NCBI RefSeq assembly: GCF_003003885.1
Contig: NZ_PVWN01000016.1
Location: forward strand, 1 to 64,000
DNA length: 64,000 nt
Source: Chlorogloea sp. CCALA 695
GTDB taxonomy: Bacteria; Cyanobacteriota; Cyanobacteriia; Cyanobacteriales; Chroococcidiopsidaceae
Direction of reading: 5' to 3'
In this document: positions 1 to 64,000 of the stretch, one piece after another
Layout: each line of letters opens with the position of its first letter
Position numbering within the stretch: the first letter of the stretch is position 1
Translations under genes and position numbers: made by a program
The notes under the pieces: generated by a model
What the model saw: the letters and a program-made list of their open reading frames with translations, nothing else
Told to the model about the DNA's origin: nothing
Databases searched by the model: none

Positions 1-115
1 TAGCTAGACTTGGGAGTCTTGGCTAGAATGCTTATGTACGGACTGATTACCGTGATTCAGCATTCAACGAATCGCACCCTCCTTATTCATACCGCATTAG
101 GAATTGTTCATTGAA

Positions 116-150
116 ATTATTACCAATTACCAATTACCAATTACCCATTC
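116..150. repeat. heptameric AT-rich repeat upstream of mazG
   Basis: About four near-tandem copies of a 7-bp unit (ACCAATT or one-base variants) lie directly before the mazG start codon. The complementary form (GGTAATTG/GGGTAAT) recurs at 13121-13155 and 41402-41443. Heptameric short tandem repeats of this kind are common in cyanobacterial intergenic DNA. No function can be assigned. The preceding 115 bases hold no gene I can recognise. Confidence 0.7.
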
Positions 151-1029
151 ATGATGTCTAACCCAAATAACTCTAAAACCGCTCTTTCGGGAAACTTGGG
201 GGGAGCGGTTTCCCTCCCCCAAGTTTCCGCTACTCTAGACGCATTGCAACAGCTAATTGATATCGTTGCGAAACTTAGATCCCCTGATGGTGGTTGTCCT
301 TGGGACTTGGCGCAAACTCAACAGACGCTAACACCCTATGTAATTGAGGAAGCTTACGAAGTAGTAGAAGCAATTGCTAGTGGAAACCAAAAAGAAGTCG
401 CTGAAGAATTGGGAGATTTATTACTACAAGTTATATTACAAGCGCAAATCGCCACTGAAGAAAATAAGTTTAGTTTAAAGGAAGTTGTAGAAGGGATTAG
501 CCAAAAACTAATTCGCCGTCATCCTCATGTATTTAGCAATGTAGAAGCAACCAGCATTGAGCAAATAAAGCAAAATTGGGAACAAATTAAAGCGGAGGAA
601 AAAGGGGAATCTACAGCGAAAGCTAGTCAATTGAGTAGCAAACTCAGCAGCTATACGCGCACATTCCCGCCGTTACTAGCGGGGATGAAGATTTCTCAAA
701 AGGCTGCCTTAGCTGGCTTTGAGTGGGAGAATGTAGAGGGAGTATGGGCTAAGTTTGACGAAGAACTAGGCGAATTTAAACACGCGATCGCCAATGAATC
801 CATAGAACGACAACAAGCAGAATTGGGGGACTTGTTATTTGTTTTAATTAATTTAGCGCGGTGGTACAAAATCGATCCCAGCGTTGCATTGCAAGGAACA
901 AACCAACGATTTATTCAACGCCTATCCCACGTTGGAACCCTTGCAGGTCGTCCGCTTACAGATTATACCCTTGAGCAATTAGAAACTATGTGGCAGCAAG
1001 CGAAAGCAACCATTGATAAAGATATTTAA
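151..1029 (+). CDS. mazG: nucleoside triphosphate pyrophosphohydrolase MazG
   Basis: MazG hydrolyses (d)NTPs to the monophosphate and pyrophosphate and is thought to clean aberrant nucleotides from the cytosolic pool. The 292-residue protein has two all-alpha MazG domains, roughly residues 25-130 and 180-285. Each carries the acidic metal-binding pattern: EEAYEVVEAI followed by EELGDLLLQV in the first, and a weaker form followed by AELGDLLFVL in the second. The phrase CPWDLAQT before the first domain is characteristic. The first about 25 residues look unconserved, so a start further inside is possible. It appears monocistronic, with a strong terminator just after the stop. Confidence 0.93.
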   Translation: MMSNPNNSKTALSGNLGGAVSLPQVSATLDALQQLIDIVAKLRSPDGGCPWDLAQTQQTLTPYVIEEAYEVVEAIASGNQKEVAEELGDLLLQVILQAQIATEENKFSLKEVVEGISQKLIRRHPHVFSNVEATSIEQIKQNWEQIKAEEKGESTAKASQLSSKLSSYTRTFPPLLAGMKISQKAALAGFEWENVEGVWAKFDEELGEFKHAIANESIERQQAELGDLLFVLINLARWYKIDPSVALQGTNQRFIQRLSHVGTLAGRPLTDYTLEQLETMWQQAKATIDKDI

Positions 1030-1034
1030 TAAAT

Positions 1035-1070
1035 AAAAATCGCCTCAGCTAAGTGTTGAGACGATTTTTT
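1035..1070 (+). terminator. rho-independent terminator of mazG
   Basis: The arm AAAAATCG (1035-1042) pairs with CGATTTTT (1062-1069). The helix is extended inward by CTCA/TGAG across one mismatch, and the 3' arm itself ends in a run of six T. Confidence 0.8.
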
Positions 1071-1188
1071 GATAAATAATAGTTCTGTATAAAGCGATCG
1101 CAATAATTAACGGTAGTTTGGCGATGTCCCTAGTTAAGCAAGATTTGGCTCAGTAGATAATATTTAAGTATAAAACGATCAAGAATAA

Positions 1189-1284
1189 TTAGCGGAAATC
1201 TGGTTGGTAGCCTAAGACGGTAGCTAGTAGAGTTACCGCAATAGTATAAACAAAACTGAAGGCGAAAAAGGTGTCAAATGGCAT
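1189..1284 (-). CDS. 31-residue single-pass membrane protein
   Basis: A short reading frame begins MPFDTFFAFSFVYTIAV and ends GYQPDFR. It has one hydrophobic helix (about residues 5-25) and a short polar tail. An in-frame TAA lies six codons upstream, so the start is well bounded. Size and topology match the tiny subunits of thylakoid complexes (PetL/PetN/PetM, PsbX-type, small NDH-1 subunits), but I do not recognise it as any of those. NDH-1-type small subunits are only a guess. It sits alone between mazG and the ferredoxin gene, with a hairpin upstream at 1308-1331. Confidence 0.45.
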   Translation of the reverse strand: MPFDTFFAFSFVYTIAVTLLATVLGYQPDFR

Positions 1285-1307
1285 AGGTTTAGTTTGGGGT
1301 TAGATAC

Positions 1308-1331
1308 TCGCAAGCCTAATAAGGCTTGCGA
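1308..1331. other. perfect 9-bp inverted repeat
   Basis: TCGCAAGCC (1308-1316) pairs with GGCTTGCGA (1323-1331) across a six-base loop. It lies upstream of the 31-residue membrane protein on the minus strand and downstream of the ferredoxin gene, so it could be the ferredoxin transcript's terminator, although no clear U-tract follows, or a protein-binding palindrome. Confidence 0.5.
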
Positions 1332-1499
1332 TGTAAATTAAATCAGGAGGATAAATCTGTTTAACTAAGTTGATTTAATCATTTATATCTAGATTGATAT
1401 CCAGTAAAAATACTGTTTTTTTTGATTGAATTAAAGCTATCTCCGCATTTTCTTGGTTGTTCTTTGCGAAGATGCAAAAATACGTGGTTGTATTTTAGA

Positions 1500-1841
1500 T
1501 TAATCAAGTTGCGCCTTTGGCGGTGATACATACAACGATGATGGGTACAAAACTTGTTCTTGATGGGTTTGCAAAGTGCAATCCGATAACGGGTAAGCTA
1601 CACAAGTAACGGCGTACCCGGCAGCTAATTCAGAGGGACGGAGAAATTTTTGTTCGTTTTGATCTACTTCACCGCTTAATAACTTAGCCACACAAGCGGA
1701 ACACTCGCCTTGACCACAGCCAGAAGGTAAGCGAAGACCTGCTTCAACGGCGATTTCTAAAATATAGCGATCGCCTGGTACGGTAATAGTACAATCTAAG
1801 GCGCTCGCGCTATTGATTAACCTAACTTGATAAACTGTCAT
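1500..1841 (-). CDS. plant-type [2Fe-2S] ferredoxin
   Basis: A small soluble electron carrier with the cluster motif CGQGECSAC and a distal Cys in AVTCVAYP, the Cys-x4-Cys-x2-Cys...Cys pattern of chloroplast-type ferredoxins. The frame stays open for nine more codons upstream (to 1868), but family members start at MTVYQVRL, so I place the start at 1841. The C-terminus (about 15 residues after QEQVLYP) extends past the usual fold. The surroundings of the first Cys (SGCGQGECSAC) differ from PetF, suggesting a specialised ferredoxin rather than the main photosynthetic one. The partner is unknown. Confidence 0.88.
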   Translation of the reverse strand: MTVYQVRLINSASALDCTITVPGDRYILEIAVEAGLRLPSGCGQGECSACVAKLLSGEVDQNEQKFLRPSELAAGYAVTCVAYPLSDCTLQTHQEQVLYPSSLYVSPPKAQLD

Positions 1842-1946
1842 AGCTGTGAGGTATGCAACAAAAGACATTTTCTCAGCTTATAATCCAATACGCAAATCTT
1901 TCGTCAACATAGTTAAACTGGAAAAAGTGTTAGTAAAAAAAGCTTT

Positions 1947-2594
1947 ATGACTCAAACGACGGCTCGTGACTTATTCAAAGCAGCTTACGAAAATCGTTAC
2001 ACCTGGGATGCAAACTTTCCCGGTTATAGCGCTGACGTGCAAATTAACCAAGGCGATGAAGTTTACAACGGCAAAATTCGCATTAACCGCGACCTTAGTG
2101 TAGACGTTGAAGGTATAGAAGATGAAACCGTTACTGAAAGCGTTTATACCCAACTGCGAGATATAGTCACCCACCGCAAAAGATCCCAGTTTGAACAAGC
2201 TCATGGCAAAAATGAGTTTACATTAGGCGCAAGCGATGAAAGTGGCGCAACCGAAATTTTGGTGAAAGGTGACTCAATGGGGTCTAACTACAAAATTCGC
2301 GGTACAGAAATTTGTCAAGTTAGCCGCGTTATGGGCAGAATGGCGTTTGTAATTGATACCCAAGAAAGCCTAGATACAGGTAATGGGTATGTATCGTCGC
2401 GTTACGATGTGGTTTTTCGCAATCCTCAGACTCAGGAAATTACTCGCACAATGAAGTTTAAAGATACCTTCGAGCCAGTTGGCAGTTACCATATCATGAC
2501 TAATGAAGCGATTGAAATCTACGAAAACGGTACACGCACGACGACAGGGTTTAGCTTTTCTAATGTAAAATTGCTAGAACCTGCAACAGTTTAA
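1947..2594 (+). CDS. DUF3386 family protein
   Basis: A 215-residue soluble protein recognisable as the cyanobacterial and plastid DUF3386 family by its opening (ARDLFKAAYENRYTWD, then FPGYSADV) and a beta-rich body. There is no signal peptide or membrane segment. Biochemical function is not known. The start ATG follows a T/A-rich leader without a strong Shine-Dalgarno. It is 54 bp upstream of nfu on the same strand and probably shares a transcript with it. Confidence 0.85.
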   Translation: MTQTTARDLFKAAYENRYTWDANFPGYSADVQINQGDEVYNGKIRINRDLSVDVEGIEDETVTESVYTQLRDIVTHRKRSQFEQAHGKNEFTLGASDESGATEILVKGDSMGSNYKIRGTEICQVSRVMGRMAFVIDTQESLDTGNGYVSSRYDVVFRNPQTQEITRTMKFKDTFEPVGSYHIMTNEAIEIYENGTRTTTGFSFSNVKLLEPATV

Positions 2595-2648
2595 TTGGAT
2601 CTAACATAGATATATAGATGCTTTGCAAGTTAATAGAGGGCTGAAATA

Positions 2649-2879
2649 ATGGAACTGACAATCGATAATGTAGAAACAGTTTTGGACGAAATGCGCCCTT
2701 ACCTCATTTCTGATGGCGGTAATGTGGAATTAGTAGAACTAGATGGGCCCATTGTTAAGTTGCGCCTTCAGGGAGCTTGTGGCTCTTGTCCTAGTTCGAC
2801 AATGACATTGAGAATGGGAATTGAACGCCGTTTGCGCGAGATGATTCCAGAAATTGCCGAAGTTGAACAGATAATTTAA
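2649..2879 (+). CDS. nfu: NifU C-terminal-domain Fe-S scaffold (NFU)
   Basis: A 76-residue stand-alone NFU domain. The CxxC pair in ACGSCPSS (Cys44 and Cys47) binds an Fe-S cluster between two monomers and passes it to apo-proteins. In cyanobacteria this small protein is a main general scaffold, used for example for photosystem I clusters. The length and the opening [20 protein letters not shown] are typical. The upstream GAGGG is a fair ribosome site. No nif genes are nearby, so a nitrogenase-specific role is not implied. A strong terminator follows. Confidence 0.93.
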
Positions 2880-2899
2880 GGCTACTCAGTATTAGTTTT

Positions 2900-2930
2900 A
2901 AAGGCAAAAGGAATAATCCCTTTTGCCTTT
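2900..2930 (+). terminator. rho-independent terminator of nfu
   Basis: A perfect 12-bp stem (2900-2911 with 2919-2930, core AAGGCAAAAGG/CCTTTTGCCTT) with a seven-base loop, followed by TTGCTATTTTA. Confidence 0.85.
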
Positions 2931-2981
2931 TGCTATTTTACTTTCAAAGCGCGATCGCATAACGTTACTAATTGATTTTTT

Positions 2982-5228
2982 ATGTCTCATCCCCTGTATG
3001 TAGCTTTTATCTGGCATCAACATCAACCTTTGTACAAAGGTCTTGATAGCAGCAACTCTGGTTCTCAACAGTATCGTTTACCTTGGGTGCGGCTGCATGG
3101 GACTAAAGATTATTTGGATTTAGTTTTACTGTTAGAGCGCTATCCTAAACTGCATCAAACCGTAAACTTAGTTCCCTCATTGATATTGCAATTAGAAGAT
3201 TACATTGCGGGAACTGCTTTCGATCCTTACTTAACAGCGTGTCTGACTCCCGACGAAAAGATAACTAGGGAACAACACGAGTTTATTATCGAACACTTTT
3301 TTGATGCCAACCACCACACTTTAATTGACCCTCATCCCCGGTACGCCGAACTTTACGGACAAAGGCAAGATAAGGGTAGAAGCTGGTGCTTGGATAATTG
3401 GGAGACTCAAGACTACAGCGATTTATTAGCTTGGCATAATTTAGCTTGGATCGATCCTTTGTTTTGGGATGACCCGGAAATAGCCGATTGGTTGAAACGA
3501 GGACGTAATTTTAATTTAAGTGATCGCCAGCGCATTTATTCTAAACAACGCCAAATTCTTAGCCGCATCGTCCCGCAACATCGGCAAATGCAGGAAAATG
3601 GCCAATTAGAAGTTACAACTACGCCCTACACGCACCCGATATTGCCGTTGCTCGCTGATACAAATTCGGGTAGAGTTGCCGTACCAGGTATGGAATTGCC
3701 CAAACGTCGCTTTCAGTGGGCGGAAGATATCCCTAGACACCTAAAAAAATCTTGGGATATGTACGAGGATAGATTCGGACAAGCACCGCGCGGTTTGTGG
3801 CCCTCAGAGCAGTCTGTAAGCCCGGAAATGCTGCCCTACGTAGCCAAACAAGGTTTTAAGTGGCTTTGCTCGGATGAAGCGGTATTAGGGTGGACGCTGA
3901 AGCACTTTTTTAACCGAGATGGAGCGGGAAATCTGTTACAGCCAGAGTTGCTATATCGTCCTTATCGGTTAGAGACGACCGAAGGGGAATTAGCAATAGT
4001 ATTTAGAGATCACCGTTTATCAGACTTAATTGGGTTTAGTTATAGCTCAATGCCACCAAAACGCGCCGCCGCCGACTTGGTGGGACATTTAGAAGCGATC
4101 GCAAATTCCTTAAAACAGCAACAAACAAGCGGTAGCACAGCCTTAGAGCAGCCCCATTTAGTTACCATTGCCTTAGATGGCGAAAACTGTTGGGAATTTT
4201 ACCCCGAAGATGGCAAGCCATTTTTAGAGAACTTATACCAAGCTTTGAGCGACAACGAGCAAATTAAACTTGTAACTGTATCAGAGTATTTAGACCAATT
4301 CCCGGCTACAGAAACTTTGCCGAGCGATCGCCTACATAGCGGCTCTTGGGTCGATGGCAGCTTTACAACTTGGATTGGTGATCGGGCTAAAAACCGCGCT
4401 TGGGACTTGCTGACTGAAGCGAGAACGGTCTTAGCTAACCATCCTGAAGCCACCGAAGAAACAAACCCCGCCGCCTGGGAAGCCCTGTATGCCGCCGAAG
4501 GTTCTGACTGGTTTTGGTGGTTTGGTGAAGGACATTCCTCAAACCAAGATGCTATTTTTGACCAGCTATTTAGAGAGCATTTGTACAACATCTACCAAGC
4601 CCTGGATGAGCCAATCCCGTCTAGTATTCGGCATCCGGTAGAAGCCCACGAAGCAAAGCTAGATTCTCGCCCAGCAGGATTTATTCACCCCTCTATTGAC
4701 GGCAAAGGCGACGAGCAAGACTGGGATCGAGCGGGGAGGTTAGAAGTAGGCGGTGCGAGAGGCACAATGCACCGTAGCAGTGCAATTCAACGTTTATGGT
4801 ATGGGGTGGATCACTCTAATTTTTACTTGCGCTTAGATTTCCAAGCAGGAATTAAACCAGGGCGCGATTGTCCGCCGCAGTTAAATTTGTTGTGGTTTTA
4901 TCCTGACAAAACTATGCACAATAGCCCTGCTCCGGTGGGAGATTTGCCCGACGAAGCGCCGTTAAATTATTTATTTCACCATCAGTTAGAGATTAATTTA
5001 CTTACTCAAACTGTGCATTTTCAAGAAGCGGGAGACAACTATCAATGGCATCCTCGGTTTAGTCGCGCTCAAATCGGTTTAGATAAGTGTTTGGAAGTGG
5101 CGATACCTTGGGCAGATTTGCAGATTCCCCCGGATTATCCGTTGCGAATGACGCTCGTATTGGCGGAGGAAGGGCGTTTTAAAGCGTATTTGCCAGAAAA
5201 TGCTCTAATTCCGATTGATGTGCCGTAG
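2982..5228 (+). CDS. glycoside hydrolase family 57 alpha-glucan enzyme
   Basis: GH57 enzymes are retaining amylases, branching enzymes or amylopullulanases acting on glycogen-like alpha-glucans. This 748-residue protein has the family's N-terminal motif WHQHQP (residues 11-16), the GLWPSE motif with its glutamate in the middle of the barrel domain, and LDGENCWEFY, which fits the conserved acid region. The C-terminal about 180 residues (after about 560) look like a beta-sandwich, probably carbohydrate-binding. No signal peptide is visible, so it should act in the cytoplasm on glycogen. Its specificity cannot be decided here. It ends at a bidirectional terminator shared with the convergent kinase gene. 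Confidence 0.88.
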   Translation: MSHPLYVAFIWHQHQPLYKGLDSSNSGSQQYRLPWVRLHGTKDYLDLVLLLERYPKLHQTVNLVPSLILQLEDYIAGTAFDPYLTACLTPDEKITREQHEFIIEHFFDANHHTLIDPHPRYAELYGQRQDKGRSWCLDNWETQDYSDLLAWHNLAWIDPLFWDDPEIADWLKRGRNFNLSDRQRIYSKQRQILSRIVPQHRQMQENGQLEVTTTPYTHPILPLLADTNSGRVAVPGMELPKRRFQWAEDIPRHLKKSWDMYEDRFGQAPRGLWPSEQSVSPEMLPYVAKQGFKWLCSDEAVLGWTLKHFFNRDGAGNLLQPELLYRPYRLETTEGELAIVFRDHRLSDLIGFSYSSMPPKRAAADLVGHLEAIANSLKQQQTSGSTALEQPHLVTIALDGENCWEFYPEDGKPFLENLYQALSDNEQIKLVTVSEYLDQFPATETLPSDRLHSGSWVDGSFTTWIGDRAKNRAWDLLTEARTVLANHPEATEETNPAAWEALYAAEGSDWFWWFGEGHSSNQDAIFDQLFREHLYNIYQALDEPIPSSIRHPVEAHEAKLDSRPAGFIHPSIDGKGDEQDWDRAGRLEVGGARGTMHRSSAIQRLWYGVDHSNFYLRLDFQAGIKPGRDCPPQLNLLWFYPDKTMHNSPAPVGDLPDEAPLNYLFHHQLEINLLTQTVHFQEAGDNYQWHPRFSRAQIGLDKCLEVAIPWADLQIPPDYPLRMTLVLAEEGRFKAYLPENALIPIDVP

Positions 5229-5241
5229 TTGCCGCTCTTAC

Positions 5242-5268
5242 CGACCTCTTGACTCGCTCAAGAGGTCG
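5242..5268. terminator. bidirectional terminator between convergent genes
   Basis: A perfect 11-bp stem (CGACCTCTTGA, 5242-5252, with TCAAGAGGTCG, 5258-5268) and a five-base loop lie between the two convergent stop codons. Confidence 0.75.
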
Positions 5269-5270
5269 TA

Positions 5271-7238
5271 TTACTTTGGTACAAGCCACTTTCTAATAGT
5301 TTTATCAGCACTCGCACTAACTAGAGTTTGTCCATCAGGGCTATAGTCTACGGCAAAAACTGCGCCTTGATGTCCTTTAAAAGTATAGATGGCTTCCCCC
5401 GTGCTTAAGTCCCAGATTTTCACAGTTTTGTCATCGCTACCTGTGGCAATATGCTGATTGTTGGGGCTAAAGTCTACCCCATTGATGTCTGCCAAATGTC
5501 CTGTCAGAGTGCGGATTTCGCGCCCAGTATTGAGATTCCATAGTTTAATTGTGCGATCGTCGCTGACACTAGCTAATTGCTGATTGTTAGAGCTAATGGC
5601 GATCGCATTTACATCACTGGTATGTCCAACTAAGATATTTTGCGCCTTTAATGTCTTCAGATTCCAAATTATTACAGTTCTGTCTACACTGCCACTAACA
5701 ATTTTTTTGCCATCAGAACTAATCGCAACCGCTAAAACTTCTCGTGAATGACTTTTAAAAGTATCTACTTGCCCTGTGCTTAAATTCCAGAACTTAACAG
5801 TTTTGTCATAACTACCACTAACAATTTTTGTTGCGTCAGGACTAATAGCCACACTATTTACATAGCTAGTATGCCCGGTTAAAGTCCGGTGCTGCCCTGA
5901 CAAGCGCCAAAGCTTGATAGTTTTATCTCTACTACCACTTACAATTTGACTATCGGCGCTGATGGCAATATCGTAAACCCAATCGGTATGTCCTTTTAAA
6001 GTGCGAAGCAACTTTTGACTATTTAGATCCCAAATTTTTATCGTCTGATCGTCGCTACCGCTAATAATAGTTTTACCATCAGGACTCACTACAACAGTAT
6101 TAACTTCCCCCCTATGACCCATAAGTGTAGAAGGCTGCTGGCTAGTCCAATACTTGTACCCGACAAATCCTAAAACTAAAAAAATCGCACTTCCCAGTAA
6201 TAATTTGTAGCGCCAAGCAAAATTTGCCCTAGGATTTAGCGTAGTAACGGCGGGAAGATTTTTTTGGAGAGATCGCGCTCTAGTTTTTTGATTTCCTGTC
6301 AAACTAGGTGTATGCGATGGTAATTGCGTGGTATCAACAGCTAGAAATGCCTCAATTGTCCGTAATTCTAAAAGAACCTGCTCGACATTTTGATAGCGCT
6401 GCTGCATATCTTTTTGCAATAACCTGTCCAAAACTGCCGTAAGTTCTTGGCTTAGTTGCAAATTTAAGTGCTGCTGCCATTGTTTTACCCAACTATAGCC
6501 GTACTCTGTCCATAAACGAGAAGGAGAAATTTGAGTCAGTAAATGAAAACAAGTTACACCCAAGCTATAAAGATCGCTGGCTGGATAAGCCTCCCCTTCA
6601 TTCATTTGTTCGCTAGAAGCATAACCAAAAGAGCCGATAGTTGTACCGAGGGTGGCGATCGCGCTAGTTGTAAATTGTTTGGATACACCAAAATCAATCA
6701 AAATTAAACGACGATCGCTTTGGCGGCGCATAATATTGTCGGGCTTAATATCGCGGTGAATTACTTGGCGATTATGAATAAACTGCAATACAGGTAATAA
6801 ATCAGCCAACAGTTCCCAGATTTGCTGCTCGTTAAAAGCTCCTTGCAAGTCCAACTGTTGGCGCAAACTTTCCCCAACAATTAGCTGTTGAACTAAATAT
6901 AAATAGTCATCTTGTTTAAAGTAGGCGTACAAAGCTGGAATTTGTGGATGTTCGCCTAATTGTTGCAACCTTTTTGCTTCTTGCTCAAATAACTGTGTTG
7001 CTTTATTTTGGGCGCTAGTACCTTGCAACTGCGGGACTAATTGTTTGACTACACACAATTCGTTAAGTTTATCTTGATCTTCAGCTAGAAAAGTCCTGCC
7101 AAAACCGCCACCACCCAAAGGGCGAATAATGTAATAGCGATCGCGCAAGGGTAATAGGTTTTTGCCACAACTGCTACAGGAATTGCGATCGCCCAAGTTT
7201 TCAGGGTGTTGGCAAGCGGGGTTGAGACAATAGCTCAT
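5271..7238 (-). CDS. Ser/Thr protein kinase with C-terminal WD40 propeller
   Basis: A 655-residue membrane-anchored signalling kinase. In order: an N-terminal zinc-ribbon-like segment (Cys4, Cys9, Cys21, Cys24); a Hanks-type kinase domain (about 33-295) with glycine loop LGGGGFGRTF, ATP lysine in CVVKQL, catalytic HRDIKPDN and DFGVSK; a linker; one membrane helix (about 345-362); then seven WD40 repeats with GH...SPDG...SGSDDQTIKIWD signatures. The last part would face the other side of the membrane and fold as one beta-propeller. This architecture is typical of filamentous and large-genome cyanobacteria. The substrate is unknown. It stands alone, divergent from the Tab2-like gene. Confidence 0.93.
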   Translation of the reverse strand: MSYCLNPACQHPENLGDRNSCSSCGKNLLPLRDRYYIIRPLGGGGFGRTFLAEDQDKLNELCVVKQLVPQLQGTSAQNKATQLFEQEAKRLQQLGEHPQIPALYAYFKQDDYLYLVQQLIVGESLRQQLDLQGAFNEQQIWELLADLLPVLQFIHNRQVIHRDIKPDNIMRRQSDRRLILIDFGVSKQFTTSAIATLGTTIGSFGYASSEQMNEGEAYPASDLYSLGVTCFHLLTQISPSRLWTEYGYSWVKQWQQHLNLQLSQELTAVLDRLLQKDMQQRYQNVEQVLLELRTIEAFLAVDTTQLPSHTPSLTGNQKTRARSLQKNLPAVTTLNPRANFAWRYKLLLGSAIFLVLGFVGYKYWTSQQPSTLMGHRGEVNTVVVSPDGKTIISGSDDQTIKIWDLNSQKLLRTLKGHTDWVYDIAISADSQIVSGSRDKTIKLWRLSGQHRTLTGHTSYVNSVAISPDATKIVSGSYDKTVKFWNLSTGQVDTFKSHSREVLAVAISSDGKKIVSGSVDRTVIIWNLKTLKAQNILVGHTSDVNAIAISSNNQQLASVSDDRTIKLWNLNTGREIRTLTGHLADINGVDFSPNNQHIATGSDDKTVKIWDLSTGEAIYTFKGHQGAVFAVDYSPDGQTLVSASADKTIRKWLVPK

Positions 7239-7376
7239 AAAATCTACAATAATTCTTTACCCGTGAACTGCTAAACCTATTTTGGCTTATTGATGAACCT
7301 AAAGTGGAATTGCCCGATCAAAGAGGACGCGATCGCCTGTACGATTTACAAAGTAGCCAATTTTTGACGGCAAGGC

Positions 7377-8243
7377 ATGGGCAGTATTTGGGAAATTGAT
7401 TTTTATTCGCGTCCAGTTTTAGACTCTAACAACAAAAAACTATGGGAAGTCTTAGTTTGTGAAAGTCCTTTAACCATAGACACAGAGCTTGATTCGCTGT
7501 TTAAGTATTCTGAGTATTGCTCCAGTAGTCAAGTAAATTCTGCTTGGCTAAAGGCGGCTTTAGAATCGGCCATTGAGCAAGCGGGGACGACTCCAGTAAA
7601 GTTCCGGTTTTTTCGTATTCCCATGAATAATATGATTACTAAAGCTTGCCAAGAGTTGGGGATTCCCGCCCAGCCTAGTCGCCGGACTTTGGCACTCAAT
7701 CAATGGTTGCAACAACGAAACAAAGAAGTTTACCCCCAAGAAACCGGGTATCAAGCTGCTACAAATCCCTCGGTAAGAGTGCAGATTTCTGATCCGCAAC
7801 GCTTACCCGATGCTTTAATTGGGCAAAAATGGATAGTTACTAGCCTAACCGCCTCTGACTTAGCCCAAATGTCCCAATGGGATATTAGTTTTGGTGAAGC
7901 CTTCCCATTAGCGTTAAGCAACCTAACTTTAGATACTATAGTTCCTGGGATCATAATTTACTCTCCTAGAGCTATACCTTTAGCTGGGTGGATGTCAGGC
8001 TTAGAAATTGCCGCGCTCAAAGTGGATACTCGTTTAACTCCCACTAGATTAGTTTTAGAAACTGGTGCAAGCGATAGTTGGCTTTTGGCTAATATAACTA
8101 ACCCCCAAACCCTACAAACAGCCCAAGAATTTGAGCAGGCAAAACAAAACGCCAACCAAGTACATTTTATAGCTGTGCAATCAAGTCCTGAATCAGAAGT
8201 TTTTGCTGGCTTTTGGCTGTTGCAAGAAATTAATCTTCCTTAA
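7377..8243 (+). CDS. Tab2/Atab2 family RNA-binding protein (DUF1092)
   Basis: A 288-residue protein opening GSIWEIDFYSRPVLDSNNKKLWEVLVCES, quoted here in parts: the WEIDFYSRP and KKLWEVLVC blocks are diagnostic of the Tab2/Atab2 family. Plastid homologues bind the 5' leader of photosystem I and II mRNAs and are needed for their translation. The cyanobacterial members are less studied. The fold is soluble with no membrane segment. The start at 7377 gives the expected N-terminus. It is followed 91 bp later by a TldD/PmbA gene in the same direction. Confidence 0.85.
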   Translation: MGSIWEIDFYSRPVLDSNNKKLWEVLVCESPLTIDTELDSLFKYSEYCSSSQVNSAWLKAALESAIEQAGTTPVKFRFFRIPMNNMITKACQELGIPAQPSRRTLALNQWLQQRNKEVYPQETGYQAATNPSVRVQISDPQRLPDALIGQKWIVTSLTASDLAQMSQWDISFGEAFPLALSNLTLDTIVPGIIIYSPRAIPLAGWMSGLEIAALKVDTRLTPTRLVLETGASDSWLLANITNPQTLQTAQEFEQAKQNANQVHFIAVQSSPESEVFAGFWLLQEINLP

Positions 8244-8334
8244 AAATTACTTTGGGATCAGGTGAATTACCACCAGAAATACTAAAACTAGCTTTTGGTA
8301 TCATTCATAAATTTTCACAAGTGCAGCAAAGCGC

Positions 8335-9651
8335 ATGGGTTCGGAAATACCACACTCGACACTTCTAGCAGAACAATTGCTAGAAATAGCAATTAAGTCT
8401 GGCGCAGAGGCGGCGGAAGTTTATCAATCAAAATCCCTTTCTCGTCCCGTGTTTTTTGAGGCGAACCGCCTTAAGCAGCTAGAGAGCGCTCAATCTGAGG
8501 GTACGGCTTTGCGATTGTGGCGAAATGGTCGTCCAGGTCTTGCGGTTGCTTACGGCTCCGTAGCGCCGCAAATTTTAGTAGAAAGGGCTTTAGCTCTTAG
8601 CCAACTTAACGAACCAGAAGCAATTGAACTTGCTACTAATTCTCAGCCAGATTATCCAAATTTAGGGCAGGATGTCGCTGTAAATCAGTTAATAGAGTGG
8701 GGTAATTGCGCGATCGCTCTGATTCACGATGCCTATCCCGAAGTGTTAGTTAGCGCTGAATGGGATAGCGATGTAGAAACTACCCGTTTAGTTAATTCCG
8801 CAGGCTTAGACTGTCACTACACCGATACAACTCTCAGCGCTGACTTAGCGGTGGAATGGATTAGAGGAGATGATTTTTTAAGCGTATTTGATGGACAAAC
8901 TCAGCGCGATTGTCTTTATCCAGAAAAGATTGTTGAGCATATTTTACAGCGTTTAGCTTGGGCTAAAAAAAATACTGCCCCACCTACCGGACACGTACCA
9001 GTTTTATTTACATCCAAAGCCGCAGATATGTTGTGGAGTACGTTGCAAGCGGCAATTAATGGCAAAAGAGTTTTAGAAAAAGCTTCACCTTGGGCAGATA
9101 AATTACAGCAATTGGTAACTTCTAGTGCTTTGACTATCTTTCAGCAACCCGATAACGGCCCTTTTAGTTGCCCCTTTGACGATGAAGGTACGCCCACAAA
9201 GCCGCTAGTATTTATTCAAAACGGCGTATTACAGAATTTTGCTTGCGATCGCACAACTGGCAAATTATTAGGTACAGGATCGACAGGTAACGGTTTTCGT
9301 CCGGGTTTGGGGAGCTATCCTACTCCCGGCTTATATAACTTATTAATTCAACCGGGAAATGAATCTTTAGCACAATTGATTACTCAACTTGATGACGGGA
9401 TTATTATCGATCAAATGCTGGGGGATAGTGGCAGTATTTCGGGGGATTTTTCGATTAATGTTGATTTGGGCTACCGCGTCAAAAACGGTCAGGCGATCGG
9501 GCGGGTAAAAGATACAATGGTTGCGGGTAATGCTTATACTGCTTTAAAACAATTAGTGGCGCTGGGTAATGATGCGGAGTGGAATGGCTCTTGTTATACT
9601 CCATCATTGATTGTAGAAGGATTATCGACGATTGGGCGATCAGAAAATTAA
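8335..9651 (+). CDS. TldD/PmbA (TldE) family metallopeptidase-like protein
   Basis: A 438-residue member of the TldD/TldE (PmbA) family. In enterobacteria TldD and TldE form a heterodimeric protease that degrades unfolded peptides and helps mature microcin. The TldD partner carries the metal-binding HExxxH motif. I see no HExxxH here, which fits the TldE/PmbA-like half. Typical landmarks are the N-terminal SGAEAAEVYQ segment and the C-terminal glycine-rich region ending with DTMVAGNAYTALKQ. The TldD partner is not in this window. Confidence 0.85.
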   Translation: MGSEIPHSTLLAEQLLEIAIKSGAEAAEVYQSKSLSRPVFFEANRLKQLESAQSEGTALRLWRNGRPGLAVAYGSVAPQILVERALALSQLNEPEAIELATNSQPDYPNLGQDVAVNQLIEWGNCAIALIHDAYPEVLVSAEWDSDVETTRLVNSAGLDCHYTDTTLSADLAVEWIRGDDFLSVFDGQTQRDCLYPEKIVEHILQRLAWAKKNTAPPTGHVPVLFTSKAADMLWSTLQAAINGKRVLEKASPWADKLQQLVTSSALTIFQQPDNGPFSCPFDDEGTPTKPLVFIQNGVLQNFACDRTTGKLLGTGSTGNGFRPGLGSYPTPGLYNLLIQPGNESLAQLITQLDDGIIIDQMLGDSGSISGDFSINVDLGYRVKNGQAIGRVKDTMVAGNAYTALKQLVALGNDAEWNGSCYTPSLIVEGLSTIGRSEN

Positions 9652-9754
9652 AACCTCCAAAAATAATTTTGGTTTTGCAGTTGGAAAATTATAAGCACAA
9701 TAAAATCCGTTGTGATCGTAGTTTTACATCAGTTACACAACACCAACATTAGTT

Positions 9755-10351
9755 ATGCGTAGTCTGCGTATTTGCTTTATGGGTGAATCTTTTGTTAATG
9801 GTACGGGCGATCTTGATTGTCTAGGCTGGGCGGGTAGAATCTGCGCCAATGCTTGCCGTCTTGGTCATGATATTACTTATTACAACTTAGGTGTAAGGCG
9901 AGAAACTAGCACCCAACTTAAAGAGCGCTGGTTTAGAGAAGTTTCCTATCGTTTACCTTTAGAACAGGAAGGGAGAATTATATTTTGCTTTGGTGCAAAT
10001 GACACGACTATAGAAAATGGTAAAACTCGTGTTGCTTTTGAGACTTCTTTAGAAAACACGTGCAACATACTTAAGGTAGCTAAACAAATGTTTCCGGTGT
10101 TAATGGTGGGAACAGCGCCCGTAGTAGACTTAGAACAAAATCAAAGAATTGCTCGTTTATCTGTAGCTTTCGGCGCTATTTGTAATGAAATAAATGTGCC
10201 GTATTTAGATATTTTTACTCCCTTGCAAGCTTCAGAGGTGTGGATAAGCGAAGCGATCGCCAATGATGGCGCTCATCCTCGTGCTGCTGGCTACACACAG
10301 TTAGCTCAATTAGTACAAAATTGGCAACCTTGGTTATCTTGGTTTAAATGA
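9755..10351 (+). CDS. SGNH/GDSL-type hydrolase
   Basis: A 198-residue serine esterase-like protein. The nucleophile block is GESFVNG (usual form GDS) at residues 10-16. The oxyanion GxND block is present as GAND, and the C-terminal catalytic pair is in DGAHP. No signal peptide is visible, so a cytoplasmic lipase, esterase or deacylase is likely. The substrate cannot be inferred. It lies between the TldD-like and chloride channel genes in the same direction but with about 100-bp gaps, so an operon is uncertain. Confidence 0.85.
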   Translation: MRSLRICFMGESFVNGTGDLDCLGWAGRICANACRLGHDITYYNLGVRRETSTQLKERWFREVSYRLPLEQEGRIIFCFGANDTTIENGKTRVAFETSLENTCNILKVAKQMFPVLMVGTAPVVDLEQNQRIARLSVAFGAICNEINVPYLDIFTPLQASEVWISEAIANDGAHPRAAGYTQLAQLVQNWQPWLSWFK

Positions 10352-10454
10352 GAACAGAATGTAGGGATTGCAACAAATCAAAGCTTATTTAAGTCACAAA
10401 GAACCATTAAAGCGTATTAGATAGCAGTTTTTATTTTCTATTTCGTTTAAAAAA

Positions 10455-13133
10455 ATGCTACTTCCTGCTATACAACAGCGTTTGCGCCAATGGCTGCAAC
10501 CAAGCCGAACAAGTGCGATCGCCTATGCGGTAATTATTGGTTTAGTTGCAGCACTAGCGGCAGTTTTTCTTAAATTTAGCTCTGGATGGCTTGGCGCTTG
10601 GCGCGTTCAATCTTCGGTTTTACAACCACCTTGGTTAGTTTTACCCCTAATTGGCGGCTCTTTTGGCTTTCTTTCTGGGTTATTAATCCAAAGGTTAGCC
10701 CCCGAAGCTGGTGGTAGCGGGATTCCTGACGTTAAAGCAAGTCTTGCCAATTTCCCAATTAAACTTTCTTGGCGCATTGGTTTAGTAAAATTGGCTAGTG
10801 CAAGCTTGGCTTTGGGTTCGGGGTTAAGTTTAGGGCGACAAGGGCCCACTGTGCATATTGGGGCGGCTTTAGCGGGGGGATTGAGTCGTTATTTGCCCAT
10901 GTCTCCCGATCATCGTCGCCAGTTAATTGCTGCGGGTGCGGGGGCGGGTTTGGCGGCGGCTTTCAATGCTCCAATTACAGGAGTTTTATTTGTAGTTGAA
11001 CAGTTACTTCAAGATTTATCGGGAATCACTCTAGGTACAGCGATAATTGCTTCGTTTGTGGGGGCGGTAGTTTCCCGGCTTTTGGGTGGGAGAAGTTTGC
11101 AGTTAAATCTAGAATTGACGGCAAATGTTACTAGCTTTTCGTTGGGGGAAATTCCTTTTTATATCATTTTGGGAATTTTGGCGGGTTTACTAGGCTCGTT
11201 ATTTAATCAAGGAATTATTACAAGTTTAAAGCTGTACCAAAGATTGCACATTAGTTTACCCTTACGAATTGCCTTAGCTGGCTCCGTTTCGGGGATCGCT
11301 GTTTCTTTACTACCGCATGAGTTTCACGACAATACAGGCTTGCGAGAATTTATGCTCACAGGGGAAGCTCGCCCCTATGTAGCCGCGATCGCATTTGTTG
11401 CCCAATTTCTTCTTACTGTCGTGGCGGCGGGTTCTGGTGCGCCGGGAGGTGTATTTGCTCCTAGTTTAATTATGGGTTCGGCGTTGGGCTATTTGGTGGG
11501 GGTAGTGGAATACAATTTAACGGGGATGAGTCCGCCCATTACCTACGCTTTAGCGGGGATGGGCGCATTTTTTAGCGTTGTTTCCAAAGTTCCTTTAACG
11601 GCGATCGCTATTGTCTTTGAAATGACTACCGACTTTAACCTAGTTTTACCGTTAATGATTGGCTCGGTTACTTCTTATTTAATTGCCGAAAAAATTGCCC
11701 CCGGCTCTCTCTACGATAAGCTTTTAGCAATAAACGGCATTAACTTAGATTCAGCGCCGAATCAGGGCTTGTTAACGACACTAACGGCAGAAAATGTGAT
11801 GCAACCGCGCGTAGAAACTTTAGGGGTGCAGATGACTCTAGATGAGGCGGTACAAGCCTTTTCTCGCTCTCACCATCGCGGCTTTCCGGTGGTAGATGAA
11901 GGGAAGTTAGTGGGGATTGTGACGCAAACAGATTTAGCTAAAATGCGCGATCGCGCCTTACCGGGAGATACTCATTTAAGCGAGATTATGACTCCAAGTC
12001 CGATAACAGTGAGTCCTAGTGCAAGTTTAAGCGATGTTTTATACTTCCTCGATCACTACAAACTTAGTAGATTGCCTGTAATCGAGCAACGAAAGCTAAT
12101 TGGCATTATTACCCGCGCTGATATTATTCGCGCTGAAGCCGATAAGCTCAATGGTGAACATAGACAAGTAGGGCCACAACCAGAGCCTTCTTACACCGTT
12201 TATCAAACGCGATCGCCTGCTGTAGGACAAGGACGAATGCTCGTACCTTTAGCTAATCCCCATACCGCTAATGCTTTATTACAGTTTGCTTTAGCCATTG
12301 CGCGCGATCGTCATTACGAATTAGAGTGCGTTCACATAATTTTAGTTTCCCGCAATAGCTCTCCGGCGGAAACTGCTGTAAATACTGCTGAAAGTCGGCG
12401 ATTATTGCGTCAAGCGGAGGCGGAGGCGCGTAAATTTAATATTCCTTTGCATACTCAAATTCGCGTCGCCCACGATCCCGCCTCGGCTATTTTAGAAATA
12501 ATTACTGAGCGCCATATCGATCTAGTCTTAATGGGATGGAAAGGTAAAACTATTACCCCAGGGCGGATTTTTGGTAGCGTTGCTGATACTTTAATTAGAC
12601 AAGCAAGCTGTGAAGTTGTGTTAGTTAAATTTGCCCAAGAATCTAATGAAAATGTTTATTTTTCGCTCCCTACCAAACGCAAATTAGCCGCACCATTGCC
12701 TTACTGTTTGCTCCCCAATACTCAATTAAATCGTTGGCTTGTACCTGTTGCGGGTGGCCCCAATTCTCAAACGGCAATTCAATTATTACCCTCGTTATTA
12801 ACTCTTTCCGCTTCCCCTTCGGTGCATTTTTGTCAAGTGGTTATTCCAAATAAATCTTTGCCAAATCTTCAAGTTTTGGAACAAGCCAGACGCTCTTTAG
12901 TACGCCAACGTCACTTTAAAAGTCCTGTAACGGCTGCACCCCTTAAAGCTAATTCAGTAATTGAAGGGATAATCGAGCAAGTTAAATCAGAAAAATTTGA
13001 TGTTGTAGTCTTAGGCGCAAGTAGAGAAGGATTGCTTCAACAGACAATAAATGGCAATATTCCGGTAAAAATTGCTCTTGAAGTAGATTGCACGGCGATT
13101 TTAGTCCGCAGTGCAGTTTCGGGTAATGGGTAA
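10455..13133 (+). CDS. CLC chloride channel fused to CBS pair and two Usp domains
   Basis: An 892-residue inner-membrane protein: CLC transport domain (about 20-425), two CBS domains (about 445-560, adenine-nucleotide sensors) and two universal-stress-protein-like domains (about 595-720 and 740-890). CLC signatures are GGSGIP (86-91), GRQGP (127-131) and GAPGG. In antiporters such as E. coli ClC-ec1 the second signature is GREGP, whose Glu is the external gate; here it is Gln129. The internal proton glutamate also appears as Gln (FVVEQLL, Gln183). Both changes point to uncoupled chloride movement. The last codons (GNG-stop) are read from a heptameric repeat at 13121-13155. Confidence 0.92.
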   Translation: MLLPAIQQRLRQWLQPSRTSAIAYAVIIGLVAALAAVFLKFSSGWLGAWRVQSSVLQPPWLVLPLIGGSFGFLSGLLIQRLAPEAGGSGIPDVKASLANFPIKLSWRIGLVKLASASLALGSGLSLGRQGPTVHIGAALAGGLSRYLPMSPDHRRQLIAAGAGAGLAAAFNAPITGVLFVVEQLLQDLSGITLGTAIIASFVGAVVSRLLGGRSLQLNLELTANVTSFSLGEIPFYIILGILAGLLGSLFNQGIITSLKLYQRLHISLPLRIALAGSVSGIAVSLLPHEFHDNTGLREFMLTGEARPYVAAIAFVAQFLLTVVAAGSGAPGGVFAPSLIMGSALGYLVGVVEYNLTGMSPPITYALAGMGAFFSVVSKVPLTAIAIVFEMTTDFNLVLPLMIGSVTSYLIAEKIAPGSLYDKLLAINGINLDSAPNQGLLTTLTAENVMQPRVETLGVQMTLDEAVQAFSRSHHRGFPVVDEGKLVGIVTQTDLAKMRDRALPGDTHLSEIMTPSPITVSPSASLSDVLYFLDHYKLSRLPVIEQRKLIGIITRADIIRAEADKLNGEHRQVGPQPEPSYTVYQTRSPAVGQGRMLVPLANPHTANALLQFALAIARDRHYELECVHIILVSRNSSPAETAVNTAESRRLLRQAEAEARKFNIPLHTQIRVAHDPASAILEIITERHIDLVLMGWKGKTITPGRIFGSVADTLIRQASCEVVLVKFAQESNENVYFSLPTKRKLAAPLPYCLLPNTQLNRWLVPVAGGPNSQTAIQLLPSLLTLSASPSVHFCQVVIPNKSLPNLQVLEQARRSLVRQRHFKSPVTAAPLKANSVIEGIIEQVKSEKFDVVVLGASREGLLQQTINGNIPVKIALEVDCTAILVRSAVSGNG

Positions 13134-13155
13134 TGGGTAATTGGTAATGGGTAAT
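13121..13155. repeat. GGGTAAT/GGTAATT heptameric repeat
   Basis: Five near-tandem 7-bp units span the stop codon of the CLC gene and the gap before the convergent asnS stop. This is the complement of the repeat at 116-150. Confidence 0.75.
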
Positions 13156-13185
13156 AATCCTTAGCCAATGACGAATGACCAATTC

Positions 13186-14574
13186 CTAAAACTCTGCGCT
13201 TAATGGAGTACGCGGAAAGGGTATAACATCGCGGATATTTGCCATCCCGGTCATAAACTGCACTAACCGCTCAAATCCTAAGCCAAAACCAGCATGGGGA
13301 ACTGTACCATAACGGCGCAAATCTAAGTACCACCACAAATCCTCTGGATTTAAGCCTTGATTCCGCATTCTTTGCTCTAATACATCTAGTCGTTCTTCTC
13401 GTTGCGAACCGCCAATAATTTCGCCAATTTTGGGTGCTAAAATATCCATTGCGCTAACAGTTTTTTGATCGTCGTTCAAACGCATATAGAAAGCTTTGAT
13501 CCCTACTGGGTAATCGGTAACGATCGCAGGCTTTTTAAATAACTGCTCCGCTAAATAACGTTCGTGTTCTGATTGCAAGTCTAAACCCCAACTTACAGGA
13601 TACTCAAAGGTTACTGGAGCTTTTTCCAACAGGGAAACCGCCTCTGTATAAGTTAAGCGCTCAAACTCATTATCAATAATGTTTTGAGCGGTTTCAAGCA
13701 CTGTTTTATCAATGCGCTCGTTGAAAAACTCCATGTCTTCCGGGCAAGTTTCCATCACATACTTAAAGACGTGCTTTAAAAATGCTTCCGCTAAATCCAT
13801 ATCTCCTTGCAAATTACAAAAAGCCATTTCTGGTTCCACCATCCAAAACTCTGCTAAATGTCTAGATGTGTTAGAGTTTTCGGCTCGAAAAGTTGGCGCA
13901 AAAGTATAGACATTACTAAAAGCCATTGCCATAATTTCAGCTTCTAATTGTCCGCTTACAGTTAAATAAGCGGGTTTACCAAAAAAATCTTGGCTGTAGT
14001 CTACTTCTTGCTTGTCTGTAAGCGGAACTTTTTTTAAATCTAAGCTAGTAACTGTAAATAATTCCCCAGCACCTTCGCAATCGCTGCTGGTAATAATTGG
14101 CGTGTGTACCCACAAAAAACCGCGTTGTTGGAAAAACTGGTGAATGGCGGTTGCACAGGCATTTCTGACTCGAAAAACTGCTCCAAAGGAATTAGTACGC
14201 GATCGCAAATGTCCAATAGTCCGCAAAAATTCAAAAGAATGGCGCTTTTTTTGCAAAGGGTAGATATCAACATCTGCTTCGCCGTATACGGTGGCTGCTG
14301 TCGCCTGTAACTCTATGCGTTGCCCTTTGCCTTGCGACGGGACTAATTTCCCTGTAATTTCCACTGAAGCCCCAGTATTGAGCCGCTTTAACAAGTCCTC
14401 ATACTCTGGCATTTGCGAATTTAAGACTACTTGCAAATTAGCTAAAGACGAGCCATCGTTTACTTCAATAAAGGCAAATCCTTTCAAATCGCGCTTAGTG
14501 CGTACCCAGCCTTGGATAGTTAAATCTTCTTCGGGCTGACCATTTTTTAATATATCTGCAATACTTCTAGTCAT
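13186..14574 (-). CDS. asnS: asparaginyl-tRNA synthetase
   Basis: Class IIb aminoacyl-tRNA synthetase that charges tRNA-Asn. The 462 residues comprise an N-terminal OB-fold anticodon-binding domain (about 15-105, [20 protein letters not shown]) and a catalytic domain. Motif 2 is in [22 protein letters not shown] and motif 3 in [12 protein letters not shown]. The N in [10 protein letters not shown] fits AsnRS rather than AspRS. Full length for the family. The direct AsnRS route means the organism need not rely on transamidation for Asn-tRNA. Confidence 0.95.
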
Positions 14575-14593
14575 CGTATATAAATAATTCGTT

Positions 14594-14956
14594 TTAGCTA
14601 GTACAAGACTTCAATATCCAGCCTACAACAATCCCAAGTCCTCCAAACCTTACTGCTTGCCAGAATGGTTCTTTAAACACATCTATAGTAAATAGCTGGC
14701 TTTCTAAATTAACTTCTATAGTTTCTAGTTGGGTTTTAATTTCTTTGATTTCTGCTTGCAAGTCTGGTAGCTTGTTTTTGGCTAATTGCGGTCTAATTTC
14801 TTCTAATCTGTGTTTAAGCTCTATTTTACGCTGGTGATCGCTTTCTATTTGAGCGTAACGTTGTTTAATAGCCGTTAATGCCTGTTCTACTTCGGTAATA
14901 CTTGTTTCAATGTCTGCATTTGTGGTATCGGTTGATGATTCGGGCGACGGCTGCAT
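14594..14956 (-). CDS. small coiled-coil protein with C-terminal membrane anchor
   Basis: A 120-residue protein of unknown function. Residues about 15-90 are highly charged and heptad-like ([20 protein letters not shown]...), predicting a long coiled coil. The C-terminus ([19 protein letters not shown]) is a single hydrophobic helix that could anchor it in a membrane. It lies 19 bp upstream of asnS on the same strand and may be co-transcribed with it. It is divergent from the 100-residue gene at 14990. Confidence 0.65.
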
Positions 14957-14989
14957 ATAATCCGTTGATACAGTAGAACTATAATCTTT

Positions 14990-15292
14990 ATGCCCGATTT
15001 TATGCTAGAAAGTACAGATTGTGTCAAACCAGCTAATCTTGATGACCTCAGCACGCTGCAATTAGCCCAAGCTTTGATTGAGAGATTAACTATTTCTCCT
15101 AATGATTGGCATAAGTTAAAATCTAATCGCAAAGCCCGTTCTAGCGAACAAGCGGCGGCGGCAATAGTATTTTTGCTTAAAGATAGTCCTGACGAAGCTT
15201 TATCGAGACTACAACAGGCGACAGCATGGTTAGATCGCTCTATTTCTGCGCCTCCCTGTCCTAGTCATGGCTCCGTAGAGTTAACTAAATAG
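14990..15292 (+). CDS. conserved cyanobacterial hypothetical protein
   Basis: A 100-residue soluble, mainly helical protein: LSTLQLAQALIERLTISPNDWHKLK, quoted in two blocks as LSTLQLAQALIERL and SPNDWHKLK, then SSEQAAAAIVFLL. It resembles a small cyanobacterial DUF family (I think DUF6439), but that assignment is from memory and the function is unknown. Its last 12 bases overlap the stop end of the convergent anti-sigma-like gene. Confidence 0.7.
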   Translation: MPDFMLESTDCVKPANLDDLSTLQLAQALIERLTISPNDWHKLKSNRKARSSEQAAAAIVFLLKDSPDEALSRLQQATAWLDRSISAPPCPSHGSVELTK

Positions 15293-15712
15293 GGGAAACC
15301 GAAAATGTGACATTTCCTTGCACAGTCTTAATTCTGTGCCTTCTTCATTCCAATGGACTTGATCGAAAATTGTATTTAGTAAGAACATTCCGCGCCCATT
15401 TTCTGCTACATCTGGGGGTAAATAATCTGTGCGATCATCGGGGGTAAATCCACAGCCTTGATCGACAATTTCCCACCAATATACTTCGCTTACTAAGAAA
15501 AACCTGACAATTACTACTTTACCAGGATCGAGCTTATTGCCGTGTTTGGCGGCGTTAACTAAAGCTTCTTGAAGTCCTAATCTTAGTTCGTCATGCCATC
15601 TGTCTGGCACTTCCGCCAGCAATAAATCTAATATTGGACAAAGGTACAAAGTTGAAGCAAAACTAATCGTGCTGCAATTGCGTCCTACTGGACGTGGTGA
15701 AATAGTAATCAC
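15281..15712 (-). CDS. RsbW-type HATPase (anti-sigma factor-like Ser/Thr kinase)
   Basis: A 143-residue single GHKL ATPase domain of the anti-sigma kinase class. The N box is EALVNAAKHGN, the G1 box VDQGCGFTP, and the glycine-rich lid NGRGMFLL. Such proteins bind and phosphorylate anti-sigma-factor antagonists in partner-switching cascades. No antagonist or sigma gene is adjacent, so its partner must lie elsewhere. The start at 15712 gives a short extension before the conserved domain and may be slightly long. Confidence 0.85.
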   Translation of the reverse strand: MITISPRPVGRNCSTISFASTLYLCPILDLLLAEVPDRWHDELRLGLQEALVNAAKHGNKLDPGKVVIVRFFLVSEVYWWEIVDQGCGFTPDDRTDYLPPDVAENGRGMFLLNTIFDQVHWNEEGTELRLCKEMSHFRFPLFS

Positions 15713-16099
15713 TTACAAAAACTCCGAAGCTTTTGGCTAGACATTTAATTTGCTTATTTGTTTATTCTTCACATGAGCTAGGTAGTCATGTTTTATAGGC
15801 GCGTTAGATTGTCAGTAGGGAGGTTTTACAGCGATTTTCAACTGCGCGTTAGGTTTCGCATCGGGTCGCTTACTATGTGGGCAGTCAGCTAGATTGATTG
15901 GAACTTTAATCTGCAAAAGCATAGTGCCTCAAGACGATCAGCCAGGTTTGAAAATAAATAACTATAGATTGTTAATTATCAACTCAAATTAGGCTTGTTT
16001 AACTAAATAATTGTCATTGCACTTTAATCCTAGCATCCCTGTTTCTAATCCCCAAGCGTTTCGCGGATATCTGCTTAAACACTCGCAAACAGGCGCTTG
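15713..16099. other. 387-bp intergenic region, no gene seen
   Basis: I find no reading frame with coding character and no convincing RNA gene. It should contain the promoter of the RsbW-like gene at its left edge. Confidence 0.5.
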
Positions 16100-17461
16100 C
16101 TACTCAAAGGGCGATAATTCTTGTCGTAGGCGGTAAATAATCGTATTTGGTTCGGTACGAGCGAGGATTTCGGCAATTACGGTACTAGCGCCAAATTGTC
16201 CCCAAGTACAGCCGCGTTCTAAGTATACCTGCGCTGCTTGTCCTACGGCGTAGCAACCATAGGCGGCGATTCCGGCTTGAATTGTCGCTGCACCTGCATA
16301 AGTTGAAATATTAACGGGATTTTCACCACTAGAAAGAGCAGCGCTAGTTTTACCCAATCCCCAAAATAAACTACTACCTAATTCACCTACTAGCAAGCCA
16401 CCAGAACTAAATATAATGGTTTTTAATAGCTTTGCAGCTTCGTAGCCAGTCATCGGCAAATTATATAATCGTGCTAAAGCGCGAATTAAAGCTAAATCGG
16501 TGACAAAGCCCCCTAATACATCTAATAAAGCAACTGGATTGAGTGCGATCGCTATGGCCTTATATCTGGTATATTTCCAGATTAAATCTTCGGCTTGTTG
16601 TTGGCGATCGCCTACAGTTATAGAAGCGATCTTCTCTTGGGCTTTTTGGGCTTGCACAAGGGCATTTAGCGCCAATAGGCTTTTCCCTTCTCGATTGAGA
16701 ATGTTGAGAATTTTTTGTTTTAACTCATCTATTTGCGGCGCTGGTGTCTCCCATTCGTAGCCAGAAGCGCCATTAGCCCACTCTACGCGCACTTCTAGGG
16801 GGGTTGGTTCGGCAGCAACCATAACAATTTCATCGGGCAGCATTTCGCCCTTTGTTGCCCCCAATTCTTGTAAATTTTGATAAATTGCTTGTCTATCGAT
16901 ATCGGGGTAAAGATCAATTTTGTTGAATACTAAAATTAGCGGTTTCTGGTATTGACGCAACTTGCAAAGCGCCTGATACTCAGTTTGAGTGATATCGCCA
17001 GAAACTACAAATAAAATTAAATCGGCTTTACGGGCGACATCTTCCGCCATTTGGCTGCGCGCTTCGCCGTCAATTTCATCTAATCCTGGGGTATCTATTA
17101 GTTCTACTTGAACTTTATCATTAGCTACCCATTGCACTGACCTACACCACTGGGTTACACCATTTAAAGGGCCTGTCTGTAAAATCTTTTGTCCGAGTAA
17201 AGCATTTAAAACGGCAGATTTACCGCGACTAACTAAACCAAAAGCTGCGATCGCAATTACATTTGAGTCTAGTTTATTGACTAGCGAGTTTAAACTGTCA
17301 AATTCTGGTTTTAACTGCTTAAGTAATTGGGAGTTTGAATGCTGGTTAGGTTTACGCAGATTATTAGAGTACCAAGATAGCGCTTGGCGGATACTAGCAC
17401 GAGCGCGGTTGATGTGAGATTCACCAGCAGTAGGCACAGAAGATGTTTGACGAATGCTCAC
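16100..17461 (-). CDS. Era-like GTPase with DUF697 domain
   Basis: A 453-residue GTP-binding protein. G1 is GLVSRGKSA (about residues 75-83), G3 DTPG and G4 NKID, all intact. The GTPase core ends near residue 260. The rest matches the DUF697 helical region, with hydrophobic stretches (about 300-330 and 350-420) that may insert in a membrane. Such proteins are widespread in cyanobacteria and plastids, with unclear roles that may involve membrane remodelling or transport. The gene stands alone. Confidence 0.88.
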   Translation of the reverse strand: MSIRQTSSVPTAGESHINRARASIRQALSWYSNNLRKPNQHSNSQLLKQLKPEFDSLNSLVNKLDSNVIAIAAFGLVSRGKSAVLNALLGQKILQTGPLNGVTQWCRSVQWVANDKVQVELIDTPGLDEIDGEARSQMAEDVARKADLILFVVSGDITQTEYQALCKLRQYQKPLILVFNKIDLYPDIDRQAIYQNLQELGATKGEMLPDEIVMVAAEPTPLEVRVEWANGASGYEWETPAPQIDELKQKILNILNREGKSLLALNALVQAQKAQEKIASITVGDRQQQAEDLIWKYTRYKAIAIALNPVALLDVLGGFVTDLALIRALARLYNLPMTGYEAAKLLKTIIFSSGGLLVGELGSSLFWGLGKTSAALSSGENPVNISTYAGAATIQAGIAAYGCYAVGQAAQVYLERGCTWGQFGASTVIAEILARTEPNTIIYRLRQELSPFE

Positions 17462-17841
17462 AAGATAAAATATTTAGCGTATAAGTCCTGAGATTTTTAT
17501 TATAAAACTCTCGCCGTTTAAGATGCGATCGCGCGTAAACTATTTAGCCGCACGTAAATAAGTTACTTATTTTGGGAATAATCTATTTAGGCGATCTCAA
17601 TTAATAAATTATTTTAGCCCAAAAGGAAGTTGGTTTTGATAACCAATAGACAAATCCTAATCAACGCTTTAACCATTCATCCAAACGTACAACTATTTAT
17701 TATACTGAAACTTTTTAGGTAATTTTACTCAATGATGACCTACAAGAATCACAGTTATTTTTGAGCATAATATCCATGTTCAGATATGTACAGCATCTTT
17801 TCTTATATCTACAAAATGGGTATCGGGTTTTCATCAGGATT

Positions 17842-17914
17842 CTCCTATCCCTTCAAAACCGCTACGCTGAGTGTAGGGAGGGATAGGAGGCAAGCTCATG
17901 AGCGTTGCGCCTCC
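17842..17914. repeat. two overlapping stem-loops left of tnpB
   Basis: CTCCTATCCC (17842-17851) pairs perfectly with GGGATAGGAG (17880-17889), and the loop contains a further CTAC/GTAG pairing. From within the second arm a new stem begins: GGAGGC (17886-17891) with GCCTCC at about 17909-17914, enclosing the palindrome GCTCATGAGC. The phrase CCCTTCAAAACCG occurs after both left arms. These may be the left-end hairpins of the IS200/IS605-type element or an unrelated palindromic repeat. The remainder of 17462-17841 shows no gene. Confidence 0.6.
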
Positions 17915-17999
17915 CTTCAAAACCGACAAGCAAAGCTCTCGGAAAGAAGGGGGTGACTGGCGTTTGAGCAATTATTTTGTGCATAGGGTTTCACAGTTA

Positions 18000-19198
18000 A
18001 TGTGTTATAATGTGAGAATGCTCAAAGCCTTCAAGTACCGTTTTTATCCCACTTCTGAACAAGAAACCTTGTTGCGGAGAACTATGGGGTGCGCTCGTTT
18101 GGTTTACAACCGAGCGTTGGCGGCAAGGACGGAGGGCTGGTACGAAAGAAGGGAAAGAATCGGTTATGCCGACACTTCTACCATGCTGACGTTTTGGAAA
18201 AAGCAGGAGGATTTGCAATTTCTGAATGAGGTTAGTTGCGTACCTTTGCAGCAAGGACTTAGGCACTTGCAAAAGGCGTTTGCTAACTTTTGGACGGGAA
18301 CAGCTAAGTATCCCAACTTCAAAAAGAAGCATAACGGCGGTAGTGCAGAGTTTACCAAATCTGCTTTTAAGTGGAAGGATGGGCAAGTATTTTTGGCTAA
18401 GTGCCGAGAAGCATTGCCTATTCGTTGGAGTAGACAATTGCCTAAAGGGTGCGAACCCAGTACGATAACGGTCAAACTTGATGCTTCGGGACGTTTTCAC
18501 GTTTCTTTGCTTGTAGATACATTTGTTGAACCATTGCCAAAATCCAATAAATCTATCGGTTTGGACGTGGGTATCTCTAGCTTGATTGCTACCAGCAATG
18601 GAGACAAAATTGCTAACCAAGGCACTTTAAACGGTTGAGGACTAAACTCAGACGAGTACAAAAATCGTTGTCTCGCAAGCAGAAAGGGTCTAATAATCGA
18701 CACAAAGCGAGGCTCAAAGTAGCTAAAGTACACTCCCAAATAACTGATAGCAGAAAAGACTTTTTGCATAAGCTGACTACTCAACTGGTGAACGAAAACC
18801 AAACCATCGTGGTTGAGGATTTGGCGATTAAAAACATGGTTAAAAACCACAAATTGGCGCTGCATATTTCTGATGCTTCTTGGGGAGAATTGATACGTCA
18901 ACTTGCTTACAAATGCGAGTGGTACGGACGTGAATTGATAAAAATTGATCGATGGTTTCCTAGTTCTAAAAGGTGCGGAAGTTGTGGGCATATTGTAGAT
19001 AAAATGCCGTTGAATGTACGGGAGTGGGAGTGTCCTAGATGCTCTGTAATCCATGATCGTGATATCAACGCGAGTAAGAATATTCTGGCGGCAGGGCTTG
19101 CCGTTTCAGTCTGTGGAGCGAACATAAGACCTGATGACCAATCGGTTAAAGGGCAGTTGCGAAATACCCGAAAGGGAAAGAAACAGAAACCTAAATAG
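18000..19198 (+). pseudogene. tnpB: frameshifted TnpB (RNA-guided nuclease, IS605 OrfB)
   Basis: TnpB is an RNA-guided DNA nuclease, ancestor of Cas12. Frame 1 runs from MCYNVR/MLKAFKYRFYPT to a stop at 18638. The homologous continuation RHFKRLRTKLRRVQKS is in the -1 frame. Restoring one C in the CC run at 18617-18618 gives the expected IANPRHFKRLR, so a one-base deletion, or a sequencing error, breaks the gene. Otherwise the protein is complete: RuvC Asp in GLDVGI, Glu in VVEDLAIKN, zinc finger CGSC...CPRC, and last Asp in HDRDINASKN. A TTG at 18635 could restart the C-terminal half. Its guide RNA would overlap the 3' end. Confidence 0.88.
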
Positions 19199-19210
19199 TG
19201 ATGTTTAGGA

Positions 19211-19252
19211 ATCTCTAATCTCAGGGGTAGCCGGATTAGGGAGGATGTCAAA
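19211..19252 (+). other. right-end hairpin of the tnpB element
   Basis: CTAATC (19215-19220) pairs with GATTAG (19234-19239), extended by TCT/GGA-type pairs, and is followed by GAGGATGTCAAA. Position and form match the right end recognised in single-stranded transposition, and the region would also form the 3' part of a TnpB guide RNA. Confidence 0.5.
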
Positions 19253-19253
19253 A

Positions 19254-19886
19254 TTAGCTTTCAATATGTGGTGCAGAATAATAAATAATTGCTAGAAAAA
19301 CTATCGGCAATTCAATCAACCTCTCTGGTCCGTGCGGAATATCGCCTTGAAACGTTAGCGAGTCGCCAGGTTTTAATAGATAAGTAGATTGTCCGTGTCG
19401 ATATTCAATTTTGCCTTGCAGCATATGAATAAACTCTACTCCTGGATGTTCAAAAGTTGGAAAAGCCTCCGAAGCATCGTCCATTGCAATCAAAAATGGT
19501 TCAAATAACTTAGTAGAACCGCGATCATAAGCTAATAGATGGTAGGTATGACCGCATTTAGTCCCTCTGCGTACTACTTCCATTCCTTCGCCACTTTTGA
19601 CCAGTTGCGCGTCGCCTTCGGGCATATTGTAGTTGCGAAATAAAGTTGAAAGCGATACCCCTAGCGCACTGGCTAGTTTTGCTAAGGTTTCTAGACTGGT
19701 TGCAGTTTGAGCATTTTCAATTTTTGATAGCATCCCACGCGAAATGTTTGCGCGATCGCATACCTCAGCAATTGTTAACCTGTGTTTTTGCCGCAATTGC
19801 CTGATCGTATTGCCAATATAACGCTCTAAAGAACCATTATCAGTTTGTTCTGTGGATGCCATGAGTTTATTTTCTACTGCAACCAT
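19254..19886 (-). CDS. XRE-family regulator with C-terminal cupin sensor
   Basis: A transcription factor with an N-terminal helix-turn-helix (about residues 25-80, RQLRQKHRLTIAEVCDRANI followed by SRGMLSKIENAQTATSLETL) and a C-terminal cupin domain. The cupin blocks are FEHPGVEFIHMLQGKIEYRHG, in parts, and LKPGDSLTFQGDIPHGPERL. Cupin regulators of this type usually bind a small ligand. It is transcribed divergently from the mgd-gmaS-mgs operon, 90 bp away, and is its most likely regulator. ATG 19886 is chosen. A TTG at 19901 and an ATG at 19844 are alternatives. Confidence 0.85.
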   Translation of the reverse strand: MVAVENKLMASTEQTDNGSLERYIGNTIRQLRQKHRLTIAEVCDRANISRGMLSKIENAQTATSLETLAKLASALGVSLSTLFRNYNMPEGDAQLVKSGEGMEVVRRGTKCGHTYHLLAYDRGSTKLFEPFLIAMDDASEAFPTFEHPGVEFIHMLQGKIEYRHGQSTYLLKPGDSLTFQGDIPHGPERLIELPIVFLAIIYYSAPHIES

Positions 19887-19888
19887 TT

Positions 19889-19934
19889 TGCATAATAGCA
19901 AGCATTGACAGATATAAATAAAAAGTGCATGATA
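19889..19934. promoter_or_regulatory. candidate operator repeats in the divergent promoter region
   Basis: TGCATAATA (19889-19897) and TGCATGATA (19926-19934) are direct repeats, 37 bp start to start, in the 90-bp gap between the XRE-cupin gene and mgdA. Their position suits binding by the divergent regulator. This is inference from position and repetition only. Confidence 0.3.
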
Positions 19935-19975
19935 TTCACTAAAGTTTCTTGTAAAGAATCTTAACTGCTCTAACT

Positions 19976-21217
19976 ATGCCGTTACGCTTATTAAAATTTG
20001 CCCTGAATAAGAAGTATCCAGAACCAAGGATGTTTCGGCAATGCGATCGCCTAAAATCGGGCTACGATGCGGTAATTATTGGCGGTGGCGGTCATGGACT
20101 GGCGGCGGCTTATTATTTGGCAAGGGATTACGGGATAACTAATGTTGCGGTTTTAGAAAAAGGCTATATCGGCGGCGGAAATACGGGACGAAATACAACA
20201 ATTATTCGCTCTAACTATCTCACGCCGGAAGGAGTGAAATTTTATGATGAATCGGTGAAATTGTGGCAGGATTTGGCACAAGATTTTGACTTAAATTTGT
20301 TCTACTCTACACGCGGACATTTTACACTAGCGCATACTGACGCATCGGTAAGAACAATGCGCTGGCGGGCGGAAGTAAATAAGCATTTTGGGATTGATAG
20401 CGAGTTGGTGAGTCCCCAAGAAGTCCAAAAAGCTTGTCCGTACATGGATATTAATTGCGGCGGAAATGCCCCGGTTTTAGGTGCTTTGTTCCACGCACCA
20501 GGAAGTATAGCCCGTCATGATGCTGTGGCTTGGGGCTACGGACGCGGTGCAGACTTGCGCGGGGTAGAAATTCACCAACAAACGGAAGTATTAGGAATTG
20601 AGGTTAAAGGGGGCAAAATTACGGGGGTTAGAACCTCACGCGGTCATATTTCTACTCCAAAAGTATTGTGTGCGGTGGCGGGATCTACACCTCGGATGTT
20701 GAAAATGGTGGAAATGAAGTCGCCAATAGTTATTCATCCGTTGCAAGCAATGGTTAGCGAACCAATGAAAGCTTGGTTAGATCCAATAATAGTTTCTGGT
20801 AGCTTGCACGTCTATGTTAGTCAAACCGCTAGAGGAGAGTTAGTTATGGGTGCATCTTTAGACCCTTACGAGTTGCATTCTACGCGATCTACTTTTGATT
20901 TTACTGAAGGATTGGCGGCGCATATGCTGGAATTATTCCCGATGCTTTCCCACGTTAAAGTAGTACGCCAATGGGCGGGAATGGCAGACATGACACCGGA
21001 TTTTGCGCCAATTATGGGGAAGACAGAGATTGAAGGGTTTTATTTAGATGCAGGTTGGGGAACTTGGGGTTTTAAAGCAACTCCCGTATGCGGTAAAACT
21101 ATGGCTTATACTGTGGCGTGCGATCGCAATCATAATTTAATTACAGATTTTTCTCTATCTCGGTTTACAAATCATGCCTTAGTTGGGGAAAAAGGCGCAG
21201 CTTCGGTGGGACACTAA
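19976..21217 (+). CDS. mgdA: N-methylglutamate dehydrogenase subunit A (SoxB-like flavoprotein)
   Basis: Beta-like subunit of the four-part N-methylglutamate dehydrogenase / sarcosine oxidase family, which oxidises the N-methyl group. 413 residues. The FAD-binding Rossmann motif is VIIGGGGHGLAAAYYLA (about 34-50), followed by GGGNTGRNTTIIRSNYL, a phrase typical of this subunit, and a C-terminal GWGTWGFKATPVCG block. Family members hold non-covalent FAD and share a covalent FMN with the alpha subunit. It is first of eight co-directional genes, with its stop codon immediately before the next start. The mgd rather than sox name rests on the downstream gmaS and mgsABC. Substrate is inferred, not shown. 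Confidence 0.85.
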   Translation: MPLRLLKFALNKKYPEPRMFRQCDRLKSGYDAVIIGGGGHGLAAAYYLARDYGITNVAVLEKGYIGGGNTGRNTTIIRSNYLTPEGVKFYDESVKLWQDLAQDFDLNLFYSTRGHFTLAHTDASVRTMRWRAEVNKHFGIDSELVSPQEVQKACPYMDINCGGNAPVLGALFHAPGSIARHDAVAWGYGRGADLRGVEIHQQTEVLGIEVKGGKITGVRTSRGHISTPKVLCAVAGSTPRMLKMVEMKSPIVIHPLQAMVSEPMKAWLDPIIVSGSLHVYVSQTARGELVMGASLDPYELHSTRSTFDFTEGLAAHMLELFPMLSHVKVVRQWAGMADMTPDFAPIMGKTEIEGFYLDAGWGTWGFKATPVCGKTMAYTVACDRNHNLITDFSLSRFTNHALVGEKGAASVGH

Positions 21218-21475
21218 ATGATTATTGTAACTTGTCCGATTAATGGTGCTAGACCTGTTTCTGAGTTTGTTTGCGGTGGTGAAGTGCGTTTAATGCCCAA
21301 TCCTCAAACAACAGACGATGCAACTTGGGCGGATTATGTGTTTAATCGCAATGGAGAAGCAGGGATAAAAAAAGAATGGTGGTGTCATACTCCTAGTAAT
21401 ACTTGGTTTATTGCTGAACGAAATACCCAAACTGACGAAATTATCAGCACTTATTTATATCAGGGGGCTTTATGA
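21218..21475 (+). CDS. mgdB: N-methylglutamate dehydrogenase subunit B (SoxD-like)
   Basis: Small delta-like subunit, 85 residues. SoxD proteins bind structural zinc through a CPxC pair near the N-terminus and His/Cys residues near the middle. Here the first site reads CPIN (Cys6, Asn9) and the second WWCHTPSNTW (Cys56, His57), so the standard ligand set is incomplete. The ordering GGEVR...EWWCH...WF and the position between SoxB-like and SoxA-like genes make the assignment secure. It starts directly after mgdA and overlaps mgdC by the ATGA junction at 21472, implying translational coupling. Confidence 0.85.
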   Translation: MIIVTCPINGARPVSEFVCGGEVRLMPNPQTTDDATWADYVFNRNGEAGIKKEWWCHTPSNTWFIAERNTQTDEIISTYLYQGAL

Positions 21476-24330
21476 GTAATCGATTGTCTCCTGTAAATGG
21501 AGAATGGATAAATCGCCAGCAACGAATTGATTTTACCTTTGAAGGTAGGCGCTATTGGGGCTATGAGGGGGACACGATAAGTAGTGCGTTGTGGGCATCA
21601 GGGCAACGTATACTTGGGCGTAGCTTTAAATATCATCGTCCGCGCGGCATTTTGAGCATGGCAAACCATGATATCAATGCTTTGATGCAAGATGGGCAAA
21701 AGCTGAACGTGCGTGGAGATGTCACGCCATTAACTCAGGGAATGACATTAGAAGCTGTAAATACCTTTGGTGGAGTAGAAAGCGATCGCGCCAGCATTAT
21801 TAACTTCTTCTCAGCTTTTCTCCCCGTAGGATTTTACTACAAAGCTTTCCACAATAAAAAGCTATTTCCCTTTTGGGAGCGGACTATTCGTAATATTAGC
21901 GGTTTGGGAAAATTGGATGTAAATACGCCTCATATTCGTACCCCAAAGCGTTATGATTTTTGCGATGTATTGGTAATAGGTGCGGGTGTTTCGGGACTAT
22001 CCGCAGGTTTAGCTGCTGCAGAATCCGGCTACGATGTAGTAATTGTTGATGAAAATGCCAACATTGGCGTAGAGACGTTGCGCTGCAACGTCTTTAATCA
22101 TCCCAAAATCAGAATCTATACAGCAACCCAAGCAGCAGGATATTACGCCGATCGCCTGATACCTTTAGTTAATAGCAATTATTTGTCTAAAATGCGTGCA
22201 AAAGCAGTAATTGCAGCAACGGGCGCATACGAACAGCCAGCAGTATTTCGCAACAACGATTTGCCAGGAGTAATGTTAGCATCGGCGGCGCAAAAGTTAA
22301 TTTATCGCTACGCTGTCAAGCCGATGAATCGGGCAGTAGTTTTATTAGCAAATAAGGAGGGATATCAAGCAGTTTTAGATTTAGTCGCCCATGATGTAAC
22401 AGTAATGGCAATAGTGGATTTAAGAAAAGATCCGCCAGTAAATGAATTAACGGAAAAAGTGCGATCGCTCTCTATTCCCATTTACCCTGGTTATTGCATC
22501 ATTGAAGCCAAACCAAACCCCGCCGGGGATGGCGTTGCAAGTGCTGTAATTTCTCCGATTGCTAATCAAGGAGTAACCGAGAAAATAGCTTGTGATGGCA
22601 TTGTTATGAGTGTAGGTTGGGCATCTGCTGCAAACTTGTTGTATCAAGCAGGTACTAAAATGCGCTTTGATGACTTTTTGCAGCAGTTTGTCCCCGAAAC
22701 CTTGCCGCCGGGAGTGTTTGCTTGTGGGCGGGTAAATGGGGTGTTTGATTTTGACCAAAAACTACTTGATGGGAAAAGAGCAGGGCTAGAAGCCGCTAAT
22801 TACTTAGGCTTAGGCGATAAATTAGAGATTACTGTTGCTCCAGAAATTGAACCGCCTTCGTATGGGTGGGCGATCGCACCTCATCCCCAAGGTAAGGAAT
22901 TTGTAGACTTTGACGAAGACTTGCAATACAAAGATTTTGTTAACGCCATTCAAGAAGGATTTGACAACATTGAACTATTAAAACGCTATACAACAGTGGG
23001 AATGGGCCCAAGTCAAGGTAAACATTCAAATATGAATGCTTTGCGAATTTTGGCGAAAATTACCGGGAAATCGCCGGGAGAAGTAGGGACAACTACCGCT
23101 AGACCTTTTTTTCATCCTGTACCGATGGCGCACTTAGCCGGAAGAGGTTTTACACCTTTTAGACAAACTCCTTTACATAGCCGTCATGAAGCTTTGGGCG
23201 CGTGCTTTATGGCGGCGGGAATGTGGAGTAGACCAGAGTATTACACTCAGCTAGGTAAAAGTAGAAAAGAGTGTATTGAGTTTGAAGTTGCAACAGTGCG
23301 CGATCGCGTTGGTATTATTGATGTTGGGACTTTAGGCAAAATTGAAATTAGAGGCGCCGAGGCGGCGAAGTTTCTAGAACGAGTTTACACCGGACGTTAC
23401 AGTAATATGACTGTTGGGACAACTCGTTATGCACTGATGCTAGATGAAACGGGTGTAATCGTTGATGATGGTGTAGTTGCAAGGTTAGGAATTGAGCATT
23501 TTTACTTTACAACTACAACTTCTGGTGCAACGCAGATATATCGGGAATTGTCGCGGTTACTTATTTTGTGGCAATTAGATTGTGGGATCGTTAATTTAAC
23601 AGGAGCGCGATCGGCAATTAATTTAGCGGGATGTTATGCAAGGGAAGCCTTAGCTAAATTAACTAATATCGATCTGGATAGTACGGCTTTTCCTTATTTA
23701 GCAGTCCGCGAGGCAGAAATTGCAGGCATTCCGGCTTTGTTAATGCGTGTCGGCTTTGTAGGTGAATGGGGTTATGAAATTCATGTAGCCGCCGAATTTG
23801 CCCCAGCGCTTTGGGATACGCTATTAGAAACTGGAAAAGATTATCAAATTGCAGCTTTTGGCGTAGAAGCACAAAGAGTATTGAGGTTAGAAAAAGGTCA
23901 TTTAATCATCGGTCAAGATACCGATGGTTTAACAACGCCAATTGAAGCAAATCTAGAGTGGGCGGTAAAGATGGATAAACCCTTTTTTATCGGTCAGCGT
24001 AGCTTACAAATTGTAGCTAAACGTGAGGTGAAACATAAACTTATCGGCTTCAGGTTGGATGCAGACATCGTTACTCCACCGCAAGAATGCCATTTAGTCA
24101 TTGATCGCAATGATATTGCTGGGCGTGTTACAAGTATTGCTTTTAGTCCAACTAGGCAACGTTACATTGGTTTAGCTTACATTACGCCAGAACTTGCAAC
24201 TACAGGAGAATTTTCAATTAAGTTAAGCGATCGCACATCTATATCTGCAACTATATGTCCCACCCCATTTTACGATCCTGGTAATCTGCGCCAAAAAGCA
24301 GCAAGCCAACGTCAGGAGGTAGGCGCATGA
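21472..24330 (+). CDS. mgdC: N-methylglutamate dehydrogenase subunit C (SoxA-like, with GcvT domain)
   Basis: Large alpha-like subunit, 952 residues. In order: an N-terminal ferredoxin-like module without cysteines (about 1-90, ending RSFKYHRPRGI); a dinucleotide-binding oxidoreductase core with VLVIGAGVSGLSAGLAA (about 165-181); a SoxA linker region; and a C-terminal aminomethyltransferase (GcvT) domain (about 590-945) that in this family passes the methyl-derived carbon to tetrahydrofolate. A palindromic repeat (22073-22093) lies in frame and encodes the ETLRCNV stretch directly after the VDE of the first Rossmann fold. There the protein seems shorter than homologues by roughly 25 residues. 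ATGA overlaps join it to mgdB and mgdD. Confidence 0.85.
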   Translation: MSNRLSPVNGEWINRQQRIDFTFEGRRYWGYEGDTISSALWASGQRILGRSFKYHRPRGILSMANHDINALMQDGQKLNVRGDVTPLTQGMTLEAVNTFGGVESDRASIINFFSAFLPVGFYYKAFHNKKLFPFWERTIRNISGLGKLDVNTPHIRTPKRYDFCDVLVIGAGVSGLSAGLAAAESGYDVVIVDENANIGVETLRCNVFNHPKIRIYTATQAAGYYADRLIPLVNSNYLSKMRAKAVIAATGAYEQPAVFRNNDLPGVMLASAAQKLIYRYAVKPMNRAVVLLANKEGYQAVLDLVAHDVTVMAIVDLRKDPPVNELTEKVRSLSIPIYPGYCIIEAKPNPAGDGVASAVISPIANQGVTEKIACDGIVMSVGWASAANLLYQAGTKMRFDDFLQQFVPETLPPGVFACGRVNGVFDFDQKLLDGKRAGLEAANYLGLGDKLEITVAPEIEPPSYGWAIAPHPQGKEFVDFDEDLQYKDFVNAIQEGFDNIELLKRYTTVGMGPSQGKHSNMNALRILAKITGKSPGEVGTTTARPFFHPVPMAHLAGRGFTPFRQTPLHSRHEALGACFMAAGMWSRPEYYTQLGKSRKECIEFEVATVRDRVGIIDVGTLGKIEIRGAEAAKFLERVYTGRYSNMTVGTTRYALMLDETGVIVDDGVVARLGIEHFYFTTTTSGATQIYRELSRLLILWQLDCGIVNLTGARSAINLAGCYAREALAKLTNIDLDSTAFPYLAVREAEIAGIPALLMRVGFVGEWGYEIHVAAEFAPALWDTLLETGKDYQIAAFGVEAQRVLRLEKGHLIIGQDTDGLTTPIEANLEWAVKMDKPFFIGQRSLQIVAKREVKHKLIGFRLDADIVTPPQECHLVIDRNDIAGRVTSIAFSPTRQRYIGLAYITPELATTGEFSIKLSDRTSISATICPTPFYDPGNLRQKAASQRQEVGA
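22073..22093. repeat. AGACGTTGC palindrome inside mgdC
   Basis: AGACGTTGC (22073-22081) and GCAACGTCT (22085-22093) form a perfect 9-bp stem with a 3-base loop, within coding sequence and keeping the frame open. The same palindrome is intergenic at 24918-24938 and 57410-57432. Confidence 0.9.
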
Positions 24331-24917
24331 GGACTTCTAACAGTTTTAGCACCATCGGCGATGTTAATGAAATACAAATAGTGGACAACGTAACGCAGTT
24401 AGAAATTGTCGATTTATCCTTTATTCCTCGATTTGGCGTTAAAGGTGCGGGTGCAGAAGCGTGGTTAGCTACACAATCAATAGCTGTACCTGATTTTCCG
24501 AATAGTTGGTGTTTCCTCTCAAAAGGAGGAATTATTGCCCGTTTGGGTGCAAATGAATTTTTGATTGAAGATCGGACGATCGCACCTCAGTTAACACAGG
24601 CTTGTAAGTCTCCTCCACCAAAGGTTTACCCTGTCTTGAGACAAGACTTAGCGAGCGCACTTATTGGACTCCAGGTAAACGAATTACTATTACAGACTTG
24701 CAACTTTAACTTTCAATCGCTATCAATTACCGAGAATCCAGTAATTTTAACTTCAATGGCAGGAGTAAATGTCACAGTAATTCCAGGAGTTCTTCAGGAA
24801 CAACCATTTTACAGAATTTGGTGCGATTGTACCTTTGGAGTGTATTTATGGCAAACCTTAAATGCGATCGTATCTGAATTAGGCGGCGGTGCGATCGGCA
24901 ACGCAACATTATTGTAG
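24327..24917 (+). CDS. mgdD: N-methylglutamate dehydrogenase subunit D (SoxG-like)
   Basis: Gamma-like subunit, 196 residues. SoxG proteins have a GcvT-like fold and complete the heterotetramer. Sequence conservation is usually low; recognisable blocks are FIPRFGVKGAGAEAWL near the N-terminus, ARLGANEFLIE, and a C-terminal CDCTFGVYLWQTL. Assignment rests on these and on position after the SoxA-like gene, with which it overlaps by ATGA. The stop codon TAG at 24915-24917 borders the palindromic repeat at 24918, whose usual 5' neighbour is GTAG, so the repeat probably set the present C-terminus. Confidence 0.8.
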   Translation: MRTSNSFSTIGDVNEIQIVDNVTQLEIVDLSFIPRFGVKGAGAEAWLATQSIAVPDFPNSWCFLSKGGIIARLGANEFLIEDRTIAPQLTQACKSPPPKVYPVLRQDLASALIGLQVNELLLQTCNFNFQSLSITENPVILTSMAGVNVTVIPGVLQEQPFYRIWCDCTFGVYLWQTLNAIVSELGGGAIGNATLL

Positions 24918-24938
24918 AGACGTTGCGGTGCAACGTCT
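24918..24938. repeat. AGACGTTGC palindrome between mgdD and gmaS
   Basis: AGACGTTGC (24918-24926) and GCAACGTCT (24930-24938) with a 3-base loop. In the transcript it would form a hairpin 31 bases before the gmaS start and could weaken or process the message between the dehydrogenase genes and gmaS. Confidence 0.85.
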
Positions 24939-24968
24939 TTATACATTTATAAAAAAGGAAAATAATTA

Positions 24969-26297
24969 ATGACACCAGAACAAGCCAAACAATTTTTAGC
25001 CGAAAACAAAGTAAAGTTTGTACTGGCACAATTTGTCGATATTCACGGCGTAGCCAAAACAAAAGCATTACCAGCAGGGCATTTTGACGATATTCTCAAT
25101 CCGGGGGCGGGTTTTGCAGGTTTTGCTGTATGGGGTTTAGGAATGCAGCCAAATAGCCCGGATTTTATGGCGGTAGGCGATTCAACCACACTATCTTTAG
25201 TACCTTGGATGCCCGGATTTGCCCGTGTAGTCTGTGTTGGTAATGTTAAAGGACAACCATACCCTTACGATTCCCGCTTTATATTAATGCAGCAGTTAGA
25301 AAGGCTGAAACAAAAAGGTTGGACTTTATACACAGGATTAGAACCAGAATTTTCTTTACTTTATCAAGATAAACGCGGGAATATTTACCCCTGTGATCGC
25401 ACCGATAATTTAGAAAAGCCTTGCTACGATTACAAAGGACTTTCTCGCAGTCGGGCTTTTATCGAAAAATTGGTAGACTCCTTGCAAGCGGTGGAGTTTG
25501 ACGTTTATCAAATTGATCACGAAGATGCTAACGGTCAGTTTGAAATTAATTATACTTATACCGATGCGTTGACATCGTGCGATCGCTACATTTTCTTTAA
25601 AATGGCGGCTTCAGAAATAGCCAAAGAAATGGGTTTAGTTTGCTCATTTATGCCTAAACCTTTCGCCAATCGTTCCGGTAACGGAATGCACATTCATATG
25701 TCAATCTCGGATGGCAAAAGTAACTTATTTGCTGATGATACCGACGAAAAAAATCTAGGATTATCAAAACTAGCCTATCATTTCATGGGCGGATTATTAG
25801 CTCACGCCCCAGCTTTGACGGCGATTTGCGCCCCAACGATTAACTCCTACAAACGTTTAGTAGTGGGGCGAAGTTTAAGCGGTGCAACTTGGGCCCCTGC
25901 TTACATAAGTTACGGAGACAACAATCGCTCTACTATGGTGCGGATTCCTGGAGGGCGCTTAGAATTACGTTTAGCTGATGGATCTTGCAACCCTTATTTA
26001 GCTACAGCAGTGGCGATCGCAGCCGGGTTAGATGGCATCGAAAAAGAGCTAGATCCAGGCGAACCTTACAACAATAATTTGTACGATCTATCCGACCGGG
26101 AACTCAGAGATAAAGGCATTCAAACTTTACCTCAAAGTCTCTCCCAAGCCCTCGACGCTTTGGAGTCGGACGAAGTAATAACAAGCGCTTTGGGAGTATT
26201 AGCCGAGGAATTTATTAGCCTCAAACGGATGGAATGGGTGGAATATATGCGCCATGTTTCCGAGTGGGAAGTAAAAAAGTATTTGGAGTTTTTCTAA
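24969..26297 (+). CDS. gmaS: gamma-glutamylmethylamide synthetase (GlnA/GlnT-like)
   Basis: ATP-dependent ligase of the glutamine synthetase superfamily, 442 residues (usual GmaS/GlnT length about 440). It would join methylamine to glutamate, giving gamma-glutamylmethylamide, the first step of the N-methylglutamate pathway. GS landmarks are visible: [14 protein letters not shown] in the N-terminal grasp domain, the metal-binding EPEF and [14 protein letters not shown] blocks, [11 protein letters not shown], and the ATP/glutamate site [20 protein letters not shown]. Plain glutamine synthetase activity cannot be excluded from sequence alone; the flanking mgd and mgs genes decide the call. A good AGGA site precedes the ATG, and mgsA begins two bases after the stop. 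Confidence 0.82.
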
Positions 26298-26299
26298 TT

Positions 26300-27193
26300 A
26301 TGTGTGGAATTGTGGGATTATTGGTTAAAAAACCCCAATTACGGGAACATTTAGGCGAATTAATGATGCCGATGTTAATCGGAATGAGCGATCGCGGATC
26401 GGATTCGGCGGGACTTGCCGTATTTACAGAACCCATAGCAGAAAGGGATCGCAAGTATAGTTTGTACTCTGGAAGTGCGTTTAATTGGCAAGGATTAGCG
26501 CACAATTATCAAACACATTTTGGTATTGAGGCTAATTTATCTCTACCAGTGGGCGATCGCGCTGTCTTAACTTCTCACCTTTCCCCAGATATTGTAAAGC
26601 AGTGGATAAAACAAAATTATCCGCAGTTACATATACTTTCAACGGGACGCACCATTGATTTATACAAAGATATTGGTACACCCGCCGATGTTGCTCATCG
26701 TTACAACTTTCAATCTCTCAAAGGTTCGCATTTAGTCGGACATACGCGAATGGCGACAGAATCAGCCGTTACACCTGATCGCGCTCATCCTTTCACAGCA
26801 GGAGAAGATTTTTGTTTAGTACACAACGGATCTCTATCTAACCCTAACGAAATTCGCCGCAAACTCGAACCACGCGGGATTAAGTTTGAAACCGATAACG
26901 ATACCGAAGCTGCTTGTCGGTTTTTAGAATGGCGAATGCAAGAAGGCGATGACTTAGAAGCGGCTATGAATAAAGGGTTTGAGGAATTAGACGGTTTTTA
27001 TACATTTCTTATGGGTACGGCGGACAAATTGGCATTAGTGCGAGATGCTTTTGGTTGCAAACCTGCGGTTGTGGCGGAAACGGATAATTATGTAGCGATC
27101 GCCTCTGAATTTCGTTCCCTCGCTCATTTACCCGATATAAAACACGCTCATATCTACGAACCCGTACCAGAGGAGATGTATGTATGGACATAA
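26300..27193 (+). CDS. mgsA: N-methylglutamate synthase subunit A (class II glutamine amidotransferase)
   Basis: Corresponds to the amidotransferase part of glutamate synthase as a separate protein (also called GlxB). The true start is ATG 26300, giving Met-Cys2-GIVGLL: Cys2 is the N-terminal nucleophile after Met removal, so longer upstream frames are wrong. Further class II landmarks are SDRGSDSAGLAVF, GHTRMATESAV and LVHNGSLSNPNEIRR. In the pathway it would hydrolyse gamma-glutamylmethylamide and channel methylamine to the synthase. It overlaps mgsB by ten bases. Confidence 0.85.
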   Translation: MCGIVGLLVKKPQLREHLGELMMPMLIGMSDRGSDSAGLAVFTEPIAERDRKYSLYSGSAFNWQGLAHNYQTHFGIEANLSLPVGDRAVLTSHLSPDIVKQWIKQNYPQLHILSTGRTIDLYKDIGTPADVAHRYNFQSLKGSHLVGHTRMATESAVTPDRAHPFTAGEDFCLVHNGSLSNPNEIRRKLEPRGIKFETDNDTEAACRFLEWRMQEGDDLEAAMNKGFEELDGFYTFLMGTADKLALVRDAFGCKPAVVAETDNYVAIASEFRSLAHLPDIKHAHIYEPVPEEMYVWT

Positions 27194-27867
27194 CTTTCGA
27201 TCTTGCTCAAACTTCCGTGCGTGAAGTCAATCAATATCTGCATCACAACTTAGTAGACAATGCAAGTCAAGTAACAATTATTAATTCCGACGGCGCACAC
27301 AACATCGCTATTGGTTTAAACACACCCGTAGACATAGAAATTATCGGACATACAGGCTATTATGCCGCCAGCATGAATAAACTAGCAAACGTAACTATTA
27401 CAGGCAATGTAGGTACAGGAGTTGCCGAAAACATGATGTCTGGACGAGTCCATGTCAAAGGCTTTGCATCTGTCTCTGCGGGGGCTTCGGCGCACGGAGG
27501 GTTACTAATCATTGATGGTAATGCAGGTTTGCGCTGCGGTATTTCTCTTAAAGGTGGAGATATTATCGTTGGTGGAAATGTCGGTAGTTTTTCCGCTTTT
27601 ATGGCGCAAGCTGGGCGGATTGTAGTTTGTGGCGATGCGGGAGAAGCGTTAGGAGATTCCCTTTATGAAGCCATAATTTATGTTCGAGGAAACATCAAAT
27701 CATTAGGCGCAGATGCCCAAATTGAGCCGATGTCAGAAACTGATTATCAAGCGGTAGGTGAATTACTCGACAAAGCAGATTTACCCTATCACCCCAAAGA
27801 GTTCAAACGAGTTGCATCCGCAAAGCAGCTTTATCACTGGAATGCAGACGCAAAGCAAGAATACTAA
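27184..27867 (+). CDS. mgsB: N-methylglutamate synthase subunit B (GXGXG domain)
   Basis: A 227-residue right-handed beta-helix equivalent to the C-terminal GXGXG domain of glutamate synthase (GlxC). The repeating glycine pattern is seen from ITGNVGTGVAENMMSGRV, through ASAHGGLLIIDGNAGLRCG, to VCGDAGEALGDSLYEAIIYV, with a G about every six residues. In glutamate synthase this domain is structural, positioning the other two. The tight overlap with mgsA and short gap to mgsC support a three-subunit enzyme. Confidence 0.88.
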   Translation: MDITFDLAQTSVREVNQYLHHNLVDNASQVTIINSDGAHNIAIGLNTPVDIEIIGHTGYYAASMNKLANVTITGNVGTGVAENMMSGRVHVKGFASVSAGASAHGGLLIIDGNAGLRCGISLKGGDIIVGGNVGSFSAFMAQAGRIVVCGDAGEALGDSLYEAIIYVRGNIKSLGADAQIEPMSETDYQAVGELLDKADLPYHPKEFKRVASAKQLYHWNADAKQEY

Positions 27868-27902
27868 TTACTCCAACTTACTTATATTCGTAGCTAATTA
27901 AT

Positions 27903-29240
27903 ATGAATCCCATTCAATCTAACGAACAATCATGGGGATACGATCGCACTATCCTTAACTATATTCAAAATGCCGCCGCTCATGGACTCTACGAAATACG
28001 CGGATTAGGCGCAAAACGCAAACTACCCCATTTTGACGATTTAGTATTTTTGGGTGCATCTTTATCACGCTATCCCTTAGAAGGTTATCGAGAAAAATGT
28101 TCTACCAAAACTGTTCTAGGTACGCGCTACGCCACTAAACCAATTGAACTAGAAATTCCCATCACCATCGCCGGAATGAGTTTCGGTTCCTTATCTGCCA
28201 ATGTCAAAGAAGCTTTAGGACAAGCGGCGACGCAGATGGGGACATCAACAACAACAGGCGACGGCGGCATGACCCAAGAAGAAAGAATGTCCTCAAAAAC
28301 ACTGATTTACCAGTGTTTGCCGTCGCGCTACGGCTTTAATCCCGACGATTTGCGATCGGCTGATGCAATTGAAATAGTCATCGGACAAGGGGCAAAACCA
28401 GGCGGTGGCGGGATGTTATTAGGACAAAAAATTAATCCGCGAGTTGCTCAAATGCGGACTTTACCCGAAGGAGTCGATCAGCGTTCTGCTTGTCGCCATC
28501 CCGATTGGACAGGTTCAGACGATTTGACAATCAAAATCCAGCAATTGCGAGAACTAACCGACTGGGAAAAGCCAATTTTTGTCAAAATTGGGGCTTCGCG
28601 GACATTTAACGATGTCAAATTAGCCGTCCACGCAGGCGCAGATGTGATTGTAGTTGATGGAATGCAAGGGGGAACTGCTGCTACTCAAACCGTATTTATC
28701 GAACACGTAGGCATCCCAACCTTAGCCGCCGTGCGTCAAGCCGTAGAAGCGCTGGAAGACTTGGACATGAAGGGAAAAGTGCAATTAATTGTCTCTGGCG
28801 GGATTCGTACCGGGGCAGATGTGGCAAAAGCGATCGCCCTGGGCGCAGATGCAGTATCAATAGGTCAAGGTATTTTAATTGCTTTGGGTTGCAATAGTGA
28901 AACCTACGTGCAACATGACACCCATTTTTCAGCAGTTGAAGATTACGCCGCCCTCGGTACTGCGCCAGGAACTTGTCACCACTGCCATACAGGGAAGTGT
29001 CCAGTGGGCGTAACTACTCAAGATCCAATCTTAGAAAAAAGGCTAGAAGTTGAAGTAGGAGCAAAAAGAGTCAAAAACTATCTGCAAACTCTAAACATGG
29101 AATTAACAACAATTGCCCGTGCCTGTGGTAAGCAAAACGTGCATCACTTGGAACGCGAAGACTTAGTTGCTTTAACTATTGAAGCGGCGGCGATAGCGAA
29201 ATTGCCTTTAGCTGGGACATCCTGGATTCCTGGGGTTTAA
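27903..29240 (+). CDS. mgsC: N-methylglutamate synthase subunit C (FMN/Fe-S synthase subunit)
   Basis: A 445-residue subunit equivalent to the FMN-binding synthase domain of glutamate synthase (GlxD). It would make N-methylglutamate from methylamine and 2-oxoglutarate. Visible features are the GMSFGSLSANVKEALG and TTTGDGGMTQEER blocks, the FMN barrel phosphate site VSGGIRTGADVAKAIALGAD, and three cysteines (358, 361, 366) in GTCHHCHTGKCPVG that fit the family's [3Fe-4S] cluster. It ends the operon; the next gene on this strand starts about 300 bp later and looks unrelated. Confidence 0.87.
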   Translation: MNPIQSNEQSWGYDRTILNYIQNAAAHGLYEIRGLGAKRKLPHFDDLVFLGASLSRYPLEGYREKCSTKTVLGTRYATKPIELEIPITIAGMSFGSLSANVKEALGQAATQMGTSTTTGDGGMTQEERMSSKTLIYQCLPSRYGFNPDDLRSADAIEIVIGQGAKPGGGGMLLGQKINPRVAQMRTLPEGVDQRSACRHPDWTGSDDLTIKIQQLRELTDWEKPIFVKIGASRTFNDVKLAVHAGADVIVVDGMQGGTAATQTVFIEHVGIPTLAAVRQAVEALEDLDMKGKVQLIVSGGIRTGADVAKAIALGADAVSIGQGILIALGCNSETYVQHDTHFSAVEDYAALGTAPGTCHHCHTGKCPVGVTTQDPILEKRLEVEVGAKRVKNYLQTLNMELTTIARACGKQNVHHLEREDLVALTIEAAAIAKLPLAGTSWIPGV

Positions 29241-29542
29241 ATAAAATTTGTACTTGTCACAACAGTTGTTTAGGGCGGTTTTATATATAAAAAGTAGATA
29301 CACGGAAAAATTCTGCATAATCTCCAAATATAGATGTTGTGTGGAAAATTTCTGGTTAAAATCCTCAAAAAATAACTATGATGCTTGTGTCTTGTTCTTA
29401 AGTAGAGGATCGCATGGAAAATGTCAGTACAATAAATAGTTAGCTGGCTTTGGTTACAGGTGGTGGCAGTAGTTTGAAGCTGACTCGTTGGTGTTCAAGA
29501 TACTGTTGTAATATTGTGTCTTGTACGCGCACGGAGTTCGCA

Positions 29543-30019
29543 ATGATCCGACTCATCACTCCAGATGATACAGGTGAGCTAGTTAACTTAGCTGAGTCGA
29601 TCGGACTTTTCTCGCCGTATGAACTAGAAGAGTTGCACCAGATGTTGACTGATTCTTTGAGTAAAGAGGGCGGCACTCACCCGTTCTCAATTACAGACGA
29701 TGATGACGGACTGGTAGGATTAGCCTACTGCGAACCGGAACGAATGACCAGTGGAACCTGGAACCTGCAATTGATTGTCGTTCATCCAACTCATCAACAG
29801 CAAGGACGGGGTGGGAAATTACTACATTTTGTAGAGGAGACTTTGACGGAGCGGGGTGCGCGAGTCTTATTAGTTGAGACGATGGGTACATCAGATTTTG
29901 AGTATGTGCGGGCATTCTACCGAAAAAACGGTTATGACGAGGAAGCACGGATACGCGAGTTCTATGCAGAAGGAGCGGACAAAATTGTTTTCCGCAAGGC
30001 ACTATCTAATCAAAGGTAG
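29543..30019 (+). CDS. GNAT family N-acetyltransferase
   Basis: About 158 residues with the GNAT fold. The acetyl-CoA binding motif is VVHPTHQQQGRGGKLLHFVE (Q/RxxGxG/A type), followed by the FYRKNGY motif near the C-terminus. The frame is open upstream to 29450, but the family N-terminus MIRLITPDD starts at ATG 29543. The acceptor is unknown. An attC-like hairpin lies just downstream (30067-30153), and GNAT genes are frequent integron cassettes, so this gene may have come in as one. HIP1 octamers are absent from it. Confidence 0.88.
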   Translation: MIRLITPDDTGELVNLAESIGLFSPYELEELHQMLTDSLSKEGGTHPFSITDDDDGLVGLAYCEPERMTSGTWNLQLIVVHPTHQQQGRGGKLLHFVEETLTERGARVLLVETMGTSDFEYVRAFYRKNGYDEEARIREFYAEGADKIVFRKALSNQR

Positions 30020-30066
30020 TTAAATTTCACAGTTGTTCAGTCGGACTCGCGTCTACTGCCACCCAG

Positions 30067-30153
30067 CCAACAATCGCGCTGCACCAGAACGGATCGAAAC
30101 GATCGGTTAAGTTACAAAGAATATCTGCGTCCGGTGAGCGCGAACGTTGTTAG
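30067..30153. repeat. attC-like imperfect palindrome after the GNAT gene
   Basis: The left arm (30067-30092, key blocks CCAACAA, CGCGCT, CACC) pairs with the right arm (30125-30153, key blocks GGTG, AGCGCG, TTGTTAG). The left arm has extra unpaired bases, one of them a G between CGCGCT and CACC. Extrahelical bases on one arm and AAC/GTT-type outer boxes are hallmarks of integron recombination sites. The outer boxes do not match the consensus exactly, so this is a candidate. No integrase of integron type is in the window. Confidence 0.4.
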
Positions 30154-30235
30154 TACAAAAAAACTTGTAGGAAAAGTCGTATAAATGAGATCGCTCTCTA
30201 CTGATAGCAACCATTATGAAGCGTAGGAATCGCTA

Positions 30236-30340
30236 GAAAAGTTGCCCCTGGAGCGATCGCACTTCTGTAAAACCATAGACCGTTATCTGGTACAAAATTA
30301 GTAAAAAAATTGCCCTTAGTGCGATCGCGCTTTTACTTGA
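30236..30340. repeat. two copies of a HIP1-centred dispersed repeat
   Basis: Copy 1 (about 30236-30266) and copy 2 (about 30303-30337) share the layout AAA-TTGCCCnT, four bases, GCGATCGC, then CTTnT. A third copy is at 31087-31119. The rest of 30154-30357 shows no gene. Confidence 0.6.
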
Positions 30341-30357
30341 CTTCTCACCAATGATAG

Positions 30358-30771
30358 TTATGGTGGGGGATGACGACCAAGCAGTTCTTCCTCTGCCCGA
30401 ATTGCCAGTATAATCGCGCGATTGAATTTTAAAGCCTTGACGGTTGCACGTCCTATTGCTGTTAAACCAACGATCTCCACGCCATTCCAGCAAAAATGTT
30501 CTTTCCAAGCTTGTTGAGGTGGGTTGAAAATTGGTACAGTTTCCCTCGTTTCTGGATCTTCTACATCTTGCCTTGCCCCTTTGTAAAGCGAACAAGATAC
30601 ACAAGCAAGTGCTAAATTGTCTGCGGTAGTTGAACCACCTGCGACCACAGGAATTATATGGTCAATGTGAAACGTAGCGGCTTGCCCTAATTGCGATAAA
30701 CCGCAATACTCACAACTGTTGGCTGCCCTTTGAATGCTCAAGCGGCGTAAAGATGCGGGGATCTTTGCCAT
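30358..30771 (-). CDS. HNH endonuclease
   Basis: A 137-residue HNH nuclease-like protein. A zinc-ribbon pair (CEYC near residue 20, CVSC near 80) frames the active core HIDHIIPVVAGGSTTADNLA, which holds the catalytic HxxH-type His residues and the Asn. The C-terminal half is less conserved (HFCWNGVEIVGLTAIGRATV). It is the standard small HNH protein common in cyanobacteria, usually preceded, as here, by a short partner gene. Its role is not established; it may be mobile or defensive. Six bases separate it from the 67-residue gene upstream. Confidence 0.87.
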   Translation of the reverse strand: MAKIPASLRRLSIQRAANSCEYCGLSQLGQAATFHIDHIIPVVAGGSTTADNLALACVSCSLYKGARQDVEDPETRETVPIFNPPQQAWKEHFCWNGVEIVGLTAIGRATVKALKFNRAIILAIRAEEELLGRHPPP

Positions 30772-30777
30772 TTATTT

Positions 30778-30981
30778 TTAGTTTGCCACCCTTTGCGATC
30801 GCAAGCGCAATAGGGATAGAAACTCAGCTAATTCAACTAAGCCCTCTGCCTCCTGCCTTTCCAAAAGAGTTAATGCTTCACCATCATCTTGACGATCTAG
30901 CAATAGTTGAAGACGATCCTGAACGGCTGCGGGCAATTGAAAGTAAGTCAATTCAATCGGTATTTCGATGACTTCGGGCAT
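30778..30981 (-). CDS. 67-residue partner of the HNH nuclease
   Basis: A short acidic, leucine-rich helical protein (MPEVIEIPIELTYFQLP..., then LLERQEAEGLVELAEFLSLL). From memory such proteins commonly precede HNH genes in cyanobacteria, and the six-base spacing indicates coupled expression. It may be an inhibitor or a folding partner, but nothing in the sequence proves a toxin-antitoxin relation. Confidence 0.75.
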   Translation of the reverse strand: MPEVIEIPIELTYFQLPAAVQDRLQLLLDRQDDGEALTLLERQEAEGLVELAEFLSLLRLRSQRVAN

Positions 30982-31547
30982 AGAAGAATGACAGGCAGAT
31001 TTAGTAATAATGTAACCTAATGTAGTCTGGTTATGATGTGATCACGCTTTTAGTAATGTTAACCGTTGTGCAGTGCAAAATCGTAGGAAAATTTGACCCT
31101 GGCGCGATCGCACTTCTACTTGTAAGCCCAGGCACTTTTAATATTATTTCGTTGAGCATTCTAACTTAACGTGTACGGGTGACTAGGGAATCGCTCGTTG
31201 TTAAGGGTGCTAGATTCAGTTTGTAATAGAGTTATTGAATTTGCTAGAAAAAAGTCTTTGACAAAGCTCCCAATTCAAGTTCTGTGCAGCCGAGGGAGTT
31301 CTTACAGTAATTGACCCGCACCCATTGATTTTTAAAAGTTGAGCCTTTGCAGCGTTACTATAAGAGCGAGAAAAGACAGCAAAGCCCAAACATGAAATTA
31401 GCGATCGCTAAATCGTGAAGAAAGCTAAGAATTGAATTTAAACAATAAAACAGTGCTAAAAATAATTACTAAGCCATGTAAAGTCAAGATTTCGTGGTTT
31501 AGTAACTTATACTACCAGCAGGCTAGAAACCGTTAAGTATCAATCCT
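30982..31547. other. 566-bp intergenic region with a HIP1-centred repeat
   Basis: It holds the third copy of the HIP1-centred repeat (about 31087-31119) and a lone HIP1 near 31401. I see no coding frame or structured RNA I can name. Confidence 0.5.
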
Positions 31548-32207
31548 ATGTTTATTTTGAAAAGGCAAGATGTAGAAATCTTCAACATCAAACACCCAAA
31601 CCTCGACCAAATTATTCCAATTATTAATTATCAAAGGCAAACCTTTCGTTTGCTGCAAATATTTCCGCTCAATCAGGCTCAAGAGGCGTTAGCTTTATGG
31701 CGGGACTTGACCGATAACAAGGGCAAAGCCTGTATTTTGCTTGAAGAACCCGACCGCTACACACTTTGGGGGAAAATTAAACCAGAGCAGCTAAATGTCA
31801 ATAATAAAGTTAGCAATCTCTCTAGTCAATCTTTGGTTAAAGGCAGCTTGTTATTATTACAATCCGTTTATGCAGAGATTGAAGACCTTTTGGGCGCTAG
31901 GCAAGCAAAATTTTTTCAAAAAGATTTGAAAGAGTTTATTAATAAAGTAGATTTAATTGAAAAATCCCCCGAAGCCGTTAATTACTTACTACAAATCGAT
32001 CCGCTCAGTGCCGACCAATTACCCAATTGGCAAGAAGCCCAGTTGCTCAACCTTTTGCAAGAAACCCATCGCCTAGGAAAAAGATACTTTGGTGAATCCA
32101 ACTTTACGATTAATGCCCTCGAAAGTTTAGAAGATATGTCAGAAGATGAACAATCGGGGTTTATACAGTGGCTAAATCAATCAAGCCTTGGTAAGCTGTG
32201 GCAGTAA
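31548..32207 (+). CDS. hypothetical cyanobacterial protein
   Basis: A 219-residue soluble protein, mostly helical, with a beta-strand opening (MFILKRQDVEIFNIKHP). I do not recognise a family. Charged and leucine-rich segments (RLLQIFPLNQAQEALALWRDL; LLNLLQETHRLGKRYFG) suggest helical packing without membrane segments. Its C-terminus MSEDEQSGFIQWLNQSSLG is clearly coding in character. It stands alone, with HIP1 at the 3' side as in host genes. Confidence 0.65.
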   Translation: MFILKRQDVEIFNIKHPNLDQIIPIINYQRQTFRLLQIFPLNQAQEALALWRDLTDNKGKACILLEEPDRYTLWGKIKPEQLNVNNKVSNLSSQSLVKGSLLLLQSVYAEIEDLLGARQAKFFQKDLKEFINKVDLIEKSPEAVNYLLQIDPLSADQLPNWQEAQLLNLLQETHRLGKRYFGESNFTINALESLEDMSEDEQSGFIQWLNQSSLGKLWQ

Positions 32208-32374
32208 CAAAAGATTTAGGAGTGCGATCGCCCAATAACTATATAGGTTGGTAGCCAATAGGTTTGTAAAAACTTATAAGTAACTAATTCAAAAGTTTTA
32301 ATAGCAAAAATATATTATGACCATAGTATTAAATCCTAGACGCGCCCTCAGCTTCTCTCTTGTTAGGAGTTTTT

Positions 32375-33262
32375 ATGAACCGGCCCATAAATAAACTAAA
32401 TAGTTCAAAATCTTGGCTATCTCTGCAAACAATTGTTTTAGCTGCTATCTCTTGGGGCTTACTGGCACTTTTATTTGCTTTATTATTTAGTGTACCCGTA
32501 GCAGAAGTTCAAGGTGTGGCTAGACGCACCCAGTGGTATGTAGTCAGTGCTTACGTATTTCAATTTGTAGCTTACTTAAGCTCCGTAGTATTGTGCTTAA
32601 GAAATGTACTCCAGCCAAATATAATTAGCGGGCGTAGCGTCTGGTTAGGGATTGGGTTTGGGCAGCTATCTTACCTAATTGGCAACTTAATTTTAGGTTA
32701 TTGGGAGCTAGTCCTTCAGCAAGAAGCGACTAATGTATCGCCAGCAGATTTGTTTTTTGTAGGAGCATATTTATTTTTGGGTGGAGGCATGATTTCTGCC
32801 TTGGGTGCTAGGCGAGTGCATTTAGAACGCTGGCAATGGGGAATAGTCGCCGTAATTGCTGTAGTTGGTGTTGGTCTGGGAGTTTGGGTTTCTAGCACTA
32901 CAACTACTGTACCCGTTGCAACTTCTACATTAAGTTGGTTGGTAGAGTTAGAAAAATCTTTATTGTTGTTCTACACCGTTGCTGATGTCTTGCTGTTAAT
33001 TATCGCTACAATGGTACTACTAACTTTTTGGGGCGGTCGTTTCTCTCAATCGTGGAGATTGATAGCAGCAGCAGTGTTCTCGCTCTACATTGGAGATGTG
33101 TGGCTTAGTTATGCTCAAAATCACATTGAAAACTACCAAAGTGGAGCGCTGCTAGAAGTATTTTGGGTATTTAGTGGCGTGCTATTTACTATAGGCGCGG
33201 CAGTAGAGTATGAAGTATCAATTCGTTCTCGGCGAGAAAAGCGCGGACGGAAGCGGGCTTAA
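32375..33262 (+). CDS. polytopic membrane protein of unknown function
   Basis: About 295 residues with eight to nine hydrophobic helices, no soluble domain and a basic C-terminus (RSRREKRGRKRA). ATG 32375 is preceded at good spacing by TTAGGAG, which favours it over the in-frame TTG at 32360. The layout resembles the membrane sensor portions found ahead of diguanylate cyclases, but no catalytic domain follows, so that is only a likeness. It is 14 bp ahead of the HTH-repeat gene and may be co-transcribed with it. Confidence 0.7.
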   Translation: MNRPINKLNSSKSWLSLQTIVLAAISWGLLALLFALLFSVPVAEVQGVARRTQWYVVSAYVFQFVAYLSSVVLCLRNVLQPNIISGRSVWLGIGFGQLSYLIGNLILGYWELVLQQEATNVSPADLFFVGAYLFLGGGMISALGARRVHLERWQWGIVAVIAVVGVGLGVWVSSTTTTVPVATSTLSWLVELEKSLLLFYTVADVLLLIIATMVLLTFWGGRFSQSWRLIAAAVFSLYIGDVWLSYAQNHIENYQSGALLEVFWVFSGVLFTIGAAVEYEVSIRSRREKRGRKRA

Positions 33263-33276
33263 AATATAATTAAATT

Positions 33277-34452
33277 ATGACTGGAAAAAAAATTTCTGAA
33301 TCTATAAAAAATGAGATCATTCACTTGTATAAACATACAGGGGAAACAACTTCAACTTTAGCCGAACGCTATGGGGTGAGCAACTCAACCATTAGTCGGA
33401 TGTTGAAAAGTACCTTACCCGAACAAGAGTATGAAGTATTAATTGCCTCTAAACGGGCGGCGAGAGTACCTGCAACCGACACGGTTAAACAATTAACTAA
33501 CCCAAGGGAAATAGAGCCAAGTTTGGTAGTAGCCCAACCCCAAACAGAACTTAAGTTAGGGCATTTAGAGGAGAAAACTGCTACTTCTACGCCAATTATT
33601 AAACGCCGTAGCCTTAGTAGCCAACCGGAAATACCAGTAGCTATAGACGATTCGACTCGACAAAATAGACCGCCCATAGAAACAGAAGATTATGCAGAGC
33701 CTAGCGCCAAAAGCGATTATGCAGAGCTTAGCGCCAAAAGTGATTATGCAGAGCCTAGCGCCAAAAGTGATTATGCAGAGCCTAGCGTCAAAAGCGATTA
33801 CGCAGAGCCTAGCGTCAAAAGCGATTACGCAGAGCCTAGCGTCAAAAGCGATCGCAACTCTACTTTAATTATCCCCAATACCGAGATCAATTTTGCGCCG
33901 CCGATTAGCAAAGTAATAGCCTCCTCCTCAGAGCAACTAGCAACCAACAACTTAAGTTTTCCGACAGAGGAAGAAACTAGCGCCATTGTCGCAGAGATGC
34001 TCACTGAGGATATGCTAGAGGAAGCTGAAGACAGCGAAGGATTGGACGACGAAGATTTGGATTACTCTGATGACGATGACGACCTTGAAGAAGAACCAAC
34101 GAAGATAGTCAAAAGACCTTCCTCGTCTAATGTTTTAATTCAAGTATTGCCCCTTTCGGAGGCTAATTTACCCAAAACTTGCTATTTAGTGATTGATCGC
34201 TTATCTGAATTAATTACTCGTCCCCTCAAAGAATTTGGCGACTTAGGACAAATTCCCGCTCAAGAAACTAACCAAAAAACTTTACCAGTATTTGATAATC
34301 ATCGTGTAGCTCGTCGCTTTTCTACCAAACGCGATCGCGTGATCAAAGTTCCTGATAGTAAAATGCTGCAAAAAGCGTGTCCCCATCTCCAAGCAAAGGG
34401 GATTACAAGATTATTGGTAGACGGTCAAGTTTACTCCCTTTATCCTAATTAA
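33277..34452 (+). CDS. HTH protein with a six-fold DYAEPSAKS repeat
   Basis: A 391-residue protein. The N-terminus (1-60) is a transposase-like helix-turn-helix (KISESIKNEIIHLYKHTGET, then LAERYGVSNSTISRML). A low-complexity linker follows, with six tandem copies of DYAEPSAKS or DYAEPSVKS (about 138-191), then an acidic stretch (EDSEGLDDEDLDYSDDDDD) and a conserved C-terminal domain (about 285-391, NVLIQVLPLSEANLPKTCYL to QVYSLYPN). It looks like a domesticated HTH regulator of cyanobacteria. Its DNA target is unknown. Confidence 0.72.
   Translation: MTGKKISESIKNEIIHLYKHTGETTSTLAERYGVSNSTISRMLKSTLPEQEYEVLIASKRAARVPATDTVKQLTNPREIEPSLVVAQPQTELKLGHLEEKTATSTPIIKRRSLSSQPEIPVAIDDSTRQNRPPIETEDYAEPSAKSDYAELSAKSDYAEPSAKSDYAEPSVKSDYAEPSVKSDYAEPSVKSDRNSTLIIPNTEINFAPPISKVIASSSEQLATNNLSFPTEEETSAIVAEMLTEDMLEEAEDSEGLDDEDLDYSDDDDDLEEEPTKIVKRPSSSNVLIQVLPLSEANLPKTCYLVIDRLSELITRPLKEFGDLGQIPAQETNQKTLPVFDNHRVARRFSTKRDRVIKVPDSKMLQKACPHLQAKGITRLLVDGQVYSLYPN
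33688..33849 (+). repeat. six tandem 27-bp repeats within the HTH gene
   Basis: Six in-frame units of 27 bp (starting GATTATGCAGAGCC), at 33688, 33715, 33742, 33769, 33796 and 33823. The last two are identical and the others differ by one to three bases, which signals recent unit duplication. Copy number should vary between strains. Confidence 0.95.
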
Positions 34453-34490
34453 GCAAATTTTGCAGAGACAATAATTCTCAACTTTTTAGA

Positions 34491-34516
34491 GCAAGAGAGA
34501 GGTTAATTCTCCCTTG
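34491..34516. terminator. hairpin between convergent genes
   Basis: GCAAGAGAGA pairs with TCTCCCTTGC with one A/C mismatch, in the gap between the HTH gene and the DUF2839 gene. No long T-run follows. Confidence 0.45.
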
Positions 34517-34539
34517 CTGCGCTTTGTGTAAATTAGTAG

Positions 34540-34752
34540 CTAAGTGACTTGCCACCAGCCTAAAGCTGGGCCGAGAAACAATACCGTTAGCCACCACGCA
34601 ACTAATAATCCGATCCCAATCCAAGCACCACGAGTACTCCAGTCTATAAACTGTTGTGCTTTTCCCTTGCTAATTGGCAACCAAGACAAAAATCTGGTTT
34701 CTTGCCCATATTTTTCTTTTAGTGCCGTTTGCCGCCGTCTTGATTCGCCCAT
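34540..34752 (-). CDS. small membrane protein, DUF2839 family
   Basis: About 70 residues: a basic N-terminus (MGESRRRQTALKEKYGQ) and a hydrophobic C-terminal half (AWIGIGLLVAWWLTVLFLGPALGWW) forming one long or two short helices. I recognise it as a cyanobacterial DUF2839-type protein. Function unknown. MGESRRR (34752) is the expected start, rather than the in-frame codon at 34773. Confidence 0.75.
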   Translation of the reverse strand: MGESRRRQTALKEKYGQETRFLSWLPISKGKAQQFIDWSTRGAWIGIGLLVAWWLTVLFLGPALGWWQVT

Positions 34753-34888
34753 AACTCTAATAAAATACGCCATCTGTGCCTGATGATAGCGTCACACACA
34801 GCGCTATGGCTAGTTCGCGCAAAATAACTTGACAAGTTATTTTTATTGGGGTTGCTATCCAACTTGTAAGCTGAGGGAAAAATCAAGC

Positions 34889-35801
34889 TCATCTAAAAAA
34901 ACTATCTAGCTTTTGCTTAGTTATTTGCATCACAATAATGTGCGCCCAATCGCCCAACACTGCTAACTGCCACTTTTCAATACTTTGCCTTGATGGCTTG
35001 GCAAACACTACAGTATTAGAAAACTGATTAAGCATACAGGGATAGTGTCTTAATTTAAGTTGGTTATAAAGATATTGAGCGTTTTGAATGCAAGTCTCAG
35101 CTTCGGATGCAAAGCCACTAGCACCTCTATTTTTTATGGCATACCACAGAATTAAACTAGAATAACCGTTTCTAGAACCGAGGATAGTTATATCTTTAGC
35201 TCCGATATATTCAATCAGCGTTACAACTTTATCTACAAACTTTTTTTAGTTAAAACGACTCCACAAGGTAGAGGTGAACCAATAAATTTAGCAGAAATTG
35301 CTACCCTATCTATAGCTTTTGTAAAGTTGATTTGGGCTGCATCCTTCTAACTGCTCAAAATGACTATAATTCATCTCTCCATTCTTTTAAAAATCGATAA
35401 CTAAGTATGTGATCCGAAACAATTTTGCTGCTTTAGTAATGGAATATTGGGAGTTTTGAGCCGATATACAGTATATCTTGGGGGTAAATTTCTCTGCCTA
35501 AAAATATGCTATAAAAATCTACTTCAGTACCACCAGAAGTTACATAACCTCAAAAGCCTTAATGAGGAAATTTTGTATAAATCGGCAAAAAAAGCTAACA
35601 CTTCTTGCTCAAACTTGCACGAATAAAAACCAAAACTTGGCTGAATAAATGGAGATCCTGCGTTATTTAATAGATAGTTAAAAACTTTGATAGTAAAGTA
35701 TAGTTACAAGTCAAATTATAATAATAGCCTGCATAATGCTCAGTCTTTTCTTTCAAATACTCCGTGAAAACTGATAGTTCTTGCCCAATAGCGTTTGACA
35801 T
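34889..35801 (-). pseudogene. decayed PLP-dependent histidine-type decarboxylase
   Basis: Read in three frames on the minus strand, this region matches group II histidine decarboxylases in order: MSNAIGQELSVFTEYLKEKT, GYYYNLTCNYT, then (next frame) NNAGSPFIQPSFGFYSCKFE and EVLAFFADLYKI, GYVTSGGTE, FLGREIYPQDILYI, then SQYSITKAAKLFR, AKFIGSPLPCGVVLTKK, GSRNGYSSLILWYAI and KWQLAVLGDWAHIIVMQ. At least five frameshifts or stops are present. About 60 residues before the PLP lysine are missing, and the usual SGHK has become SAK. The alignment is from memory of the family, but the order of blocks leaves little doubt. Confidence 0.82.
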
Positions 35802-35869
35802 TATACTTATACTGACTTTTGTCAACAAATATTTGTTAGCATTCATTATCTGAACCAAAATTGAAATTT

Positions 35870-36177
35870 AACTTCAGGAAAACTACCGAAAAAGTAAATT
35901 TAAAAAGTTAGCAACTCACCTTTCCCGCAAACCAGATTTAATCTTTTTAGATTTGGTGATGCCTAATCTTAATGGTTATAAGATTTGCGCTCGTTTACGG
36001 AAAATTCCTGCTTTTAGCAATACACCGATTATAATTTTGACCAGCAATATTATTGATCGCGTCCGGGCTACAGTAGTCGGTTGCTTGGACTATCTGAGTA
36101 AACCTGTAAAAGCTGAGAGCGTACTATCGGTAATATCTAAGCACTTATCCTGTCCTACAGAAAATCGCCCAGAGTAA
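35870..36177 (+). pseudogene. truncated response-regulator receiver domain
   Basis: The C-terminal two thirds of a CheY-like receiver: the phospho-acceptor Asp lies in DLIFLDLVMPNLNGYKI, the Thr/Ser in IIILTSN and the Lys in LSKPV. The frame is open from about 35873 but has no start codon until GTG/ATG within the DLVMPN block, and the first beta-strand with its acidic pair is absent. It ends nine residues after the last helix. It is probably a remnant of a larger PatA- or CheY-type regulator next to the decayed decarboxylase. Confidence 0.7.
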
Positions 36178-36182
36178 AGCTG

Positions 36183-37715
36183 CTAAATTCGGCGTACTTG
36201 GCAAGATTTGCGATCGCTATCTAACTTGGGTTCTTGCCAAGAAAAAGCAAAGTGACTAATACCGCGTACATTAGGCGATACATTGCGAATTGCTTGCATT
36301 TGCGCCTCTAACGATGGGCGGTTGGAAATCGGTTTTCCCCAAACTCCAGCGATCGCCGGGATCACGTTGGCATCGGGAGCTTGCTTCGTAACTTTCTGGA
36401 CTAAAGCCGCAATGCAATTAGCATTACCGCAGTTAGCATAAGCCATAGAGTGCCATTCTAAAGTTTTCGGGAACCGATGCCAAGGTTGCAAGCGCGAGTC
36501 ATAACCTTGACCTACGGTTTGATTGGCATCGGGGAAAAATACGGCTCCGGCTTTGATTCCTTGGCGCTGTACGGGCCAGGCGGCAACGGCTAAAAAGTCT
36601 AAAACCCCTTGAATTGCATGAGAAACGCTCAATTGCCACAACTCCCATTGCAGACGCGGCTGTCTTTGAGCGGCATTAGGTAATAAGATCGTAGTAGGCG
36701 CTGATTCTTCCTTGGGTGAGGCTACAGGGACAGCTAGTGGTGCGGGGGGGGTGCGTCCTTGCCACAGGGGTTCTCCTTCTTGGGGATATAATTGGTCTAC
36801 GGCGGCAACATCGGCGACAGATATAGAGCCTTTTTTGGCATAGCGGCTAATTAGCTCTAATCCTTTAGAATTTAGCGCCCTTTTGGATAAAGCGACTTGA
36901 GCAGAATTGCCATAAATCCATAGGTCTTGAACTTTTGTAATTACAGAATCTGCGCCCAAACCTCGCGGATAACGGACATAATCAAATAACACTCCATCTG
37001 GGCGACGACGGACTACTTCGTTGACTAATTGGTAATAATCTCTTTTTGCTTGCAGGTTATAGGGATCGACAAAAACTTGACTTTCATTATCGACAAAATA
37101 TAAGCTTGTTTGCCCTTTACCATTACGAGCTAGTACCGATTGGCGATCGCTTCTTTGACCGTAGGAGTAGCCAAAATTCATCATAAACATCCAAGCGTAT
37201 ACCTTCAAGCCCCGCTCCTGTCCTTTTTGAATAGCTTGGGCAAGCAAGTCTACTTTTTCGTTACCGGGAGTACGAACAACCGAAGGCCAAGCTGTGCGAT
37301 TAGATCCCATCGGTAGCAATACTTGACCATCGGCAAAAACTTCGACATAAACTTGGTTATAGCCTCGGTTGATAATCCGATCCATAATGTCGTCTAGCTT
37401 GCCAGGTTGCAGATCGCAAGGGTACAATCGCAGCCAAATAGCCTGCACTTGAGGCCAAGTCTGATTGCGGCATTCTTGGAGTTGTCGGGCGTGTTGAGTT
37501 ATTAGCCCTTGGTAGCGACTTTGAGCGTCTCTATCACCTTTTAGCGTTGCTTGAAGTAAAGTTTGTTTCTCTTGCTTTGCCGCGTCTGCCAACTGACAAT
37601 AGGCAGTGGTTTGAGCCTGGGCTGGGTAGAAGCCAAAATTTGTTGCTACTAGACTACTAGCTACAATTGTAGCGATCGCCTTTGGCATTGCTGCTATAGT
37701 TTTTTTAAATTTCAC
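36183..37715 (-). CDS. GHL10-family (DUF187-like) glycosyl hydrolase, exported
   Basis: 510 residues. An N-terminal signal peptide (about 1-35: basic start, hydrophobic core IATIVASSLVATNFGFYP, AQA cleavage site) predicts export to the periplasm or cell surface. The body follows the glycosyl-hydrolase-like 10 family TIM barrel (IWLRLYPCDLQP, GYNQVYVEVFADGQVLLP, GLKVYAWMFMMNFG, VLFDYVRYPRG). In related bacteria such proteins act on cell wall or exopolysaccharide, but substrate is unknown here. Its stop is six bases from the receiver remnant on the other strand. Confidence 0.82.
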   Translation of the reverse strand: MKFKKTIAAMPKAIATIVASSLVATNFGFYPAQAQTTAYCQLADAAKQEKQTLLQATLKGDRDAQSRYQGLITQHARQLQECRNQTWPQVQAIWLRLYPCDLQPGKLDDIMDRIINRGYNQVYVEVFADGQVLLPMGSNRTAWPSVVRTPGNEKVDLLAQAIQKGQERGLKVYAWMFMMNFGYSYGQRSDRQSVLARNGKGQTSLYFVDNESQVFVDPYNLQAKRDYYQLVNEVVRRRPDGVLFDYVRYPRGLGADSVITKVQDLWIYGNSAQVALSKRALNSKGLELISRYAKKGSISVADVAAVDQLYPQEGEPLWQGRTPPAPLAVPVASPKEESAPTTILLPNAAQRQPRLQWELWQLSVSHAIQGVLDFLAVAAWPVQRQGIKAGAVFFPDANQTVGQGYDSRLQPWHRFPKTLEWHSMAYANCGNANCIAALVQKVTKQAPDANVIPAIAGVWGKPISNRPSLEAQMQAIRNVSPNVRGISHFAFSWQEPKLDSDRKSCQVRRI

Positions 37716-37873
37716 AATAAAAAAGAGGTATTTAGATATTAATTTAATTAAGCTAACTTTAAGGCAAGATTGCTAATTAGACTATGCCAGCTAACTTTAT
37801 TTATCAAACTTGCCCAGCAATAACAATATAAATATTTAATATTGCAAATACCTCAGAGCGCAGAATTTTACAT

Positions 37874-37926
37874 CAGTCAGTAGTCGGGTAGACTTTGCCA
37901 GATTTTTGTCTCCTTTTTACTGACTG
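37874..37926. other. 9-bp inverted repeat downstream of psb27
   Basis: CAGTCAGTA (37874-37882) and TACTGACTG (37918-37926) are exact complements separated by 35 bases, just after the psb27 stop codon. The loop is long for a terminator; it could be a protein site or 3' mRNA structure. Confidence 0.4.
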
Positions 37927-37966
37927 TTACAACTTAATTTAAGTTTCTCAAATGCTTTAACTAAGC

Positions 37967-38368
37967 CTAGCCACCCCTAGAAAGACTTGTTTCTACTTGC
38001 TTAAATTCTTGTTGTAGGCGTTGCTTGAGCTTTTGGGGTACAGGGCGGTTAGGATAAGAGCTATAATGCCCAGCCAAAGAATTTAATGCTGTCCGCATGG
38101 TAGTAAAAGAATTGAGGGCAGTAACGGAAGTATCTCTTTGGTAACGGGCAGAAAATTCATTAATTTTTTCCCGCGCCGCAGATTGAGACGGGGCTTTTTC
38201 TGGGTCATCGTCGGGCAAATCTAGGGCAGTTCTCAAGGTATTTACTACGCTTAAAGTATCTTGGCGATAATCTCCACTCAGGGAAGTAGAACCATTATTA
38301 GAACAGCCTGTTAAGCCTATGACTGCAACCAAAACTAAGGCAATTAGACGCGACCAGTAGCGCTTCAT
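37967..38368 (-). CDS. psb27: photosystem II assembly lipoprotein Psb27
   Basis: Psb27 binds the lumenal face of CP43 during photosystem II assembly and repair and keeps immature complexes free of the extrinsic oxygen-evolving subunits. 133 residues: signal peptide with lipobox LTGC (Cys22, lipid-modified) and a four-helix bundle with the family blocks YRQDTLSVVNTLRTALDLP and YSSYPNRPVPQKLKQRL. Full length. Its presence is diagnostic of an oxygenic phototroph. Confidence 0.95.
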   Translation of the reverse strand: MKRYWSRLIALVLVAVIGLTGCSNNGSTSLSGDYRQDTLSVVNTLRTALDLPDDDPEKAPSQSAAREKINEFSARYQRDTSVTALNSFTTMRTALNSLAGHYSSYPNRPVPQKLKQRLQQEFKQVETSLSRGG

Positions 38369-38406
38369 AAGTTTTTAAGTAAATAGACATTAAATCAACG
38401 TCTATA

Positions 38407-39606
38407 TTATCTTGGATTGGTACTTAGGGGATCGTTTTGCTGGGTAGAAGAATCGGGAATTTTGTCACTCAAGATAGGGCGATATAAAGTATCTCTTTGC
38501 TGATAAGGGCGATTTTTTAGAGAGGAAATTGCCGCTATTAAAGTTTCTACTTCCATGCACGTACCTCCTAGAGCGCCAGCCATTGTTGTAATGTGTTCTT
38601 CCATCAACGTACCGCCGATATCGTTGCAACCGCCGTTAAGCGCCTCTATTGCCCCTGTAAGTCCTAGTTTTACCCAGCTTGGTTGATGGTTGGGAATCCA
38701 ATTACCTAACATAATTCGGGCTACGGCTGTAAGTAGTAAGGCATCGTCTAATACTGGTTGATCGCGTCCAACCCGCTTGCGTAAAGGCTTGGGGGCTTCT
38801 TGACCAACAAAGGGCAGCAAAATAAATTCGCTGATAGCGCTAGGGTAGGCTTTTTCTAGGGCTGTTTTTTGCAGACTTCGTAATTTTTCTAAATGCTCTA
38901 TTTGCTGGGTTGGGGTTTCTATATGCCCAGAAAGCATGGTGCTAGTTGTGGGTACGCCCAGCCGATGAGCGGTACTCACAATTTCTAGCCAAGTGGCTGT
39001 ATTAGTCTTTTCTGGGCATAAAATGCGCCGTACATCATCATTTAATATTTCCGCCGCCGTACCAGGCATTGAATCTACCCCTGCGTCTTTTAGTGCTGTA
39101 ATTACATAGGCGTAACTAAGATTATCTTCTTTAGCAATAAATTGAATTTCTTGCGGCGAAAAGGCGTGGAGGTGCAACTGAGGATACTTGCCTTTGATGG
39201 TTGCAACTAAACGTAAATAATAATTTAAACTTAAGCCGTTGATTTTGGCGGTGGGGTTTAATCCTCCTTGCATACAAATTTCTGTAGCATTGCGCTCTAC
39301 AGCGTCGGTGGCTTTAGCTAAAATTTGTTCCCAATCTAACCAATAGGAACCCTCAGCATTGGCATCACGCCGGAAGGCGCAGAAACTACAATGTTGTTCG
39401 CAGATATTTGTATAGTTAATATTGCGGTTAATAACATAAGTAACCGTATCTCCCGCTTGCAGGTGGCGGAGTTGGTCGGCGGTATGTTTAATTGCAGACT
39501 TTATACTAGGATCGGTCTGGTTTAACAACATTACTCCTTCTTGGGCTGACAAATCGGCTCCATTTAGGGTATTTTCAAGAATTGACTCAATAGTTTTAGT
39601 CGTCAC
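38407..39606 (-). CDS. cofH: FO synthase subunit CofH (radical SAM)
   Basis: CofH with CofG makes FO, the deazaflavin chromophore of coenzyme F420 and of cyanobacterial photolyases; CofH condenses tyrosine with the ribityl-aminouracil precursor. The radical SAM cysteines are in CEQHCSFC (69, 73, 76 from the start chosen). Further landmarks are [27 protein letters not shown] and the C-terminal [12 protein letters not shown]. The frame is open to 39693, but homology begins at TTKTIESIL, so GTG 39606 is likely. cofG is not in this window. Confidence 0.9.
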
Positions 39607-39739
39607 GAGGCATCCAATTAATAATTTCTGCTCTAACTTTAATTTTGTCAGAAATATTGACTGAAGGTAAAAGTTAGAAAGATACCTCTGCATTGCTAAC
39701 TTAAATAAGTCAGATAATTTCCCGAAAAAATGGTAAGGC

Positions 39740-41392
39740 GTGAAACTTAAAACTTGTTTGCTACTGCTACTGTGGACAACTCTAGCCCTAGGTTTGCGCT
39801 TGACTCAACTTACTGCTAAATCGCCTTGGACTGATGAATTTTCAACTTTGGTGTTTAGTTTGGGTAATAGTTATCGTACCGTTTCTTTAGATCAGGCGGT
39901 TTCTCTTGACGAACTATTGCAACCACTGCAAATAAATTCTGATGCTAATGCAATTCAAGTTATTCAGAATTTACTCACCCAAAGCAACCATCCACCGCTT
40001 TACTTTATCTTGGCTCATTGGTGGATGCAATTATATGGGGGTAGCGGTTTAGTTTCTCTGTGGGTAGCTAGAAGTCTGAGCGCTATATTCGGTGCTTTGT
40101 CTATTCCGGCAATTTATTTACTGGGTGCTTTTGCTTTTCGCTCTCGGTTAGTTGGGCAAATTGCGGCGGCGATGATGGCGGTTTCTCCTTATGGCATTTT
40201 TTTAGCTCAAGAAGCTCGTCACTATACTTTAGCCATTTTGCTAGTAATTGCTTCTTTCGGTTGTTTGATAGCTGCTATACGACACACTCAAAATCAAACA
40301 AAATTACCTACTTTAACGGTTATAAGCTGGATATTAGTTAATATTTTAGGAATTGCTACTCATTACTTTTTTGTGCTAACTCTGGCGACGGAAGCTTTTG
40401 TATTGTTATGGGAATATCCCTGGAAGAAAAAAACTTTGAATGCTCCCTGGGGGCAAATTTGCGTTGTTGCAGTGGCTACGGCTATCGGGGGAATAGTTTG
40501 GCTACCCATATTTTTACAAAATAATAGTGAATTAACGCAGTGGATTGAAAATGGTGAAAGTTCGCAGGTTTTAGCGCTACTAAATCCTATTTTTCAAATT
40601 CTAGCTGCTTGGATTACAATGGTTTCTTTGCTGCCTGTAGAAGCCTCGGCGCTTCCTGTAGTCATTGCTTCAGGCTTCGTAATGATGGTTTTTTTTGTTT
40701 GGGCTATTCCCCTACTTTGGAGAGGCTTTATCGCTAATTTGCAGCAACCAAAAACTAGGGCAATTACTCAGGTATTTGCTCGAATTGTGGCAAGTGCGAT
40801 CGCTATATTCTTTCTTTTCACTTATATTTTAGGTATCGATCTTACTCGTGGCGCTCGATATAATTTTATTTACTTCCCAGCCGTGATAGTTTTAGTTGCG
40901 GCTAGTTTAGCGATTTGTTGGAATCCAGCAATAAATAAGCTATCATCCGGCAAAACCGCCGTAGCTTTGATTTGGCTGATGGGCTTGCTAAGTGCCGTCA
41001 CCGTGATTAATAATTTGGGCTATCAGAAGTATTATCGCCCCGATTTGTTTGTGCAGTTGGTAGAAAAAAACAGTAATTCTCTACCCGTTTTGATTGCCAC
41101 AACTCATAAAACCCACGTCCAAACAGGGGAAATGATGGGGATTGCCAGAGAATTTAAACTTGAAGAAACTCCCGCAAAAGCTGAGTTTCTTTTAGCCCAT
41201 CAATCTCAAAATGCTGATACTTCCGCCGCCATTTTACAAAATGCTGTAAGTCAGAAACTTTTACCTTTTGATTTATGGCTAGTTAATTTTTATGCTCCCG
41301 TAAAACTCAATCAATGCAACCCGGATACCAGCATAAGCAAAAATCAACCTGTAGACGGCTACAATTACGAGCTTTATCACTGTCAAAATTAG
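39740..41392 (+). CDS. GT39/ArnT-like membrane glycosyltransferase
   Basis: A 550-residue polytopic protein starting at GTG. About ten to eleven membrane helices follow an N-terminal periplasmic-loop motif [10 protein letters not shown], whose Asp-Glu fits the catalytic acidic pair of dolichyl/undecaprenyl-phosphate-sugar mannosyltransferases (PMT/ArnT, GT39/GT83). A smaller soluble C-terminal part (about 440-550) follows. Donor and acceptor are unknown; likely surface polysaccharide or lipoprotein glycosylation. It is divergent from cofH. A heptameric repeat follows the stop. Confidence 0.78.
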
Positions 41393-41401
41393 ACAAAGTT
41401 G

Positions 41402-41443
41402 GGAATTGGTAATGGGTAATGGGTAATGGGTAATTGGTGATTG
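41402..41443. repeat. GGGTAAT heptameric repeat after the GT39 gene
   Basis: Six near-tandem 7-bp units, third copy of the family seen at 116-150 and 13121-13155. It lies between two convergent genes. Confidence 0.75.
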
Positions 41444-41453
41444 GAAAAAATTT

Positions 41454-42074
41454 TTATTTTTGCAAAAAGTCTTTTCTTTCTGATTGGGGAACACTTACAG
41501 GAGATAAACCAGAAATCGCGCGGAGATTTTGACAGCGAATCAAGTCTACAAAGTTTAAACTCGAACGCTTTTCAATCTGCGCTACAGCTTCTATTGCTGA
41601 TAATAAATATCCCGCAGCCTCTGTTTCTGAATAACCGCGCCTTTGAGCTACTTTAATTGCTGCTTCGTCGGCTTCTAATTCTACTTTAGCACTGCTACTA
41701 TTGCGCCAAATTTGGGCTACAGCAAAAGCACTTAATCCCACACCTATAACTACACCCACAGGATCGCTTTGCACCAATTCTACCGTCGCCCCTAATAGCC
41801 CAGCTAATCCCACGCCTTGATAAATATCGGGTTTAAACCATTTAATCCCTGTTAGCCAGCTAATATTGCTTAGTAGCAACAAATCTCGCTGTGGTTTAGA
41901 TAAACGCCGCCACAGGTCAAAGTTAATATATACTTGCCGTTGTTGCTGCCAAGGACGAGGCAAAGGACTATCAATTATTTGCCTTTGCTCTGGTTTACTA
42001 ACAATTTTGGTCATCATCCGCCCCGAAGCTGGCATTAAATCTAGTAGGCGGCGAATTTCAGCGTTTTGCTCCAT
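41454..42074 (-). CDS. DUF3318 family protein
   Basis: A 206-residue cyanobacterial protein: an N-terminal block EIRRLLDLMPASGRMMTKIV and YINFDLWRRLSKPQRDLLLL, then two hydrophobic helices (about 95-130), then an acidic helix LEADEAAIKVAQRRGYSETEAAGYLLSAIEA. The EADEAAI pattern near the hydrophobic pair recalls M48-like peptidases, but no HExxH is present. Function unknown. The terminal segment ends against the heptamer repeat. Confidence 0.75.
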   Translation of the reverse strand: MEQNAEIRRLLDLMPASGRMMTKIVSKPEQRQIIDSPLPRPWQQQRQVYINFDLWRRLSKPQRDLLLLSNISWLTGIKWFKPDIYQGVGLAGLLGATVELVQSDPVGVVIGVGLSAFAVAQIWRNSSSAKVELEADEAAIKVAQRRGYSETEAAGYLLSAIEAVAQIEKRSSLNFVDLIRCQNLRAISGLSPVSVPQSERKDFLQK

Positions 42075-42137
42075 AAAAAATAGCTTTTTGGCGATCGCAA
42101 ACTAATTAATATCCCCCCACTTAACACCCTACACCTT

Positions 42138-42923
42138 TTAAGGCTTTGCTTCAGTAGTAAATTTTTGCAGAGCGCTGGATAGTTGGCTAATTGTTAGCGC
42201 CTGTTCAACAGTAACTTCAACGAGTCGGCTATTAGTTTCTGCCTGAGTACGCGATAATTCGCTAATAGTTTTTGCCTGTTCAACTAAAGTTTCTGTTAGT
42301 TGACAATGGACTTGCATTTGCTTTTCAAACATTAACTGTAAGGCAGCTATTTTATCCTCTAAATGATTAATTCTTTTTTCTTGCCCTAGAGTTACTTCTT
42401 TAAAATCAGATAACGACAATTTCTGCTCAAAGGGTGAATCTAACCTATTTTCAGTTTCTACTTGATTAAAAAACTCCTTTGTTTGGCTTTGTGATGTTAA
42501 AAACTTGTTTATAGGTATGACATTATTTTTAGGAGTGCGATTGCTTGCAGCAGCGCTGGCGCGATCGTTTAAGGTTAAATATTCAACTAGCTTTTTGGTG
42601 TCTTCCGCTTTTAAATAAGAGGGAATTTTGTTAAGCGGTGGATTGAAATATTCAATCAAAATTGTTTCAATTCGCCGTAATGCCAAGGAATCGCTTTCAG
42701 TAAGCCAAGCAATCCTCACATCTGCAAAAGATTTTAGTAAAGCAAGCCTATGATGCCCTCTCAAGCGTTCCCGAATATTAATCGAGCGCCCTATGTACAA
42801 AATCCTGCGGTGGGATGACAGCGCAAAATAAACTGCTGCACAGTTTGGCAGTTTACCTTTGTCAGATAAGGGGAGGCTGGGCAGAGAAGAAAAGTCAAAA
42901 GACTCTGGCGCAAGTGCGGACAC
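42138..42923 (-). CDS. GIY-YIG nuclease-family protein with coiled-coil tail
   Basis: About 261 residues. The N-terminal GIY-YIG domain reads AVYFALSS...RILYIGRSINIRERLRGHHR with a downstream Glu in RRIETILIEYFNPPLN (family-typical RR.E...I). The remainder is a linker and a long coiled coil (about 175-260). The frame is open to 43019, but GTG 42923 is preceded by an excellent GAGGTAA site and gives the family N-terminus SALAPESFDFSSLPSLPL. It is divergent from the twin-ATPase operon. Confidence 0.8.
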   Translation of the reverse strand: MSALAPESFDFSSLPSLPLSDKGKLPNCAAVYFALSSHRRILYIGRSINIRERLRGHHRLALLKSFADVRIAWLTESDSLALRRIETILIEYFNPPLNKIPSYLKAEDTKKLVEYLTLNDRASAAASNRTPKNNVIPINKFLTSQSQTKEFFNQVETENRLDSPFEQKLSLSDFKEVTLGQEKRINHLEDKIAALQLMFEKQMQVHCQLTETLVEQAKTISELSRTQAETNSRLVEVTVEQALTISQLSSALQKFTTEAKP

Positions 42924-43081
42924 TATACTTACCTCACGGGATCTTACTAGCAATATACATAGAGCAGGTTTTGAGTAACAGTGCTGAGAACCTATCTTAG
43001 TAATGCTCGACGGTTTCATTTTCAGCAGTTAAGATGTGGAGCAGTATACCAAACATTCCGCCCTTCTCAATAATTCATTAT

Positions 43082-43900
43082 ATGAATGACTCAGATCATT
43101 TGTCAGAAGAAGCTATGATCGCATCTATTGACGCAGTGCTTAAACAATTAACCATCCGTTGGACAAGTTTAAAAAAAGCAAGAATTGACTTAAATTTTAA
43201 AACAGTAACTCAAGCCCTTGAGGGGATTGATGAAAATGTTAAACAACTAGCTTTGAGTTGGGGCGAGAATCGAACAATTATTGAAACTGCTATCCAAGAT
43301 CAGCGAGATTTTGTACTATCTGATGCCTACCCGCTAAAAGTAGAGAAGGCTTTGAATGATGTGGGAGTGCCGATAAGAGGTAAATTTCCCAACTATGAGT
43401 TTTCACCATTTAAGCTGACATTTTTTGTTGATAGTGATTACGTCAAGCTTGGTATGGGACGAAAAGCCCAACAAAACAAGGCTTTAGCGCCAAGTGCGAT
43501 CGCCCTATGGGTAGCAAAAGAATATAAACGAGTAGCCCACAGCAAGTTTAATGCCGAACAATTTGGTAAAGAATTATTTACTGCTTATGAACTACTCAAT
43601 CGAGACAATTTAACCAAAAATTTTGTAGTCTGGGGACATCCCATTGCTCTTAAGGAAATATACAAGCTATTAACTTTAAAAGATTCGGCGAAACAAGACT
43701 ATCCTGAAGCACTTTTTACTTACGATTTAGCCCGACTAAAAGAGCAGTCTGACATTTCTTACAACGGTTACAGATTTGAATTTGTACCTTCCCGCAATCA
43801 ATTTAGCGGTTTGCTTTTGATTGATAGCAGGGAACGGGAAAGCCGAGTTGAGAGCCTAGCTATATACGACAAGAGCGATCGCGAAATTGGAATGTCTTAG
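43082..43900 (+). CDS. unknown protein, first gene of the twin-ATPase operon
   Basis: About 272 residues from ATG 43082 (MNDSDHLSEE); an in-frame ATG at 43034 would add 16 residues. I recognise no family. The N-terminal about 95 residues are helical (AVLKQLTIRWTSLKKARIDL). A beta-rich part follows (about 100-140, FSPFKLTFFVDSDYVKLGMG), then helices, and a C-terminal strand-rich part (ISYNGYRFEFVPSRNQFSGLLLID). No catalytic motif is evident. Five bases separate it from the first ATPase gene, so it is presumably a subunit or substrate adaptor of that pair. Confidence 0.75.
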   Translation: MNDSDHLSEEAMIASIDAVLKQLTIRWTSLKKARIDLNFKTVTQALEGIDENVKQLALSWGENRTIIETAIQDQRDFVLSDAYPLKVEKALNDVGVPIRGKFPNYEFSPFKLTFFVDSDYVKLGMGRKAQQNKALAPSAIALWVAKEYKRVAHSKFNAEQFGKELFTAYELLNRDNLTKNFVVWGHPIALKEIYKLLTLKDSAKQDYPEALFTYDLARLKEQSDISYNGYRFEFVPSRNQFSGLLLIDSRERESRVESLAIYDKSDREIGMS

Positions 43901-43904
43901 ATAT

Positions 43905-45101
43905 ATGCAAATTGATGAACTAGATATTGAAGATATCCGCGCTGGTCAGCCACCATTAAACGATCAATTATTAACCACGATGACTCTAGGAGGCGAACTA
44001 TGGCTAGAACGTTTTCAAGAATATTATCTTGCTAATTATATTGCCAGTGGCGGCAGTAAAGTTAAAGTTTTAGTCGGTGGTGAAGGTAGCGGCAAAACTC
44101 ATTTAGTTCGTTGCATTCAACAAAATGCTAAAACTTTAGGCTATGAAACCGTATACCTTTGCGCGCGAGATCATGATGACTATCGCCTCAATAATTTACC
44201 TAGTTTGTATCGTGCTATAGTCGATCAAATTGACAAAGTAAAGCTTGTTAGAGGCTTGTGTTGCACTGTTGCCAAGCAATTAGGCTACGAAGTGGATAAA
44301 TACGATGGTACAACCTTATTTTTACACCTTTTAATTGAAGACACAAAACTTCCCCGTAATGAAGCTATCCGAGAAATTGAAAAAGCAGCTTCTGAGGTTT
44401 TTGGCGATGTAGATTTTGGCTCATCTTTTACAGCCTTTGCCTATCGAATTGTTAAAAATCACATGATTAATGGCAATGAAACGGATGTTAATCTAGCTTT
44501 AAAATGGCTAAGTGGCAATAAGTTAGAGCGCCGTGAAAAGCAAGACTTACTTTTATTTGAGCAACTTCAGAAATTCAATGCTAGATATTGGTTGAATTCC
44601 CTTATCCGCCTTTTAAAAATTGCTGGGATGACGGGTTTAGTTGTAGCAATTGATAATTTGGAAGTAATGACTGAACGCTCTGAAGAAACGGGCAGATTTA
44701 TTTATACGGTCAATAATATTAAAGATATTTGCGAGCTTTTTCGGCAATTAATTGATGATGCGGAATTACTCAACAACTTTCTGCTGATTCTAGCAGGGCG
44801 GCGAGAAATAATTGAGGATGAAAGGCGCGGCTTTGTTAGCTATGACGCTTTGTGGATGCGGTTACAAACGGGATTAGTGCAAAAAAAGTTTAATCGCCTT
44901 GCAGATATGGTAGATATAGATGCTCACTTAGAAGCTAATGGTCAAGATTTTCCCGATCGCGTTCAAACCCATTTACGTCAGCTATTAACAAACATGGGTG
45001 TAAACCTGCAATATATTGGTTTTCCTGACGACTTAAGCCAATATAGCGATTTACGCAAAAGAGTGATGGAAGTTGGCACAATGATCCCAAAAGTAGGTTA
45101 A
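43905..45101 (+). CDS. P-loop ATPase 1 of the twin-ATPase operon
   Basis: About 398 residues. Walker A is VLVGGEGSGKTHLVR near the N-terminus, Walker B-like LVVAIDNLEV near residue 245, and an arginine-rich sensor segment LILAGRREIIEDERRG follows. The pattern fits STAND/AAA-like or BrxD (DUF2791)-type ATP-binding proteins. ATG 43905 is favoured over the upstream TTG 43887, which would overlap the preceding gene. It starts five bases after the first gene and ends three bases before the second ATPase. It is probably a DNA-associated motor or switch, with the target unknown. Confidence 0.8.
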   Translation: MQIDELDIEDIRAGQPPLNDQLLTTMTLGGELWLERFQEYYLANYIASGGSKVKVLVGGEGSGKTHLVRCIQQNAKTLGYETVYLCARDHDDYRLNNLPSLYRAIVDQIDKVKLVRGLCCTVAKQLGYEVDKYDGTTLFLHLLIEDTKLPRNEAIREIEKAASEVFGDVDFGSSFTAFAYRIVKNHMINGNETDVNLALKWLSGNKLERREKQDLLLFEQLQKFNARYWLNSLIRLLKIAGMTGLVVAIDNLEVMTERSEETGRFIYTVNNIKDICELFRQLIDDAELLNNFLLILAGRREIIEDERRGFVSYDALWMRLQTGLVQKKFNRLADMVDIDAHLEANGQDFPDRVQTHLRQLLTNMGVNLQYIGFPDDLSQYSDLRKRVMEVGTMIPKVG

Positions 45102-45104
45102 GTA

Positions 45105-46352
45105 ATGCAAAAATATGATGACCGCCGCAGGAGTGCAATTTCTGTAGTAGAGTCTTTAAGGTCTGGTATCCCAAGTCGCGCTTCTACTAGAGAACTATCA
45201 GACTTACGACCATCGCTAACGCAGCCGATTAAACAAGATTTAGCCGCACTTGCTCAAGGTAATATTCCCAAAGGTAGATTAATTTGGGGCGCTTATGGAC
45301 AAGGCAAAACTCACGCCCTAACTACTATCGAACATTTAGCCCTGGATGCAGGCTTTGCAGTCAGTCGAGTTTCCCTTAGTCGTGAAGTATCGTGCCATCA
45401 TCTATTTAATTTCTATGGGCGGGTGGCATCGGCGATTCGCACACCAAAGTCGCAGATCCTTGGTATTGGGCGAAGTCTTGACAAAAAAACTCCTGGAGAC
45501 TTACCCGATAGTAGGATTCAAGACCATAACCGCTATATCCATCCCCTACCTGCGATTGTACTTGAAGATTACTTTTACGCTAATGGCGGCGAGGAACAAG
45601 ACTTGCTTTACGGCGACTTAATGGGAACTCGGTTAGCTATGCCAGAGTTGAAACGAATCCACCGTAATTGTCGGCAAGAAACGTTACCCAAGTTTGAGGT
45701 AACTTTTGGGATTAGAAAACATGGTGCTGCTTATTTTGGGGTAATGGCAGATGTCCTTGAATGGTGTGGTTACAAAGGCTGGGTGATTTTAATTGATGAG
45801 GTGGAACTAATTGGGCGTTTAGGCAAAGTTGGGCGACTTGATGCCTATCAAAACTTAAATTGGCTGCTCAATTGGTCTAGTAATATGTCTTATCCAATCT
45901 ATACAGTGGGTGTTGTGGCATTGAGTCTCAGAAACGATGTCTGGTTTAGTAGCGATCGCACTCCAAGTAATAAGAGCGATCGCACTCGTATTCCAGAGTT
46001 AGCGGCGCAAAAGTTTGGAGAAGAAGCAGAAGCAGAGATGAATAAATTTTTTGATTTAGCCATTAGCAGACAATGCCCTGCCACAGAACAACTATCTCCA
46101 GGTGAACTGAGTAAATTACTAGAAAGCTTGGTAAACCTTCATCAGATTGCTTATGATTGGAATGCCCAGCTAGACGTTGATAAATTACTTCAGCACATGG
46201 GCGTTCAACCTGTACGCACTCATATCCGTGCAGCTTTAGAAGTTTTAGATATTGAATATACTGACAAGGAAATTATTATTCCTAGGGCGACTGATTTAAA
46301 AGAAGGTTCTGTACAGGAAGAAGATGGCTTTTTGGCAGAAAATGACTCTTAA
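45105..46352 (+). CDS. P-loop ATPase 2, BrxD/DUF2791-like
   Basis: 415 residues. Walker A is LIWGAYGQGKTHALTTIEHL (residues about 58-77) and Walker B VILIDEVELIGRLGK (about 228), with the DEVE acid pair and a following arginine-rich region. The opening RRRSAISVVESLRSGIPSRA and the GAYGQGKTH motif are those of DUF2791 proteins, the family of BREX component BrxD; DUF2791 proteins also pair with helicases in TerB-linked systems. The other BREX genes (pglX, pglZ, brxL) are absent. Two HIP1 sites lie inside, as in host genes. Confidence 0.82.
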   Translation: MQKYDDRRRSAISVVESLRSGIPSRASTRELSDLRPSLTQPIKQDLAALAQGNIPKGRLIWGAYGQGKTHALTTIEHLALDAGFAVSRVSLSREVSCHHLFNFYGRVASAIRTPKSQILGIGRSLDKKTPGDLPDSRIQDHNRYIHPLPAIVLEDYFYANGGEEQDLLYGDLMGTRLAMPELKRIHRNCRQETLPKFEVTFGIRKHGAAYFGVMADVLEWCGYKGWVILIDEVELIGRLGKVGRLDAYQNLNWLLNWSSNMSYPIYTVGVVALSLRNDVWFSSDRTPSNKSDRTRIPELAAQKFGEEAEAEMNKFFDLAISRQCPATEQLSPGELSKLLESLVNLHQIAYDWNAQLDVDKLLQHMGVQPVRTHIRAALEVLDIEYTDKEIIIPRATDLKEGSVQEEDGFLAENDS

Positions 46353-46442
46353 TCGTAAGATTTGACAGCTTCGTTTGCCTCTTTTGATTGAGGAAAATTA
46401 TAAAACCGTTTAAAGTAAAAATTAAACGCTAAATTTCAACGC

Positions 46443-46694
46443 ATGGATGCTTTTGCGCCAACTCCGCCAGAATGGACAACTACCGCTACTCACGCTCATC
46501 AATTTTGTTGTCCTCGTTGCCAATCTTCTAGCCGAGAAGCTACACAAGTATGGCTAAATCGACGTTCTCCCGTAATGACTGACAACTACCGCCGTAAATG
46601 GCAAGAATTTTATCAATGTCAATGCGATTATGTTTGGTGGGCTTGGAGTAGCGATCGCCCACCCTCAAAATATAATAAAGAACAAAGTTTTTAG
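46443..46694 (+). CDS. small zinc-ribbon protein
   Basis: An 83-residue protein with a CxxC pair in CCPRC (about 22-26) and a second pair CQC (about 58-60), likely a zinc ribbon. Tryptophan-rich C-terminal half (FYQCQCDYVWWAWSSDRPP). It follows ATPase 2 by 90 bp in the same direction and might be co-transcribed, though similar small proteins occur elsewhere in cyanobacteria on their own. Function unknown. tRNA-Met starts 50 bp downstream. Confidence 0.65.
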   Translation: MDAFAPTPPEWTTTATHAHQFCCPRCQSSSREATQVWLNRRSPVMTDNYRRKWQEFYQCQCDYVWWAWSSDRPPSKYNKEQSF

Positions 46695-46743
46695 TTGTAA
46701 TTAAAACAAATATATGTTACAGTAGCAAAGGTTAAAAAACCAT

Positions 46744-46817
46744 GGCTCAGTAGCTCAGTTGGTTAGAGCGCGGGACTCATAAGCCTGAGGTCGGCGGTTC
46801 AAATCCACCCTGAGCCA
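46744..46817 (+). tRNA. trnM: tRNA-Met(CAU), elongator type
   Basis: 74 nt. Acceptor stem GGCTCAG/CTGAGCC with discriminator A and no encoded CCA. The D arm is AGCTCAGTTGGTTAGAGC, the anticodon loop CTCATAA (CAU), and the T arm GGCGG-TTCAAAT-CCACC. The first pair is G-C and the sequence resembles E. coli elongator tRNA-Met rather than the initiator, which has an unpaired first base. Its 3' 46 bases plus the next base form attL of the element to the right. Confidence 0.93.
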
Positions 46818-46818
46818 T
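46772..46818 (+). repeat. attL: 47-bp direct repeat within tRNA-Met
   Basis: The 3' part of tRNA-Met from the anticodon stem (GGGACTCATAAG...) to GAGCCAT. It is repeated without mismatch at 53570-53616. Identity begins and ends sharply, as expected of an integrase core site. Confidence 0.93.
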
Positions 46819-46979
46819 TATTTCATGTATTTATATAAACGGTATAACCACGTATCCATAAGGGTTATACCGTTTAATGCTTTAAGGCTATTACAGTTAA
46901 TTACCGTTGATTATTGCTAAACCAGGTCAATATATTAGTCACAATCCAGTCACATAATAAAAGCGCTGTTATTACCTAC

Positions 46980-47518
46980 TACCTGTTAGCTATAAAAAAA
47001 TAGTTTAACCCCCTAAATATGTATATAGGTTGTGACAGTATAAGTACAACTCTTACTACGTAAGCATTTTAGCTGTCACAATCCCCCTATAAAATAGGTT
47101 GTGACAGGTTGTGACAGGTTGTGACAGTATAGTTAGTTAAAATCTACAATCCTTGTTTAGTAAGGCTCGTGGCTAGTATTAACTGTACCAACCTTGTTTG
47201 TTAGAGGTTGTGACACCTGTGAAGGGCGTGGGCGATCCAATCGTGAAGTAACTACTACTATTGCCTACTACTCAACAAGTGACTAATAACTGCCAAGAAT
47301 AATATGTTGTTCTAGGTAAATATAGATATAGGTTGAGCAGTAAAGGTTATAACTCTTACTACATAAGTATTTTAGCCTGCACAACCCCCCCTAAAAAGGT
47401 TGTGCAGGGGTTGTGCAGTGTAAACAATGAGAAAGCTATAACCCTTGTTTAATAACGGTTATAGCCTGCACAACCCTAGTAACGTCTGTCACAACCCTAG
47501 TAAGAAGGTTGAGCAGCT
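46980..47518. repeat. iteron cluster GGTTGTGACAG, left end of element
   Basis: The 700-bp gene-free left end of the element carries about 13 copies of a 10-11-bp motif in both orientations. Exact GGTTGTGACAG starts at 47028, CTGTCACAACC at 47486, and three head-to-tail GGTTGTGACA units at 47097-47126; another GGTTGTGACA is at 47206. Variants with GTGCAG or GAGCAG lie at 47331, 47398, 47409 and 47507, and inverted variants at 47073, 47377 and 47466. Blocks 47045-47105 and 47350-47405 are diverged copies of each other (both with CTCTTACTAC and TATTTTAG/CATTTTAG). This looks like a replication origin or recombinase arm region. The stretch 46819-46980 shows nothing else. Confidence 0.8.
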
Positions 47519-49603
47519 TTATTTTTTTGGTGGATACCATACACGCTTGGGTATGCCGTCAAATCGTAGCTGTTTACTTGTCCAACCCAGTTGTCTAAGA
47601 CAGGTTGTAACCTTTGTTTCCTCTCTTTTAGTAACCCTTCCTAGCTCTATATGAAGGCAATCGCTTAAAATTTCTGCTGCTGTAATCGAGTACTTGCCGG
47701 CAATATATTTACCAATATCTTCTAGCCAAGGATCGTTATTTTGATATTCTTCTGTATTGGTAGCCGAAATTTGTTCGTCAATTTCAGATAGCCACCAAGT
47801 CTCACCCTTTAAGTGCGCTGTGTATGCTGCTGCAAGAAGCTGATCGCGCTCTTGGCGTAATAGTTGTAAATCAATCTTCTGTACTGGTATTACCCAAAAT
47901 CGCCTATTGCCTGTTGTATCGTTTAAAAACTCATCTTGGTTAGTTGTACCGACAATAAGAGAGGGTCGGTTAAATTCCTCTACTGCACGACCGTAAGGAG
48001 GGCGTATATTATCAGTTGAACAGGATAAAAAAGCTTTAATGCTGGCAATATCACGCCTGCCAAATACTGTTTCTAATTCAGCCCATTCAATAAGCCAATG
48101 GTTATGTAGTTTAAGTCGCTCATCTTTGTCGCTAACCTGTCCTAGGGAATCATCGAACCATTCTTTACCAGCTAAGTCACTGAAAAATGTAGACTTACCT
48201 ACGCCTTGCTTGCCTTGCAAAATTAGCGCAGTATCTACTTTACATCCTGGATTTATTGCCCTAGCAACCATAGCTATTAGGAATTTTCGTAAGTAGATAT
48301 CACATATAGGTTTATCTGTACCTAAATAGCGAGTAGATGGTTTGTCTAGTAGTGATAGGGTACTATCCCCATACTGTTCATGTATAGATAATAGTTTTTC
48401 TACTATAGGACTGTAACTATTTTGTTCTGCTATTTCGGTTACTATATTTAAGGCATCTCCATTACTAATCTGTAATTTAAAATCTACTGCTAGCCTAAGT
48501 CTAATCCGGTCTGGATTAATTGCTTTACCATCTATTTCAACTTGTCTTTTTAAAGTGTTGTACCTTAGTCTATCTCCTAACACTTCCTCTACTTGCTGAT
48601 ACTGTCTAGCCAACGTTACCTTTTTATTATTGTCACCACTACCACTACTATTGTTATCATTATTATTGCCGTTATCACTATTACTACTTTCTAGTTTATT
48701 GGTTTGTTTACCACTACTAACATTAAGGCGTTTAGTTTCTATCGCTGCTAGTATTTGTTCTTTAGTTAGCTTGTAATCTTTTACCCAATCGGCAACATCT
48801 AACCCCCCCTTATTTAGTATATTTTCCCATAATGGGGAGTCTGGAAAAGCATATAACCATTTGGTACTATTAGGGAAATCTCTAGCTATATCTTCACAGT
48901 ATTTTAAGCCCTCAAGGTCACGGTCTGGGCATAATACTATGTCACCAATACCCAAGTCTTCTTTATAGTTGCTGTAACCGTACTCTCTCCAACTACCCGA
49001 ACCACCTATGCTTGTAGTAGCAGCAATGTTTAAGGATAATAACAGGTCTACTATACCCTCACCCTCAACAATTAGTATAGGCAGCCCAAATAGTATAGCG
49101 GCTTGATTAATTGAGTGTTGTATCTGGTATAAATGTATTTTATATCTAAGGTTTTTAGGCAGTCCTTTAACCCATTTAGTATCATCCCAATGAGATTGAA
49201 AGAATTTTTTAGTACCATCACCTTTATCAATTCTGGTTACTTTAACTGATTTTTGGTATGTATCACCAGGTAGTGGATCACCAATCTGGCGCTTGTTCGT
49301 TGGTTTTATAATTTCTGGATAATCATACTCCGTTTCACTACTAGGTCTTATCTTTTTAATGTGTCGTTCTGTCGTATCCTTTTTAACAAAGTATTGACCC
49401 CACAGCCCCGTCTTCTCAACTCCCCTATACACATAGCCAACTACATTAATATCTTGGTCAATAATGTGGGTATGGCATAAAACTAGGTCATCTTTCCACC
49501 TACAATCACTGTCCTTAGTTCTGCCACAAATAGGGCAAGCGTTGTTTCTACCTGACCTAATAAAGCTAGAATTGTTATAGCCATTGCTTATAGTTGTATT
49601 CAT
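47519..49603 (-). CDS. primase-helicase (TOPRIM plus VapE-type ATPase)
   Basis: 694 residues, replication protein of the element. The N-terminus (about 20-50) has a CHC2-like zinc finger (CPICGRTKDSDC...CHTH). A TOPRIM domain follows (about 160-260): ILIVEGEG holds the conserved Glu, and VLCPDRDLEG the DxD. A long Asn/Ser-rich linker lies at about 300-330. The C-terminal half is a virulence-associated-E / D5-like P-loop ATPase with Walker A LQGKQGVGKSTFF, Walker B-like LIEWAELE and GTTNQDEFLNDTTGNRRFW. This fusion is typical of satellite and plasmid Rep proteins. Its 3' end abuts the left iteron cluster. Confidence 0.88.
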   Translation of the reverse strand: MNTTISNGYNNSSFIRSGRNNACPICGRTKDSDCRWKDDLVLCHTHIIDQDINVVGYVYRGVEKTGLWGQYFVKKDTTERHIKKIRPSSETEYDYPEIIKPTNKRQIGDPLPGDTYQKSVKVTRIDKGDGTKKFFQSHWDDTKWVKGLPKNLRYKIHLYQIQHSINQAAILFGLPILIVEGEGIVDLLLSLNIAATTSIGGSGSWREYGYSNYKEDLGIGDIVLCPDRDLEGLKYCEDIARDFPNSTKWLYAFPDSPLWENILNKGGLDVADWVKDYKLTKEQILAAIETKRLNVSSGKQTNKLESSNSDNGNNNDNNSSGSGDNNKKVTLARQYQQVEEVLGDRLRYNTLKRQVEIDGKAINPDRIRLRLAVDFKLQISNGDALNIVTEIAEQNSYSPIVEKLLSIHEQYGDSTLSLLDKPSTRYLGTDKPICDIYLRKFLIAMVARAINPGCKVDTALILQGKQGVGKSTFFSDLAGKEWFDDSLGQVSDKDERLKLHNHWLIEWAELETVFGRRDIASIKAFLSCSTDNIRPPYGRAVEEFNRPSLIVGTTNQDEFLNDTTGNRRFWVIPVQKIDLQLLRQERDQLLAAAYTAHLKGETWWLSEIDEQISATNTEEYQNNDPWLEDIGKYIAGKYSITAAEILSDCLHIELGRVTKREETKVTTCLRQLGWTSKQLRFDGIPKRVWYPPKK

Positions 49604-49627
49604 ATGAGTTAGTAGTATGTATGTTTT

Positions 49628-49660
49628 AAAGCGGTTCTCCTGTCAAGAGAGCCGCTTATT
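49628..49660. other. hairpin between the RHH gene and the primase gene
   Basis: AAGCGG-T-TCTC pairs with GAGA-G-CCGCTT across a seven-base loop and is followed on the plus strand by seven T. It is oriented as a plus-strand terminator, although both neighbouring genes run on the minus strand. On their transcript it would be a hairpin without a U-tract, possibly an attenuator. Confidence 0.5.
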
Positions 49661-49663
49661 TTT

Positions 49664-49849
49664 TTATGTGGTTTGTTCTAGTACCTCTGTACTAGAAAGG
49701 TTAATGTCATGTTTGACTAATAATTCGGCTATTGCTTGCCTTGTTAGCTGACTGGTACTGGTTTGTAGCTTATCGGCTAACCGTTGTAAGGCGTGATGAT
49801 ATTCTGAATTAATCTTTATTGGCGGCAATGTGCTTGTATAACGAGGCAT
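49664..49849 (-). CDS. ribbon-helix-helix (CopG-like) protein
   Basis: 61 residues. The pattern PPIKINSEYHHALQRLADKL followed by STSQLTRQAIAELLVKH matches a ribbon-helix-helix DNA-binding fold: one strand and two helices with a Ser/Thr-rich turn. It lies 60 bp upstream of the primase gene on the same strand, so it probably regulates copy number or the primase promoter. It is divergent from the XRE gene, sharing a 54-bp promoter gap. Confidence 0.75.
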   Translation of the reverse strand: MPRYTSTLPPIKINSEYHHALQRLADKLQTSTSQLTRQAIAELLVKHDINLSSTEVLEQTT

Positions 49850-49903
49850 AAATGTTATATATTAATTACATATTCGGGTGCTATAACACACTATATCCTA
49901 AAT

Positions 49904-50368
49904 ATGAGACTAAAGATAGCACTGTTGGCGGTCATGACCAGGTGGCAGATAACAGGATATAAACTAGGGCAAGCTTCAGGGTTAGACCGCTCTGTAATTT
50001 CCAAATTAATTAGGGGTGAGGTTAAAACAGCAGAATGGGAAAAAATAGAGCAGTTACTAAATGGTTTTGAAAAAATAGATCCAATGGCTAGAGATGCGTT
50101 TATGGGTGCTTTGCAACGTCCTGATAGCACCTACCCCCTGATTACAGACGCTACACTTGGCTTTACTTTGGCAAGAGAAAGCCCCGAACTTATTGCTGAA
50201 ATACTGGCAATTCTTAAGGATCTCAAATTAGTAGACCTAGCAAGGGAGGAGAGACTTAAAGCCGTACTAGCAGAGGAAGACCCAGTCACAGACATACCGC
50301 CCTGTACTTTGGAAGAACATATAAGCAAGAAAATGATAATTGCCCGGTGCGATAAGGATGGGATTTAA
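49904..50368 (+). CDS. XRE-like helix-turn-helix regulator of the element
   Basis: 154 residues. The N-terminal helix-turn-helix (about 10-55) reads MTRWQITGYKLGQASGLDRS then VISKLIRGEVKTAEWEKIEQL, a Cro/CI-like fold. The C-terminal half is helical with no sensor motif. As the divergent partner of the RHH-primase pair it occupies the place of the master repressor (Stl/CI-like) in satellites. It ends five bases before the excisionase-like gene. Confidence 0.78.
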   Translation: MRLKIALLAVMTRWQITGYKLGQASGLDRSVISKLIRGEVKTAEWEKIEQLLNGFEKIDPMARDAFMGALQRPDSTYPLITDATLGFTLARESPELIAEILAILKDLKLVDLAREERLKAVLAEEDPVTDIPPCTLEEHISKKMIIARCDKDGI

Positions 50369-50373
50369 ACCTA

Positions 50374-50583
50374 ATGAATGGTAGAAGACGTAACCCCCAA
50401 GATTGGCTTGCTACAACCGCAATGGCAGAACTATTAGGCTGTTCAATAGACCATTTATACCGACTGCGGGATATAGGAGAACTAAAAAAAGGTACTCATT
50501 GGTACTGTTTAAACGAGAAAGCAGCACGGCTTACTTACAGATGGCATAAAAAGCGAGTAGAACAGGCTTTAGGTATTAGTTAA
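50374..50583 (+). CDS. AlpA/excisionase-like small HTH protein
   Basis: 69 residues with a winged-HTH/MerR-like opening, ATTAMAELLGCSIDHLYRLR then DIGELKKGTHWY, common to recombination directionality factors and AlpA-type activators. It lies in the integrase-proximal gene set behind the XRE regulator, and ends about 80 bp before a pair of 17-bp repeats. It probably controls excision or integrase expression; DNA-binding specificity is unknown. Confidence 0.7.
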   Translation: MNGRRRNPQDWLATTAMAELLGCSIDHLYRLRDIGELKKGTHWYCLNEKAARLTYRWHKKRVEQALGIS

Positions 50584-50596
50584 GTTAGCTGCTTTC

Positions 50597-50660
50597 CACC
50601 TATACACACGGTTGATTAATTGCTATACTTCCATTTGTACACACGGTTGATTAACTGGCT
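50597..50660. promoter_or_regulatory. two 17-bp repeats abutting the next start codon
   Basis: TACACACGGTTGATTAA occurs exactly at 50603-50619 and 50638-50654, each preceded by CCA(N4-5). The second copy ends six bases before ATG 50661. Two more TACACACGAT cores lie inside the gene, at 50874 and 50912, preceded by TTTCCAG. Likely operator for the downstream gene's own product or an iteron set. Confidence 0.6.
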
Positions 50661-51131
50661 ATGAATGACAAAGTACGGCAAGTTTCGGAGCGTTCCCTAG
50701 AGAACTTAAAGCTAGGCGCTCGTTCCCGCAGTAAAGGCAAGGTAAGACACAACTACTTAATTATGCCTACAACAGCTAAATGGCTTAAGGATAGCGGTAA
50801 CGCTAGCGAGGCAATTGATTCATTAGTAGAAGCCGCAAAGGATAATAGCCTAGTTTCCAGTCATACACACGATAGGAAAAAAGGACAGCAGGGGTTAACA
50901 ATTTCCAGCTATACACACGATGGATATGAGCAGAAGATAAAAGACCTACAAATCAGTTTAGAGGAAACTTACTTAGAACTTACAAAGGTACGAGCCGCTA
51001 ACAAACAACTACAGGCAAATTTAAGTAAAGCTGTAAGCATACTAACTACTACGCTTACTATGCCAGCTAATAACGCTAGTCCAATTAAAGCAGTAATTAG
51101 GGCTGCTATTGAGTTAATTAAACCTACTTAA
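50661..51131 (+). CDS. repeat-associated protein, possible plasmid-type DNA-binding protein
   Basis: 156 residues, no family recognised. The N-terminus is very basic (ERSLENLKLGARSRSKGKVRH). A helix block follows (LIMPTTAKWLKDSGNASEAIDSLV), a middle part holds two copies of a short phrase, SSHTHDRK and SSYTHDGY, written by the TACACACGAT repeats, and then a coiled coil (about 90-130). The start has no classical Shine-Dalgarno because a 17-bp repeat occupies the place. It could bind its own repeats, as plasmid partition or replication proteins do; this is inference. Confidence 0.6.
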   Translation: MNDKVRQVSERSLENLKLGARSRSKGKVRHNYLIMPTTAKWLKDSGNASEAIDSLVEAAKDNSLVSSHTHDRKKGQQGLTISSYTHDGYEQKIKDLQISLEETYLELTKVRAANKQLQANLSKAVSILTTTLTMPANNASPIKAVIRAAIELIKPT

Positions 51132-51158
51132 CAGCAAATACCTATCAAGAATTAAGTT

Positions 51159-52289
51159 ATGAATCTAAGTATTTTAGGACGGGTTGAACAGGCAAACGGT
51201 AGACTTAAATCATCAAACGCTGGCATACTTATTGAACTAGCAGGTAATAGTTTACGGTTACGTGGTGTACTACCCCCTAAACCTAACTCAACTAAAAAAA
51301 CACCCTACCAACAACGTATTAGTTTAAATTACTTAGGTATTAAAGCTAACCCAGCAGGTATTAAGGAGTCAGAAGCCCAAGCACGTAAGATAAGTGCTTT
51401 AATTACTTGCCGTGAGTTTGACTGGACACCTTATTTAAAAGCTACTGAAGTTAGTGTTTGCCATACAGTTAATGATTGGGTTAGTAAATTTGAAGTTGAT
51501 TACTTTGCAAAGCGATCGCGTACTCCCCAATCAGAAACAACTTGGAAAGGTGACTATCTTAGAGTTTTTAGTAAGTTACCCCAAAATGAACCACTGACTG
51601 TTGAAGCATTAACTCGCGTAATACATAACACAGAACCAGATACTAGAACCAGAAAAAGGGCAGTAATAGCACTAAATGCTATAGCAAAATTTGCATCATT
51701 AGAAGTTAATTTTAAACCTTATAGCGGTACATACTCACCTAGTAAAGTACAACCGCGTAACCTACCTAATGATTTAACTATAGCTACATGGTTTACTAAA
51801 ATAACTGCTTTAGATTGGCAATGGGCTTATGGGATATTAGCAACTTATGGGCTAAGGAATCATGAGTTATTTTATATAGATTTTACTGACTTTCCTATGT
51901 TGAGGGTTACTGATGGTAAAACAGGTTCTAGGCTTGTTTACCCTCTATACCCTGAATGGGCTGAAGAATGGGAATTAAATATAATCAAAATACCTAAGTG
52001 CAGTGGTAAAACTAATAGTGATTTAGGTAGTAGGGTACAACACGCTTTTAAAAGGCTAGAGATACCCTTTGCGCCTTACAACCTTAGACACGCTTGGGCA
52101 GTTCGTTCTTTAGAGTATGGGCTAGATATTTCACTTGCAGCAAAACAAATGGGTCACAGTGTGCAAGTTCACAGCGATCAGTACCATCACTGGATTGGTA
52201 AGGATGTGCATAAAAAAGCATTTAACGCACTTGCTAACCGATTGGATCGTCCTTATCCACCGCAGCTGTCACAACCCCCCTACAATTAG
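51159..52289 (+). CDS. int: tyrosine recombinase (integrase of the element)
   Basis: 376 residues. The core-binding part is at about 100-190 and the catalytic domain at 200-350. Active residues are visible: Arg233 in YGLRNHELF, Lys254 in TDGKTGSRL, Arg310 in YNLRH, His333 in MGHS, and nucleophile Tyr342 in DQYHHW. The first box-II His is replaced by Tyr307. It should recombine the 47-bp tRNA-Met site. The last codons (PPQLSQPPYN) are read through a CTGTCACAACC motif of the right-end repeat cluster. Confidence 0.9.
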   Translation: MNLSILGRVEQANGRLKSSNAGILIELAGNSLRLRGVLPPKPNSTKKTPYQQRISLNYLGIKANPAGIKESEAQARKISALITCREFDWTPYLKATEVSVCHTVNDWVSKFEVDYFAKRSRTPQSETTWKGDYLRVFSKLPQNEPLTVEALTRVIHNTEPDTRTRKRAVIALNAIAKFASLEVNFKPYSGTYSPSKVQPRNLPNDLTIATWFTKITALDWQWAYGILATYGLRNHELFYIDFTDFPMLRVTDGKTGSRLVYPLYPEWAEEWELNIIKIPKCSGKTNSDLGSRVQHAFKRLEIPFAPYNLRHAWAVRSLEYGLDISLAAKQMGHSVQVHSDQYHHWIGKDVHKKAFNALANRLDRPYPPQLSQPPYN

Positions 52290-52460
52290 CTGTCACAACC
52301 CCCCTTATTTAGCTTCCAAGCCACAACTATTACAGAGTAAAGGTTACAGCCTTTTAGTGGCTATACTGTCACAACCCCGTCACAATCTATTTTTTGGGGT
52401 TGTGACAGCTATAAAGTATGCACCGTAACGATTACAGACTTCTGTCACAACCCCAAAGTA
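52262..52460. repeat. CTGTCACAACC cluster, right end of element
   Basis: Exact or near-exact CTGTCACAACC at 52266, 52290, 52366 and 52442, and its complement at 52398, with a weaker GTCACAATC at 52379. Copies at 52394-52408 and 52442-52456 form a perfect 15-bp inverted repeat. The motif is the same as in the left cluster. The remainder of the gap to 52622 shows nothing else. Confidence 0.8.
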
Positions 52461-52622
52461 AAAAAGCACCTAAACTATAATAAATATTATTTTATTTTTA
52501 TTTTTCTCAACCTCATTTTGGCGGCTACTTTGCCCAACAGAAGGTAGTAAGCCAAGCAGCATCAGGTCAACTACATACAGTAGAGATAGAGTCAATTAGA
52601 AATATTGAGCAGAGGGTAGACC

Positions 52623-53309
52623 ATGAGCGATCGCATTATTCTAAAAGGGCATACTAAATTGCTTAAGCCAGTTATTACTCAGATAATGGCTATACATCAG
52701 CTTATAGAGTCTAAAGACATAGGTACTATATACGGTGAACCATCAAGAGAGTACCAAGTAAGAAGAAAGTTTAAACCACAAGTAGAGCTATTTTTTAAAG
52801 AAGATGAAGAAGACGTACAGGTAGGGTATACCCCAGTAGAAGGTAAGATAACTTTTAGAATAATGGGGGAAGAAACAAATACCCTTAGCAATGCAAATTT
52901 AACAACTTTAGCTAGGAAGGTTAAAGAGGTATTTGGTGTAGACAATGGGTATATATGGAGGAAGGGTAAGGAGTTATATAGTTACTCAGACTGGGATAAA
53001 GGTTATCAGCTGCAACTACTATCTAGAAGTGAATCAAACGCTAGAGAACTTATATTAAAAGTCTTATCAATACAAACAGATACTTTTGTATTAAAAAATA
53101 TGCAGCTATGTAAAAATCAAGATGAGTTAATTAAATACCCCTATGAACCACCTACACAAATAATATTAGGAAAGTCTGTAAAAGTTCCCAGGTATAGACC
53201 AAACGTAGAAGTTAGATTCCAGTATGCAGCAGCACATATACATGGATTACCAAACCCTAAACTGCTGTATTCCAGAACTAGAAATAAAAAGAACGCTTTA
53301 GTTGTGTAG
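52623..53309 (+). CDS. unknown cargo protein of the element
   Basis: 228 residues, no family recognised. Alternating strands and helices without a signal peptide, membrane segment or clear catalytic motif; aromatic-rich patches (FGVDNGYIWRKGKELYSYSDW) and a basic C-terminus (SRTRNKKNALVV). It starts with ATGAGCGATCGC, one of only two HIP1 sites in the element. Being last before attR and outside the replication set, it is the likely accessory gene, possibly phage-related, but function is unknown. Confidence 0.6.
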   Translation: MSDRIILKGHTKLLKPVITQIMAIHQLIESKDIGTIYGEPSREYQVRRKFKPQVELFFKEDEEDVQVGYTPVEGKITFRIMGEETNTLSNANLTTLARKVKEVFGVDNGYIWRKGKELYSYSDWDKGYQLQLLSRSESNARELILKVLSIQTDTFVLKNMQLCKNQDELIKYPYEPPTQIILGKSVKVPRYRPNVEVRFQYAAAHIHGLPNPKLLYSRTRNKKNALVV

Positions 53310-53569
53310 TTGTTCTAAACACGGGAAGGGTTCAGCCGTACCGGAAAACGCTATACAGCTTGACGAGCGCTTTTATGGGGTTAAGCTTGTGTAAGTAGCC
53401 CGTATTGTGTGTAAGAAGGTTTTTGGAATGCCAAGACGTAGCTGCTATTGCCAGGGAAATTATGAACCACAAACAGGAATCTACCCCCAGGTTTTAGTCA
53501 AACTTTAGTCATAATTTTATCAATAATTCTGCAAGCCATAACTAACAGGGGTTTGATAACTAGCTGCTT

Positions 53570-53616
53570 GGGACTCATAAGCCTGAGGTCGGCGGTTCAA
53601 ATCCACCCTGAGCCAT
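53570..53616 (+). repeat. attR: 47-bp copy of the tRNA-Met 3' part
   Basis: Exact duplicate of 46772-46818. The upstream bases do not form the 5' half of a tRNA, so it is a remnant and not a second tRNA gene. The 260 bp before it (53310-53569) contains no gene I can support. Confidence 0.93.
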
Positions 53617-53677
53617 AAAAATTTAGACGTAAATTGAATAATAGAGTTGGGCATCATGCCCTAGTTTTCTATTAAGG

Positions 53678-54019
53678 TCAAGAAATTGGTGGATTGCGAC
53701 AGTGTAAAAACCTCTGCTCCTTAGCTTTTTGATACCATTTCTCGGCTTTTGTGCGATCAGTAGCTATACCCCGATCCCCAATCGCGAAAATTTCTGCTAA
53801 GTTGTTCGATGCTACACCATAGCCCTGTTGGGCTGATTTCTTATACCACTTAACTGCCTCTAAAACGTCCCTTTCTAAACCCAAACCTAAGTGATACATA
53901 TTTGCAACTATACATTGCGCTTCCGCATCTCCTCGCTCGGCAATTGGTTTTAATAATTTAAAGGCATCAAGATAATTTTTAGCTGCAAAAGCGGCTAAAC
54001 CTGATGTTGAATTTGACAT
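53678..54019 (-). CDS. Sel1-like repeat (TPR) protein
   Basis: 113 residues made of two to three Sel1-type helical repeats: RGDAEAQCIVANMYHLGLGL, DVLEAVKWYKKSAQQGYGVA, then NNLAEIFAIGDRGIATDRTKA and EKWYQKAKEQ. Such repeats mediate protein contacts; the partner is unknown. It follows the debranching enzyme gene by 13 bp on the same strand and may be co-transcribed. The element's attR lies 60 bp downstream of its stop. Confidence 0.82.
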   Translation of the reverse strand: MSNSTSGLAAFAAKNYLDAFKLLKPIAERGDAEAQCIVANMYHLGLGLERDVLEAVKWYKKSAQQGYGVASNNLAEIFAIGDRGIATDRTKAEKWYQKAKEQRFLHCRNPPIS

Positions 54020-54032
54020 TTGATCAACTCCT

Positions 54033-56000
54033 TTAGAACTTGATATCGTGCCAGTGGCGGATTAATTCAGCCACAGACCAAGCTTGAGAAACCGCGCCTT
54101 GAGGAGCATGAGGCAGATCGCCATCAAAAATTTCTGATATTGAGCCAATACAACCAGAATTGTAAAAATGCTCTAATAAAGGTTGCTTGCTAATTGGGAG
54201 TGTTTCGGAGGGATAATAGCGTTGCCACGCCCGGATAAATGCACCCATTAACCACATCCACACTGTACCTTGATGATAAGAAAGATCGCGGTGTTGAGCA
54301 TTTCCGGCATAGTTGCCTATATACTCTAGATCGGCAGGATCGAGGCTCCGCAAGCCATAGGGTGTAAGTAGGCGATTTTTTGCTACTTGGATAATGCTTT
54401 GTCCTTGAACTTCGCTAAATCCACAGTGATGCAGAGAAAGCGCTAAAACAGCATTAGGACGGATTTGGGCATTAGGGCGATCATCTGGCTCAATTAAATC
54501 GTATAAGTAACCACTAAGCGGATTCCAGAATTTTTGCAAAGAGGCTTTGACTTGCTGTGCTTGTCCTAGGTAATACTGAGTTTGCCTTAGATAGCGATCG
54601 CTACCAGTAATCGTGAATAAGCGCTCTGCCCAATTGCTAGACCAACATAACGCCGAATACCATAGGGCATTAATTTCTACAGGCTTACCGCGCCTCGGAG
54701 TCACTGGCTGACCGTCAATTACGGCATCCATCCACGTTAAAGCGACATCCGGCGCATCCCAACCCAGCAAGCCATCGGTCGCATCGACTTGAATATTAAA
54801 TTTTGTGCCAGCCGTAAAAGCTTTATAAATTTGCCTGACAGTGGGGTATTGCTCAACTAGAAAATCCCAATCTTGAGTAGCTTCTAAATACAGTCCCAAG
54901 GCTTCGATCCACCACAGCGTTGCATCAAGACTGTTGTAATATGGTTCGTTATTGGTATCGGGAAAAGCGTTAGGAATCAAACCATCACGGCAATAAAGCC
55001 CAAATGTTTGCAATAATCCTTTGGCTAATTCAAAACGCTTGGTAGTTAAAGCAAGTCCCGGTAAAGCAATTAGTGTATCGCGTCCCCAATCGTTAAACCA
55101 ATGATAGCCAGCGATCGCACTAAGTCCATTAATTGACTGACGATAAACTATAAAACTATCCCCAGCTTGTAGTAATGGCGGACACGCAGAAGTTGAAAAT
55201 AATTGCTCAAATCTGCGTTGCTGGGCAACTACTGCGCTAGTAAAATCTTGGTCTTTAACTAATGAAGCGTCACGAGTACCTAAGCTTGCTTCGATAGTTA
55301 AACTTTCTCCTGGTGATAATTTTACTGTTAAATAACCTGGACTATGTAAGTCTTCGCGATCGCCTAATCCCCGTTTGGTTTCTTCAATTAGTTGATAATC
55401 CCAATTCCATAAAGGGTCTAATTGATATTCTCCTTTTGTCCATTGCAACTGCCAAAGAGTACCTATTTGTCCCGGTCGAATTGCTTGCAAATAAAGCTGA
55501 TTTTGTTTTATACCTTGAGAAAACTGTAAATTGGGTTCGGCTTTTTGTTGGTGGTGAAAATTGCGATCGCCAATCATCAACCGTAACCGTAAAGTTGCGG
55601 CTTCTTTCCCTTCGTAGCGGTATTGAATCAAGATGCGATGCAAAAACTTATCTCTATGATCCCCTTCGTAGGGCATAACTATTTGTCTAGTCAATTGCCA
55701 ATCATCTTCACCCCATACCCAAGTCGGAGTTGGCTCAATACTAAAAGAGTGCAACAGCTTGTAGCCTAACGGTTCTACGCTCCCACTTCCCCAAAAATTT
55801 GTCCCTAGCGCCTGCATTTCCCCACTTACTTCTAAACTTGCTTCTAAATGGGAAAACAATAAAGTGCGATCACTTGGGGGATTTAGCGCCGCTACTAGCC
55901 ACCCGTGATAAGTCCGCGTCCTAGCGTCGCTGACAGTACCACTGGCAAAACTTCCTAGCCCGTTAGTTAGCAACCATTCTCTGGTATCTAAATCGCCCAT
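54033..56000 (-). CDS. glycogen debranching-type amylo-alpha-1,6-glucosidase
   Basis: 655 residues of the GDE family (GH133-type C-terminal domain with N-terminal beta-sandwich), acting on alpha-1,6 branch points of glycogen-like glucans or related oligosaccharides. Landmarks are EWLLTNGLGSFASGTVSDAR and RTYHGWLVAA at the N-terminus, the barrel blocks FNDWGRDTLIALPGL, GLIPNAFPD, DATLWWIEAL and the C-terminal LSYHQGTVWMWLMG with HxGTVW. No signal peptide. With the GH57 gene at 2982 it forms part of glycogen turnover, though they are not neighbours. Confidence 0.88.
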   Translation of the reverse strand: MGDLDTREWLLTNGLGSFASGTVSDARTRTYHGWLVAALNPPSDRTLLFSHLEASLEVSGEMQALGTNFWGSGSVEPLGYKLLHSFSIEPTPTWVWGEDDWQLTRQIVMPYEGDHRDKFLHRILIQYRYEGKEAATLRLRLMIGDRNFHHQQKAEPNLQFSQGIKQNQLYLQAIRPGQIGTLWQLQWTKGEYQLDPLWNWDYQLIEETKRGLGDREDLHSPGYLTVKLSPGESLTIEASLGTRDASLVKDQDFTSAVVAQQRRFEQLFSTSACPPLLQAGDSFIVYRQSINGLSAIAGYHWFNDWGRDTLIALPGLALTTKRFELAKGLLQTFGLYCRDGLIPNAFPDTNNEPYYNSLDATLWWIEALGLYLEATQDWDFLVEQYPTVRQIYKAFTAGTKFNIQVDATDGLLGWDAPDVALTWMDAVIDGQPVTPRRGKPVEINALWYSALCWSSNWAERLFTITGSDRYLRQTQYYLGQAQQVKASLQKFWNPLSGYLYDLIEPDDRPNAQIRPNAVLALSLHHCGFSEVQGQSIIQVAKNRLLTPYGLRSLDPADLEYIGNYAGNAQHRDLSYHQGTVWMWLMGAFIRAWQRYYPSETLPISKQPLLEHFYNSGCIGSISEIFDGDLPHAPQGAVSQAWSVAELIRHWHDIKF

Positions 56001-56139
56001 TTGCTACTCAAAATCGTTATGACTATGATATATTCGTAACAGTTCGTAAACAATTATTCCATATCTGGGCAAAATCTAGCACATCATTGCCCACAGACGG
56101 ATTGATCAAACATATAAGTCATCAAGGAGAACTAATTTA

Positions 56140-56751
56140 ATGCCTTTAACTTACGCAGCCGAAGGATGCTTGAGAGTTGGTCAGACAGCGCCAGATTTTA
56201 CTGCTACCGCCGTATTCGATCAAGAATTTAAGACAATTAAACTATCTGATTATCGTGGCAAATACGTCATTTTGTTCTTCTATCCCTTAGATTTTACTTT
56301 TGTTTGCCCTACAGAAATTACTGCTTTTAGCGATCGCTTCGCTGAATTTAGCAAGATTGGTACAGAAGTATTAGGAGTTTCGGTAGATAGCGAATTTTCA
56401 CACCTAGCCTGGATTCAGAGCGATCGCAAATCCGGCGGTGTAGGCGACTTAACTTATCCTTTGGTTTCGGATATCAAAAAAGAAATCAGCGCCGCTTATA
56501 ATGTACTCGATCCAGAAGCTGGCGTTGCTTTACGTGGTTTGTTCATTATCGACAAAGATGGCGTTATTCAACACGCTACTATCAACAACTTGTCCTTTGG
56601 GCGTAGTGTAGACGAGACGCTAAGAACACTTCAAGCAATTCAGTACGTGCAATCTCATCCTGATGAAGTTTGCCCCGCAGGTTGGCAACCCGGCGATCAA
56701 ACAATGGTTCCCGACCCTATCAAGTCAAAAGTCTTTTTTGCTTCAGTGTAA
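56140..56751 (+). CDS. 2-Cys peroxiredoxin
   Basis: A thiol peroxidase that reduces H2O2 and organic peroxides, recycled by thioredoxins. 203 residues. Peroxidatic Cys56 in FTFVCPTEI, resolving Cys178 in [10 protein letters not shown], and the conserved Arg in the core. The C-terminus ([12 protein letters not shown]) is the usual chloroplast/cyanobacterial type. A good AAGGAG site precedes ATG 56140. It ends in a strong terminator and is followed by a second redoxin in the same direction. Confidence 0.95.
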
Positions 56752-56778
56752 GCCTTGTCAGTAAAAAACTAAACTTGA

Positions 56779-56834
56779 AAAGCCCCAATTGCTAAGAGAT
56801 TAAATATCTACAGCTAATTGGGGCTTTGATATTT
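56779..56834 (+). terminator. terminator of the 2-Cys peroxiredoxin gene
   Basis: AAAGCCCCAATT (56779-56790) pairs with AATTGGGGCTTT (56816-56827) over 12 bp with a 25-base loop, followed by GATATTTTT. Confidence 0.75.
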
Positions 56835-56852
56835 TTAAGGAGATAAATATTT

Positions 56853-57386
56853 ATGCTGACTTCCAACGACTTTAGCGGATTATTCAACGAGCGTTTTTTC
56901 CGTAATCTTTTTCCGATTCCCGCAACCAACGATTTAACACTAGGCGAACTAGCACCGGGTTTTAGTTTGCCAGATATTACTAATAGTCGCACGATTAAAT
57001 TTTCAGAATACCGAAACAAGCAGCCTGTATTACTTGCTTTTACGCGCATTTTTACCGAAAAGCAGTATTGTCCGTTTTGTTTTCCCCATATTAAAGCTTT
57101 GAACGAAAACTACGAAAAGTTTACAGCTATGGGCGTAGAGGTTTTATTAATTGCTAGTACCGATGAAGCGCAAAGCAAAAAAGTTATTAGCGATTTGAAC
57201 CTAAAAATGCCATTACTGAGCGATCCTAGCTGTCGGGTGTTTCACTCTTACAAACTAGGTCAAGCCTTGGGAGCGCCTTTACCAGGGCAACTTGTCACAG
57301 ATATACAAGGAAAGCTGCGTTACAAACATCTATTTTCTTTCCTTGCTCATAACGCCAGTATTGAAACCTTGCTAGAGCAATTTTAG
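56853..57386 (+). CDS. peroxiredoxin-like thiol reductase family protein
   Basis: 177 residues of the AhpC/TSA-like thioredoxin fold. A CxxC pair (Cys73, Cys76) sits in QYCPFCFPHI, a redox-active thioredoxin-like or peroxiredoxin-like site. LGELAPGFSLPDI opens the fold. Its substrate is uncertain. A clean AAGGAG site precedes the ATG, and it follows the 2-Cys enzyme, which suggests a shared oxidative-stress role, although a terminator separates them. A palindromic repeat lies just after the stop. Confidence 0.85.
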   Translation: MLTSNDFSGLFNERFFRNLFPIPATNDLTLGELAPGFSLPDITNSRTIKFSEYRNKQPVLLAFTRIFTEKQYCPFCFPHIKALNENYEKFTAMGVEVLLIASTDEAQSKKVISDLNLKMPLLSDPSCRVFHSYKLGQALGAPLPGQLVTDIQGKLRYKHLFSFLAHNASIETLLEQF

Positions 57387-57409
57387 AAATTAAATATATA
57401 AATTTTGTA

Positions 57410-57432
57410 GAGACGTTGCATTGCAACGTCTC
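57410..57432. repeat. AGACGTTGC palindrome after the redoxin gene
   Basis: GAGACGTTGC (57410-57419) and GCAACGTCTC (57423-57432), 10-bp stem, extended by A/T to 11, three-base loop. Third copy of the family in this window (others at 22073 and 24918). Confidence 0.9.
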
Positions 57433-57519
57433 TTTTATATCCCGAAGGAAAGCACAAATGGCAAAGAGCTAATAATATAGTTTTAGTGACGAAGTATTTG
57501 TAATGCACAAGGAAATAGC

Positions 57520-57699
57520 TTGATAAAGCCAAGTCCACAACAGCTATTAGCTTTATTTCAGGATTCAGTATTTTTAAGCGAGGCGTTAAAGAGCATTCAT
57601 TTGGTACGAATTGACGAGCGCACTAATAAGGTAGTGATTTTAGCAGGCGACTCAATCCAAATAGAAATTAGCCAAAATGGGAGGAGAGAAATTCGATGA
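57520..57699 (+). CDS. DUF6888-like small protein with TTG start
   Basis: 59 residues (LIKPSPQQLLALFQDSVFLS, then SIHLVRIDERTNKVVILAGD, then SIQIEISQNGRREIR). It has no ATG. TTG 57520, preceded by AAGGAAATAGC, is the only reasonable start, with an in-frame stop upstream at 57487. Its stop overlaps the next gene's ATG (ATGA, 57696-57699), so the two are translationally coupled. The pattern HLVRxDERT...ILAGD...IEI.NG resembles DUF6888 from memory, and DUF6888/DUF6887 genes are usually paired. Function unknown. Confidence 0.7.
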   Translation: MIKPSPQQLLALFQDSVFLSEALKSIHLVRIDERTNKVVILAGDSIQIEISQNGRREIR

Positions 57700-57932
57700 C
57701 TAATTTAGGATTTTTGACGTTGGGGGACGATTCCCAAAAACGTCCAGACTTTTCTAAAATGTCTGAGACAGACTTAAGAGCTTACGTCCTTGCTCACAGA
57801 AAAGACCAATCAGCTTTTTATGCTTATGTAGATCGGATGCACGAGCGCCCACCAATTGCTGTAATTGAAGCGGAGGAGTGGAGCGAGGAACGGATGCAGG
57901 AAGCTATAGACGGAGCTAAGGGTCGTAGCTAA
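57696..57932 (+). CDS. DUF6887-like small protein
   Basis: 78 residues. A short variable start, then PDFSKMSETDLRAYVLAHRK and DQSAFYAYVDRMHERPP, a pattern I associate with DUF6887. The C-terminus is acidic (EAEEWSEERMQEAID). Coupled to the preceding gene by ATGA. Small pairs of this kind in cyanobacteria can be toxin-antitoxin modules, but nothing in these sequences shows a toxin. Confidence 0.75.
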   Translation: MTNLGFLTLGDDSQKRPDFSKMSETDLRAYVLAHRKDQSAFYAYVDRMHERPPIAVIEAEEWSEERMQEAIDGAKGRS

Positions 57933-57950
57933 GAGTCCTTAGTTTGAGCA

Positions 57951-57987
57951 AAAAATGGACAGAGGAAGTATGTCCTTGTCCATTTTT
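57951..57987. terminator. bidirectional terminator between convergent genes
   Basis: AAAAATGGACA (57951-57961) pairs perfectly with TGTCCATTTTT (57977-57987) with a 15-base loop. The A and T runs at the ends serve both the DUF6887-like gene and the dnaJ gene. Confidence 0.85.
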
Positions 57988-57993
57988 AGTAAG

Positions 57994-58986
57994 TCATAAC
58001 TTAACTTGCTGTAAATGACTACGTGGGTCAAAGGTACGGAGATCGCGGATTTTTTCATAATACTCGCGCTCTTGGGGGCTGATTTCTTTGGGAGATGCGA
58101 TCGCAATTTTAACTAATTGATCGCTGCGTCCATCTTTAGCTAAACGCCACCCCTTACCCCGTAGTCGTAAAGATTGACCTGAGCGAATCCCCGCCGGAAT
58201 ATTTACTTTTACCATCCCATCAGGTGTGGGGACATCAATTGACGCGCCTAGCACTGCTTCATCAGGTGTAATTGGAACTTCGCAAGTTAGATTATCTCCC
58301 TCAAATTGAAAAAATGAATGTGGGAGGATGTCTATTTTGAGGTACAAGTCACCTCGTTGTTGGCTTAAAGGGTTAATTTGACCTTTACCGCGCACTCGTA
58401 CCCGACTACCAGCTTTAACACCCGCCGGAATGCGAACTTCAATAGTTTCATTACCCAAACTCAAGCGCTTTTGTACGCCATTAAACGCCTCGCCGAAACC
58501 TAGAGAAACTGCTGCTTCAGTGTCTTGAGCCGTTTTAGCCGTAGCATTATCAAAACCCCCAAAATCCGTAGCGCCAGGAGAGGTACGATAATTGTAAGCT
58601 TGTCTATTGCTAGAACCTGCGCTACTAGGCTCGTTAAAGCGTCCTAGTAAATCGTTGATAAATTCATCAAAATTCGTATACTTACCAAATTCAACGTCGT
58701 TAAAGTCAGAGTTAGCCCTAGTATTTTTAGCAGCCCAAGGGGTTTGTCCGGCTTGCTTCCAATACTGACCAAATTGATCGTATTTTTGCCGTTTTTCCTT
58801 GTCTGACAATACCTCGTAAGCCTCGCTAACTTCCTTAAACCGGGCTTCCGCTTCTTTGTTTCCTGGATTAACATCTGGGTGATATTTACGCGCTAGTTTG
58901 CGAAAAGCTTGTTTAATTTCTTCGTTGCTGGCAGTTTTATTTAGTCCCAAAATGCCGTAATAATCTTTAAAGTCGGTTGCAGCCAT
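57994..58986 (-). CDS. DnaJ/CbpA-type co-chaperone
   Basis: 330 residues: J domain (8-70) with the HPD motif (His36-Asp38) that stimulates DnaK ATPase; a Gly/Asn-rich linker (about 75-165); and two C-terminal client-binding domains (about 175-320, [20 protein letters not shown] and [20 protein letters not shown]). The cysteine-rich zinc region of DnaJ is absent, as in CbpA and class II proteins. Full length. No dnaK or grpE is adjacent. Confidence 0.93.
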
Positions 58987-59189
58987 CTACTAGCCTCCTA
59001 GAGTCCCCGTTATATTCTCTCTAAAATATCGATTTACTGAATAAATCTGTCAAAATCTTATAATCTTTGAGCTTAACCTATCAGACTTTAAAGCATGGTC
59101 AAGTTAAGTTATTACTCAATCAATTGCAGAAATTGCCGTCCTATTTTAAATTATGCTGGTTTTCCATCGCCTCTAATCAAAATTAAACT

Positions 59190-59708
59190 ATGCAAACTAA
59201 AATTATTTGGCAGCAAAATAGCCAAAAAGCTGATAACACCGATAACCTAGCTTTTATTAGTCAATGGTGGTCTAGTTTAGGCAATAAGGACGTAACTTTC
59301 GCCCAGCGATTGATTCCCGCCGATGGTGCGTTAGACAAAATTAATTGGGATAAACAGCGTTTTGATGAATTTTTTACGCTTAATAATCCCCAAATTCGCG
59401 GGATTACGGTTTATTGGTGCAAACTAAATTCGGATCTCGAACGCAATACTACACCCTACCAGCTTGTACTAGATACTCGCCGTCAGCAGTTGTATATATT
59501 TCCACAATCCCAAAATCAGCTAATTATTCGCGTTGGATTACCAGAGGTTTCCTACGAAACGGTAGAAATGACTAATCCTGAAACCGAATGCCAACAACTT
59601 GATGGCAAATATCTTTTAACTTTACGCGATCCTATTGGGCATATTGAAGTCAAAGTTAACCTTAGCCCTGAAAACCTTAGCCAATTGAAACAAACTTTAC
59701 TAGAATAA
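59190..59708 (+). CDS. hypothetical cyanobacterial protein
   Basis: 172 residues, soluble, beta-rich in its second half (PYQLVLDTRRQQLYIFPQSQ, VSYETVEMTNPETECQQLDG). I do not recognise a family. It lies 22 bp upstream of the DUF2079 gene on the same strand and probably shares its transcript, followed by the PIG-V-like gene. Confidence 0.65.
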   Translation: MQTKIIWQQNSQKADNTDNLAFISQWWSSLGNKDVTFAQRLIPADGALDKINWDKQRFDEFFTLNNPQIRGITVYWCKLNSDLERNTTPYQLVLDTRRQQLYIFPQSQNQLIIRVGLPEVSYETVEMTNPETECQQLDGKYLLTLRDPIGHIEVKVNLSPENLSQLKQTLLE

Positions 59709-59730
59709 CTACAATTTTACAGGAAACCTG

Positions 59731-61155
59731 ATGGAGTCCAAAAATACTACGAAAGAAGCGATCGCAGTTCCCCCCATAACGCCACAGCATAAAACTTTAA
59801 TGTGCGTAACTTGCGCCTCCGCCCTAATCTTGTTTGTATGCAGTGCTTCACGCCATATATTGTTTCAATCAACAGCTTTTGATTTAGCTATTTTTGACCA
59901 AGCAGTTTATTTGATTAGCCAAGGAGAAACGCCGATTTCCTCGCTGATGGGATTTCATATTTTGGGCGATCATGCAGCTTTTATTTTTTATCCCTTGGCT
60001 TTGCTATACCTGATTCACCCTAGCGTTTATTGGTTGTTTGCGGTGCAGGCGTTAGTTTTAGCATCGGGGGCTGTGTTTACTGGGTATATTGCCTTTCATC
60101 GAGGATTAAAGGCAGATATTGCGATCGCCCTTGCAGTAACTTATCTGCTATATCCCTTAGTATTTAATGTTAATTTATTTGATTTCCACCCAGAAGTTAT
60201 TGCTTTACCAGCACTTTTAGGAGCAATTTTAGCAGCACAATTGGGACAAATTGGCTGGTTTTGTTGGGCTATTTTAATCGTTTTGGCGTGTAAGGAAGTC
60301 TTGTCCTTAACGGTTGTAGCGATGGGAGTTTGGCTATTAATCTGTGAAAAAAGGCGTTGGTGTGGTGCGATCGCTATTTTTGCTGGTATTAGCTGGTTTT
60401 TAATCAGCACTCAAGTTATTATTCCCTTTTTTAGTGGGAAAGAAGTCGCCGCCGTAGGACGTTATAGCTATTTGGGTAATTCTATTGGCGAAATTGCTCA
60501 AAATCTCTTATTAAATCCAGGGCTTGTTTTAGGGAAAATTTTATCTTTAGCCAATTTAGGATATTTAGTTTTGCTATTTATCCCTGTCGCTTGGGGGCTT
60601 TCCGTGTATAGCCTAAAACCTTTAATCGGCGCTATACCTTGCATTGCACTCAATATACTTACTGACTACCAGGCGCAAAAAGATTTAATTCATCAATACT
60701 CTTTGCCTGCTTTACCATTTCTGCTTTTAGCAGTCATTTCTAGTCTATCTGTAGGTAAAGCCTGGGTGCAAAACAAACGAGCAATTATTTTATGGTCGCT
60801 AGTAACATTTTTGCTACTAGCAAAGTTTACTTATTTTGGCGACAGATATCTAGAGTATGCAGATACTTGGCAAGCTACAAACCAGGCGATTTCTCAAATT
60901 CAAACTCAAGGTGGTGTAATGACAACGGCGGAAATTGCCCCACATTTAGCCCATAGACAATTAATTAAGTTTACTAATGCAGAAACTCCCTCTGTCAATC
61001 TCCAGGAGTTTGATTATTTTCTTCTCAATGTGCGTCATCCTGGATGGGCGAGTAATTCAGAGTTTGCCCAGATTTTAGTAGATAAATTGCAAAAAGCCCC
61101 AGAATTTAGCTTGAAGTACCAGCAAGATGATGTTTATCTATTTAGCAAAAAGTAG
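59731..61155 (+). CDS. DUF2079 polytopic membrane protein
   Basis: 474 residues with about ten helices. The N-terminal loop STAFDLAIFDQAVYLISQGE and the FHILGDHAAFIFYPLALLY block identify DUF2079, a family with a GT-C-like layout whose Asp/Glu and HxD motifs resemble those of membrane glycosyltransferases. A soluble C-terminal part (about 385-474) follows. Its stop is immediately before the start of the PIG-V-like gene, so the two should be co-translated, perhaps acting in the same surface-sugar pathway. Confidence 0.85.
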   Translation: MESKNTTKEAIAVPPITPQHKTLMCVTCASALILFVCSASRHILFQSTAFDLAIFDQAVYLISQGETPISSLMGFHILGDHAAFIFYPLALLYLIHPSVYWLFAVQALVLASGAVFTGYIAFHRGLKADIAIALAVTYLLYPLVFNVNLFDFHPEVIALPALLGAILAAQLGQIGWFCWAILIVLACKEVLSLTVVAMGVWLLICEKRRWCGAIAIFAGISWFLISTQVIIPFFSGKEVAAVGRYSYLGNSIGEIAQNLLLNPGLVLGKILSLANLGYLVLLFIPVAWGLSVYSLKPLIGAIPCIALNILTDYQAQKDLIHQYSLPALPFLLLAVISSLSVGKAWVQNKRAIILWSLVTFLLLAKFTYFGDRYLEYADTWQATNQAISQIQTQGGVMTTAEIAPHLAHRQLIKFTNAETPSVNLQEFDYFLLNVRHPGWASNSEFAQILVDKLQKAPEFSLKYQQDDVYLFSKK

Positions 61156-62376
61156 ATGCAAACCTGGAAATATCGGTTATTGTTTCCACTCTGTTTATGG
61201 TTATTGAGTCGCTTAAGTATTTATATAGTAATGCTGGCGATCGCACCATTGTTACCCGCACCCCCCGGAGGAATTGCCGTTACAGTAGGCTGGGATGTCT
61301 TTGCAGCTTGGGATAGTGACTTTTATGAACGCATTGCGGTTTTTGGCCACAATACTCCCCATTCGGTGGCTTTTTTCCCTTTATTTCCGCTTCTGGTACG
61401 GGGATTAATGACTTTAGGTTTGCCCTTTGTAGTGGCAGGTACTTTAGTCAATAATTTAGCTTTTTTAGCGGCGTTAATTTTTATCCATAACTGGGTAGCA
61501 ACCAGTCATAGTAAAAGTATTGCTCGTTGGACTACCGTTGTTTTAACTCTGTTTCCCCTTTCTATTTTTGGCACGGTTATTTATTCAGAGGGGTTATATT
61601 TATTGTTTAGCGCTGTAGCCTTACGCGCCTTTGAGCAAAAGCGCTATGGATGGGTTGTTTTGGGGGGATTTCTAGCTACCGCCACTCGTCCAACAGCGAT
61701 CGCGCTAATTCCAACATTTTTAATTGTATCTTGGCGAGAAGGTCGAAAATTAAAGGCTTATATTGCTAGTTTAGCTACGGGTTTAGGGGTATTTTTTTAT
61801 AGCCTGTATTGTCAAATTTATTTTCAAGATGCCTTGGCTTTTATTCGCGTCCAGAAAGCTTGGCAACCAGCACAGGATTTTTTTGGGCAAGATTGGCTAA
61901 AAATGCTTATGCAGGTTGCTGTAGGGACAAGAAATTGGCAGCGCGGGACAATTGTTGATGCTTGGCATCCATTAATAATTGGAGTTATTTGCGTTAGCGG
62001 CTATTTGTTGTGGAAATCTCGTTTTAAGCTACGTAGTTATGGTGTCTGCTTTTTAGGATTTGTTTTCTGGTTAGTTGCGGGGAATCCTTTAATAAATACT
62101 GCAACGGCTTTTGGGGGAATTTATTTACGATGGTATTGTCGCTCTCAACTTAGCAATACCTTAGTTACTTACGGCATTTGTAGCTATGCTGTAATTTTGA
62201 GTACGGGGCGAACAACCTCCGTCGAGCGCTATATTTATGCAATTGTTAGTGTTGCGGTTTCTCTAGGCATTGTATTATCCCGCTATCCGCGCACGGGATA
62301 TATAGTTAGCGCTTTCTTCCTCCTTTTACTTATTCTCTACTCTTTACGCTTTGCTCAACACCTGTGGGTAGCTTAG
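61156..62376 (+). CDS. PIG-V-like mannosyltransferase family membrane protein
   Basis: 406 residues with about ten helices. The blocks WDVFAAWDSDFYERIAVFG (Asp-containing first loop), SVAFFPLFPLLVRGLM and FLATATRPTAIALIPTFLI match bacterial relatives of the GPI mannosyltransferase PIG-V (GT-C fold), which transfer sugar from a lipid carrier. The acceptor is unknown. It starts directly after the DUF2079 gene, and its last bases overlap the widest reading of the following gene. Confidence 0.82.
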   Translation: MQTWKYRLLFPLCLWLLSRLSIYIVMLAIAPLLPAPPGGIAVTVGWDVFAAWDSDFYERIAVFGHNTPHSVAFFPLFPLLVRGLMTLGLPFVVAGTLVNNLAFLAALIFIHNWVATSHSKSIARWTTVVLTLFPLSIFGTVIYSEGLYLLFSAVALRAFEQKRYGWVVLGGFLATATRPTAIALIPTFLIVSWREGRKLKAYIASLATGLGVFFYSLYCQIYFQDALAFIRVQKAWQPAQDFFGQDWLKMLMQVAVGTRNWQRGTIVDAWHPLIIGVICVSGYLLWKSRFKLRSYGVCFLGFVFWLVAGNPLINTATAFGGIYLRWYCRSQLSNTLVTYGICSYAVILSTGRTTSVERYIYAIVSVAVSLGIVLSRYPRTGYIVSAFFLLLLILYSLRFAQHLWVA

Positions 62377-62435
62377 AATTAACGCTTCCCTGTGTCAAAA
62401 TGACTGTAAAAGTAATTCCTTTTTACACCCCCATC

Positions 62436-63134
62436 ATGGCAGATAATACTTCAAATAATTCTCCTGAAGCCCAAGCCCCCATTGGGAAAACTGCGGGAGA
62501 AAATGCTCCACCAAGTACCGTTGAAGAACAAGCCCCTAGCATAGTTCAAGAGCATCTTCATAGTACATCTGAGGCGGAGGCTACTGATATTCCCACTGCC
62601 AATGCGCCCGATCCTACGGCGCTAGATCCCGAAGTCAATCCTAATGCGACGGGAGAAAAACCCACTACCGAAGCCTCCACCCCGGACGAATCAGCATCTA
62701 GTGCCAAACCACCAAAAAAAACCGCTCCTGCTGATAAACCCGCCGCTAAAAAAGAAAAAGCTCCAGCAGTTGAAGATAAGCCTTTTGCTGAATTTATGCA
62801 GCAATACTACTTACCAGCATTGCAAAAAGCCTTGACAACTCAGGGAGTACCCGAAGCCAATTTAGAATTTACTAAACAAAAAGTTGCGATCGCAGGTTAT
62901 GATTCTAGCGATTGTTGGCAAGTAACAGGTAGTTTGTACAACGGTTTGCGTCAATTTAACGTCTATTTTCCTCAAGAAGATATCCAAGGACAAAGAGGTT
63001 TTTCCTGCAACGAAGGCTCTAAACCAAGTACCTTAGAATCGTTTTTAATTGACGAACGCAAAGTAACGCTAGATTTGCTTGTATTTGGCGTAATTCAGCG
63101 CTTAAATGGTCAAAAATGGTTAACGAGAAACTAA
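62436..63134 (+). CDS. DUF2996 protein with Pro/Ala/Glu-rich N-terminus
   Basis: About 232 residues from ATG 62436 (MADNTSNNSPEAQ); ATG 62400 and an earlier in-frame codon at 62364 are alternatives but would overlap or abut the preceding gene. Residues 1-115 are disordered, rich in Pro, Ala, Glu and Lys (KPPKKTAPADKPAAKKEKAP). The C-terminal part (about 118-232, FAEFMQQYYLPALQKALTTQ to VIQRLNGQKWLTRN) is the cyanobacterial DUF2996 domain. Function unknown. It converges with the TM2-domain gene, overlapping by four bases. Confidence 0.82.
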   Translation: MADNTSNNSPEAQAPIGKTAGENAPPSTVEEQAPSIVQEHLHSTSEAEATDIPTANAPDPTALDPEVNPNATGEKPTTEASTPDESASSAKPPKKTAPADKPAAKKEKAPAVEDKPFAEFMQQYYLPALQKALTTQGVPEANLEFTKQKVAIAGYDSSDCWQVTGSLYNGLRQFNVYFPQEDIQGQRGFSCNEGSKPSTLESFLIDERKVTLDLLVFGVIQRLNGQKWLTRN

Positions 63135-63640
63135 CTCAATTCTAAAAAGTGATAAATAACCACTCCACTATCGGGGTGGTTATCAATTGCTACATACCCA
63201 GTTTTCAGCATCTCTTTTAAAGTCGTCTCTACTTCGGCAAAACTAGCCTCAGTATCCATTACAGCTTGAGTAACGGACAGAGTCCCCCCCCGATTATCTG
63301 CCGCTTTGAGCAATTTCATCATTAATTGCGATCGCGTTTGTTTAAGATTGATAACGCTAGTGGCAACTACAGCCTGGTACAAAGGTACACCAACTTCCGA
63401 TACTCCTAGTCTGGCTCGAAGTTTAGTATTATGCTCGTCTACCATATTGGGAATTAGCACCAGATCGATTACTTGACCTACCCCAAATAACCCTAAAGTA
63501 AACAGCCACAAAAAGCCTGTAAAAACTTTGCCATTGTACAACCGATGTAAGCCGTGTAATTGCAGTAAGCAAGCAAGCCAGAGAATATAAGCGCTGGATA
63601 CTTTAGTCTCTGGCTTTTGTGGTGGTTCGTGGTTCATCAT
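63131..63640 (-). CDS. TM2 domain-containing protein
   Basis: About 170 residues. The TM2 unit is at about 12-70: AYILWLACLLQLHGLHRLYN, GKVFTGFLWLFTLGLFGVGQ and VIDLVLIP, i.e. two helices joined by a short turn with the typical GxHRFYxGK-like stretch. The C-terminal 90 residues are a soluble helical region (LMMKLLKAADNRGGTLSVTQ). I take Met 63640 (MMNHEPPQ region) as start; the frame is open to 63685. Function unknown. It is divergent from acsF. Confidence 0.78.
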   Translation of the reverse strand: MMNHEPPQKPETKVSSAYILWLACLLQLHGLHRLYNGKVFTGFLWLFTLGLFGVGQVIDLVLIPNMVDEHNTKLRARLGVSEVGVPLYQAVVATSVINLKQTRSQLMMKLLKAADNRGGTLSVTQAVMDTEASFAEVETTLKEMLKTGYVAIDNHPDSGVVIYHFLELS

Positions 63641-63884
63641 TGGGCTACCTAAAATTAGCGCTTGATAGATATATTTTCGCGCCACTACTGACTAAGTGAC
63701 AACAACTATTTGGGCATTAGTTCCGGTATCAGTTAAAGATTAGTTACAAAATTTGCCTTAATGTTGCAACTCTTAACGTAACTACTAAGAGACTTCGCCT
63801 CTAGGATTGTTAAACTAAAATCCATAAAGAGCGTAAATAAAGCATTAGCACGCTACCTTTCGTCAAAAGAGATTAAAAAAAGAC

Positions 63885-64000
63885 ATGGTAGATTCCCTTA
63901 AAAAACCGAGCTTTGAAGAAATGCGTCCGGGGGTAAAAGTCCCCTCAAAGGAAACCCTCCTCACACCTCGGTTTTACACCACCGACTTTGAAGAAATGGC
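63885..64000 (+). CDS. acsF: Mg-protoporphyrin IX monomethyl ester oxidative cyclase (5' end)
   Basis: The first 38 codons only, cut by the window edge: [20 protein letters not shown] then [19 protein letters not shown]. This N-terminus is nearly invariant in cyanobacterial AcsF (ChlE), the diiron oxygenase that forms the fifth ring of chlorophyll. The metal ligands lie beyond the window. No ribosome site stronger than GATTAAAAAAAGAC is seen. Confidence 0.93.

Follow-up and report, generated by a model that had tools for sequence, protein, structure and literature searches.

The analysed window, a 64,000-nucleotide stretch (positions 1 to 64,000 of contig NZ_PVWN01000016.1) of the cyanobacterium Chlorogloea sp. 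CCALA 695, carries eight intact open reading frames, all on the forward strand, between positions 19976 and 29240. Judged by gene content, order and phylogeny, they constitute a complete N-methylglutamate (NMG) operon, mgdABCD-gmaS-mgsABC, preceded by a divergent regulator gene, a promoter pattern and a candidate operator:

19254..19901, reverse strand, XRE/HTH_3 and Cupin_2 regulator gene, divergent from the operon (Pfam: HTH_3, 56.5 bits; Cupin_2, 37.9 bits)
19905..19933, forward strand, sigma-70-type promoter, TTGACA-17-CATGAT (10/12)
19942..19962, forward strand, inverted repeat AAGTTTCTT-GTA-AAGAATCTT, candidate operator for the XRE protein
19976..21217, forward strand, mgdA, predicted SoxB-like N-methylglutamate dehydrogenase subunit (TIGR01373, 469.9 bits; SoxB-like/DAO)
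21218..21475, forward strand, mgdB, SoxD-like (PF04267, 99.3 bits)
21472..24330, forward strand, mgdC, SoxA-like with a GCV_T folate domain (TIGR01372, 790.8; GCV_T, 242 bits)
24327..24917, forward strand, mgdD, SoxG-like (45-homologue profile against SOX gamma chains)
24969..26297, forward strand, gmaS, predicted gamma-glutamylmethylamide synthetase (9qur match, tree, catalytic residues)
26300..27193, forward strand, mgsA, class-II glutamine amidotransferase (GATase_6/7; MCGIVG start)
27184..27867, forward strand, mgsB, GXGXG/GlxC-like (GXGXG, 35.8 bits)
27903..29240, forward strand, mgsC, FMN-binding glutamate synthase domain (Glu_synthase, 329.5 bits; tree)

The mgdA/mgdB junction is 0 nt; mgdB/mgdC and mgdC/mgdD overlap by 4 nt and mgsA/mgsB by 10 nt; spacings of 51, 2 and 35 nt separate mgdD/gmaS, gmaS/mgsA (with the mgsA start placed at 26300, MCGIVG) and mgsB/mgsC, respectively. 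A first-pass annotation had recognized eight same-direction, tightly packed genes resembling SoxBDAG, GlnT and three split glutamate synthase subunits, and had equated the set with mgdABCD, gmaS and mgsABC. The intact reading frames bear out the arrangement, family models and the SOX gamma profile agree with the subunit assignments, and content, order and trees back the identity of the set. The MgdD protein alone gave no family match, but the profile built from 45 homologues finds the gamma chains of sarcosine oxidase (3ad7_C, E 1.2e-6). A chance neighbourhood was rejected, since the gene order is shared with other cyanobacteria and with proteobacteria, including a Methyloversatilis MAG.

The gmaS product scores 641.9 bits against the GS-III model TIGR03105 (cut-off, 469.6), and its best match among solved structures is 9qur, the Glutamate--methylamine ligase of Methylovorus mays (719.7 bits), with the Rhodovulum GmaS reaching only 351. 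GmaS, MgsC and MgdC were placed in quick trees with SH-aLRT support only, the MgdC tree under a simpler model. The 24 cyanobacterial GmaS proteins from NMG operons form one clade (SH-aLRT 99; tree of 118 rows), which sits in a group with M. mays GMAS (9qur) and Methyloversatilis and apart from the glutamine synthetases (GS) of G000, G308 and G060 and other cyanobacterial GlnT paralogues; the divergent row L086, labelled operon type, fell among the paralogues. With GS of three genomes included in the tree, the window GmaS did not join type I GS from these genomes, and the window genome carries a separate GS on contig C57. MgsC from 29 loci is a single clade (SH-aLRT 89), as are 32 cyanobacterial MgdC proteins (SH-aLRT 100), whose sister group is Betaproteobacteria/Acidithiobacillus; L086 and L089 were placed with Planctomycetes in the MgdC tree. 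In these phylogenies, which the first-pass annotation had proposed as a check, neither GmaS nor MgsC falls among GS- or GltB-like groups of other function. Equivalents of D177, E186 and R312 (Rhodovulum numbering), named as catalytic residues of GmaS in the accessible text of PMC7948447, are present in every cyanobacterial operon-type GmaS row. Since two other cyanobacterial GlnT paralogues (L015 and L172) share them, these residues separate GmaS from type I GS, not from those paralogues.

Automatic family names point to a sarcosine oxidase that is merely adjacent to an ordinary GS and glutamate synthase, and heterotetrameric sarcosine oxidase SoxBDAG (2gag, 1vrq) does have a subunit architecture like that of MgdABCD. 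However, the window's SoxB, SoxD and SoxA scores all lie under the curated cut-offs of the NCBI models (469.9 against 529.45, 59.6 against 116.5, and 790.8 against 1164, respectively), the operon partners differ, GmaS lies away from GS in the tree, and the gene order is conserved behind a conserved promoter. This disfavoured reading, which we rejected on the missed cut-offs and the GmaS tree position, is very improbable. The flavin-site sequence IARHDAVAW of MgdA aligns with IAKHDHVAW of the SOX beta chain, and the histidine, which we take to serve covalent flavin attachment, is conserved.

The true start of the regulator is likely the ATG at 19862 or 19886. In most cyanobacterial loci a homologue (72-94% identity) lies next to the operon, as does one in Acidithiobacillus caldus (67%). 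With patterns derived from the same loci that were scanned, and with shuffles preserving base composition only, 33 of 37 cyanobacterial loci retain the promoter pattern, compared with 10 of 3700 mononucleotide shuffles, and the repeat, at 13/18 or better and 37-50 bp past TTGAC, occurred in 18 of the 37 against none of 3700. This promoter-anchored scan replaced a consensus-only operator scan, which overlooked many loci. The repeat also stands 37 bp past TTGAC in the proteobacterial loci L097 (15/18) and L093 (13/18, not above the best shuffle). The site is the sole exact match in the window genome; in a search for a wider regulon, the nearest other match (C6:112372, one mismatch) looks like chance, and eight more have two mismatches. 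From ORF reading, we take the genes flanking C6:112372 to be ribosomal protein L9-like and NAD-synthase-like. The XRE-cupin protein probably controls the operon by recognizing the conserved promoter-side repeat. A perfect NtcA box (GTAN8TAC) was not found in the window's promoter region, and the single perfect match among the loci listed lies about 900 bp away from the L061 regulator. This absence is unexpected for a nitrogen-scavenging operon and counts against a role in nitrogen supply.

Methyloversatilis MAG L092 has all eight genes in the window's order and a divergent XRE gene, with identities to the window of 78, 68, 59 and 47% for mgdA, mgdB, mgdC and mgdD and of 66, 73, 68 and 85% for gmaS, mgsA, mgsB and mgsC, whereas the window host, unlike Methyloversatilis, is an oxygenic autotroph. 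The same order of the eight genes is found in Zoogloea sp. LCSB751, a Thiobacillus MAG and two Acidithiobacillus. Plasmid mpAca1.1 of A. caldus, presumably another autotroph, reads XRE-purU-mgdABCD-gmaS-mgsABC-folD; its XRE-purU-mgdA layout is that of 16 cyanobacterial loci, while the window operon is without purU and folD. The alphaproteobacterial type (Methylobacterium, Rhodovulum GmaS 7cql) has the same pathway genes as the window, but its GmaS forms a separate clade (41% identity between the Methylobacterium and window proteins), and the mgsABC-gmaS order of Methylobacterium sp. DM1 differs. GlxBCD-GlnT clusters of Paraburkholderia and Aquabacterium share gmaS-mgsABC and an XRE homologue with the window, but in place of mgdABCD, which they lack, genes for a DAO-type oxidoreductase, HutD and HutG lie nearby. 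In M. universalis FAM5, the locus tags in the available part of PMC5023235 imply a gene order, gmaS-mgsABC-mgdABCD, that differs from that of the window and MAG L092; according to the same text, methylamine induces the NMG genes, and mutation of mgsC or mgdD abolishes its use.

The survey of cyanobacterial genomes suggested by the first-pass annotation found the mgd cluster in 34 of the 388 class genomes sampled (about 9%), that is, 36 for MgdC less the divergent G464 and G400, with two first-look candidates scored per genome. All eight genes were present in 20 of them, gmaS alone was missing from eight, and six loci were cut or degraded (G389, G571, G575, G594, G597 and G602). The frequency depends on the sample and is far lower in that of the phylum, where MgsC was found in 4 of 386 genomes, one of which (G005) has a different system, with four first-look candidates scored per genome. 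The operon is present in nine of 19 genomes of the window's family (one of the nine decayed) and in five of six of its genus, which fits the earlier claim of long residence. That claim had invoked about 13 HIP1 octamers at host-like density; exactly 13 were counted in the 9265 bp of the operon (1.40/kb), compared with 5122 in 5.23 Mb genome-wide (0.98/kb; reversed control pattern, 19).

Contaminating or recently acquired proteobacterial DNA might be suspected from the sister group of MgdC, from the Kovacikia copy on a 1.2-Mb plasmid and from the window's flanks, for which no nucleotide synteny with congeners was found. This disfavoured explanation is most improbable, given the HIP1 density of the operon, the deep internal branches of the cyanobacterial MgsC and MgdC clades, and the location of other loci on contigs of several megabases (e.g., G515 C1, 5.8 Mb; G637 C1, 6.7 Mb); contamination was rejected on the HIP1 counts and the recurrence in class and family genomes. 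The cyanobacterial operons probably trace to one old transfer, since their GmaS, MgsC and MgdC proteins are in each case a single clade and that of MgdC has Betaproteobacteria/Acidithiobacillus as its sister.

From the observed gene set, order, homology, phylogeny, catalytic residues and promoter conservation, we infer the reactions, substrate, regulation and physiological use: very likely, this is a complete, long-resident NMG operon that would enable a cyanobacterium to draw nitrogen from monomethylamine. Methylamine would enter the cell, probably by Amt, and GmaS would use ATP to couple it to glutamate, forming gamma-glutamylmethylamide. MgsABC, possibly with ferredoxin as electron donor, would then pass the methylamino group to 2-oxoglutarate, yielding N-methylglutamate and glutamate, and MgdABCD would oxidise N-methylglutamate to glutamate and methylene-tetrahydrofolate, so that the nitrogen would be recovered as glutamate and the methyl group would join the folate pool. 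Of 40 cyanobacterial loci, 16 contain purU (one checked as PurU). PurU is too common in the class to mark the operon (330 of 388 over the cut-off) and was rejected as a marker; thus, only the placement of purU within the locus carries information. The window genome has no PurU, and that of the congener G308 is broken, so the methyl group could not exit there as formate by the PurU route, a point against the proposed use.

The operon might instead chiefly detoxify methylamine, an ammonium analogue, with an incidental nitrogen gain. Bacterial GS is stated to turn methylamine into methylglutamine in the accessible portion of PMC10794816, and GmaS is predicted to serve methylamine detoxification in that of PMC5023235; yet gmaS, the step assigned to detoxification, has disappeared repeatedly among cyanobacteria (9 of 35 loci), with mgs and mgd retained under purifying selection in the genus tested, which makes this reading unlikely. 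Somewhat less likely still is the same chemistry on another small alkylamine, e.g., ethylamine, or in theanine breakdown. M. mays GMAS is promiscuous and also accepts ethylamine, as described in the available text of PMC12588301, so methylamine is a presumed substrate of the window GmaS; however, the folate-binding GCV_T domain of MgdC and purU in 16 loci point to a one-carbon unit as the product, such as a methyl group would yield.

The nine cyanobacterial loci without gmaS correspond to six changes on the tree, three of them forced, among 35 informative loci, which leave out L059, L082 and L084 (contig ends) and the divergent L086 and L089, take in L090 and L091 from among the matches listed in a contig scan (not a census), and score the broken gmaS of L071 and L085 as present. 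Eight of the nine gmaS-less genomes retain the other seven genes. Kovacikia minuta CCNUW1, in which mgdA is split, is one of the gmaS-less strains. A Fisher test on related, non-independent rows, with the non-cyanobacterial gmaS-less locus L113 (which begins inside mgsA) kept, gave p 0.014. In the single genus analysed, purifying selection acts on the other operon genes (dN/dS 0.03-0.28 for seven window genes against two congeners). A GlnT paralogue, P1 (42-45% identical to GmaS), occurs in seven of nine gmaS-less, nine of 26 gmaS-containing and three of 15 other genomes; since it is thus not confined to gmaS-less genomes and is absent from gmaS-less G525 and G060, it was rejected as a general replacement for GmaS. 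Because Methylobacterium GMAS is reported to be essential for methylamine as a carbon source, not as a nitrogen source, the gmaS-less operons may be nitrogen-only versions. It is conceivable, although we lean slightly against it, that cyanobacteria run a nitrogen-only NMG pathway in which GmaS is dispensable, with MgsABC making N-methylglutamate directly from methylamine and 2-oxoglutarate or taking gamma-glutamylmethylamide from the cell's own GS.

No description of the NMG pathway in cyanobacteria was found in the literature searched. The first-pass annotation, too, knew of no such case in an oxygenic phototroph, a claim to be qualified because a Cyanophyceae GmaS already appears in one published alignment (Fig. 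10, in the accessible part of PMC7948447). Methylated amines are dissolved organic nitrogen usable by many marine bacteria, and microalgae usually cannot metabolise them, according to the available text of PMC7574528. The operons suggest that some cyanobacteria may feed on methylated amines. Labelled methylammonium is used as an inert ammonium analogue, and this practice would be complicated in operon-bearing strains. Methylamine uptake assays, cyanobacteria included, are described in the accessible portion of PMC10794816. The gmaS-less operons bear on the topology of the NMG pathway; if GmaS is dispensable, the strains that carry them would offer a natural experiment on it. If the operon does supply methylamine nitrogen, some primary producers would be direct consumers of methylamine, and models of cyanobacterial nitrogen metabolism would need the NMG pathway added.

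The predicted methylamine operon of the window and its surroundings comprise the following features.

17898-19198: TnpB-like transposon gene made of two overlapping ORFs, just upstream of the XRE gene; ORF 18635-19198, the second, has matches to OrfB_IS605 and Cas12f1-like TNB, and the first reads as a putative TnpB part
19254..19901 (-): XRE-cupin regulator gene, divergent from the operon
19942-19962: inverted repeat, with no other exact copy in the genome
19976-29240 (+): mgdABCD-gmaS-mgsABC
29450-30019: GNAT gene just downstream of the operon

The congener G308 carries a GNAT acetyltransferase gene between mgsB and mgsC (L005:11665-12171).

Eight intact ORFs, all on one strand, fill the operon interval. 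In domain scans three of them read as SoxB-, SoxD- and SoxA-like subunits; the others identified were glutamine-synthetase-like (type III), a class-II amidotransferase, a GXGXG-type protein and one with an FMN glutamate synthase domain. The fourth ORF alone gave no family match in these scans; as a 45-member profile, it matched the sarcosine oxidase gamma chain (E 1.2e-6). The SoxB, SoxD and SoxA model matches did not reach the curated cut-offs, a result consistent with a sister enzyme, for example N-methylglutamate dehydrogenase (MgdABCD). The closest solved structure to the gamma-glutamylmethylamide synthetase (GmaS) is 9qur, a glutamate--methylamine ligase (719.7 bits), which we take to be the entry of the Methylovorus mays enzyme whose crystal structure is published (PMC12588301, available text); GmaS scored 351 bits against Rhodovulum GmaS and at most 270 against glutamine synthetases (GSs). 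In a quick tree (118 rows, SH-aLRT support), 24 cyanobacterial operon GmaS proteins formed one clade (99) within the same group as 9qur and Methyloversatilis proteins, no exact sister being picked out; the other GlnT paralogues of cyanobacteria branched elsewhere, as did type I GSs taken from three of these genomes. All cyanobacterial operon GmaS rows keep the Asp, Glu and Arg that PMC7948447 names as catalytic, and so do two GlnT paralogues; the GS shown in the alignment lacks this Asp. Taken together, the ORFs, domains and GmaS tree confirm what was observed at first pass and support, at the sequence level, its annotation as a complete N-methylglutamate (NMG) operon.

Of 388 genomes sampled from the cyanobacterial class, 36 have MgdC (E 1e-100 or better), and fetching the loci revealed an NMG-type cluster in 34 of these (23 of 160 genera, 8 families). 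All eight genes are present in 20 clusters, including one spread over two contigs and one with a broken gmaS; 8 have all but gmaS, and 6 are degraded or ended by the contig. Carriers include Kovacikia minuta CCNUW1 (plasmid pA) and two MAGs, Chroococcus sp. CMT-3BRIN-NPC107 and Hydrococcus sp. Prado102. MgdC occurs in 9 of 19 genomes of the window's family and 5 of 6 of its genus, and MgsC in 4 of 386 genomes of a separately drawn phylum sample, with G005 (68%) in a different setting. The class and phylum figures differ, so prevalence is uneven; all are samples rather than a census.

Cyanobacterial MgdC forms one clade of 32 (SH-aLRT 100), sister to Methyloversatilis, Zoogloea, Thiobacillus and Acidithiobacillus, and MgsC one clade of 29 (89), with no sister group picked out. 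This is most simply explained by one old transfer of operon and regulator, followed by spread and loss. A TTGACA-17-CATGAT-like promoter with fixed spacing occurs in 33 of 37 cyanobacterial loci, a set counting one genome twice (L090 = L203), versus 10 of 3700 shuffles; an inverted repeat downstream of it occurs in 18 of 37 versus 0 of 3700. A similar repeat lies 37 bp after TTGAC in two proteobacterial loci, L097 (15/18) and L093 (13/18, a score that the best shuffle also reached), so the operator likely moved together with the operon. GC is alike in operon (0.41-0.48) and flanks (0.37-0.45), and HIP1, one mark of the host as a cyanobacterium, stands at 1.40/kb in the operon versus 0.98/kb genome-wide. 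The long residence proposed at first pass is supported, the operon being more widespread and older in cyanobacteria than one window could reveal. The accompanying view that no case had been described in such organisms stood in part: among the matches listed in open PMC full text, which excludes most subscription papers and all preprints, no description of the pathway or operon in cyanobacteria was found, but the alignment in Fig. 10 of PMC7948447 contains at least one GmaS from Cyanophyceae. The pathway itself is established; what we found undescribed, within open PMC full text, is its presence in this host group.

Next to the regulator and mgdA, 16 of 40 cyanobacterial loci (14 of the 16 listed) carry a homologue of purU, one being confirmed as formyltetrahydrofolate deformylase (373 bits). 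Acidithiobacillus caldus has the same layout, there with mgsC followed by folD; folD and purU are assigned to methyl-group processing in Rhodobacteraceae (PMC7574528, available text). PurU exceeds the cut-off in 330 of 388 class genomes. No PurU was found in the window's genome, and the sole match in G308 carries an internal stop, so in both genomes the methyl group must presumably go to biosynthesis or another route.

Several loci depart from this arrangement. In G635, a family carrier that looks decayed, mgdA and mgdB are far apart, gmaS is truncated and the fetched stretch (L205) has no mgsABC; L071 (G389) has in-frame stops in gmaS, and mgsC was not found in its stretch. G464 (L086) and G400 (L089), outside the 34, hold divergent SoxD-SoxA-like genes (36-47% identity) without mgsABC in the stretch, adjoined in G464 by a GlnT paralogue; their MgdC falls with Planctomycetes. 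Extra small genes lie between mgdA and mgdB in L074-L080, L084 and L087, encoding a small ABM-domain protein in 8 loci (one confirmed by Pfam) and a low-molecular-weight phosphatase-like protein in 5 (one checked). In L009:4354-13326 and L010:681-13326, gmaS-mgsABC without mgdABCD adjoins genes for a DAO-type FAD oxidoreductase, HutD and N-formylglutamate deformylase HutG, with ETF genes in L010; these clusters perhaps oxidise N-methylglutamate by a second path, one that runs through N-formylglutamate. Fourteen further loci have a protein 23-26% like MgdA near gmaS-mgsABC. L007:2614-10684 (G005, of the window's family) holds a GntR regulator, a DAO-type oxidoreductase and MgsABC-like genes (36/44/66% identity), with neither gmaS nor the mgdABCD set beside them and, from reading of the ORF, a putative Amt alongside; in this cyanobacterium the MgsABC complex may be put to a different use.

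Among 35 informative cyanobacterial loci, gmaS is present in 26 and missing from nine (G060, G525, G399, G386, G413, G506, G458, G591 [Kovacikia] and G597). Two are not wholly clean: mgdA is split in Kovacikia, and in G597 the mgdC and mgsA frames are broken and mgsC was not found in the stretch fetched. The best-scoring GmaS-like protein genome-wide in the nine is 42-45% identical, none of the matches listed exceeding 47%. The gmaS pattern needs 6 changes on the tree of the other seven proteins (bootstrap range 5-7), 3 of them forced by well-supported branches. Non-cyanobacterial clusters with mgdC and mgsC have gmaS in 32 of 33, the remaining one starting inside mgsA; counting that locus as lacking, Fisher p is 0.014, with non-independent rows. 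Within one genus (f43), which has three gmaS-less genomes, the genes that remain in these show dN/dS of 0.006-0.18, a range like that of gmaS-bearing pairs.

Host GS or a GlnT paralogue might alternatively supply gamma-glutamylmethylamide in gmaS-less strains; one GlnT paralogue occurs in 7 of the 9 genomes, yet also in 9 of 26 gmaS-bearing and 3 of 15 other genomes. According to the available text of PMC6237917, GMAS in M. extorquens DM4 is essential for methylamine as a carbon but not a nitrogen source (citing Gruffaz et al. 2014), and in P. putida mgsABC alone makes N-methylglutamate, at a level 2.5-fold below that reached when gmaS is present. For an autotroph the pathway would be of use only as a source of nitrogen, which fits recurrent gmaS loss. 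Thus gmaS may be dispensable in cyanobacteria, and it is in this recurrent gmaS-less, nitrogen-only form of the pathway that new biology could lie.
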